From the NCBI GenBank assembly GCA_030147925.1, contig JASBUK010000003.1, positions 1 through 43,857 of the forward strand: 43,857 nt of DNA, written 5' to 3'. The first letter of the stretch is position 1; each line of letters begins with the position of its first letter. Made by a program: the position numbers and the translations under genes. Shown here in pieces: positions 1 to 43,857 of the stretch. Origin of the DNA: Trueperaceae bacterium (GTDB lineage: Bacteria; Deinococcota; Deinococci; Deinococcales; Trueperaceae). Below the pieces are notes generated by a model, which was given only the letters and a program-made list of their open reading frames with translations, made no database searches and was not told the DNA's origin.

Positions 1-207
1 CTTAAAAATCACGGCTATCTACCCGTCAGTTTCTTTAAAAGAGGCTTGGCTTACTTAACAACAGCTATCCTCGCTACGCCCGATAAGCCTGCTAGACTAC
101 CCTTGAGCAATTGTCTTCAGCTTTTGTCCCCGTAGTGAAGCGCTTAGCTCTAAACTGCATAAAATACGACCCGGTTCAAACTAAAATCGTCAAGTCGTCA
201 ATAATTC

Positions 208-237
208 TTGGCGAAAGTGCTGATTTAATGCTAAACT
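208..237 (+). promoter_or_regulatory. candidate promoter of the rpsF operon
   Basis: A TTGGCG box (208-213) lies 18 bases before TAAACT (232-237), which is preceded by TGC, giving an extended -10. It sits about 60 bases before the rpsF start. The match is by eye only. The rest of positions 1-280 shows no gene, tRNA or clear terminator. Confidence 0.4.
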
Positions 238-295
238 AGCTGGCTGTTTTCTATATAACGTTAGAAAACGAGCCTACGCTGGAAGGAGGTGACTC

Positions 296-646
296 ATGTC
301 CGAAATGCAGCAATACGATCTGAACGTTATTTTAGACCCTAACCTTAGCGAATCACAGCTTCAGACAGAAAAAGATGCGATTGCCGCGCAGATCAAGAAG
401 TTTGCCGGCGAGGTCGTCAATATCGACGAATGGGGTAATAAGCGCCTGGCTTATGAAATTCGTAAGCAACAGGAGGGTTACTACATCATTTACGTCCTAA
501 AGTTGATTGCCGATGCACCCAAGGCAATCGAAAGCAGCTTGCGCTTGCGCGACAATGTCATGCGTGCGCTAGTTATTCGCGAACGACCCGAGTGGAAGAC
601 CCGCAGAGTTGTAAAACGCGAAGAAGCTGCCGCTAGCGCAGATTGA
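296..646 (+). CDS. rpsF: 30S ribosomal protein S6
   Basis: S6 is a small-subunit ribosomal protein that binds 16S rRNA as a pair with S18, whose gene lies two places downstream. The 116-residue product has the usual S6 length. It opens with YDLNVILDPNL and contains the conserved stretch DEWGNKRLAYEIRKQQEGYY near residues 44-63. A strong ribosome-binding site, GGAAGGAGGTGA (281-292), sits four bases before the ATG, so this start is preferred over the second in-frame ATG at 305. It is the first gene of rpsF-ssb-rpsR-rplI, the classical bacterial order. Identification is secure. Confidence 0.97.
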   Translation: MSEMQQYDLNVILDPNLSESQLQTEKDAIAAQIKKFAGEVVNIDEWGNKRLAYEIRKQQEGYYIIYVLKLIADAPKAIESSLRLRDNVMRALVIRERPEWKTRRVVKREEAAASAD

Positions 647-692
647 GACTAAAGCGAAAATAAACTCATTATTGTGACTTTTGGAGGAAAAA

Positions 693-1517
693 ATGGCTCG
701 AGGACTTAACAACGTATACTTAGTAGGCACACTGACACAGGCACCGGAATTGCGCTACACACCCGGTGGTCTAGCAATTTTGGAGCTTAATTTAGGGGGT
801 AATGACCACGTCTTGGGTGACGATGGTCAGGCGCGGGAGCTTGCCTGGTATCACCGCGTAACAGTCTTTGGCAACACGGCGGAATCGTTAGCCAACCAAC
901 TTGAAGCAGGCAGCCCTGTATTTGTAGACGGTCGTCTTAACTATCGCAGTTGGGAAGGACAGGACGGCCAGCGCCGCAGTGCGCTTGACGTCAATGCCAA
1001 CCGCATCGATGTTCTTAGTTTCGGCCCCCGTAAGGACGAAGCCACCGTAACCGATGTTAAAGGGCAAAAGCGTCTGCAAAACGCCCTTAATCAGGTGACG
1101 ATTATCGGCAACTTAACGCGTGATGCAGAATTGCGTTATACCCCGAGCGGTAGCGCCGTAACGCGTTTGGGAGTAGCCGTAAACGACTCCTATCAGGTAA
1201 AAGGCGAGTGGCAGGAACGCACGCATTTTGTCGATGTGAACATCTGGCGTGATTTGGCCGAAGCCTGCGGCGAACTTGCCAAGGGCGATCCTGTTTTTGT
1301 CGTCGGACGCCTGGTTAACGATTCATGGACAGATAAAGAAGGAAACCGTAGATACACAACGCGCATCGAAGGGTCGCGCGTTGAGTACCTGACACGTGGT
1401 CCCGGCACTGGTGGAGCTGGTACACGCCCGGTGCAAGAAGAAGCAGCGAGCGCCCAAACGAGTCAGTCTTTAGATATTGATGAGGAATTCCCACCCGAAG
1501 AGGATTTACCCTTTTAA
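693..1517 (+). CDS. ssb: single-stranded DNA-binding protein with two OB folds
   Basis: SSB coats single-stranded DNA during replication and repair. The start is ATG 693 (MARGLNNVYLVG), with GGAGGA at 683-688 as its binding site; a TTG at 681 opens the same frame but would overlap that site. The 274-residue product is about twice the length of E. coli-type SSB. It holds two OB folds: residues 1-110, with ELRYTPGGLAILE, and about 128-235, with NQVTIIGNLTRDAELRYTPSGSAVTRLGVAV. The tail is acidic and ends EEDLPF, the usual partner-binding tip. Duplicated OB folds acting as a dimer are characteristic of Deinococcus and Thermus SSB. The stop codon shares one base with the rpsR start (TAATG), so the two are probably translationally coupled. 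Confidence 0.96.
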   Translation: MARGLNNVYLVGTLTQAPELRYTPGGLAILELNLGGNDHVLGDDGQARELAWYHRVTVFGNTAESLANQLEAGSPVFVDGRLNYRSWEGQDGQRRSALDVNANRIDVLSFGPRKDEATVTDVKGQKRLQNALNQVTIIGNLTRDAELRYTPSGSAVTRLGVAVNDSYQVKGEWQERTHFVDVNIWRDLAEACGELAKGDPVFVVGRLVNDSWTDKEGNRRYTTRIEGSRVEYLTRGPGTGGAGTRPVQEEAASAQTSQSLDIDEEFPPEEDLPF

Positions 1518-1792
1518 TGGCACAAGAACGCAGAGGTAGAAGAGATAACAAGCGGGCTGGAGGTCGGCGTGGCCGTCGGCCTAAAGTATGCGCGTTTTGC
1601 ACCGGTGAACACGAGGTAACCGAATATCACGACGCTAGAATGTTGCGTCGCTACATTTCGGACACGGCGAAGATTCTTCCTCGCCGCCGCACCGGTGTTT
1701 GCGCCAAACACCAGCGTAGGCTCGCAACAACGATAAAACGCGCACGCATGCTCGCAATTATTCCCATAACTCAGAAGTTGGTTCGCAAATGA
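1517..1792 (+). CDS. rpsR: 30S ribosomal protein S18
   Basis: S18 is the small-subunit partner of S6. The 91-residue product has a very basic N-terminus rich in RRGRR, then the S18 core, including YISDTAKILPRRRTGVCAKHQR near residues 46-67. It contains CAFC at about residues 26-29 and a further Cys in GVCAKH, resembling the cysteine-bearing form of S18. Whether zinc is bound cannot be told from sequence. The start codon overlaps the ssb stop by one base, and its own stop overlaps the rplI start as ATGA, so this stretch of the operon is tightly coupled. Confidence 0.96.
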   Translation: MAQERRGRRDNKRAGGRRGRRPKVCAFCTGEHEVTEYHDARMLRRYISDTAKILPRRRTGVCAKHQRRLATTIKRARMLAIIPITQKLVRK

Positions 1793-2238
1793 ATGTGATT
1801 TTGCTCGAGCCCGTAGATAAATTGGGCGAAGCTGGCGAACTCGTTAGGGTCAAGCCGGGTTATGCCCGTAACTTTTTGATTCCGCAGGGTCTGGCGCTGT
1901 TAGCGACCAGTGCCAATAAAGCTGAATTGGATGCTCGTTTATCACAGCGCGCCAAGCAACTCGCCGAACGCAAAACCGATGCCGAACGCTTAAAAGAAAT
2001 GCTTGGCGAAGCCGCCATCGAGATAAAAGTAAAAGCCGGCGAAGAGCGTATTTATGGTTCGGTTGGCAACAGCGACATTGCCGCGGCATTAAAAGCCACA
2101 TATGATGTCGATATCGAACGCCGCAAAATCGTCCTTAACGAACCCATCAAAACTCTCGGCGACTACGTAATCACTTACAAACCACACCCTGAAGTTCCCA
2201 TAGACTTAAAGGTCTCGGTAGTTTCCGACGAACTGTAA
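1789..2238 (+). CDS. rplI: 50S ribosomal protein L9
   Basis: L9 is a large-subunit protein that binds near the L1 stalk. The 149-residue product has the L9 layout. An N-terminal RNA-binding domain contains EPVDKLGEAGELVRVKPGYARNFLIPQG (split: residues 6-18 and 19-33). A long charged helix runs from about 42 to 75, and the C-terminal domain contains GSVGNSDIAAAL. It starts within the rpsR stop (ATGA) and closes the operon. Two strong hairpins follow immediately. Confidence 0.97.
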   Translation: MNVILLEPVDKLGEAGELVRVKPGYARNFLIPQGLALLATSANKAELDARLSQRAKQLAERKTDAERLKEMLGEAAIEIKVKAGEERIYGSVGNSDIAAALKATYDVDIERRKIVLNEPIKTLGDYVITYKPHPEVPIDLKVSVVSDEL

Positions 2239-2257
2239 TAATTCTTAAAACTAAATT

Positions 2258-2290
2258 TTTAGGGCGGGTTAATCCCGCCCTAAAGTTTTC
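2258..2290 (+). terminator. rho-independent terminator after rplI
   Basis: An 11-base-pair perfect stem (2258-2268 with 2274-2284, core AGGGCGGG/CCCGCCCT) around the loop TTAAT is followed by GTTTTC. It lies 20 bases after the rplI stop and should end the rpsF operon. Confidence 0.85.
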
Positions 2291-2311
2291 TACACTGCCT
2301 TATACCCATTC

Positions 2312-2346
2312 CATTTAAAAGCCGAATTAACTTCGGCTTTTAAATG
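2312..2346. terminator. bidirectional hairpin between rplI and pyk
   Basis: A perfect 15-base-pair stem (2312-2326 with 2332-2346) around TTAAC has an A-run on its left arm and a T-run on its right. It can therefore terminate transcription from either side between the convergent rplI and pyk genes. It overlaps the left end of a dispersed repeat copy beginning at 2321. Confidence 0.75.
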
Positions 2347-2402
2347 CGAGTAGAATCAAACCGAGTGCCTTTCATAACGTTCAGGAATTAATCGGATTCA
2401 GT
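2321..2402 (+). repeat. dispersed intergenic repeat, short copy 1
   Basis: The stretch starts GCCGAATTAA and continues TAAATGCGAGTAGAATC, then AGGAATTAATCGGATTCAG. Both ends align with the ends of the 239-bp copy at 27520-27758; the middle of that copy is missing here. It lies about 40 bases from the 3' end of pyk. Confidence 0.7.
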
Positions 2403-2444
2403 ATTAGTAGATAATATCAGTAGGCAGTATCAGTTTGCCCAAAA

Positions 2445-5176
<2,732 letters not shown>

Positions 5177-5291
5177 TCATGGCCTTTACGTGGCTTAGGC
5201 GGCTGATTTTTTATCACCTGCCCGTACACACAGCATCTATAAGTCTATACCTTTATGCTCAACTAGCAAACCTTGAACCATCTGAGCTTTC

Positions 5292-6380
5292 TTAGCCGGT
5301 ACGCAGCGGCACCACCATAGCCAGGTAGCTGAGGTCACTCAGGCTCGAAAGCAAGCTCGGGCTAGTCGTGCCCGAAAAGGAAAAACGCAACTCGTCCTGC
5401 AAGGGATTTAAGGCGTCCACCAGATACTTGGCGTTATAAGCCAGTGCAATCTGTGACTCATCGCCTTCTTGAGATACCTCTAGGGCTTCCTGAGAGCGTC
5501 CATAACCCCCTTCCGCTGTAATCTGTAGGCTGCCATCCTTGATAAAGAAATCTACGCGATTATTGGCTGTTCTGTCCGCCATGACTGCCACGCGGGATAC
5601 CGCCTCGGACAGAGTCTTGGCATCCAGGGAAATGCTGACGGGAAACTGTGAAGGAATGATTTTTTCGTAGTCGGGAAAACTGCCTTCCATCAGTTTAACG
5701 TTGAGCTTATAGCTAGCAGTGGCCAGCGACAGCTGCCCCTCGCCAAGCTCGAGCTTGACCTCTCCCCCGTCGAGCAATTTGACGAGTTCGTCCACACTCC
5801 TTGCCGGTAAAACAAATTCGGCATCTAAACCGCTCGCCTCATCGAGATGATAATAGGCCAAACGAAAACCGTCGGTGGCCACGGCGCGTGTTTTCTTATC
5901 ACTGAGCTCAAGCTTAACCCCGCGAAAGATTGCTTGATATTCCGCTACAGCCGCCGCATAACGCACATGACTGAGCACTTTGGCTAATTGCCCACCGGCT
6001 AAATGCCCCCGATACTCTTTAGGGAAACTCAGCAGCGGAGCCGCATTGCTATCTGCTAACTGGAGTTTAGTGGCATAATTGCCGGAAATTATTTCCAGTT
6101 CATTTTCACCAAAGTCAAGTTCAACCATTTCCCCGGGCAGCGCCCGCACGACCTGAGCAAAAACATGCGCGGGTAAGGCTAGCTGTCCTGAACCCTCGAC
6201 ATCGGCCTTTAAGGTAGCCTGAATATCGATGTCCATGTTGCTGCCACTAAAGATCAGTTTATCTTCACTTAGCTCGAGCCTGAGCAAGCTCAAACCAGGG
6301 TTGCTGCTCCTGTTGGGGATGATACGTTCTACATGCCCCAAACTATCTGCTAGTTGTTTTCTTGGAACATGAACATTCAT
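5292..6380 (-). CDS. dnaN: DNA polymerase III beta subunit (sliding clamp)
   Basis: The clamp dimer encircles DNA and tethers the replicative polymerase. The 362-residue product has the three-domain clamp length. It shows typical strings: SGSNMDIDIQA, RALPGEMVELDF, ATDGFRLAYYHLDE and the C-terminal SYLAMVVPLRTG, corresponding to the conserved P-[ML]-R end. It starts at ATG 6380 with AGGGAG upstream. It lies directly beyond the origin from dnaA, on the same strand, which is the classical dnaA-oriC-dnaN arrangement. Confidence 0.97.
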   Translation of the reverse strand: MNVHVPRKQLADSLGHVERIIPNRSSNPGLSLLRLELSEDKLIFSGSNMDIDIQATLKADVEGSGQLALPAHVFAQVVRALPGEMVELDFGENELEIISGNYATKLQLADSNAAPLLSFPKEYRGHLAGGQLAKVLSHVRYAAAVAEYQAIFRGVKLELSDKKTRAVATDGFRLAYYHLDEASGLDAEFVLPARSVDELVKLLDGGEVKLELGEGQLSLATASYKLNVKLMEGSFPDYEKIIPSQFPVSISLDAKTLSEAVSRVAVMADRTANNRVDFFIKDGSLQITAEGGYGRSQEALEVSQEGDESQIALAYNAKYLVDALNPLQDELRFSFSGTTSPSLLSSLSDLSYLAMVVPLRTG

Positions 6381-6439
6381 AAATAAACTCCCTTAGTCTT
6401 ATGATTACTTCGAAAAAATCTAAACAAGTTTAAAAAACT

Positions 6440-6745
6440 TTCCTATCTATAGTAGGGCCTGTGGAAAATGTTGATAACCCTATTTTAGCCCCTCTGAGAC
6501 GAAAAACCTCCTGTGGATAATTTTGTGGATAACTAAGCCTCTCCTGTGGATAAACCCCCAAGTTATCCACAGCTTTCCACAACCCCTGTTTACAGCCAAG
6601 TTATCCACAGGGTCATCCACAGCTTATCCACAGCTTATCCACAGGTTTATCCACAAGAACGACAGTTTTTTTATTAAAATTATATGAGAATTATGTGTAT
6701 TTCTGCGCGAGTGATTCTCCCCTTTTTTGACTGACAACAGGCTCA
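6440..6745. other. oriC: chromosomal replication origin oriC with a DnaA-box cluster
   Basis: Between dnaN and dnaA lie eight perfect 9-mers TTATCCACA or its complement. Three are in the complement orientation (6512-6520, 6524-6532, 6545-6553). Five are forward (6563-6571, 6601-6609, 6624-6632, 6635-6643, 6647-6655). One-mismatch versions lie at 6469-6477 and 6613-6621, and a weaker one at 6573-6581. The boxes at 6624, 6635 and 6647 follow each other every 11-12 bases, about one helical turn. An AT-rich stretch (6661-6700, with a run of eight Ts and TTATTAAAATTATAT) adjoins the dnaA side and is the candidate unwinding element. Origin function is inferred from this density and location. Confidence 0.93.
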
Positions 6746-8080
6746 TCAGATTAAAGCTTCTTTGATGTCATGGATCTTTTCGGCCAACTCCGCTTCCGCT
6801 TCGATTTGCTCGCCGACTTTTTGGACGGCATACATGACGGTGGAGTGATCGCGCCCCGAAAAAAATTGACCTATTTCAGGATAAGAGTGAGCAGTCAACT
6901 CCCGAATTAAATACATAGCGACTTGTCTGGGCACGACAAGTTCATGCCTGCGGCCTTTTGAACGTAGGTCCTCGGCTTCGACTTCATAGTGATGGGCCGT
7001 GGCCCGCAATATATCTGCCATGGTGAGGTTTAGTTCGTTGGGAGTAAAGACATCGGAAAGCGCTTTAGCCGCCGTTTGGCGGTTGAGTTCAGACTGGTTC
7101 ATGCTGGCATAGACAATCACTCGAACCAGGGCGCCTTCTAACTCACGAATATTCGAGGTGACTTGACGGGCGATAAAATCGATGACTTCACCGGGGATTT
7201 TTACGCCGCGGTATTCAGCATTCATTTTTAAAATGGCGATGCGAGTTTCAAGTTCGGGTGGTTGGATATCGGTGATCAAGCCCCACTCAAAACGGCTGCG
7301 CAAACGATTTTCCAAAGTGGGAATGTCTTTAGGCGGTCTATCGGACGAGAGAATTATCTGTTTACCGGATTCATAAAGGGCATTAAAGGTATGAAAAAAT
7401 TCTTCTTGCGTACGCTCTTTACCGGCGATAAATTGCACGTCGTCAACCAGCAAGAGGTCAATGCTGCGATAGCGATCTCTAAACACGGCCATCTTGTCTT
7501 CGCGGATGGCATTGATCAGTTCGTTGGTAAAGGTTTCGGTGGTGACGTATTCGATACGAAGTCCTGGAAACCGTTCGGCAACGGCGTGACCCACCGCGTG
7601 CATGAGGTGAGTCTTGCCCAAACCGGCCTGACCGTAGATGAAAAGTGGGTTGTAGGCCCTTCCTGGTGCTTCGGCAGTAGCCAGGGCTGCGGCGTGTGAA
7701 AGATTATTATTGGGTCCGACTACAAAGTTGGAGAAAATATATTTGGGATTGAGTCTTATATTGTTTGGCGCTGGGGAGCTTGACTGGCTTTTGCTGCTGC
7801 TAAAAATATCCTGCTGCTCAGAGGGTTGGAAGGCAATGACCTGGAAGCCGACCCGAGGCGAGGGTGCTCCCAAATCCTTAAGGGCTTGCTCGAGCACCGA
7901 ACTGTAGTGATTTTTGAGCCAGTCACGAGCAAAGGAATGCGGCACACCAATCATAAAGGTGCCGTCTTCAATTCCTAGCGGCTTGACCTGCTTAAACCAA
8001 GTTCTAAACTCGACCTCGGGGATTTTTTCCTGTATAAAAGTCAAGATGTCTTCCCAGATCGCGCTTTCTTGCCTAAACAT
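6746..8080 (-). CDS. dnaA: chromosomal replication initiator protein DnaA
   Basis: DnaA is the AAA+ ATPase that binds the boxes in the adjoining origin and opens the duplex. The 444-residue product shows all four domains. They are an N-terminal helicase-loading domain (1-80), a Ser-rich linker (about 90-108), an AAA+ core with Walker A GQAGLGKT (150-157) and Walker [10 protein letters not shown] (209-217), and a C-terminal DNA-binding domain with the signature [11 protein letters not shown] from 409. It starts at ATG 8080. The upstream sequence has only a weak purine-rich binding site. A TATAAT (complement of 8131-8136) about 50 bases upstream is a possible -10 box. Confidence 0.98.
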
Positions 8081-8172
8081 AACTGACGTGATCCCTTCCC
8101 TGCTGCGGTTGCAGAGAGTTAGTCTAACAAATTATACGTTTCCCTGCGGCGCCGGGGCGGCAATATTTGCGC

Positions 8173-8178
8173 TATAAT
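8173..8178 (+). promoter_or_regulatory. candidate -10 box for the mnmG operon
   Basis: A perfect TATAAT lies about 100 bases before mnmG in the dnaA-mnmG divergent space. No good -35 is visible at the right distance, so support is limited. A GTTAG-T-CTAAC inverted repeat lies nearby at 8118-8128. Confidence 0.3.
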
Positions 8179-8278
8179 TTTCAACTCTTAGCGGAGGTGC
8201 GCCCTAGGGCTGAAGTGGATAAATGTAGGCCAAGCAACCTAATAGACTTTAATTTATTTTTAGGGTGACGGAGTGAAG

Positions 8279-10099
8279 ATGAGATATGACGTGATTGTCG
8301 TGGGGGGCGGTCACGCCGGGATTGAAGCGGCGCAGGCGGCGGCTAAGCTAGGCGCTGCAGTTGCCCTGTTGATTCCCAATCCTGACAAAATTGGCTTGAT
8401 GCCCTGTAATCCGGCTATTGGTGGGCCGGGCAAATCTCAACTGGTGTTTGAACTGCAGGCACTGGGCGGAGTTATGGGGCAACTTGCCGACCAAACCGCG
8501 ATTCACGCCCGCACCCTCAATGCCAGCAAAGGCCCGGCGGTACAGTCTTTGCGAGTGCAAAACGAACGCGATGGCTACGCCACGGCAGCACGACAACTGA
8601 TAGAAAATACTACTGGTATTGACATCATAAGAGCCGAGGTCGCCAGCCTCCTAGTTAAAGACGGACAGTTAAACGGCGTGATCTTAAGCGATGGTCGCGA
8701 GTTGCATGGCTCGAGCGTGGTACTTTGCACCGGAACCTTCTTGTCCGGAGTGGTCTGGTATGGCAAACAAAAACGCCCCGCCGGACGACAAGGCGAAGCG
8801 CCGGCACGATTTCTCTCAGGGAGTTTGCGCTCCAGCGGACATAAATTGCTGCGCTTTAAAACGGGCACGCCGCCACGGATTCGGGCCGACTCGGTAAACT
8901 TTAGCCAACTCGAAGAAGTGCCTTCTGATGATCCTCCGGGCTCGTTTAGTGGCCGACTCGGCCGCAAGATGAGCAGCAGCCCCACTTGGCTTACACATAC
9001 TACTGTTAATACTCATGAGCTGATCACCGCTAATTTGCATGAATCGGCGATGTATGGCGGTGAAATTGAAGGTCGGGGACCGCGTTATTGCCCTTCGATT
9101 GAAGATAAAGTGGTGCGCTTTGCCGATAAAGATAGACATTTGCTGTTTGTGGAACCGGACGGCCTCGAAACCAGCGAGGTTTATCTGCAGGGTTTTTCCA
9201 GTTCCCTGCCTCCTTATTTACAAGACGAGATGATCCGCACCCTGCCGGGTTTTGAGCAGGCGGTTATCCAACGCTATGCTTATGCGGTCGAGTATGACAC
9301 TATCGACCCCACCCAGCTTGACATCACTATGATGTCAAAACGGCTGCCGGGTTTGTTTAGCGCCGGACAGATAAACGGTACCAGTGGTTACGAAGAAGCG
9401 GCGGCTCAAGGCTTGATAGCCGGGGTGAATGCAGCCCGTTTTGCCAACTCTGGGAGCTTAGTTAGCATCAGGCGGGATCAGGGATATATCGGCGTCATGC
9501 TTGATGATCTCGTGCGTTGGGGCATCGATGAGCCTTACCGCATGCTGACCTCCAGAAACGAAAACCGTCTCCTCCACCGTCAGGATAATGCGGCAGAACG
9601 ACTCATGCCCCTGGGTCATGCCTGGGGTCTGATGGGCTCTAAGGATATTGAACGGCTGCAACAAAGCCAGTTACGGATTAGTGCCGAAGTTGAGCGCCTT
9701 AACAGTACACGTCATGAAGGGGTATTGGCCAGTAAGCTCTTGTGCCGACCTGCTGCAAACTATCAACAAGTAATTGAAAAAATAGGTGCTGCTCCGCTGT
9801 CACTGACGCCAGAGGAAAAGAAAAAGGTTGAAATATTAGTAAAATATGCCGCTTATATCGAGCGCAGCTGCAAGGAACTGCAAGCCCGTCAGGAATATGA
9901 AGAACTTGAGTTGCGTAGTATAGATTTTAGTGCCGTGGCAAGTCTGTCTAATGAAGGCTTGGAAATGTTGCAGCGTCAGCGGCCCGCCACCCTTGGTGCG
10001 GCCCAACGCTTGCGAGGCGTGAGAGATAGTGACATTACGGCGCTTTTGGTTTATGTTAAGACCCGTAATGTTTCACGTGAAACAACAACAAAACACTAA
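8279..10099 (+). CDS. mnmG: tRNA uridine-5-carboxymethylaminomethyl modification enzyme MnmG (GidA)
   Basis: MnmG, with MnmE, uses FAD to modify the wobble uridine of several tRNAs. The 606-residue product opens [18 protein letters not shown], the FAD-binding Rossmann motif. It contains the family strings [16 protein letters not shown] and [17 protein letters not shown], and [21 protein letters not shown] near residues 361-381. ATG 8279 is preferred over GTG 8273 because GGAG at 8270-8273 would overlap the GTG. The 3' end overlaps the start of rsmG by 32 bases, and a parS site lies within that overlap. A gidA-rsmG-parAB order beside oriC is common in bacteria. Confidence 0.97.
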
Positions 10100-10682
10100 G
10101 ATCGAGCTCTATCAAGAACTGATTCGCCAATATCACGGCACGCTGGACCTTATGTCGGATGCGGCCGTGACCAAACTACCTGAAAAAATTAGCGATGGCT
10201 TCGGCATAGCCGAAGCCATCGCAAAAACCTTACAAAAGGGTGACCGGATTATGGACTTGGGTTCCGGTGTCGGCTTACCTGGCATTCCACTAGCAATAGC
10301 TTTTGCCGACAACCCGCTGGTATTAGTGGAAAGACGTAAAAAACGGGCAGTCTTTTTAAAATTGGTGCTCTCTAAGTTGGGCTTAAACAATGTAGAGGTT
10401 TTTAGCGGTGATATACGTGACTATGACTTTGCTACAACTCGTTTTATAACCGCCCAGGCGGTAGGACGCTTTAAAGCGATTTATTGTCTTACCCGGCATA
10501 TTCACGAAGCAAAGATCAGCTTGTTGTCGCGTAAGGGAGGCGGCTGGCGAGCGGAAGTAGAAGAATTGGAAACATTTTTATCTCACCCTGTACAAGATTT
10601 AACAACAATACCGCTCAGCTCTCATGGTAGTCTGGTGGCGTTGACCCTTCCAGGAGGTTTGCCTTGCCCATCATCGGCGTAA
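10068..10682 (+). CDS. rsmG: 16S rRNA (guanine-527-N7) methyltransferase RsmG (GidB)
   Basis: RsmG uses S-adenosylmethionine to methylate G527 of 16S rRNA; its loss often gives low-level streptomycin resistance. The 204-residue product has the SAM-binding motif [15 protein letters not shown] near residues 61-75, followed by [12 protein letters not shown]. The chosen start, ATG 10068, gives the N-terminus MFHVKQ, encoded by the parS site itself. It lies inside the mnmG 3' end, and no better start exists downstream before the conserved region. The gene's end overlaps parA by 19 bases. Confidence 0.93.
10069..10084. promoter_or_regulatory. parS: parS centromere site 1 (inside the mnmG/rsmG overlap)
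   Basis: TGTTTCACGTGAAACA is a perfect 16-base palindrome and the exact bacterial parS consensus bound by ParB. It begins on the second base of the rsmG start codon and lies within the mnmG coding end. Confidence 0.95.
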
Positions 10683-11422
10683 TAAATCAAAAAGGTGGCG
10701 TCGGAAAAACCACCAGCGCCATCAACTTGGCTGCGGCCTTAGCCGAACATCGGCAGGTTCTGCTAGTCGACTTAGACCCCCAGGCCAACGCCAGCAGTGG
10801 TTTGGGGGTAAATATAGCCGAAAAGACAGTTTATGACGTGTTGGTGGGCACAACACCTGCTCGGCAAGCCATCTTTACAAGCCCTGAACATAACTTAAAA
10901 ATTTTACCGGCTTCGGCTGATCTTGCCTCTGCCGCCATCGAACTCGACGCTACAACTGAGAACATGCGTTTGTTGTCAAAAGCGCTTATCGGTGTGAGGC
11001 CAAATTTTGATTTGATTATCTTGGATGCACCCCCTTCGATTGGCGCTCTGACCTTAAACGCCTTGGCGGCGGCAGATCATTTGCTCATACCATTGCAGAC
11101 GGAATATTATGCCTTAGAAGGCATAGCCAGTATGATGGATACGGTAGATCGGATACAGGCTTCAGTCAATCCCGATTTGCAGATTTTGGGCATAGTTTTG
11201 ACTATGTTTGACAGTCGTACCCGCTTGTCGCAGGAGGTAGAAGAAAATGTCCGCAAGCATTTTGGTAAACAGGTGTTTGGGACGGTAATTCCCCGCAATG
11301 TGAGATTGGCTGAAGCACCTTCTTACGGGCAAGCTATTTTTCAATATGCCCCCAGGTCTCATGGGGCTGCGGCGTATCGTCGTTTAGCAGAGGAGGTGCT
11401 GGAACGTGTCAGCCAAGCGTAG
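10664..11422 (+). CDS. parA: chromosome-partitioning ATPase ParA (Soj)
   Basis: ParA is a Walker-type ATPase that, with ParB-parS, moves newly replicated origins apart. The 252-residue product begins with a TTG codon ([17 protein letters not shown]). AGGAGG at 10652-10657 lies six bases upstream. The deviant Walker A KGGVGKT is at residues 10-16. Walker A' is LLVDLDPQANASSGLG, and Walker B is FDLIILDAPPSIG. It overlaps rsmG upstream and parB downstream, so the four genes read as one coupled unit. Confidence 0.97.
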   Translation: MPIIGVINQKGGVGKTTSAINLAAALAEHRQVLLVDLDPQANASSGLGVNIAEKTVYDVLVGTTPARQAIFTSPEHNLKILPASADLASAAIELDATTENMRLLSKALIGVRPNFDLIILDAPPSIGALTLNALAAADHLLIPLQTEYYALEGIASMMDTVDRIQASVNPDLQILGIVLTMFDSRTRLSQEVEENVRKHFGKQVFGTVIPRNVRLAEAPSYGQAIFQYAPRSHGAAAYRRLAEEVLERVSQA

Positions 11423-12227
11423 TGGACTAGGGCGCGGTTTAGATGCTCTGCTTCCCAAGAGCGATAAGGTAATTCAACATATCGAAATCACGCGCCTACG
11501 CGTCTCGGAATTCCAGCCCCGCAAAAAGATTGACCCAGTAGCAATAGCTGAGCTTGCTAATTCCATTGCCGAAAAGGGGGTACTGCAACCCTTGGTAGTG
11601 CGGCCCAGTGGTGCTGACTTTGAAATTGTCGCAGGGGAGAGGCGTTTCCGGGCTTCCAAACAAGCGGGTTTAAAGACTATCCCCGCTATTGTCAAAGACT
11701 TGAGTGATCAGGAGACGTTGGAAGTTGCTATCATCGAAAACTTGCAGCGTGAAGACTTGAATGCCGCCGAAGAAGCTCGAGCCTTTAAATTACTCATGGA
11801 CTTCGGCCTCAGTCAGGCTGATGTGGCCAAGGCGGTAGGGAAGAGCCGCAGCGCCATAGCTAATGCCCTGCGCTTGCTGCGGCTTAGCAGTGAAGCATTG
11901 GCGGCACTGGAAGCCGGAACTATCAGCGCCGGTCATGCTCGAGCTATTTTGGCGCAGGCCGAGGGAGACCAGGACTGGGCACTGGCACAGATTGTCCGTC
12001 AGGAACTGTCTGTTAGAGAAGCCGAACAACTTAGACGTAAAAAAACAACGTCGGGGAAAAAGAAAGACCCTCGCCAGCAAAGCTATGCTCACATCGAAAA
12101 AGATTTGACTCGGCATACAGGTACACGAGTAAAGATTTCCGGAGGAAATCGCGGCAGGATTGAATTGCACTTTCACTCTCAGGATGAATTACAGCGCCTG
12201 CTCGAGCTCTTGGGTTATCAGGCTTAA
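11406..12227 (+). CDS. parB: chromosome-partitioning protein ParB (Spo0J)
   Basis: ParB is a CTP-dependent clamp that loads at parS and spreads along DNA. The 273-residue product starts at GTG 11406, with AGGAGGTG at 11391-11398. Residues 7-16, GLGRGLDALL, form the ParA-stimulating peptide. GERRFR (77-82) and ENLQREDLNAAEEA (111-124) are the CTP-binding motifs. A helix-turn-helix lies at about 134-160 (GLSQADVAKAVGKSRSAIAN). A C-terminal dimerisation domain ends LLELLGYQA. Its binding sites lie at 10069 and 12250. Confidence 0.97.
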   Translation: MSAKRSGLGRGLDALLPKSDKVIQHIEITRLRVSEFQPRKKIDPVAIAELANSIAEKGVLQPLVVRPSGADFEIVAGERRFRASKQAGLKTIPAIVKDLSDQETLEVAIIENLQREDLNAAEEARAFKLLMDFGLSQADVAKAVGKSRSAIANALRLLRLSSEALAALEAGTISAGHARAILAQAEGDQDWALAQIVRQELSVREAEQLRRKKTTSGKKKDPRQQSYAHIEKDLTRHTGTRVKISGGNRGRIELHFHSQDELQRLLELLGYQA

Positions 12228-12249
12228 ATAGCAAATCAGCTGAGGAAAA

Positions 12250-12265
12250 TGTTTCACGTGAAACA
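12250..12265. promoter_or_regulatory. parS: parS centromere site 2 (after parB)
   Basis: A second perfect TGTTTCACGTGAAACA lies 22 bases after the parB stop. Together with site 1 it brackets rsmG-parA-parB. Confidence 0.95.
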
Positions 12266-12386
12266 TTAGCATTGTAACCTACCGATAAAACAGGGACGAT
12301 TGCCACTGGTGGTTTTTAAGCGGGATGTTAGGATTAAGCGGCAAATCTCGGTCGTTTTGTGGCCGAAATAATCAAGGAGGACAGAA

Positions 12387-13364
12387 ATGAAACAACCTGT
12401 ACGTGTGGCCGTGACCGGTGCCGCAGGACAAATTGGTTACGCTTTGCTGTTCCGTATAGCGGCAGGGGAGATGTTGGGTAAAGATCAACCGGTGATTTTG
12501 CAACTGCTCGAGATCACGCCTGCCCTAAAGGCTCTCGAAGGTGTGGTAATGGAACTACGCGACTGCGCATTTCCCTTGTTGCAGGATATAACGACATCAG
12601 ATGATGCCAATGTGGCTTTCCAAGATGCCGATTATGCCCTTTTGGTCGGTGCGCGGCCTCGCGGTCCCGGCATGGAGCGTAAAGACTTGCTTGAAGCCAA
12701 CGGAGCTATTTTTACCGTTCAAGGTAACGCTCTTAATGACCATGCGAGCCCTGATGTCAAGGTTTTGGTGGTGGGTAATCCGGCAAATACCAACGCGCTG
12801 ATTGCCATGAATAACGCTCCTGATCTAAAGCCTGAGCAATTTACAGCTATGACCCGCCTGGATCACAACCGGGCCATTAGCCAGTTGGCTGACAAGACTA
12901 ACAGTAAAGTTACGGCTATCAAGAAGATGATCATCTGGGGTAATCACTCCAGCACTCAAGTCCCTGATTTAAACAAGGTTGTCGTAGCTGACAAAGCTGC
13001 TACAGAGCTGGTAGAAGAGTCCTGGACAAGCGAAGAATTTATTCCCACCGTGCAAAAGCGGGGTGCGGCTATTATTGCAGCACGCGGCTCATCAAGCGCT
13101 GCCTCGGCAGCCTCTGCCGCCATTGACCACATGCGTGATTGGGCTATGGGTACGCCCGAAGGTGACTGGGTGAGTATGGCCATTCCCAGCGACGGCAGCT
13201 ATGGAGTTGCCGAAGGTATTATCTACTCTTTTCCGGTGACGGCAACGGGTGGTAAATACTCGATCGTCCAGGGGCTGGACAATGATGCCTTTATCCAGGA
13301 AAGGATGAAGCTTAGCGAACGGGAACTGCTCGAAGAACGCGAGGCCGTTAAGCACTTGTTATAA
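12387..13364 (+). CDS. mdh: malate dehydrogenase (NAD-dependent)
   Basis: Malate dehydrogenase interconverts malate and oxaloacetate in the citric acid cycle. The 325-residue product belongs to the long MDH group that includes Thermus and cytosolic-type enzymes. It has NAD-binding TGAAGQIG (10-17), the substrate loop [15 protein letters not shown], the proton-relay region [10 protein letters not shown] and catalytic His in [13 protein letters not shown]. The start is supported by AAGGAGG at about 12374-12380. A terminator follows, so it is probably a single-gene unit. The 159-base space before it carries parS site 2. Confidence 0.96.
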
Positions 13365-13408
13365 ACTTGCTCTTGAGTAAGAAGAATATGGCGGTTTAAG
13401 CTTTGCTA

Positions 13409-13438
13409 AAGTGCCTGTTTTTCAGGCGCTTCTTTTTA
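13409..13438 (+). terminator. rho-independent terminator after mdh
   Basis: A nine-pair stem (13409-13417 with 13423-13431, one G-T pair) around five Ts is followed by CTTTTT. Confidence 0.8.
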
Positions 13439-13471
13439 TGTTCTGAGAATTTGAGAATCAAGAATATCGTC

Positions 13472-13517
13472 AGCTAAAGAGCGTTTTGGTGTTTTTGACA
13501 ACTGTCAATAACATCCG
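13472..13517 (+). repeat. dispersed palindromic repeat module, copy A
   Basis: AGCTAAAGAGCGTTTTGGTG leads into TTGACAACTGTCAA (13495-13508). This is an imperfect version of the 28-bp palindrome seen at 27539-27566. Similarity to the other copies stops soon after 13517. It lies in the 388-base space between mdh and the CBS gene. That space also has the mdh terminator and an inverted repeat TGGAACT (13583-13589)/AGTTCCA (13601-13607), and no gene. Confidence 0.65.
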
Positions 13518-13752
13518 ATCTGGAGATTTACCTTCATAGAATTCCTTTTTGTTCCGATTTGCCTCATTTACTTCCCATGTCCTGGAACTAAAATGAAAAC
13601 AGTTCCACGGCAATGTAGTATGACGTTCCCATAACAGAAAAGAGCGGCTTTGTCTACCTAGGGATTCTTGAGGATTTTGAGTAAGGAGGTGGTGAAGTAG
13701 CAAATTCGCACATAGACTTCAGTCGTAAGAATGTTTGTGCAGGAGGTGAATA

Positions 13753-14610
13753 ATGAGCCTCAAGAATATTGCTCGCCGTGAAGTTGTGAAGGTAAGACCC
13801 AATGCAACGGTTGCCGAAGCTTCTAAGCTCATGGAAGAAAGGCACATTGGCAGTGTGGTGGTCTCCAATAACGGTAACGCTATAGGCATGTTGACAGATC
13901 GCGATCTCATCCTCAGGGTGGTGAACAAGGGCTTGGACCCCAAACACACGCCCGTTGAGTCGGTAATGAGCCGTGATGTCGTCACTCTCAATGAAGATAT
14001 GGGTCTATATGATGCGCTCGAGCTGATGCGCGACAGGCCAATGCGGAGATTCCTGATTGTGGACGGCAAGGGGCATGTCGAAGGTATTTTTACCTTGGAC
14101 GACATCATGTACTTAATTGGTCGCGAGATGGCTGATGTAGCCAGTATCATCGAGACGGAAATGCCGGAAGGTGCTGCCCTGTCTACCGAAGCACGCAATA
14201 AGGCTTTAGCCCGCCGGATGATTGAAGAACTGTGGAATCAGGGCAAACTTGCTGTTGTCGACGAACTGTATGCCAAAGACTATGTCGGCCACGGGCTTGC
14301 CGCCACCGGTTTGGGAACAAGTCTGGATGCGCTTAAAAGCTTTGTCAAGCTTTACCGCAGCGCTTTTCCGGATATTCAGCTGACCATCGAGGAGCAGATT
14401 GCCAGCGGTAATAAGATAGTGCAGCGCTGGACGGCCCGGGGCACTCACAAAGGCGAACTGATGGGAATTGCCCCTACCGACAAGGCTGTTAGCATTACTG
14501 GTACGGCTACTATGTGTTTTTCTGACGGCAAGTGTATTGAAAGCTGGAATCACTGGAATACCCTGGACATGTTGCAGCAGCTAGGAGTTGCCCCCTCGTT
14601 TGGAGGCTGA
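13753..14610 (+). CDS. CBS-domain pair fused to a SnoaL-like domain
   Basis: The 285-residue product joins two modules. Residues 1-130 are a tandem CBS pair, with repeats such as IGMLTDRDLILRVV and VEGIFTLDDIMYLIG; such pairs usually bind adenine nucleotides. Residues about 150-280 look like a SnoaL/ester-cyclase NTF2-like fold, with VDELYAKDYVGHG and a C-terminal ESWNHWNTLDMLQQLG. This family includes polyketide cyclases and many proteins of unknown role. AGGAGGTGAATA directly precedes the ATG. It appears to be a single-gene unit with its own terminator. A nucleotide-sensing regulator or enzyme is possible, but no substrate can be named. Confidence 0.85.
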   Translation: MSLKNIARREVVKVRPNATVAEASKLMEERHIGSVVVSNNGNAIGMLTDRDLILRVVNKGLDPKHTPVESVMSRDVVTLNEDMGLYDALELMRDRPMRRFLIVDGKGHVEGIFTLDDIMYLIGREMADVASIIETEMPEGAALSTEARNKALARRMIEELWNQGKLAVVDELYAKDYVGHGLAATGLGTSLDALKSFVKLYRSAFPDIQLTIEEQIASGNKIVQRWTARGTHKGELMGIAPTDKAVSITGTATMCFSDGKCIESWNHWNTLDMLQQLGVAPSFGG

Positions 14611-14636
14611 GCTTACGACCATCCCTAGGTAAGATG

Positions 14637-14671
14637 CAGGTTCGCCTGAACTATGCTGGCGAGCCTGTTTT
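14637..14671 (+). terminator. rho-independent terminator after the CBS-SnoaL gene
   Basis: A ten-pair stem (14637-14646 with 14658-14667, one G-T pair) is followed by TTTT, 27 bases after the stop codon. Confidence 0.75.
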
Positions 14672-14722
14672 GATGAGGATTTTGTTATCTTTTCGGACTA
14701 ATTCCGATTTATGATGCTTCTA

Positions 14723-14737
14723 TGCTAAAATTTTAGC
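14723..14737 (+). promoter_or_regulatory. extended -10 promoter overlapped by a palindromic operator
   Basis: TGC-TAAAAT (14723-14731) is an extended -10, with weak TTCCGA 18 bases upstream. It is overlapped by the perfect 14-base palindrome GCTAAAATTTTAGC (14724-14737). Its position before a Fur-family gene suggests autoregulation; this is inference. A small hairpin (GTGGC/GCCAC, 14744-14758) lies between it and the ribosome-binding site. Confidence 0.5.
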
Positions 14738-14781
14738 GTTATGGTGGCTGCTTGCCACGACCAAGGAGGCTCTAGGCTAGC

Positions 14782-15255
14782 ATGAAGCGAGACGAACAAG
14801 ACAACACGCTGCGCGATATGATGAAAATACACGGTTTGCGCTATAGCAAACCACGTGAGGCTATCCTGCGCTTTTTTGCAAGGCGGGATCGGCATATTAG
14901 CGCTGAGGACCTGTATCTGGCACTTAAAAAAGAAGGTAAAAACTTAAGCCTGTCGACCGTTTACTTAAATCTCAGCGTGCTTGAAAATGCTGGCTTAATT
15001 CGCGAATTTGCCGGTGTGAACGGCGAAGCGCTTTATGACAGCAATATTAGCCCTCACTATCACCTGCAGTGCAAAAATTGTGGTGACATATATGATCTTC
15101 CAGTCTTAACCACAGAGGGGATGCCTTTAGCAAAGTTGCTTAAAGAGCATGCCGAAACGACCAGCGGCTGGCAGGTTGATGAGCCGGGGCTTAACTTGCG
15201 GGGATTGTGCTCGAGCTGTCAAGCTGTTAACGACGCTGAGGCGAACCGAAAATAA
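14782..15255 (+). CDS. Fur-family metalloregulator, PerR-like
   Basis: Fur-family proteins are metal-sensing repressors. The 157-residue product has a winged-helix N-terminus (residues 14-80, with KPREAILRFF and SLSTVYLNLSVLENAGLI). The C-terminal metal domain has structural-zinc cysteines C97/C100 and C143/C146. By alignment with Bacillus PerR from memory, the regulatory ligands would be H39, D86, H92, H94 and D105. The Asp at the D86 position, instead of the Glu typical of Fur, favours a peroxide-sensing PerR role. A Fur or Zur role is not excluded. AGGAGG lies 12 bases before the ATG, a rather long spacing. A universal stress protein follows. Confidence 0.88.
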   Translation: MKRDEQDNTLRDMMKIHGLRYSKPREAILRFFARRDRHISAEDLYLALKKEGKNLSLSTVYLNLSVLENAGLIREFAGVNGEALYDSNISPHYHLQCKNCGDIYDLPVLTTEGMPLAKLLKEHAETTSGWQVDEPGLNLRGLCSSCQAVNDAEANRK

Positions 15256-15271
15256 GCAGATGATTTAAAAA

Positions 15272-15354
15272 CCCATTCCCTAAGCTGCTACTGGCAAGGT
15301 AGGATAAGTTCAACGAAATCAAAAAACTGCCTTTTAGGCGGATAAGGGAAAGGG
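15272..15354 (+). promoter_or_regulatory. possible SD-sequestering leader structure before the Usp gene
   Basis: CCCATTCCCT (15272-15281) can pair in nine of ten positions with AGGGAAAGGG (15345-15354), which is the Shine-Dalgarno region. A six-pair hairpin (15327-15332 with 15336-15341) sits between the two arms. The pairing is visible in sequence; a regulatory role is inference. Confidence 0.35.
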
Positions 15355-15360
15355 AGCTTT

Positions 15361-16218
15361 ATGAAAATTCTTCATCCTAGTGATTTTTCTAAGACAGCGG
15401 AAAAGGCGCGGCTTTTAGCTATCGATTTGCGTGGCCGTCTCAAAGCGGATTTGCATATAACCCATGTTCAGGAAAAATTTGAGGATGGCAACGCCCATCC
15501 TTACTTACTAGCCAGTAGAGATCAGCTAAGCCCGGAGCTGTTAAAACGTTTGGATGAGGAGCGTGCTGACGAAACCAGACGTTTGCGAGAACAGCTCGCG
15601 GCCATAACACCCAGTGGAGCCAGCCATGAGTTGCGTTGGGGGGGAGTCTTGAGTGAACTTTTGGAAATGTTGCCCGATCATGATTTAGTGGTTATGGGTG
15701 CTCACGGAGCCAATCGCCTTGATAACTTCTTTCTTGGTGGGACGGCTGGACGCTTGGTGCGCCGCAGCCCGGTACCGGTGCTTACGGTTCGTTCTGAAAG
15801 CGAATCGCAGCAGGTCAATAGAATCTTAGTCGCCACAGATTTTGGTCGGGCTTCGCGCTACGCCTGGGATTATTGCCGCAAGCTGGCCGAGTCGGGCATC
15901 AAGCTGACTGTCGCTCATGTGGTTGATAAGCCCTTGGGTTTATTGCGAACGGAAAGACCCAAGGAAAGTACGCAAGAAATCGTGAGTAAACTTGAGGCTT
16001 TGACAGATGACACCCCGGCCCAGCACGTTATTCGTGAGGGAGACCCGGTAAAGGTCTTACCGCAGATTGCGGCTGAGTTAGGAGCCGACGCGATAGCCAT
16101 TGGCATAGAACATCATTCGAGTGCTGTAGGCCTGCTCTTTGCTTCTCAGGCGGACGCGCTGCTGCGCTCGAGCCCGGTGCCGATTTTAAGTATTCCTTTT
16201 GAAGCCGATCAGGATTGA
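15361..16218 (+). CDS. tandem universal stress protein (UspA family)
   Basis: The 285-residue product consists of two Usp domains (about 1-145 and 150-282). The first starts MKILHPSDFSKTAEKARLLA. It carries the nucleotide-loop pattern VVMGAHGANRLDNFFLGG, followed by RRSPVPVLTVR, close to the ATP-binding consensus G-2x-G-9x-G. The second starts ILVATDFGRASRYAWDYCRK. Its loop reads IGIEHHSSAVG, so the second glycine is lost and ATP binding there is doubtful. Such proteins aid survival under stress by unclear mechanisms. The binding site AAGGGAAAGGGAG precedes the ATG. Placement after a PerR-like gene suggests, without proving, a shared stress theme. Confidence 0.9.
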   Translation: MKILHPSDFSKTAEKARLLAIDLRGRLKADLHITHVQEKFEDGNAHPYLLASRDQLSPELLKRLDEERADETRRLREQLAAITPSGASHELRWGGVLSELLEMLPDHDLVVMGAHGANRLDNFFLGGTAGRLVRRSPVPVLTVRSESESQQVNRILVATDFGRASRYAWDYCRKLAESGIKLTVAHVVDKPLGLLRTERPKESTQEIVSKLEALTDDTPAQHVIREGDPVKVLPQIAAELGADAIAIGIEHHSSAVGLLFASQADALLRSSPVPILSIPFEADQD

Positions 16219-16224
16219 GCCAAA

Positions 16225-16305
16225 GTGGCGAGGGCGATAGACTGCGAAGAATGAAAAGGGCAGCTTCTTAAATTGCTAGGGGGTAGGATTCGGTATTAGC
16301 AGAGA
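16225..16305 (+). repeat. dispersed intergenic repeat, degenerate copy
   Basis: GCGAGGGCGATAGACTGCGA, then GAAGAATGAAAAGGG and GGATTCGGTATTAGCAG, align with the right half of the 239-bp copy (27680-27765) with many substitutions. Like copy 1, it sits near the 3' end of a minus-strand gene. Confidence 0.5.
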
Positions 16306-16307
16306 GT

Positions 16308-16347
16308 GGTTAGTAGTTGGTAGGAAAATCTCTACTTACCACTAACC
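16308..16347. terminator. long hairpin between the convergent usp and permease genes
   Basis: A 16-position stem (16308-16323 with 16332-16347; two mismatches and one G-T pair) encloses GAAAATCT. It lies between convergent genes and probably ends transcription from both sides. Flanking T-runs are weak. Confidence 0.55.
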
Positions 16348-16363
16348 CCTTTCTACTTTCCAC

Positions 16364-18184
16364 TTAAAACGGGAAGATGAGCGGTACGACCAATACCGTA
16401 GCGATCATGATAAATAAGTGTAACAACACGCCCACTTTGAGAAAATCGGTAAATTTGTAATTGCCGGGGTTTAATACCAGGGCGTTTACTGGCGAGGCCA
16501 CCGGCGTAGCAAAGGCTGTTGAAGCAGCGATGGCTACGGTCATTAAGAGGGTTTGTGGGGAAACACCTAAATTAACAGCTACCTGAAAAGCAATGGGGGC
16601 AACTAGTACGGTGGTGGCAGTGTTGGAGATTACCTGCGAAAAGGCGGAAGTGAGCAAGAACAAAGCGATCATGATGACATAGGGGCCGGCGCCACCTAAG
16701 TTTGCGACCATGCTGTCAACAATCAATTGCATGCCGCCGGTTTTATCCAGGGCTGTAGCCAGGGGTAAGACCGCGGCAATAAGCACTACGCTTTCCCAAT
16801 TGATGCTGCGATAGGCTTCATCAGCGCTGAGGCTGCGGCTAACGACCATTGCTACGGCGGCCAATATTACCGCGGTGACGTTGGCTGTGATGCCGAAGGT
16901 CATCAGCGTAAGCATGCCGAGCAAAATTGCAATGGCCCAAGGGGCACGTTTTTTATTGAAGACTCTTTCACGCAGCTCTTCTGGTTCGGTGGCGACTATA
17001 AAGTTATGACTTTCGTCGCGCAGCAAGCTAAGCGCTTTGCGTCCACCGGCGACCAGCATGGTATCGCCTACGTTTAGCGGGGTGACGGAGGTGCCACTGG
17101 TGATGATTTCTCCGCCGCGCTTTTCGGCCAAGACGGTTACCCCGTACTTGTCGCGAAAACGAATGTCTCTAAGGTTTTTGCCAATAAAGCTCGAGCGGGG
17201 TGTCAGCAATACCTCGGCCATCAACACTGGCTTGGGTAAGCGCACTTTTTCCTGCTCCAAGAGCTTAAGCTGGGTCTCTGCAAGCAAGTGCTCGAGCGCT
17301 TCAGGTTTTGCCTTGACATAGAGAATGTCATCGGCGCGCAAAATGCTATCTGGTTCGGCACGTCTGGAATATTGTCCGCGAGGTCCCTGTGATTCAACGG
17401 CAATGGCATTTACCTGGTAGCGTCTGCGCAGCTTTGTTTCCGAAAGCTTTTTCCCTACCAACTGAGAATCGGCAGGCACCTGAATTTTAAACAGGCTTTT
17501 GTCAAGGCCGTAGGCCTCGCTTAACTCTCTAAGCGATAAGACCTCCTGATCGAGCTCGTCGGCAACACCTTTGCGCTTGGGCAAAAGATGCCGACCAATC
17601 AGAAGCATAAAGGCGATGCCTACCACAAGCATGGTAAGGCCAACGGGGGTAAAAGCAAAAAAGCCCAACGGTTCAAGACCTTGTGCACGCAACTGATCGC
17701 TCACCACAATGTTTGGGGGCGTGCCAATCAAGGTGATCATGCCTCCAAGTAACGAGGCAAAAGCCAGCGGAATAAGTAACTGTGAGGGACTTATCCTGTT
17801 GCGGCGTGCCAAACTGACCACTATGGGCAACATCACCGCCACGGTGCCGGTTGAACTCATAAAGGCCGACAAAAGCGCCGTTACCAACATCACGACCACC
17901 ATGAGGCGCACGAGATTGTTCCCGGCCACCTTGCCAAGCCAGTTGCCCATGGTGTCGGCGACACCTGTTTGGAAGATACCACCGCCAACCACGAAAAGCC
18001 CGGCAATCATCAGCACGATTGAACTGGAAAAACCGGCCAAAGCTTCTTTTGGCGTCAAAATACCGGTGAGTAACAGCGCTAACAGAGCTAGCATAGCGAT
18101 CAGATCAAGCCGGAAGCGATCACTGGCAAAGAGCAGAATAGTTGCTGCAAGAATAATAAAAACGAGAAGAATATCGATTGTCAT
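16364..18184 (-). CDS. SLC13/DASS-type permease with two TrkA-C domains
   Basis: The 606-residue membrane protein belongs to the CitT/SLC13 superfamily of sodium-coupled anion transporters (dicarboxylates, sulfate, phosphate). About five or six hydrophobic helices occupy residues 1-195, including IVLMIAGLFVVGGG and MITLIGTPPNIVVS, the conserved SNT/TPPN-like substrate loop. Residues about 205-400 form two TrkA-C (RCK_C) domains. A second helix block ends with ISNTATTVLVAPIA and ATPVASPVNALVL, again carrying the SNT motif. The architecture suggests ligand-gated transport. The substrate cannot be told. The start is ATG 18184 with a weak site AAGGTGATGG. Confidence 0.88.
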   Translation of the reverse strand: MTIDILLVFIILAATILLFASDRFRLDLIAMLALLALLLTGILTPKEALAGFSSSIVLMIAGLFVVGGGIFQTGVADTMGNWLGKVAGNNLVRLMVVVMLVTALLSAFMSSTGTVAVMLPIVVSLARRNRISPSQLLIPLAFASLLGGMITLIGTPPNIVVSDQLRAQGLEPLGFFAFTPVGLTMLVVGIAFMLLIGRHLLPKRKGVADELDQEVLSLRELSEAYGLDKSLFKIQVPADSQLVGKKLSETKLRRRYQVNAIAVESQGPRGQYSRRAEPDSILRADDILYVKAKPEALEHLLAETQLKLLEQEKVRLPKPVLMAEVLLTPRSSFIGKNLRDIRFRDKYGVTVLAEKRGGEIITSGTSVTPLNVGDTMLVAGGRKALSLLRDESHNFIVATEPEELRERVFNKKRAPWAIAILLGMLTLMTFGITANVTAVILAAVAMVVSRSLSADEAYRSINWESVVLIAAVLPLATALDKTGGMQLIVDSMVANLGGAGPYVIMIALFLLTSAFSQVISNTATTVLVAPIAFQVAVNLGVSPQTLLMTVAIAASTAFATPVASPVNALVLNPGNYKFTDFLKVGVLLHLFIMIATVLVVPLIFPF

Positions 18185-18396
18185 TACTAACCATCACCTT
18201 GTAGCACGATGCGTGCGAGTTTTGCCCCGTACTACCTTGACCCGGCAGATTAAGGATAAACAAGGGACGTTCGTCTCTATAAACAGGGTCGATAGCCAAT
18301 TTGTGACTTTTGTAACAAGGCCTGTTTGGAGAAAAGCAGGACTTTTGTCTCTGGTTGAATCATTGCTATAGCCCTATGCTTTATATGCCAGAGCCC
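18185..18396. other. non-coding space before the permease
   Basis: This is the proximal part of a 776-base space between the divergent permease and dehydratase genes. I see no convincing gene in it. TTGAAT followed by TATGCT/TTTATAT at 18355-18386 is promoter-like, without good spacing. Confidence 0.4.
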
Positions 18397-18513
18397 GGGA
18401 TAGGTTGAGTAGGCTCCTCCTCGCGTATATAAGAACTGAAATAACCTGTCCCAAAACAGCCGCGGCGTCTTTAAGAGGGAGGCTTTCTTAAGCCAAGGGA
18501 CGCTGTGGCTGTT
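18397..18513. ncRNA. candidate structured RNA or leader element
   Basis: Two consecutive stems stand out. A ten-pair stem (18397-18406 with 18443-18452, one G-T on the plus strand) encloses 36 bases. A 15-pair stem (18455-18469 with 18499-18513, two G-T pairs as plus-strand RNA) encloses an inner TTAAGA/TCTTAA stem. Read on the minus strand, the long stem is followed by TTTT and lies about 270 bases before the permease start, so it could be a leader attenuator. It matches no riboswitch, SRP, 6S or RNase P pattern I know. Strand and function are undetermined. Confidence 0.35.
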
Positions 18514-18528
18514 GCTTTTAGTGTTCAT

Positions 18529-18601
18529 ACCGAATAATCAATTCCTTAACGATTTTAAAGGCTACCCGTCTCGTTCTACTCGCATTTAGACGGAATCGGT
18601 A
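18529..18601 (-). repeat. dispersed intergenic repeat, short inverted copy
   Basis: Read on the minus strand it contains TAAATGCGAGTAGAA, identical to copy 1 (2341-2355) over 15 bases, then AAGGAATTGATTATTCGGT. Its ends are near-inverted repeats (ACCGAAT at 18529 and AATCGGT at 18595). The remaining 18602-18960 has no convincing gene; a short frame at 18649-18894 was rejected. Confidence 0.65.
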
Positions 18602-18960
18602 TTAAGATTTCAAGCCCCTAACAACCAAAACTTAAAGACATCAATCCTGTGGAGAATGCCACCATAAAGGCAGAAAAGTTCTATTCCTATTTCAGGACTG
18701 GGCGCTGCTTAGCGTCGTCTTTAGTTAAGGGACAGGGTTTTTACACAACAAATTTCACAGGAGAATTAATCGGAGTTGCTAGCGAGACTGGCTATCCATC
18801 ACTGAAGGGCTGGCGTGAACGGAGGAGAATGAATGCAGGCGCGGATTTTAACATTAAATTTAAGGAAGCTAGCCACAAGGCCAGAGCATTATGAGAACCC
18901 TATCTTCACACTCTTTAATCATCTTTTCTCAGCACAAAAACTGTCAGAGGATATTCCACC

Positions 18961-20826
18961 GTGAAGCTTGATCTTCGCAAACTCCCCACGACACTGAAGT
19001 TCGCAATTGACGCGCTATTTTGGGCAGTTGCAACCCCGCTGGCGTTTTTTACCCGCCATGACTGGGCATTTGGGCCGGAAAACAACATGCATATCTTGCT
19101 TAGCACCGCCATTTTGCTCGTTGTGAAGACAGGAGGATATTTCCTGCTTGGTTTGCAGCGGCAAAGCTGGGCCAAATTTGCTTTTAGGGACTTGGGCACG
19201 ATTTTACGTTTTGTTTTTAGTATTTCTCTGGGCGCAAGCATAGTGTTGATTTTATTTGGTTTTCAGTGGCAGGTTCCTCGCTCTATTGGCATTCTTGACG
19301 GTTTGGTAACGCTGTTTTTTATGGTTGGTGTCCGAGCGGTTGTGCGCTATCTTGATGAGAGCCGACGGGGTTATAGCGTTACCGATAAGAAGCGCAAGAA
19401 TGTACTTATTATCGGTGCCGGTGAGGCGGGCTCGCTGTTAGCGCGTGAGATGTTGCGTCATCCTGAAACGGGTTTGCAGCCAATAGGCTTTCTTGACGAT
19501 GACCAGGGAAAAATCGGCCACCGCATCGCCACCGTGCCGGTTTTGGGTACTTTGGAAGATCTAGCAGAAATAATCAGGCGGTGCGCGGTTGATGAAATCC
19601 TGATAGCTATTCCTTCGGCTGAAGGTAAAGTAATCCGCGATATCGTTCACAAAGTTATGGAAACCAAAACGGAGGTGGGCTACCGCACCATCCCCGGTAT
19701 CTATGAATTGTTAAGCGGGCGTGTGGGCATAAATCGGATTCGCGAAGTCGAAATCGAGGACTTGTTGCGGCGGCCACCCATTGAACTGGACACCGCCACA
19801 ATCCTTGGCTATCTCGAAGGTAAAACGGTGATGATTACCGGTGCCGGCGGCTCGATAGGGTCGGAGCTGGTACGTCAGATATGTCGTTTTCGCCCCAAAG
19901 AGCTAATTTTGTTCGGTCACGGTGAGAACAGCATTTATCAGCTCGAGCGCGAACTAGACCGGGATTGGCCGGATATTGCTTATCACAGCGTTATTGGCGC
20001 GATCCAGAACGGTGTCCGTTTAGACTATGTCTTTAGGCACTATAAGCCCCATGTTATCTTTCACACGGCGGCACACAAACACGTCCCGCTCATGGAAACC
20101 AATCCGGAAGAGGCGATTTTTAACAACGTCATTGGCAGCAAGAACTTAGTCACGCTGGCGCTAAAATATAGCGTTTCACATTTTGTGAACATTTCTACGG
20201 ACAAGGCGGTCAACCCCACCTCGGTGATGGGCGCCTCAAAACGCATGGTGGAATATATCGTGCAAAACGCCTCGCGGCAGGCCAATAGCGACCAGGTCTT
20301 TGTCTCCGTTCGTTTTGGCAACGTGCTGGGCAGTCGTGGCAGTGTCATTCCCGTCTTTAAGCGGCAGATAAGCGCGGGGGGCCCGGTGACGGTAACACAT
20401 CCGGATATGGTGCGCTACTTTATGACCATTCCCGAGGCTTCACAACTGGTTTTGCAGACTTCTGGACAGGGCCATAACGGAGAAATCTATATTTTGGATA
20501 TGGGCGAGCCGGTAAAGATTCTTGACCTTGCCCGCGACCTCATCCGGCTTTCGGGTTTTGAACCGGGTGTGGACATTCCCATTGAATTTTCGGGGATGCG
20601 CCCGGGGGAAAAGCTATATGAGGAGCTGATGACTCCGGAAGAAAAAGGTTCCTCCACCGCTCACGAAAAGATTTTTGTAGCCCAGGTGCCGGAGTTTGAT
20701 TCCGGAGATTTAGAGCGCGCTATTTTTAAGCTGCAAGAAGCCGCACTACGCTCGGATCACCTGATGATTCGGCAGCACCTCGCGGCATTTATCGAGGGCT
20801 GCCAGTTTAAGTATGAAGTTGCTTGA
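18961..20826 (+). CDS. membrane-bound nucleotide-sugar 4,6-dehydratase (CapD/FlaA1/PglF/WbpM type)
   Basis: These enzymes convert UDP-GlcNAc or a related nucleotide sugar to its 4-keto-6-deoxy form, an early step to modified sugars for capsules, O-antigens or glycoproteins. The 621-residue product has four hydrophobic helices in residues 1-130. A first Rossmann domain follows, with GAGEAGSLLA near 152-161. The catalytic SDR domain begins GAGGSIGSELV near 296-306. The active-site string NISTDKAVNPTSVMGASKR is near 412-430, where Met replaces the usual Tyr, as is characteristic of this subfamily. It starts with GTG; AGAGGA lies ten bases upstream. No glycan-cluster neighbours are present, so the pathway is unknown. 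Confidence 0.92.
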   Translation: MKLDLRKLPTTLKFAIDALFWAVATPLAFFTRHDWAFGPENNMHILLSTAILLVVKTGGYFLLGLQRQSWAKFAFRDLGTILRFVFSISLGASIVLILFGFQWQVPRSIGILDGLVTLFFMVGVRAVVRYLDESRRGYSVTDKKRKNVLIIGAGEAGSLLAREMLRHPETGLQPIGFLDDDQGKIGHRIATVPVLGTLEDLAEIIRRCAVDEILIAIPSAEGKVIRDIVHKVMETKTEVGYRTIPGIYELLSGRVGINRIREVEIEDLLRRPPIELDTATILGYLEGKTVMITGAGGSIGSELVRQICRFRPKELILFGHGENSIYQLERELDRDWPDIAYHSVIGAIQNGVRLDYVFRHYKPHVIFHTAAHKHVPLMETNPEEAIFNNVIGSKNLVTLALKYSVSHFVNISTDKAVNPTSVMGASKRMVEYIVQNASRQANSDQVFVSVRFGNVLGSRGSVIPVFKRQISAGGPVTVTHPDMVRYFMTIPEASQLVLQTSGQGHNGEIYILDMGEPVKILDLARDLIRLSGFEPGVDIPIEFSGMRPGEKLYEELMTPEEKGSSTAHEKIFVAQVPEFDSGDLERAIFKLQEAALRSDHLMIRQHLAAFIEGCQFKYEVA

Positions 20827-20831
20827 GTTTA

Positions 20832-22481
20832 TTACAGGCCTGCAGCTTTAAAAGCTGCGCTGACGATAGCTTGGGCTTCACTCTGAATTTGCTTTAAATG
20901 ATCCGAACCTTTAAAGCTCTCGGCATAAATCTTATAAATCTCTTCGGTGCCTGAGGGTCTGGCGGCAAACCAGCCGTTTTCCGTAACCACTTTTAAACCG
21001 CCAATAGGCGCGTTATTACCAGGTGCATGTGTCAGTTTGGCGCTAATAGTTTCATCAGCAAGCTCAGTGGCGGAGATCATATCGGCTGAAAGATTGGCCA
21101 GGACGGCTTTTTGTTTGGTAGTGGCCGGGGCGTCCATGCGTTCATAGATCGGGCTACCAAATTGCTCTTCTAAAGCCCGGTAGTGCTCGCCGGGGTCAAG
21201 CTTGGTTTTGGCGGTGATCTCGGCGGCTAAGAGGTCTAAGATAAAGCCATCTTTGTCAGTCGTCCACACCGAGCCGTTCTGGCGCAGGAATGAGGCCCCG
21301 GCGCTTTCTTCTCCGCCAAAGCCATAGGAGCCGTCCAGGAGGCCGTCTACAAACCATTTGAAGCCGACGGGTACTTCGGCTAGTTTACGCCCTAAATGCT
21401 TGGCTACGCGGTCTATCATGGAGCTTGAGACCAGCGTTTTACCCACGGCAGCGTCTGCACGCCAACCCGGACGGTTCTGAAAGAGATAGTTGATGGCCAC
21501 GGCCAGATAGTGATTGGGGTTAAGCAGACCGCTGCTGCGTGTGACTATGCCGTGCCGGTCATAGTCGGGATCGTTGCCAAAAGCTATATCGAACTTATCC
21601 TTAAGCCCTATCAAACTGGCCATGGCATAGGGCGACGAACAATCCATGCGGATTTTGCCGTCTTTGTCAACCGTCATAAAAGAAAAGCTGGGATCTACAT
21701 AAGGATTGACCACTTCGAGCTCGAGCCCATAGCTCTCGGCAATCGGTTCCCAGAAGGCTATACCGGCGCCACCCAGGGGATCAACGCCGATCTTGAGCCC
21801 GGCGGCGGCAATGACCGACATGTCGATGACCTGGCCTAAATCCTTGACATAGGGCGTGACAAAATCGTATTCCTGTGTGCTGTCAGCTTTAAGCGCCCGC
21901 TCATAAGGAATTCGTTTGACTCCCGTTAAATTCTGCTTGAGGATTTCGTTGGCGCGATCTTCAATGGTTTTGGTGATTGCCGTATCGGCAGGGCCGCCGT
22001 TGGGGGGATTGTACTTAAAACCGCCGTCATCCGGTGGATTGTGCGAAGGAGTTATGACCACGCCATCGGCCAGCCCGGATGTTTTGCCCTGATTATAGCT
22101 CAAGATGGCGTGGGAGATAACCGGTGTGGGGGTGTAGCCGCCACCACGCTGAATCATCAGTTGAACGGCATTGGCGGCAAATACCTCGGTGGCGGTGACA
22201 AGCGCCGCTTCGGAGAGGGCGTGGGTGTCCATGCCCAAAAATAGCGGACCGCTTATGCCCTGGGAGAGCCGATATTCACAGATGGCCTGAGAAATAGCCA
22301 GGATATGATTTTCATTAAAAGAATTTTTTAGTGACGAACCCCGGTGGCCGGAGGTGCCAAAGCTGACTAGCTGAGCGGGATTTTGCGGGTCAGGTTTGTG
22401 ACTGTAGTAGGCGGTAAGCAGCCGAGGGATATTGACAAGAAGACTACGGGGGGCTGGCTTGCCGGCGAGTTCGCTGATCAT
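20832..22481 (-). CDS. pgm: phosphoglucomutase (alpha-D-glucose phosphate-specific)
   Basis: The enzyme interconverts glucose 1-phosphate and glucose 6-phosphate, linking glycolysis to glycogen and sugar-nucleotide synthesis. The 549-residue product matches the E. coli Pgm length. It contains [10 protein letters not shown] (41-50), the phosphoserine loop [12 protein letters not shown] with Ser146, the metal loop NDPDYDRHG, and the sugar-binding [15 protein letters not shown] 22481 is chosen because AGTGGAGG lies just upstream; a longer frame extends into repeat DNA and lacks support. It converges on the dehydratase with five bases between stops. Its leader contains palindromic repeat copy B. 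Confidence 0.96.
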
Positions 22482-22494
22482 AAAGAACCTCCAC

Positions 22495-22615
22495 TTAAAG
22501 AGCATTTCGGAATTTTGACAACTGTCAACAACACCCGAGTGGTACCGAAGTAGTCGAGGCTGACTACAAGTAGAAATAACGGCGGTCAGTTTACTCTCAA
22601 CAAGAGAGAAACGCT
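22495..22615 (+). repeat. dispersed palindromic repeat module, copy B
   Basis: It runs from TTAAAGAGCATTTCGG through TTGACAACTGTCAA (22515-22528), AACACCCG, GTAGTCGAG and GGTCAGTTT to GAGAAACG. It aligns throughout with 27528-27648. It lies directly upstream of the pgm ribosome-binding site. CACTTAA (22492-22498) and TTAAGTG (22650-22656) form a seven-base inverted pair around it, possibly by chance. Confidence 0.75.
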
Positions 22616-22670
22616 CTATAATGACAGCAGAATACCCCAGGGGCACAAATTAAGTGAAGTCGTTGGGCTG

Positions 22671-23147
22671 CTAAGACGGCCAGTCGCCCAAAGCGCGTCG
22701 CAACTGCACAATTTGCCCGAGGTGATAGCTGTTGTGATCAGCCACTAAAAGCACCTGGCGCAAATAGCTGCGGCCTTGACCGTGAGGGATTTCATTACTG
22801 AGCGTATAATTATCGTCTTGCACTAGTTCGATGATGCTTGTCAAGTCGGCCTCAAAGCCCCTGAGAGATTTCTGCCAGAGGTCATCCGGTAATTCGTCGG
22901 GATTATCCGGCCAGTAGCCCTCGGGCCAGGCTGGAGAGCGCCAGTCGGGCTCGAGCGTGTAACGCAGGATGTCTTCTTGCGCGATGCGCATGTGCTCGAG
23001 CACTTCCCAAATCGAATGCACCTGCCCCGCCGGACGTTTGCCGCGCAAGCGCATGGGAAGCCCGGTGAGAGCGCTCTTTAGCGTAAGATGCGCCTGACCC
23101 CCGCGCAGTAACTGGACTAAGTCTTGCCTTAAGCGCTGTTCACTCAT
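22671..23147 (-). CDS. DinB-like (four-helix, metal-binding) protein
   Basis: The 158-residue product has the DinB/YfiT helical-bundle pattern: an early helix with HSIWEVLEHMRIAQEDIL (44-61) and a late ADHNSYHLGQIVQLRRALGDW. H52, H138 and H142 are in position for the usual three-histidine metal site. Members include thiol transferases and many proteins of unknown function, so a specific reaction cannot be named. Its ATG overlaps the stop of the upstream thioredoxin-like gene (ATGA), so both are made together. A thiol-related role would fit that neighbour. Confidence 0.82.
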   Translation of the reverse strand: MSEQRLRQDLVQLLRGGQAHLTLKSALTGLPMRLRGKRPAGQVHSIWEVLEHMRIAQEDILRYTLEPDWRSPAWPEGYWPDNPDELPDDLWQKSLRGFEADLTSIIELVQDDNYTLSNEIPHGQGRSYLRQVLLVADHNSYHLGQIVQLRRALGDWPS

Positions 23148-23710
23148 GGGATTACAGATTCATTGCCGGGCTTCCATTTTACGGTGCAACCGACAGCAGA
23201 GGTTTCTGCTTCTTTGATAGCTTGACCGCTCAGCAAGGCGTCTAAGGCATCCTTAAATTCGTGGGTACTGACTTTGTGCGGCTCTTTGGCGCTGTCGTCG
23301 ATGCGACCATGATAGACCAGTTTGCGCTGCTCATCAAAAACCAGCACTTCGGGGGTGCGGTAGGTGCGGTAGGCCTTGGCAACGGCCTGGGTCTCATCAT
23401 AAAGATAGGGGAAAGGCAACTCATGCTTTTGTGCAAAGCCCTTCATGTGCTCAAAATCATCCTCGGGGTACTGTGCGGCATCGTTGGAGTTAACCATCAG
23501 AAATTGCACGCCCTTGCCGCTATAGTCTTTAGCCAGGTCTTTAAGACGTTTAAGATAGGCCAACACATAAGGGCAGTGATTACAGCTCTGTATATAAACC
23601 AGCACCGGCTCGGTAAAGCCTTTAAGCGCGTAGCTTTTGCCATCGACCCCGGGTAGCTCAAAGCCGGGGGCGGGGGCGCCGATAGGGAGCACTTTAAGAT
23701 GGGTTTGCAT
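23144..23710 (-). CDS. thioredoxin-like / AhpC-TSA family protein
   Basis: The 188-residue product has a thioredoxin fold: APAPGFELPGVDGKSYALKGF at the N-terminus, then a redox CNHC at residues 43-46 in IQSCNHCPYV, and later TPEVLVFDEQRKLVYHGRIDD. No signal peptide is visible, so it is probably cytosolic. The start is ATG 23710, with AAGGAGG six bases upstream; an in-frame upstream codon would lie before this site. It likely reduces disulfides or peroxides, but the substrate is unknown. It is first in a two-gene unit with the DinB-like gene. Confidence 0.87.
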   Translation of the reverse strand: MQTHLKVLPIGAPAPGFELPGVDGKSYALKGFTEPVLVYIQSCNHCPYVLAYLKRLKDLAKDYSGKGVQFLMVNSNDAAQYPEDDFEHMKGFAQKHELPFPYLYDETQAVAKAYRTYRTPEVLVFDEQRKLVYHGRIDDSAKEPHKVSTHEFKDALDALLSGQAIKEAETSAVGCTVKWKPGNESVIP

Positions 23711-24197
23711 TTTCAGCCTCCTTGATTGCTTAAGCAAAAGATCTCAGCTATTACTTTGGATAAATAGCCTTGTTGCGAGCTCTTTATTAACCAGTATAAG
23801 GACTAATTTAATTGGTAAAAGTAGCACCATTGTCCAGGATGCTCTAGAGAATAAGAAAGATCGGTCGGTGGGAAAAGATTGAAGTTGCGACCGTTACTAG
23901 GTGCATAATGGATAAAAAGTTACTGAGTAGTGTAGCGGAGATAAATACTGAATAGCCCGATATTGACCGAGCTTTCTCCAATTCTTGTCCGCTAGCGTGT
24001 CAATTTCTTTTCAAGCGCGATAATCATGATTTTGGAGAGCTAAAGAGCGTTTTAGGCTTAAGCAAATATTTTATTAAGTTTTTCGGAATGTGCCCAACTT
24101 AGAGCCTTAAGGCCTTGAGTTAAAATTAAATTACTTTGATAGTTGTTTTGGCCATAGTTACACCGAATAAGCCTAAAGCAGTATTAGCCGGGGAAAA
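23711..24197. other. 487-base intergenic space with a repeat fragment
   Basis: No gene or tRNA is seen between the divergent thioredoxin-like and BatA-like genes. AGCTAAAGAGCGTTTT (24038-24053) matches repeat copy A (13472-13487) over 16 bases, suggesting a remnant. GCTTAAGC occurs at both 23728 and 24057. No strong promoter stands out. Confidence 0.45.
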
Positions 24198-25874
24198 ATG
24201 TCGCTGAGTTTTTTGGCGCCGCAGTTCCTCTGGGCCTTGTTGGCTATTCCCCTGGTGATCTTGCTGCATTTTATCCGGGCGCGCAAAAAACGCCAGGAAG
24301 TTTCCGCCTTGTTCTTGTGGGCTAAAGCTCGGGCTCTTGCCCAGCAGCGCCGCCGTTTTTCTCCCACCTGGCTGCTTATCTTGCAGTTAGCCTTTGTAGC
24401 CCTTGCCGCGCTGGCGCTTGCCCAGCCCAGCTTGAGTTTCCGCAGCGAGAAAGACAGAGTGTTTATCATCGACGCTTCGGCCAGTATGGCAGCGCGTGAA
24501 GAGGCGGGCAGCAGGCTCGAGCAGGCCACCTTACAAGCCGAAGAATTATTCTCGGGTGCTGGTCGGGTGGCCATCATTCGGGCTGGCCTTGACGCTACGG
24601 TGTTGCAGCCGCTAAGCAGCAATCGTGGTGAATGGCGTCAGGCGCTCAATACGCTGGTTGCCGCCGATGTCAGGGCCGATCTTAAACGGGCCTTAGCCTT
24701 GGCTCGAGCCGTTGCGCCAGGGGCTGAACTGCATTTGTTTAGCGACTCTCCACCACCAACAGGCTTTGAGGCCGAATATCATCCGCTGGGAACCGAAGCG
24801 CCAAACTTAGGCATCAGCGCCTTCGAGTTGCGTGGTCAACAGGCCTTTGTCTCGGTAGTGACAAACAGCCCTCGGCCCCAGCAGGTTGATCTGGAGATTA
24901 GTAGAAATGGACAGGCGGTCGCACGCACCAACCTGTTGGTTCCGGCCAACGGTCAGGCCAATGCCTCTTTTCCTATAGACGGAACCGCCGGCTTTTATCG
25001 CGCCGACCTCACAGTGCCAGCCTGGGACGCCCTTGCGCTTGACGACGTGGCCTTTACCGGCAGCCGCGACATGCAACTGCTCCTAAGTCCACCCTCGGTC
25101 CCGCTCGAGCGAGCGCTTAACGCCATACCCGGACTCAGCCTGCGTTTAGCGCGCAGCCTACCGGCAAATACCGCTAGCTACGATGCTCTGGTACTCATCG
25201 GGGAACTGACAGAAATGCCTCAGCCAGGGCGCTATTTGTGGTTTGCTCCAGAAACCGAAGTGACGGACGTACAAACTATCAGCGATTGGGATCGCAGCGA
25301 TCCGTTGCTGCGTTTTGTGGACTTAACTGGAGTGAAAGTGGGCATCGACCCCGATTTGCCGCCGCTGCCAACCGGAGACTGGCAAGTCTTGGCGCAGACC
25401 GATGAGCTAAAGCCAGCCATTTTGCGTCTCAGAACCTCTGAATTGGACATTATTGCCGCCCGTTTTAATCCCTTAGAAACAGATATGACCAGCCGCACGG
25501 CCTTACCGATTTGGTTGACCAACGTAATGGCGGTTTTCCGTGGGGAGGAACGTTTGGAACTGGGTAGTCCTTTGCCGACAACCGAGACGATTTTGTTAAA
25601 TGGTACGGTGTTGGAGTCGAGCCGGGTGCTTTCCCCCGGCGTTTATCGCCTGGGTGAGCAAACTTACAGCGCCAGCTTGTTAAACGCGGAAGAATCGCGC
25701 TTAGCGCCCCCACCACCAGCCATTAACAACGAAACGGTGGAATCAGAAGGCAGCGAACGTCAGCAGGGTTTGGCTTTTTGGCTTATGCTTTTGGCTTTGT
25801 TGGCGCTCATCAGCGAGTGGCTCTTGTGGTCAAGTGGGCGCAGAGGTCGCGGCTCGCGCGGTTTCGGTCAATAA
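24198..25874 (+). CDS. BatA/VWA-domain membrane protein
   Basis: The 558-residue product has the layout of BatA-domain proteins. An N-terminal membrane pair (LAPQFLWALLAIPLVILLHF and LLILQLAFVALAALALAQPSL) precedes a von Willebrand A domain whose metal site reads FIIDASASMA (D-x-S-x-S) near residues 89-98. A long beta-rich periplasmic region follows. A final helix (LAFWLMLLALLALISEWLLW) is followed by a basic tail. Such proteins often pair with MoxR ATPases or other Bat proteins; none is present here. Function is unknown. It starts at ATG 24198 with GGGGAAAA upstream and converges on cdsA with 11 bases between. Confidence 0.82.
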   Translation: MSLSFLAPQFLWALLAIPLVILLHFIRARKKRQEVSALFLWAKARALAQQRRRFSPTWLLILQLAFVALAALALAQPSLSFRSEKDRVFIIDASASMAAREEAGSRLEQATLQAEELFSGAGRVAIIRAGLDATVLQPLSSNRGEWRQALNTLVAADVRADLKRALALARAVAPGAELHLFSDSPPPTGFEAEYHPLGTEAPNLGISAFELRGQQAFVSVVTNSPRPQQVDLEISRNGQAVARTNLLVPANGQANASFPIDGTAGFYRADLTVPAWDALALDDVAFTGSRDMQLLLSPPSVPLERALNAIPGLSLRLARSLPANTASYDALVLIGELTEMPQPGRYLWFAPETEVTDVQTISDWDRSDPLLRFVDLTGVKVGIDPDLPPLPTGDWQVLAQTDELKPAILRLRTSELDIIAARFNPLETDMTSRTALPIWLTNVMAVFRGEERLELGSPLPTTETILLNGTVLESSRVLSPGVYRLGEQTYSASLLNAEESRLAPPPPAINNETVESEGSERQQGLAFWLMLLALLALISEWLLWSSGRRGRGSRGFGQ

Positions 25875-25885
25875 CAGCGCGCTCT

Positions 25886-26737
25886 TTAGCGCAAGACTAC
25901 CAGCGTCACAAAATAGTAGGTAACCGGTACGGCAAATAAGGCGCTGTCGATGCGGTCAAGAACGCCGCCGTGTCCGGGCAGGAAATAGCCGGTGTCTTTC
26001 ACCCCAACCCAACGCTTAATTAGCGATTCGAACAAGTCACCAAGCTGCGCAGCGCTGGCTACTAAAATACTAAAGAGGATGGCGTCGTAAAGATCAATAC
26101 GCAAACCCAGGACTTGCTCGAGCCCGTAGCTGGTTAATGAAACGATCAACACCGCCAAGCCCAAACCGCCAAAGGCGCCTTCTAGGGTTTTATTGGGACT
26201 GAGCCTCGGGGCCAGCTTGCGCTTGCCAAAAATCGTGCCGATGATATAAGCGCCCACATCGCTGGCAATTATGGCTAAGACCGGCAGAACTAAATACCAC
26301 AGACCCATAACACCGTCCGGGGTATAGCGCAGGGTGATGATATAGCCTAGAAGCCAGGGGATATAAACATAGCCAAAGAGCGTAAAAATCACGCTGTAGA
26401 CAGATTGCTCGTTGGGCTTAACGACCTCTAGGGCAATGAGGTAAAGCGCAAAAAGACCCAACAAAGCCTCGCGCCAGCTAACCCCGTCAAAGAGCGGCTG
26501 CATTCCCGGATATGTCACCGGCAAAGAAGCCGGGAGCGTCAGTACTGACGCCACCCAGAGGCTACGCCTGCGGATGGGAATACCACGCAAATTCATCAGG
26601 GCCGTGTATTCCTGCACGGCCACCAGCGAAAGAAGCAGATAAAGCGGCGCTAACAGCGGCAGGCCGACCCACATGACCAGCAAGGTGAGCAAAAAGGCAA
26701 TGAAGGCTGAGACAATGCGCGAATAGGGAAAACGCAT
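25886..26737 (-). CDS. cdsA: phosphatidate cytidylyltransferase (CDP-diglyceride synthase)
   Basis: CdsA makes CDP-diacylglycerol from phosphatidic acid and CTP, the branch point for phospholipids, at the inner membrane. The 283-residue product has six to eight hydrophobic helices, LSPNKTLEGAFGG, and the full family signature near residues 238-264: SLIKRWVGVKD, then GHGGVLDRID, with Lys247-Asp248 and Asp261/Asp264. It follows frr by 89 bases. In many bacteria uppS lies between frr and cdsA; it is absent here. Confidence 0.96.
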   Translation of the reverse strand: MRFPYSRIVSAFIAFLLTLLVMWVGLPLLAPLYLLLSLVAVQEYTALMNLRGIPIRRRSLWVASVLTLPASLPVTYPGMQPLFDGVSWREALLGLFALYLIALEVVKPNEQSVYSVIFTLFGYVYIPWLLGYIITLRYTPDGVMGLWYLVLPVLAIIASDVGAYIIGTIFGKRKLAPRLSPNKTLEGAFGGLGLAVLIVSLTSYGLEQVLGLRIDLYDAILFSILVASAAQLGDLFESLIKRWVGVKDTGYFLPGHGGVLDRIDSALFAVPVTYYFVTLVVLR

Positions 26738-26826
26738 TATTCAGGGCCTTACTCTAAGCCGATATGCCAAAGTCGTTGCCTGCTTGTTAAATATATCTAG
26801 CAAATGCCACAGGGGCGGGGTGGTCA

Positions 26827-27381
26827 TCAGACCGCCATGATGTCTTCTTCTTTTGACTTCAGACGCTGATCTACGCTGCCGATAAACTCGTCGGTGAGCT
26901 TTTGTACTTCATGCTCACCCAGACGCAAATCATCTTCAGTCAAGAGATTTTCTTTCTGCATCTCTTTAAGCTCATCGTTAGCGTCACGGCGGATATTGCG
27001 TATGGCTACCCGACTCTCTTCGGCCATGTGCCTTACGGCCTTGACAAGATCGCGGCGGCGCTCGTCATTTAGGGTCGGAACGTTGATAAAGATGCTATCG
27101 CCCTTGTTATTGGGGTTGAAGCCAAGGTCGCTATCTCGGATGGCCTTCTCAATTTCTCCCAAAACGCTTTTGTCGAAGGGGACGATGACCAGGGTACGGG
27201 GATCGGGGCTGGAAATGGTTGCCATTTGATTTAAGGGAGTCATGGCTCCGTAATAATTTACCTGGATGCGGTTCAAAACAGCGGGGTTGGCACGCCCGGT
27301 ACGAACTGTGCTGATGTGTTGCTCAAACGCCTCAAGCGATTTTTGCATTCGCTCTTTGGCTTCTTTTAAGACCGTTTTCAC
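26827..27381 (-). CDS. frr: ribosome recycling factor
   Basis: RRF, with EF-G, splits the ribosome after termination. The start chosen is GTG 27381 (MKTVLKEAKERMQKSLEAF). GGAGG at 27389-27393 is seven bases from it, whereas the ATG at 27387 would have only one base of spacing. The 184-residue product matches the family length. It has STVRTGRANPAVLNRIQVNYYG (split over residues 24-45), LVIVPFDKSVLGEIEKAI, and the C-terminal LTDEFIGSVDQRLKSKEEDIM. In most bacteria it follows pyrH closely; here a 378-base space filled by a repeat element separates them. Confidence 0.96.
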   Translation of the reverse strand: MKTVLKEAKERMQKSLEAFEQHISTVRTGRANPAVLNRIQVNYYGAMTPLNQMATISSPDPRTLVIVPFDKSVLGEIEKAIRDSDLGFNPNNKGDSIFINVPTLNDERRRDLVKAVRHMAEESRVAIRNIRRDANDELKEMQKENLLTEDDLRLGEHEVQKLTDEFIGSVDQRLKSKEEDIMAV

Positions 27382-27519
27382 GAACATACCTCCACTCTTT
27401 CACGACAATTATTGGCAAGCTCCATAGCAGAACGCCACATTTATGCAATGCCTTCAAAAAAGCATCATACCGCGTCTGTAGCCGCTGTCTAGCGCTGTTT
27501 ATATTGATTCCGTTGTAAA

Positions 27520-27758
27520 GCCGAATTAAAAGCGTTTCGGTGTTATTGACAATTGTCAATAACACCCGGGCAGCTACCGGCGTAGTCGAGACTGATTCCG
27601 AGAAGAAAATTAGGCAGTCAGTTCGCTGTCAACCAGAATGAAATGGACAATAATTTCAGCTTTAATAATGCGAGTGGGCTAGAACGCAGCGAGAACGATA
27701 GGCTGAGAAGAATCAAACGGTGTTTTTTATAATGCTTAAGGAATTAATCGGATTCGGC
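27520..27758 (+). mobile_element. 239-bp MITE-like repeat, longest copy (C)
   Basis: Its ends are the seven-base inverted repeats GCCGAAT (27520-27526) and ATTCGGC (27752-27758). The left half holds the 28-bp perfect palindrome (27539-27566) and matches copies A and B. The right half (from TAATGCGAG near 27666 to the end) matches the copies at 2341, 16225 and 18529. It lies one base after the pyrH stop codon, within an operon that is usually unbroken. It encodes no protein. Non-autonomous mobility is inferred from copy structure and position. Confidence 0.6.
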
Positions 27759-27759
27759 A

Positions 27760-29081
<1,322 letters not shown>

Positions 29082-29230
29082 GTTTTACTCCTTAAAATTG
29101 ATTGCGGATTTTAGCAGCGGTCAACCGAGGTCTTGAGCCATTGCTGGCAAAACTCCGGCTAAGCGCTGGGTTACTTGAATTTTATAGTAGATATCATCTA
29201 GTTCGAGACAAATTCACCAGGCAATTTCCT

Positions 29231-29282
29231 GCCCAGAACGTTCTTTGGGTAATGAAACCCGCACTAATATTGACTCAATATT
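29231..29282. promoter_or_regulatory. two inverted repeats in the rpsB-tsf spacer
   Basis: AGAACGTTCT (29235-29244), flanked by CCC and GGG, and AATATTGA-C-TCAATATT (29266-29282) lie in the 234-base space between rpsB and tsf. They could form hairpins in the rpsB-tsf transcript or be protein-binding sites. The role is unknown. Confidence 0.4.
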
Positions 29283-29315
29283 TCCGAAAACCACTATACT
29301 TGCTAGAGCGGCGAA

Positions 29316-30188
29316 TTATTGTTCGTCGATATAGGCTTTGATAGCCTCGCCTTCCTCTTCCTCGCTGTCACCACTATCCTCGCTATTGTCGGCGGCAAGC
29401 TGTGCGGCCATGGCGATGGTTTTTTCCGGCGAGGAAATAGGGGTGGGCAGGGTTTCCGCAGCCGCTTCGGGCGTTTCAGCTTCGGTGACTGCCTCGGCAG
29501 CTTCGCCGCCGCCACGCACCTCGACAATGGTGTCGGCAAGACGGGCGGTGACCAACTGGATCGAGCGAATAGCATCGTCATTACCGGGGACGATGTAATC
29601 GAGCACGTCGGGGTCCGAGTCGGTGTCTGCTAAACCAACAACCGGAATGCCGAGTTTGTTGGCTTCGCGCACGGCAATGGCCTCTTTGGTCGGATCGATG
29701 ATAAACAGCGCATCCGGCAAGCGGGTTAAATCCTTGATGCCGCTCAAATAACGTTTTAAGCGCAGCAATTCCTTGCCTAAGTCAATCTGTTCCTTTTTGC
29801 TAAAGCGCAAAATGGATTCATCCTCAAACCACTTTTCCAACTCTTTTAAGCGCTCGACCCGGCTACGGATGGTCTTGAAGTTGGTCAGGGTGCCACCGAG
29901 CCAGCGTTCGTTGATAAAGGGCATGCCGCAGCGACGTGCTTCGGCGGCCAGAATTTCCTGGGCTTGCTTTTTGGTGCCTACGAACAAGATGGTGCCGCCA
30001 CGCTCGGCGGTATCACGCAGAAAGTCAAAGGCTTTATCAGACTCGACCAGCGTTTTTTGCAGGTCGATGATGAAAATACCGTTGCGCTCGGCAAAGATAT
30101 AACGCTTCATCTTGGGGTTCCAGCGCTTGGTCTCGTGACCGAAGTGGACCCCGGCTTCTAAGAGTTGCTTCATTCCTAAGTACGACAC
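29316..30188 (-). CDS. rpsB: 30S ribosomal protein S2
   Basis: S2 is a late-assembling small-subunit protein. The 290-residue product starts with GTG 30188 ([20 protein letters not shown]), with GGAGG four bases upstream. Alignment with E. coli MATVSMRDMLKAGVHFG supports this over the internal ATG at 30173. It contains [44 protein letters not shown] and [22 protein letters not shown] (split near 196-217). The C-terminus is a long acidic extension rich in Glu, Ala and Ser, longer than in E. coli. It heads rpsB-tsf-pyrH-frr-cdsA. Confidence 0.97.
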
Positions 30189-30291
30189 AGTTCCTCCAGC
30201 GGCGGGACGTTGAGTAAAAAAATTTTAGTTACACAGGTATTTTTCTGCCACAGACATCCCGCTGCTGCATGCATGACCTGTAAAACCCTAT

Positions 30292-31395
30292 TTAGGGTAG
30301 TTTATCCAAGGCCTCCTGGGCCGGCCTATAGTTGGGATTGACTTCCAGGGCGCGTTTATACGCTTCTCTGGCCAATTCTAAGTCTCCTGGGTTGTTACGC
30401 GCCTCATAGCTTTGCCCCAACCAATAGAGGGCTTCTGCGCTAACCGGCGGCAAGAGAGCACCTTTTTGTGCGGACAATACCGCATTGTCCAAGCGTCCTT
30501 GCTCGAGATAGGCTCGAGCCAAATAGGTGTGCAACGCCGGGATCGAAACACCGTCTATATCAATGGCCTGTTGCAGGCGTGGGATTGAATCCGCAACCTG
30601 TTCGCACTCAAACTGGGCGATGCCGAGTTGCGAAACCGCCGAGAGCGAGCGGGGGTTTAAATTGGCGGCCTGCGTCAGCTCGAAGATGGCTTGATTGCAA
30701 TCATCCAGCCTGAAATAAATGTTGCCCAGATTGTTATGGGCGGCCGAATCGGTGGGGTCGAGCGTAACCGCGCGCATAAAGGCGCTGAGCGCCAGTTGCA
30801 ACTGGCCCAGTTCCCGGTAGCTTTTGCCCAGGTTGATCTGAATCTTGCCCAGGTCAGTTTGGCTGATACCGGAATCAGGAGCAGAAGCTAAGTTAACGGC
30901 TTTTTCAAGCGCGGTTTTGGCACCTTCAAAGTCACCCATTTGATAAAGGATCACGCCCTTGGTATTAAAGACCTGAACGTTTTGGTCGTCGATGCGTTCG
31001 ACGGTGCTGAGGATGGTCAGGGCGTCGTTGAGCCGTTGCGGATAACGTTGCGGGTCGTTTAAGTACTGATTTTCATAGGCTCGAGCCAGCTGAATATAGG
31101 CGGTTATGTTGCCAGAGTCAGCTTCGATAACCCTTTGATATTCCGCAATGCCCAAGTCTGTGGCTCCCTGGCAGACTAAGGCCTTACCCTTGCCCAGCAT
31201 AGCTTCGGTGTTGTCGGGTTCGGCTTCAAGAGCTCGCTGAAAGAGTAGCTGAGCCAGTTGGCAATCGCCGATGGCAAAATAAAAATTACCGTCGCGGATC
31301 AGCTCCTCAGGACTGCTCTGGCTAGCAGTTTGCGCTAGAGCGATAGGAAGGGCTAAAAGAACTACCAGGCTGAGATTTAAAATTCGTGCAATCAA
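30292..31395 (-). CDS. secreted tetratricopeptide-repeat protein
   Basis: The 367-residue product begins with a probable signal peptide (MIARILNLSLVVLLALPIALAQ). About eight degenerate TPR units follow, for example FYFAIGDCQLAQLLFQRALEAEPDN and AAHNNLGNIYFRLDDCNQAIFE, and the last ends LEVNPNYRPAQEALDKLP. The TTG start at 31395 is chosen because GGAGG lies five bases upstream; a longer frame to 31422 would span that site. TPR proteins are scaffolds, and no partner can be named. It is in the same direction as the ribosomal genes but lies upstream of rpsB, with about 100 bases between. Confidence 0.82.
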   Translation of the reverse strand: MIARILNLSLVVLLALPIALAQTASQSSPEELIRDGNFYFAIGDCQLAQLLFQRALEAEPDNTEAMLGKGKALVCQGATDLGIAEYQRVIEADSGNITAYIQLARAYENQYLNDPQRYPQRLNDALTILSTVERIDDQNVQVFNTKGVILYQMGDFEGAKTALEKAVNLASAPDSGISQTDLGKIQINLGKSYRELGQLQLALSAFMRAVTLDPTDSAAHNNLGNIYFRLDDCNQAIFELTQAANLNPRSLSAVSQLGIAQFECEQVADSIPRLQQAIDIDGVSIPALHTYLARAYLEQGRLDNAVLSAQKGALLPPVSAEALYWLGQSYEARNNPGDLELAREAYKRALEVNPNYRPAQEALDKLP

Positions 31396-31567
31396 GATGT
31401 CCTCCGACGGGGCGGTCTGCAAGCAAACCGCAGTATCATAACAAGTCTAGACAAGCTATCGCAAGCAGCGTCTAGAGTTTATTTCCTATCATGCCGAAAG
31501 ACTGTGAGAGAGGGGTGTGCAACGCATAAACGTTGACGTTTAGCTCAGACGGCGCATAAATTAGCAG

Positions 31568-32089
31568 CTAAACCCCGGCTCGTCCTAACAGCAATTGCAA
31601 GAACTGACTATGAAAAAACATCACGGTTGCCCCAAAAGCAACATGGCTAATAAGCTGAGAAATTACCAAAATGTAACGGCTGCGAAAGCGCTCGAGCGGA
31701 TGATGCTCGATCACTATGATAGTCAGCAACAGGGCTATCAATATGCCGTGGCCTAAACCCAAAACAATGCCCAGCAAGGGGTAGAAAAGATTAATCTCGA
31801 CCGGCATATTCGAAAAAACAATAATTTCGGGTATGGGGGCGCCACTTTGTAGAAACGCCAGCACCGCCCAACCATAGAGCAGCGCAAAAATTATGCCGCC
31901 GCCAAAGTATATGACCGCACCGATAAGGCGTGAGCGGCCATTGAGCTGGCCGCTTAGCGCCGAACCGAGAGCGCCCATAACATCATAGTAATCACCGCCC
32001 CAGAGCAGCGGCAGATATAGAAACAGAGCCATCACCAAGGTGGCAATGATGCCTGCTGCAACCGACGAAAGTACCAGAGTCAAGAACAC
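31568..32089 (-). CDS. small four-helix membrane protein of unknown function
   Basis: The 173-residue product has four hydrophobic stretches: VFLTLVLSSVAAGIIATLVM at the N-terminus, a GAVIYFGGGIIFALLYGWAV helix, YPLLGIVLGLGHGILIALLL, and a last helix near SQLISHVAFGATVMFF. Two His near the third helix (GLGHG and EHHPLERF) are the only notable polar residues. The GTG start at 32089 has GAGGAGG five bases upstream. I do not recognise the family. It is divergent from the cytochrome oxidase operon, and a link is possible only by proximity. Confidence 0.65.
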   Translation of the reverse strand: MFLTLVLSSVAAGIIATLVMALFLYLPLLWGGDYYDVMGALGSALSGQLNGRSRLIGAVIYFGGGIIFALLYGWAVLAFLQSGAPIPEIIVFSNMPVEINLFYPLLGIVLGLGHGILIALLLTIIVIEHHPLERFRSRYILVISQLISHVAFGATVMFFHSQFLQLLLGRAGV

Positions 32090-32199
32090 GGCGCCTCCTC
32101 GCAACAAATTTTCCTGTCTAGGCTAGTATTGCATATAGCGGCCTAAATGCGGCTTGCTCGGCACACAGTTGTGCTTGGAAACCGCCGATAGCAAATTAG

Positions 32200-32286
32200 A
32201 AAGTCGTTCGACTTTTGTTTACTTTTGGGCTGATTCAGGGCTTGACCTTTGGTGACAATTGTCCCAAAATCGGAATGTTGTATAAG
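32200..32286 (+). promoter_or_regulatory. promoter-like region with palindromes upstream of coxB
   Basis: TTGACC (32242-32247) stands 17 bases before CAAAAT (32265-32270), with a palindrome TTTGG(T)GACAATTGTCCCAAA in the spacer (32248-32268; one inserted T breaks the symmetry). TTGTCC (32259-32264) with TATAAG (32281-32286) is an alternative promoter. A second inverted repeat, AAAGTC-GTTC-GACTTT, lies at 32200-32215. Operator function is inferred. Confidence 0.4.
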
Positions 32287-32528
32287 TTTTATTGCTGTTT
32301 GGAATGTTATACCTATTGCGGTGGGTGAGAGGATAAATTGTCAATACCAGGAACGAAACTCAGTTGTGCTAAGAAAGTAGACGTCTGAATATAGCACTTG
32401 TAAGTCGAGGGCGTTAGCCACCGCCTTAAGGTTCTATAAATACTCTATTTCCTACCTGACACTGGGTTTTTGAGCATGACGCTCGATATTATTTTTGTCG
32501 AAGACATCCCAAATTGTATGCATTGAAA

Positions 32529-32557
32529 TTGACAAATGGCGCTAATTACGTACTTAA
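32529..32557 (+). promoter_or_regulatory. candidate proximal coxB promoter
   Basis: A perfect TTGACA (32529-32534) is followed after 16 bases by TACTTA within an AT-rich stretch (TACTTAATAATAT). It lies about 75 bases before the coxB start. The rest of 32108-32622 has no gene. Confidence 0.35.
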
Positions 32558-32628
32558 TAATATCGTGCTCCATAGTTTGTGGCATACCGCCTTTTTATCC
32601 AGTTATTTAAGCGAGTGAGGGAGTGGTT

Positions 32629-33737
32629 GTGAAGAAACAGTTTAGTCGTATATTTTTGTCGCTGTTTATCTTGTTGCTAACGGCATTGACGCTGGCACAG
32701 CGTTTGCCCGTCCCCAATATGCTCGATACCGCCTCACCCAATGCCCGTGAGATTGCCGGGCTGTTTTGGTGGGTGATGGGTTTTAGCGTTTTTGTGCTCC
32801 TGGTGGTGGTGGTTTTTCTGGGGGCGGCCATTATCCGGGGTTATCGCGAGCGCAATATGACCGAAGAACCGCCGCAGATTCACGGTCATTTAGGGCTCGA
32901 GATAACCTGGACGGTGCTGCCTTTGCTTATTTTGGGAGTGCTATTAGTGCTGACTATCGGCTCTATTTACCGTCTTGATGGTTTTGCCTCACCCAAAGAC
33001 GCGTTGGAGGTTGATGTTTTGGGTCAGCAGTTCTGGTGGGAAATGAGCTACCCTGACGAGGGCATAATCACCGCCAACGAACTGGTGCTGCCCGCAGGTC
33101 GTCCGGTCAAGCTCAATTTGTCTTCCAAAGATGTCATCCACAGCTTTTGGGTGCCGCAACTAGCCGGCAAGACCGATCTGGTTCCTGGTGAACCGCGCAC
33201 GATGTGGTTTACCCCCGAAGAAGAGGGCATATTTTACGGGCAGTGCGCGGAACTCTGCGGTGCCTCTCACGCCAATATGCGGCTACGCGTCCTGGTTTTG
33301 GCGCCAGCCGAATATGACGCCTGGGTAGCGGCTTCTAAGCAGCCACCTGCTGCGCCGAGCGAAACACTCGCTCTCGAGGGACAGCAACTGTTTAGCAGCA
33401 AGGGCTGTGTGGGTTGTCATGCGGTAAATGGCCTTAACACCTATAACCGGACAGGGCCTGACCTGAGCTATATCGGCAGCCGCACCACTATTGCGGCGGG
33501 CACACTAGAAAACAACCGTGAGAACATGGTGCGTTGGCTCAGGTTTACCGATACGGTCAAGCCCGGGGTGCTCATGCCCAATTTAGGGCTTAGTCAACAA
33601 GAGGCGGAGGCTCTGGCCGCTTATCTTGAGGGTTTGAGGTTGCCAGGCGTTGACTTAGAGGACATGATTGGGGCGTCAAGCAGCGACACCCGTGACGATA
33701 CGGAAACTTTAGAAACCAGCTATCAGGGAGTTAATCA

Positions 33738-33741
<4 letters not shown>
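32629..33741 (+). CDS. coxB: cytochrome c oxidase subunit II with fused cytochrome c (caa3 type)
   Basis: Subunit II accepts electrons at the CuA centre for the terminal oxidase. The GTG start at 32629 is preferred to GTG 32623 because AGGGAG (32618-32623) gives normal spacing. The 370-residue product has a signal peptide (to about residue 24), two membrane helices (about 43-70 and 93-115), and a CuA domain with HSFWVP and CAELCGASHANM (ligands C206, C210, H214, M217). A covalently haem-bearing cytochrome c domain with CVGCH (260-264) and a later PGVLMPNL Met ligand follows. This fusion defines caa3 oxidases. Its stop overlaps the next start as ATGA. Confidence 0.96.
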
Positions 33742-36152
<2,411 letters not shown>

Positions 36153-36174
36153 GGTCATAAACAGTCAATTTTGG

Positions 36175-36212
36175 CAAGTGGGTTCCGGTTTCTCCGAGGC
36201 CCAACTTGTTTT
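36175..36212 (+). terminator. probable terminator after the oxidase operon
   Basis: CAAGTGGG (36175-36182) can pair with CCCAACTTG (36200-36208), with one bulge, and TTTT follows. It ends at the stop of the convergent gene. Confidence 0.5.
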
Positions 36213-37347
36213 AGAGTCTTGACATCGTTTCGCTAAGCTGGATGTCTCTTTGTTCGTAGCCGCTTAAAAGATGCTCATAACAGGTCTGGGAGCGGCCTAT
36301 ATATTCTGGCGGGACGATGCCTTTTTGAGCAATCATAGCGGCGGCCAGTTGCCGCGCCACTAAAGAACAAGTATAGCCGGTGGTGCGCGCCATGGAGGTG
36401 GTTTGGCTGGCTTTATCGTAGTGGTCTAACAGCTCGTAGGTATAACGGTAGCGTTGACCGTCTTTTTTCCCTTCCATTATCACCCTCATAATGGTGAGGT
36501 CTTCTTCACCCGGTTTAAGCTGCCACTGCTTGAAAAGAAGTTTCGAGCTAAGTTCGAGGGGCTTAACGGTCTGGCCGTTGATTGTTAGAGTTTGATGACT
36601 AAAAAACCCACTTTCCCGGAATACTCGCATGAGTTCGGCGTGGCCCGGATACCGCAGCGTCTTTTCTTTCATAAACGGGGCTTTTATGGTTTTTAGCAGT
36701 GAGCGCAGCCCGTCGGTATTAAAGGCCTCTAAGCTGCCAATGCCGGGAAAATCAAGCAGCTCGAGCCCGCTCAAAGCGGGTTTACTTATTTCCTGGCCGT
36801 ATTCTACGATGCGGGCAGGGCGCGTATACTCTTCGAGCACGTCTACCGGCGAGAACACCACCTTGTATTCATAGGGCCAGTTTCGCTCACGGGGTAAGCC
36901 GCCCACATAACAAAGATAGCGCTCGAGCCCTGCTAACTCAGCATCTATATGCCCCGCTAAGATATTGCACAAACCAGGAGCAACACCGCAGTCAACCACG
37001 GCTGTAACGTCATTAGCTTTGGCCAAGTCATCCAGTAAAAAGGCGTCTTCGGCAAAAAAGGAAATATCCACGACGTTTTTCTTAGCCTCAATGACCTTTT
37101 TGAGCGTTTCAAAGCCCATAAAGCCGGGGACCGCACAAACCACTAGTTCGGCGTCTTGGACAAGCCTTGCCACAGCACCGCTTTCCCCAAGGTCGGCCTG
37201 TATTGTTTTTACAGCAGTGCTGACTCTTATTTCGTTTAAAAGCTTCTGGTTTATGTCAATGGCCGTTAATTGGAATCGTTCGTCCCTGGCTAAATCCTGA
37301 ATGATGGCCCGGCCTATTAAGCCTGCTCCTAAAACAGTTATGTTCAT
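36211..37347 (-). CDS. saccharopine dehydrogenase-family protein, L-lysine 6-dehydrogenase-like
   Basis: The 378-residue product has an N-terminal NAD(P)-binding fold (MNITVLGAGLIGRAI). A catalytic domain follows, with VDCGVAPGLCNILAGH, CYVGGLPRERNWPYEYKVVFS (split near residues 147-167), GSLEAFNTDGLRSLL and MARTTGYTCSLVA. These strings resemble Geobacillus lysine 6-dehydrogenase, which oxidises the lysine side chain to a semialdehyde. A saccharopine-reductase role is the alternative. ATG 37347 begins exactly at the Rossmann strand. Its ribosome-binding site is weak. It stands alone, converging on coxA. Confidence 0.8.
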   Translation of the reverse strand: MNITVLGAGLIGRAIIQDLARDERFQLTAIDINQKLLNEIRVSTAVKTIQADLGESGAVARLVQDAELVVCAVPGFMGFETLKKVIEAKKNVVDISFFAEDAFLLDDLAKANDVTAVVDCGVAPGLCNILAGHIDAELAGLERYLCYVGGLPRERNWPYEYKVVFSPVDVLEEYTRPARIVEYGQEISKPALSGLELLDFPGIGSLEAFNTDGLRSLLKTIKAPFMKEKTLRYPGHAELMRVFRESGFFSHQTLTINGQTVKPLELSSKLLFKQWQLKPGEEDLTIMRVIMEGKKDGQRYRYTYELLDHYDKASQTTSMARTTGYTCSLVARQLAAAMIAQKGIVPPEYIGRSQTCYEHLLSGYEQRDIQLSETMSRL

Positions 37348-37437
37348 ACTTTTCAAGCTTAGCCGAGTCAGGAGTCTTGATTGTACCAACCATAGCGCCG
37401 CTCAGGACAAAGATTTACCCGTTCGCTTTCTTGCCAA

Positions 37438-37465
37438 ACAAAAAAACAGCCAGCAAAGCTGGCCG
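37438..37465 (-). terminator. rho-independent terminator after fabF
   Basis: On the minus strand GCCAGC-TTT-GCTGGC (37449-37463) is followed by a T-run (seven Ts, complement of 37440-37446), about 30 bases after the fabF stop. Confidence 0.8.
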
Positions 37466-37491
37466 TAACGTTTTGAAATTTGTGCGCTGGG

Positions 37492-38721
37492 CTATACGCG
37501 CTTAAAAACCAGGGCAGCATTTTGGCCGCCAAAGGCAAAATTGGTCGAAAGTACATAATCGACAACTTGCTCACGTGCTTCGTTGGGGATGTAATCAAGA
37601 TCGAGTTCTGGGTCCGGGTCAAGGTAGTTGCGCGTAGGGGGCAAAACACCCGAGGCTAGCGCTTGCACACTGGCTATGGCCTCAATACCGCCAGCAGCAC
37701 CCAGGGTGTGCCCGGTCATTGATTTGGTGCTTGAAACCGGTGGAACTTTGTCCGCGCTACCAAAAACCGCCTTAAAAGCCAGCGTTTCGTTTAGGTCGTT
37801 GGCCGGTGTGCTGGTGCCGTGGGCATTGATATAGCCAAGCTGCTCGGCGTTTAAGCCTGCAGATTTAAGCGCCCAATTAATACACCTGATGGCGCCCGTG
37901 CCACCGGGAGCCGGAGCGGTGATGTGATGGGCATCTGCGCTGGTGGCGTAGCCCACTACTTCGGCATAGATAGGAGCGCCACGCTTTTTGGCGTGCTCGT
38001 ATTCCTCTAAAACCAAGATGCCCGCGCCTTCGCCGGCAACAAAACCGTCGCGCGAGGCGGTAAAGGGACGACTGGCGGTCTCGGGGCTGTCATTTCGGGT
38101 TGATAATGCCTTCATGACGGCAAAACCACCTATGCCCATCGGGGTGACGCAGGCTTCGCTACCGCCGGTAAGCATGATGTCGGCTTCGCCACGCTGAATG
38201 ATTCTAAAGGCGTCGCCAATAGCGCCCGAGCCGGTGGCGCAGGCGGTGACCACGGTGCTGCTGGGCCCCAGTAGGCCGTAGCGCATAGCTACATGGCCGC
38301 TGGCCATGTTGGCTATAAGCATGGGGATAAAGAAAGGGCTCATGCGCATAGCGCCGCGATCAAAGCGCTGTTTGGCCTGTTCTTCCCAGGTGCCCAGCCC
38401 ACCGATACCACTGCCAATGCAGGTGCCAGTGTGCTCGCCGGCTATATCTTCGGGGCTTAGTCCTGCGTCTTCTAAGGCCAGCTCGGCTCCGATTAGGGCC
38501 AGATGGACATAGCGATCAAGGCGCTTGGCTTCTTTGCGCTCTATATGGTTCGAAACATCGATATCCACTTCACCGGCGATTTTGACGCTCAAATCGCTGG
38601 CATCGAACAGGCTGATATGACGGATGCCGTTTTTGGCTTCTTGCTGTGCTTTTAAAAATGCCTCTGCGCCAACCCCAATAGGGGTCACGGGGCCAAGGCC
38701 GGTAACTACGACTCGCTTCAT
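37492..38721 (-). CDS. fabF: beta-ketoacyl-ACP synthase II
   Basis: FabF extends acyl-ACP chains by condensation with malonyl-ACP. The 409-residue product starts MKRVVVTGLGPVTPIG at ATG 38721. The active-site Cys161 is in VVTACATGSGAIGD, and the catalytic histidines are in NAHGTSTPANDLNE and STKSMTGHTLGAAGG. It ends FAFGGQNAALVFKR, typical of the family. It lies downstream of acpP, the common acpP-fabF order, and is the last gene of the fatty-acid cluster before a terminator. The ribosome-binding site is weak. Confidence 0.96.
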   Translation of the reverse strand: MKRVVVTGLGPVTPIGVGAEAFLKAQQEAKNGIRHISLFDASDLSVKIAGEVDIDVSNHIERKEAKRLDRYVHLALIGAELALEDAGLSPEDIAGEHTGTCIGSGIGGLGTWEEQAKQRFDRGAMRMSPFFIPMLIANMASGHVAMRYGLLGPSSTVVTACATGSGAIGDAFRIIQRGEADIMLTGGSEACVTPMGIGGFAVMKALSTRNDSPETASRPFTASRDGFVAGEGAGILVLEEYEHAKKRGAPIYAEVVGYATSADAHHITAPAPGGTGAIRCINWALKSAGLNAEQLGYINAHGTSTPANDLNETLAFKAVFGSADKVPPVSSTKSMTGHTLGAAGGIEAIASVQALASGVLPPTRNYLDPDPELDLDYIPNEAREQVVDYVLSTNFAFGGQNAALVFKRV

Positions 38722-38814
38722 AGTGTGCTTACTGCCATCCTGGTGAACCACCTAAGCTTTATGCGGCGGCTAAAAAACAATACTGGGATAGTGATCCCGG
38801 TGTGGACAGGCTTA

Positions 38815-39051
38815 CTACTGCTTGGCGATGAAGGCAACGGCATCACCAACCGTGCGGATGCCTTCGGCTTCTTCATCACTGATTTCGATGCCAAACTCAT
38901 CTTCGAGACCCATGATCAGTTCGACTACATCAAGTGAATCGGCGCCCAGATCATCAACGAACGAGGCCTCTGCTTTAATGTCGCCGGGGTCGGCGTCGAG
39001 TTTATCGGCAACGACATCCTTAATCTTGTCAAAAATTGCAGCTTCATCCAT
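38815..39051 (-). CDS. acpP: acyl carrier protein
   Basis: ACP carries growing acyl chains on a phosphopantetheine arm. The 78-residue, very acidic product has the universal attachment motif GADSLD, with Ser39 as the modified residue, followed by [22 protein letters not shown] lies just upstream of the ATG. It lies between fabG and fabF, as in many bacteria. The 93-base gap before fabF contains nothing recognisable. Confidence 0.97.
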
Positions 39052-39168
39052 AATTTCCCTCCTTAAAGGCTTAGTTTAACAGTTTGGTTAAAGGGTTTTT
39101 GCATAATTCTCAGGGATTCTATCACCAAAGCTAGCTGGCTTGCTGGTGTGAGTCAAACGACCTGCATC

Positions 39169-39915
39169 TTAGGACATCACCATGCCACCGTCAACCGTGA
39201 TGGTTTGACCGTTGATATAGCTGGCATCATCGCTGGCTAAAAAGGCCACGGTTTTAGCGAGCTCTTCGGCTGTACCAAAGCGCCCGGCGGGAATCTGTGC
39301 CAGATAGCTGCTTTTCAGCTCTTCGGGCAGTTGTGCCGTCATGTCTGACTCGATAAAACCGGGGGCCACGGCGTTTACGGTGATACCTTTGCCGCCATAT
39401 TCCTTGGCCAGAGCCTTAGTAAGACCAATGAGCCCGGCTTTGGCGGTGACGTAATTGGCTTGCCCGACATTACCCATGATGCCAACTACCGAGGAGATAT
39501 TGATAATGCGTCCCCATTTGTTGGCAAGCATGCCGCGCAGCGCCGCTTTGGACAGATAAAAGGCGCTTGACAGATCGGTGTCCAGCACGCTGGTCCAGTC
39601 ACTGTCACGCATGCGCAAGGCCAAACCGTCTTTGGTAATACCGGCGTTGTTGACCAGCACGTCGATATTGCCCAGTTCTTTGCTGACTGTCTTGATCAAG
39701 TTCTGGCAAGCTTCGGCCTGGGAGATATCGGCTTTAAAGACCGTCGCTAACGAACCCGCTTTATTAATACTGGCAGCAAGCTGTTCGGCTGGCTCGGCTG
39801 AGCGGGCATAATGCACGGCCACGTGGTAGCCCCTGTGAGCTAGCTCGAGCGCCATGGCGCGACCCAAACCCCGGCTCGAGCCGGTCACTAAGGCTATCTT
39901 TTTACCATCGCTCAT
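39169..39915 (-). CDS. fabG: 3-oxoacyl-ACP reductase
   Basis: FabG reduces beta-ketoacyl-ACP with NADPH. The 248-residue short-chain dehydrogenase has the cofactor motif TGSSRGLGRA (11-20), NNAG (89-92), and the catalytic Ser142, Tyr155 and Lys159 in NISSVVG and YVTAK. It ends SYINGQTITVDGGMVMS, typical of FabG. The ATG overlaps the fabD stop (ATGA) and has GGAGG upstream, so it is coupled to fabD. Confidence 0.96.
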   Translation of the reverse strand: MSDGKKIALVTGSSRGLGRAMALELAHRGYHVAVHYARSAEPAEQLAASINKAGSLATVFKADISQAEACQNLIKTVSKELGNIDVLVNNAGITKDGLALRMRDSDWTSVLDTDLSSAFYLSKAALRGMLANKWGRIINISSVVGIMGNVGQANYVTAKAGLIGLTKALAKEYGGKGITVNAVAPGFIESDMTAQLPEELKSSYLAQIPAGRFGTAEELAKTVAFLASDDASYINGQTITVDGGMVMS

Positions 39916-40817
39916 AAGCTTGCCTCCAGGGTTGTCATGTCGGTGATGCTTTTGGCGTCGGCGTTTTTGAGGTTGCGTTTAACCAGACCGCTGAGAACCT
40001 GCCCGACGCCGAATTCCAGGTATTGCGTAACACCCAGCTCATGAAATTTCTGCATAATTTCGGTCCAGCGTACGGAGTGCGTGACTTGTGTTTCTAGCAG
40101 TTTGGGGGCTTTGCTGACATCGGTGAGCAGATCAGCGGTGACGTTGCTGATAATAGGAAAGCTTAAAGGCGCAAAACTGACGGCGCTAAGATCAGCGGCT
40201 AGTTTGTTGGCGGCGGGTTGCATGAGGCTGCAATGAAAGGGTGCGGATACTTTTAACGGAATAACCCGGGCTCCTTCGGCCTTTAGCTTCTCGGTAGCCG
40301 CAGCGACAGCCGCCGCTTCTCCCGAGATGACGGTCTGACCAGCGCCGTTGTAATTTGCCACTTCCACCACACCGGGGCTGTTGTCGCAGATGGTCTTAAT
40401 AAGTCTGGGCTCGAGCCGCATAACTGCGGCCATAGCCCCTGCTCCCTGCGGAACCGCTGCTTGCATATAGCTACCGCGTTTGTGTACCAAGCGCACCGCT
40501 TGCTGCACAGTCAAAGAGCCTGCTGCTACGTGTGCGGTGAATTCACCCAGACTATGCCCGGCGGCATATTGCGGTAGCTTGCCACCGGCCTCACGATAAG
40601 CGGCAAAGGCAGCCGCCCCCGCCGCTACTAGTGCGGGTTGCTGATTGGCCGTCAGCTTAAGAACGTTCTCGGGGCCTTGCCACATGATTTTTAGCAAGCC
40701 TGGCAGTGCGGCCTCGGCCTCATCTAAGACCCGTTTAGCAGCAGGACTCTGCTCATAAAAATCTTGGGCCATGCCGACAATTTGCGAGCCCTGCCACGGG
40801 AAGAGCGCGGCAATCAC
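39912..40817 (-). CDS. fabD: malonyl-CoA:ACP transacylase
   Basis: FabD loads malonyl groups onto ACP. The 301-residue product has the nucleophile motif GHSLGE (87-92, Ser89), a catalytic His in APFHCSLMQPA, and a C-terminal YLEFGVGQVLSGLVKR. The N-terminal motif reads FPWQGSQ rather than the near-universal FPGQGSQ. Trp8 replaces a Gly beside the oxyanion-hole Gln, so this may be a real variant or a single-base sequence error (TGG for GGG). The GTG start shares GTGA with the fabH stop. Confidence 0.95.
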   Translation of the reverse strand: MIAALFPWQGSQIVGMAQDFYEQSPAAKRVLDEAEAALPGLLKIMWQGPENVLKLTANQQPALVAAGAAAFAAYREAGGKLPQYAAGHSLGEFTAHVAAGSLTVQQAVRLVHKRGSYMQAAVPQGAGAMAAVMRLEPRLIKTICDNSPGVVEVANYNGAGQTVISGEAAAVAAATEKLKAEGARVIPLKVSAPFHCSLMQPAANKLAADLSAVSFAPLSFPIISNVTADLLTDVSKAPKLLETQVTHSVRWTEIMQKFHELGVTQYLEFGVGQVLSGLVKRNLKNADAKSITDMTTLEASL

Positions 40818-41821
40818 GTCTTGGCACCTCCCCAGGTCAGCACGCTGGCCGCCCAGGTCAGACCGGCACCGAAAGAAACGAGTAAGAGCTGGTCACCATC
40901 GGCAATACGGCCACTGTCGAGCGCGTGCTTAAGAGCCAGAGGAATGCTGGCGGTGGAGTTGTTGCCGTATTCGTCCACCGTGACCACTACGCGCTCAGGC
41001 GGCAATTCTAAGCGTTGCCGGGCCGCTTCGATGATGCGCAAGTTGGCCTGGTGAGGTACAAACAGTGAAATATCATCGCTGTGCAAACCTGCTTTTTCGA
41101 CAGCTTCAATCGTCGCCGTATTCATTACTCGCACGGCAAATTTAAAGACCTCGCGACCATTCATATAAAGATGTTCGGCCAAAGGTTCACCATTGGGCAG
41201 GCATCTGCCAACAGAGCGTCGGTGCAGGTGCTGTGCCCCCGAGCCGTCCGCGCCCAAAACCACAGACTTAAGGCCGTAGGGTTCGGGAACCGCCTCGATG
41301 ATGGCGCCGCCGGCGCCATCGCCAAACAAAACCGCTGTGGCGCGGTCATCCCAATCAACTATCTTGGTAAGCGCCTCAGCGCCGATGGCAAGCACCTTTT
41401 GACATAGGCCCGATTCGACATAAGCTTTGGCTATGGACAGGGCATAGAGCCAGCCGGGACAGGCCGCCAGCAGATCAAACGCCCCGGCTTTTAGACCGAA
41501 GTGATCCTGCACCAAAGCAGCGGTGGCGGGAAAAAGAGCATCGGGGGTGTTGGTGGCGACGATCACCATATCCACCCCCTCAAGACTGTCCCGGCCATGT
41601 CGCTTGACTAAGTCCTCGACGCTCTTAATAGCCAGATGTGAAGTGAACTCGTCGTCGTCGGCTATGTGCCGCCTTTTGATACCGGTGCGAGTGACAATCC
41701 ACTCGTCACTAGTTTCCATGATCTTTTCCAGATCATGATTGCTGAGAATTTTATTGGGAGCATAGGCACCCAGTGCCGTTATACCTGCACGCACTTTGCC
41801 TGGCTGGGTTGTGGGAATCAT
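40814..41821 (-). CDS. fabH: beta-ketoacyl-ACP synthase III
   Basis: FabH starts fatty-acid synthesis by condensing acyl-CoA with malonyl-ACP. The 335-residue product has the active-site Cys121 in LLAACPGWLYAL, His in FVPHQANLRI and Asn in EYGNNSTASIPLAL, completing the Cys-His-Asn triad. CPGW, where enterobacteria have CAGF, resembles Deinococcus-Thermus enzymes as I recall them. The N-terminus is uncertain: ATG 41821 is used, but GTG 41824 is in frame and no strong ribosome-binding site is visible. It heads the coupled fabH-fabD-fabG run. Confidence 0.95.
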   Translation of the reverse strand: MIPTTQPGKVRAGITALGAYAPNKILSNHDLEKIMETSDEWIVTRTGIKRRHIADDDEFTSHLAIKSVEDLVKRHGRDSLEGVDMVIVATNTPDALFPATAALVQDHFGLKAGAFDLLAACPGWLYALSIAKAYVESGLCQKVLAIGAEALTKIVDWDDRATAVLFGDGAGGAIIEAVPEPYGLKSVVLGADGSGAQHLHRRSVGRCLPNGEPLAEHLYMNGREVFKFAVRVMNTATIEAVEKAGLHSDDISLFVPHQANLRIIEAARQRLELPPERVVVTVDEYGNNSTASIPLALKHALDSGRIADGDQLLLVSFGAGLTWAASVLTWGGAKT

Positions 41822-41954
41822 CACGCCATCACGTCCACTCTGTGCTACTTTTCGTCCTCATTGACTCTTAATTCTAATTCAGCCTTTATTTGAACACGTT
41901 GTCCGTCGCACTAGGGTTTGTGGCGGACAGATGCTAGCAGGGATATTTCGCACG

Positions 41955-42050
41955 CGACTTAGCTGTCACGAAAAAAAGCAGCCTCGACGCATGAGTAAAA
42001 GAATAAGACTGCTTCGTGCAGCCTCATTTTAAGCAAATTAAAACAGTTTG
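41955..42050 (-). terminator. possible terminator or attenuator between rpmF and fabH
   Basis: The minus strand here carries several GC-rich short stems (GAGGCTGC twice, ACTGC/GCAGT-like pairs and ATGAG/CTCAT), ending in GCTGC plus seven Ts (complement of 41965-41971). It could reduce read-through from yceD-rpmF into the fab genes. The exact fold is uncertain. Confidence 0.35.
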
Positions 42051-42062
42051 TGCGAAAAAGGC

Positions 42063-42251
42063 TTACGCCTCGACGTCTAAGACCTGTTTGCCGCCATAGC
42101 TGCCACAATGCGGACAAACCACATGGGGCGGTTTCATTTCCTTGCACTGCGGACAGGCCACCAAGGTGGGGGCGCTAAGGGCGTGATGGCTGCGCCGGGC
42201 GTCGCGGCTGGCGCGGGAGGTTTTCTTTTTGGGTACGGGGTGCTTTGCCAT
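42063..42251 (-). CDS. rpmF: 50S ribosomal protein L32
   Basis: The 62-residue basic protein begins [20 protein letters not shown]. It has two zinc-ribbon CxxC pairs (C33/C36 in ACPQC and C46/C49 in VCPHC), the zinc-binding form of L32. The ATG at 42251 has AAGGAG upstream; an earlier TTG in frame is not needed. It follows yceD, the usual pairing. Confidence 0.96.
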
Positions 42252-42284
42252 TGTCAAACTCCTTTTAGCTCGTGTCTTGCTTAA

Positions 42285-42857
42285 TTAAAGCTTAAAATCC
42301 TTAAGTGCTGCAAAAGGGGGCTTATCTTTATCAGCGTTATTGTCTGTCGCTGGAGCTTTGTGTTCGGGAAACTCGTTTAGGTTAACTCCATCTAAAGATA
42401 AGCCTTTGCAGGATTCTTGGCACAGGACGGTTGCCGGCAATTCTATGGCAAAAATCTGTCTTAGTAGCGGTGCAAAATCCACTTCCGGCTGTCCGAAAAC
42501 CAGGCGGTCTTCGTCGTCTTCACCGGTTTCTACCAGCTTGAGTTCTTTGCTGCCAGGCTGGTAAGACATCGAGTAGATCAGCTCAGCTCTCACCTTGGTT
42601 TTTACATCGGTCAGGCAGCGACGGCACTCCATGATGGCGGTGCCGGAGACATTGCCGCTTAGCAAGTAGTCGTCATCGCCGCCGGTAGTGCGAACGCTAA
42701 GCTCCCAGTTTAGCGGGGCTGCCAGCCTAAGACCATCTTCGGCAAGTTGCGCGTCACTGGGTAGCAGCAAGCCAGAGCCCGAAACTTCACCACCTGCTTC
42801 GAGGCTGTGTTTTATCAGGCTGGCTAAATTAAGGGTTGCGTCCTGCCGAGAAACCAT
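42285..42857 (-). CDS. yceD: YceD/DUF177 family protein (23S rRNA accumulation protein)
   Basis: YceD-family proteins are widely linked to rpmF and are implicated in 23S rRNA accumulation; the mechanism is unclear. The 190-residue product has the family's cysteine pairs C78/C81 (ECRRC) and C146/C150 (CQESCKGL), an acidic middle and a Lys-rich tail. The start ATG 42857 has no normal ribosome-binding site. Instead, a consensus promoter ends so close that the transcript should be nearly leaderless. It heads a run including rpmF and the fab genes. Confidence 0.9.
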   Translation of the reverse strand: MVSRQDATLNLASLIKHSLEAGGEVSGSGLLLPSDAQLAEDGLRLAAPLNWELSVRTTGGDDDYLLSGNVSGTAIMECRRCLTDVKTKVRAELIYSMSYQPGSKELKLVETGEDDEDRLVFGQPEVDFAPLLRQIFAIELPATVLCQESCKGLSLDGVNLNEFPEHKAPATDNNADKDKPPFAALKDFKL

Positions 42858-42865
42858 CCTTTGAG

Positions 42866-42894
42866 AGTATAGGTAGGGGAGGGGGTATTGTCAA
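42866..42894 (-). promoter_or_regulatory. consensus promoter giving a leaderless yceD-rpmF transcript
   Basis: On the minus strand TTGACA (complement of 42889-42894) is followed by 17 bases and TATACT (complement of 42866-42871). The predicted transcript start, about 42859, is two bases before the yceD ATG. Leaderless mRNAs are common in Deinococcus, which supports the reading. Confidence 0.75.
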
Positions 42895-42975
42895 GTTGGG
42901 TTTTAACAAAAACAGCACAAAACTTACGTGCAATTAAGGCGGGGGTGCAGAATTTTGTTAATCTCGTTTTTGACC

Positions 42976-43641
42976 ATGCGCTATCTTGTTCTCAGTGATA
43001 TCCATGCCAACGAACTTGCCCTTGACAAAGTGTTTGAAGATGCGGCGCGGTGGGGTTGGGACAAGCTTGTCTTTTTGGGCGATGCTCTGGGTTATGGCCA
43101 GCAGCCCGAGGCGGTTGTGCAAAAGCTATTGGCTCTTAAGCCCTATGTCGCCCTAAAGGGCAATCACGAAGCGTTAGCCTTGGCTTTGTGGCGAGGTAAA
43201 ACCCCTGCCGAGCTTGGTCCGGCCATGCGAGCAACTGTGCTACATGCCAAAGAACTTTCGGCCAGCAGCCGTAGTTTTGTGCAGAACTGGCCTGAACAAC
43301 ACTTGGATGAAAATTGGGGGGCGGTACATGGGGCCTTGCGTCGCCCCTGGGAATATCTCATCAGCATTCCCGTGGCTCGAGCCAATCTGTCTTATATGCA
43401 AAGGCCGCTTTATTTTTTTGGCCATACCCATGTCGCTTCGGCCTTTATACACACACCGGCGGCCAGCCGTCCCTGGCGCAGCTTGAACTTTCGCCAAGCG
43501 CATAGCCAGTTTGAACTCCCGGCGGGCTCGAGCATCTTTCTCAATCCGGGTTCGGTGGGGCAGCCGCGTGATGGTCTGTCTTTAGCCAGCTACGCTATTT
43601 TTGACAAAAACTCAGGTCTCATTGAAGTTTTCCGGCTCTAG
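42976..43641 (+). CDS. calcineurin-like metallophosphoesterase (YfcE/MJ0936-like)
   Basis: The 221-residue product shows the metal-binding series of this superfamily: SDIHAN (D8, H10), LGDALGYG (D36), KGNHEA (N63, H64) and FGHTHVA. The short length and absence of other domains resemble MJ0936/YfcE phosphodiesterases; the natural substrate is unknown. ATG 42976 is placed at the first beta strand. No ribosome-binding site is visible before it, and an upstream GTG at 42928 adds an unlikely 16 residues. It is divergent from yceD. Confidence 0.88.
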   Translation: MRYLVLSDIHANELALDKVFEDAARWGWDKLVFLGDALGYGQQPEAVVQKLLALKPYVALKGNHEALALALWRGKTPAELGPAMRATVLHAKELSASSRSFVQNWPEQHLDENWGAVHGALRRPWEYLISIPVARANLSYMQRPLYFFGHTHVASAFIHTPAASRPWRSLNFRQAHSQFELPAGSSIFLNPGSVGQPRDGLSLASYAIFDKNSGLIEVFRL

Positions 43642-43739
43642 GAGACCCGCAAAGAGCTTTCCTCGCTTAGCTGGCTTGCTCGAGCCCGCTGTTCTTGCCT
43701 TAGCTTGAGATAGTTAATACCGTAATTGCTAGTTGCCAT

Positions 43740-43800
43740 CCATAGGGATGACCGTTCAAACTGGTGTTGATTGACATCAAGTTTGGAGGAATCCCTATGG
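43740..43800 (+). repeat. inverted repeat sequestering a transposase start codon
   Basis: CCATAGGGAT (43740-43749) is the exact inverse of ATCCCTATGG (43791-43800), which contains the start codon ATG 43797. An inner CAAACT/AGTTTG pair extends the hairpin around the GGAGG site. Such structures often limit insertion-sequence transposase translation from outside transcripts. Confidence 0.6.
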
Positions 43801-43857
43801 ACGACAGCTTTATTGTAACGGCTTACTGCATTATCAGTGATACGCTCTCACAACTCG
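43797..43857 (+). CDS. transposase, N-terminal fragment cut by the window edge
   Basis: Only 20 codons are present (MDDSFIVTAYCIISDTLSQL). GGAGG lies six bases upstream. The pattern MDD-x-(F/I)-I-x-x-x-Y-C-x-x-(D/S)-D resembles the start of IS982- or IS4-type transposases of Deinococcus relatives. The family cannot be fixed from this length, nor the left end of the element seen with certainty. The space 43642-43739 has no gene. Confidence 0.5.
   Translation, partial: MDDSFIVTAYCIISDTLSQL

Follow-up and report, generated by a model that had tools for sequence, protein, structure and literature searches.

The repeat located between positions 27520 and 27758 of the DNA analyzed here (the window, a stretch of 43,857 nucleotides that forms contig C38 of a 2.98-Mb draft genome in 151 contigs) consists of two unrelated MITE families, A and B, one of which is inserted in the other. 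Very probably, both are families of non-autonomous DNA transposons that were moved by transposases, became amplified in this lineage, and ended up nested at 27499-27762. According to the list of open reading frames (ORFs), the window is filled by housekeeping genes. Since the PyrH-like protein encoded at 27760-28485 (minus strand) is 78% identical to its counterpart in a Trueperaceae MAG and about 70% identical to those of Thermus/Meiothermus, the host is a member of the Deinococcota near Trueperaceae.

When 27500-27780 was compared with the genome, at least 52 matches were found, which fell into two classes, covering roughly positions 25 to 160 or 150 to 267 of the query. Additionally, a copy on contig C135 matched positions 2 to 28 and then, directly, positions 154 to 219. 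Together, the two classes and this junction form the signature of an insertion. The same picture was obtained with profiles of the two families, copies having been collected by oriented alignments and iterated nhmmer searches of the DNA around the genome matches.

On the plus strand, the locus starts with the left target duplication of B, TTA (27499-27501), as defined by where it lies with respect to B's TAC(C) end and by the TNA rule derived from 33 copies. It continues with the left part of B (27502-27526; from alignment with other B copies), comprising the left terminal repeat TATTGATTCCG and the 5' arm of the AAAGCCGAA hairpin, and, in the loop of that hairpin, with the left TA duplication of A (27527-27528). 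The A element itself (27529-27650; 87% identity to the A consensus) has terminal inverted repeats AAAGCGTTTC and GAAATGGACAA and contains the palindrome TTATTGACAATTGTCAATAA at about 27543-27562. Directly following the right TA duplication (27651-27652), the right part of B (27653-27759) supplies the 3' arm of the hairpin, the body, and the right terminal repeat CGGATTCGGCA; on the basis of the sequence and the ORF list, the right target duplication of B reads TCA (27760-27762), where the left copy has TTA. Without A and one TA, the rejoined B aligns with other B copies (80 to 83% identity over 127 to 133 nt; E value, 4e-32), and its hairpin, GCCGAATTAATTTC(A/G)GC, is the same as in uninterrupted copies.

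The original prediction had described a single, two-halved element at 27520-27758 with termini GCCGAAT and ATTCGGC. These bounds proved to be misplaced, as B runs from 27502 to 27759, between target duplications that occupy 27499-27501 and 27760-27762. GCCGAAT forms one of the two arms of B's internal hairpin, and ATTCGGC is a piece of the right end of B with chance changes, most copies reading ATTCAGTA. The halves belong to independent families that differ in their ends and in their target duplications, and solitary copies of each lie in unrelated surroundings at dozens of sites. As for the order of events, we propose that B would have inserted first, where the pyrH-like gene has its stop codon, with a 3-bp duplication keeping the stop, and that A would have inserted later, at a TA in the loop of the B hairpin.

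Ends, hairpins, and copies of the two families

The pieces of the window that had been listed as related do match far beyond chance. The A profile scored 115 bits at 27529-27650 (E value, 8.6e-35), 90 bits at 22498-22619, and 35 bits at 13477-13522 (E value, 3e-10), and the B profile scored 89 bits at 2303-2404, 68 bits at 27648-27760, 30 bits at 16179-16296 (E value, 1e-8), and 29 bits at 18527-18583 (minus strand), versus maxima of 5.6 (A) and 8.2 (B) bits in 20 Markov-shuffled windows; since the profiles include the window copies, the scores are somewhat inflated. The copy at 2303-2403 (plus strand) is an uninterrupted B whose TTA duplications (2300-2302 and 2404-2406) are exact. The earlier description of this copy as internally deleted was correct insofar as about 33 bp of full-length B are missing from it, but its middle is mainly absent for another reason, namely, that no A is inserted there. 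On the minus strand, a 74-bp derivative of B (18528-18601) was read from the sequence as having kept both ends and lost the hairpin and the middle, and a fragment of the right part of B is found at 16225-16296 (plus strand); the first 40 bases of the longer match, starting at 16179, lie inside the preceding ORF. Adjoining this B copy is a short intergenic sequence (16300-16365; GTTAGTAGTTGGTAGGAAAA...CTTTCCACTT), possibly a third repeat family, and similar text occurs beside B on contigs C62, C125, and C135.

Besides the nested copy, the window contains a full-length A with TA duplications (22498-22619, plus strand) in the 5' region of an ORF at 20832-22646 (minus strand) and a left-end fragment of A (13477-13522, plus strand). 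The former is located upstream of a phosphoglucomutase-like gene and extends that ORF at the 5' side, and automatic annotation may place the start of the phosphoglucomutase-like protein inside the MITE. A 16-base fragment reported at 24038 was not confirmed: the A profile missed 24034-24049 (plus strand) even at an E value of 10, and this segment, which stems from the repeat comparison, may be a solo left end of A or a chance match.

Genome-wide, family A comprises at least 53 copies and fragments, 36 of them near full length, and family B at least 56, 33 of them near full length, all of these counts being lower bounds, with several copies at contig ends of the draft. Most A copies measure 121 to 126 bp, with a range of 100 to 126 bp for most near-full copies and a deletion form of 102 bp, from which about 22 bp are missing. 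Their ends read TA-AAGAGCGTTTC ... GAAACGGACTA-TA, with imperfect terminal inverted repeats ([AT]AG--CGTTTC at each end), and TA was found on both sides in 25 of the 36 near-full copies, most of the others being one substitution off. Short, noncoding, and multicopy, with terminal inverted repeats, a TA duplication, and empty sites that could be rebuilt, A has the properties of a MITE. It carries a 13-bp palindrome (TTGACA..TGTCAA) and folds more stably than its shuffled versions (z, -4.3). Stem pairing is kept in 92% of cells, with a GC/UA exchange at one pair in 10 of 32 copies; the relatedness of the copies limits what such conservation proves, for A as well as for B. A promoter at the right end of A (CTGTCA-17-TATA) is not claimed, as the downstream genes are without orientation bias.

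In two A copies (C105:30490-30661 and C49:9809-9954), an internal segment, CTGCCGACGTAGTCGAGACTGA, is duplicated in tandem, and at C71:21929-22094, a rearranged A end and a left end of B surround unrelated DNA, forming a composite. An A end on contig C129 was rejected as a separate element; it lies at a contig end, and its flank is the same as that of the copy at C53:49-149.

Family B measures about 130 to 137 bp (near-full range, 100 to 137 bp), next to a form of about 110 bp that lacks 24 bp. Its ends are TACCGATTCCG and CGGATTCAGTA (the right end was also noted as TACTGAATCCG); with flanks, copies read TNA-TACC(G/C)ATTCCG ... CGGATTCAGTA-TNA. The left flank was TNA in 28 of 33 copies, and an identical 3-nt pair (TTA, TAA, or TGA) was present in 20 of 33. 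B, too, has the properties of a MITE, being short, noncoding, and multicopy, with terminal inverted repeats and a TNA duplication. Its terminator-like AAAAGCCGAA..TTCGGCTTTT hairpin, predicted to have the form of a bidirectional terminator, keeps its pairing in 91% of cells, and the fold is moderately better than those of shuffled versions (z, -2.2). Some loop sequences were found in both orientations (GAATTAACTTC/GAAGTTAATTC and ATCCTAT/ATAGGAT), which is consistent with hairpin inversion. A B subfamily at C14:5494, C53:12420, and C105:42053 has GGCCTAAGCTTGCT in place of the sequence that flanks the hairpin on its 3' side, a rearrangement common to all three.

In both families, the median identity between pairs of copies is 79% and the best pairs reach 97%, which indicates that amplification extended over some time and was not solely a recent event. 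The copies are diverged, and current activity would not be implied.

Genomic location and target sites

Among the scored pieces with flanking genes, 40 of 45 A and 40 of 42 B pieces lie outside long ORFs (by approximate ORF calls), even though about 80% of the surrounding DNA that was analyzed is ORF. The earlier suggestion of a large, genome-wide, noncoding, intergenic, MITE-like family was right in each of these attributes, except that there are two families instead of one. In both, convergent gene contexts outnumber divergent ones (11 versus 4 and 14 versus 6), as might be expected of RNA or DNA regulatory modules that spread mainly by selection, with the role of bidirectional terminator for B and of operator or RNA hairpin for A. 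The A/T tracts on both sides of the B hairpin and the palindrome of A would fit such modules, as would pairing that is above that in all or nearly all column shuffles. However, insertion is evident from the target duplications and from the precision of the nests. Moreover, double-sided changes occur in no more than two or three pairs, and a single event passed on to later copies can account for the main one; the neighboring genes have no uniform orientation, and neither repeat is in Rfam. We consider a spread by selection very improbable; as transposed elements, A and B would rather represent neutral insertions.

Several insertions are found close to stop codons. Seven left ends and two right ends of A lie within a few bases of a stop, and in three exact cases (on contigs C81, C87, and C145) A is located at the TA of a TAA or TAG stop, which is preserved because the next base of the element after the duplicated TA completes it. 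Similarly, the right TNA of B in the window (TCA) reads TGA on the minus strand, where it is the stop that ends the pyrH-like gene, and the TGA duplication of B restores the stop there, at C125:20561, and on contig C122. The pyrH-frr spacer measures 372 bp here, versus roughly 10 to 100 bp in seven relatives, in which it is without A or B. As for hairpins, 4 of 26 A sites had strong hairpin loops versus 0.5 expected, and A may even favor TA in such loops; nevertheless, despite this excess in the tail, there was no overall shift (Mann-Whitney P value, 0.31), and targeting of hairpin loops is not claimed. It is tempting, if rather unlikely, that A and B share a host-sparing target ecology, directed at terminator loops and stop codons, with ends and duplications that rebuild the stop. 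If true, such a preference would bear on the high copy number of MITEs in compact genomes.

Mobilization and mutual insertion

In each family, terminal inverted repeats enclose noncoding DNA that contains a strong hairpin or palindrome, and each would presumably be moved in trans by a DDE transposase that recognizes its ends. TA duplication is typical of users of IS630/Tc1-mariner transposases, and TNA duplication is typical of users of IS1031-type IS5 transposases. By analogy, A would insert at TA as do IS630/Tc1-mariner elements or those IS5-family members that duplicate TA, and B, possibly of the IS5/IS1031 type, would use TNA sites as the IS1031 group of that family does. Since the searches brought up no autonomous relative that shares the ends, we only infer mobilization in trans. 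The draft genome gave no match to the IS630-type DDE domain (PF13358) from which a derivation of A could be argued, none of the 21 DDE_Tnp_1 (PF01609) loci found, several of which are cut by contig ends, is flanked by A or B ends, and the ends of its IS5-like transposases differ from those of B, which offers no sign that B derives from IS5/IS1031. In a draft assembly, failure to find a transposase with A or B ends is no proof of absence.

The original prediction had pointed to an IS at 43.8 kb as a possible source of a transposase with matching ends. At 43710-43857, the window indeed includes the left end of a multicopy IS, which we take to be IS982-like, with terminal inverted repeat TACCGTAATTGCTAG... 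and an ORF starting MDDSFIVTAYCIISDTLSQL. The same IS is present on contigs C14 and C134 and, with a different inner part, on C65 and C87, cut by contig ends. Its start shares TACCG with B, and several IS are broken at contig ends; A and B might therefore be parts of this IS or of an unassembled autonomous transposon. We give this reading scarcely any credence, since the likeness stops after TACCG and the flanks of its single ends, compared at six sites, do not consistently read TNA. Among the other transposases found in the genome, too, none has matching ends. An A-like contig end (C94:21789-21939) that could have belonged to a longer autonomous element turned out to be an A copy interrupted in its right part by a different multicopy IS. 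The latter, starting CAGGAATGTTCCC, occurs in five further places, on contigs C93, C7, C81, C11, and C39, and the copy on C39 is near a DDE_5/IS701-like ORF.

Further nests are present elsewhere in the genome. On contig C122, the loop TA of a second B is occupied by an independent A that has the opposite orientation; once this A is removed, the interrupted copy aligns with other B copies at an E value of 5e-32. Reciprocally, at C71:29386-29622, a B with TGA duplication lies inside an A (E value for A minus B, 3e-21), and on contig C108, A is located in the TTA duplication of a B. A and B have thus inserted into each other; given their copy numbers and common intergenic location, no excess of mutual insertion is claimed. 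A single composite MITE family, with the 239-bp copy as its full-length form and the others as internal-deletion derivatives, would account for the adjacent halves at 27520-27758 and for the deletion derivatives that do occur inside each family, but full-length A and full-length B, standing apart at dozens of loci with ends and target duplications of their own (TA versus TNA), refute it, as do the occurrence of A inside B in both orientations and of B inside A, leaving it practically no probability.

Distribution and relation to known systems

Searches in relatives yielded no match for B in 60 other genomes and no match of substance for A in 100 other genomes. With one mismatch allowed, the end motifs occur 29 (A) and 27 (B) times in this genome and not once in 110 other Deinococcota genomes from other genera. 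Short A matches in three relatives (L213 to L215), with E values of 4e-4 to 5e-3 over 101 genomes, were judged to be due to chance, and a 32-nt A match on a Rhizobium etli plasmid was rejected, as it lies inside a long, transhydrogenase-like ORF. There was no match for B among plasmids, none for the core of the A palindrome in viral contigs, and none for either repeat in Rfam. A and B appear to be new to the collections searched, while their kind is already known.

The terminal repeat of Correia elements is TATAGTGGATTAAC; the ends found here differ from it, and the host belongs to the Deinococcota, not to Neisseria, which argues against membership in Correia/NEMIS. Nor was any IS5-type transposase with B ends found, although B duplicates TNA, as do IS5 elements of the IS1031 group. 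In form, A does match both Correia/NEMIS of Neisseria and RUP of Streptococcus pneumoniae, for which no relation in sequence was seen: these are noncoding, mainly intergenic elements of 100 to 200 bp with terminal inverted repeats, TA at the termini, target duplications, and stable stem-loops, and Correia elements come in long as well as short versions (PMC2229807). For RUP, IS630-Spn1 has been proposed as the partner (PMC2229807), whereas none was found for A in this genome. Within the same phylum, Deinococcus radiodurans has 295 small noncoding repeats (SNRs), which belong to at least nine types and are short, mosaic, and absent from a congener (PMC1978522). By description, nested A and B would look mosaic as well. 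Two MITE families are thus documented in a lineage of a phylum already known for mosaic small repeats, and their reciprocal nesting shows how two simple families can yield "mosaic" repeats; intergenic repeats are best split by target duplication before they are called one family.
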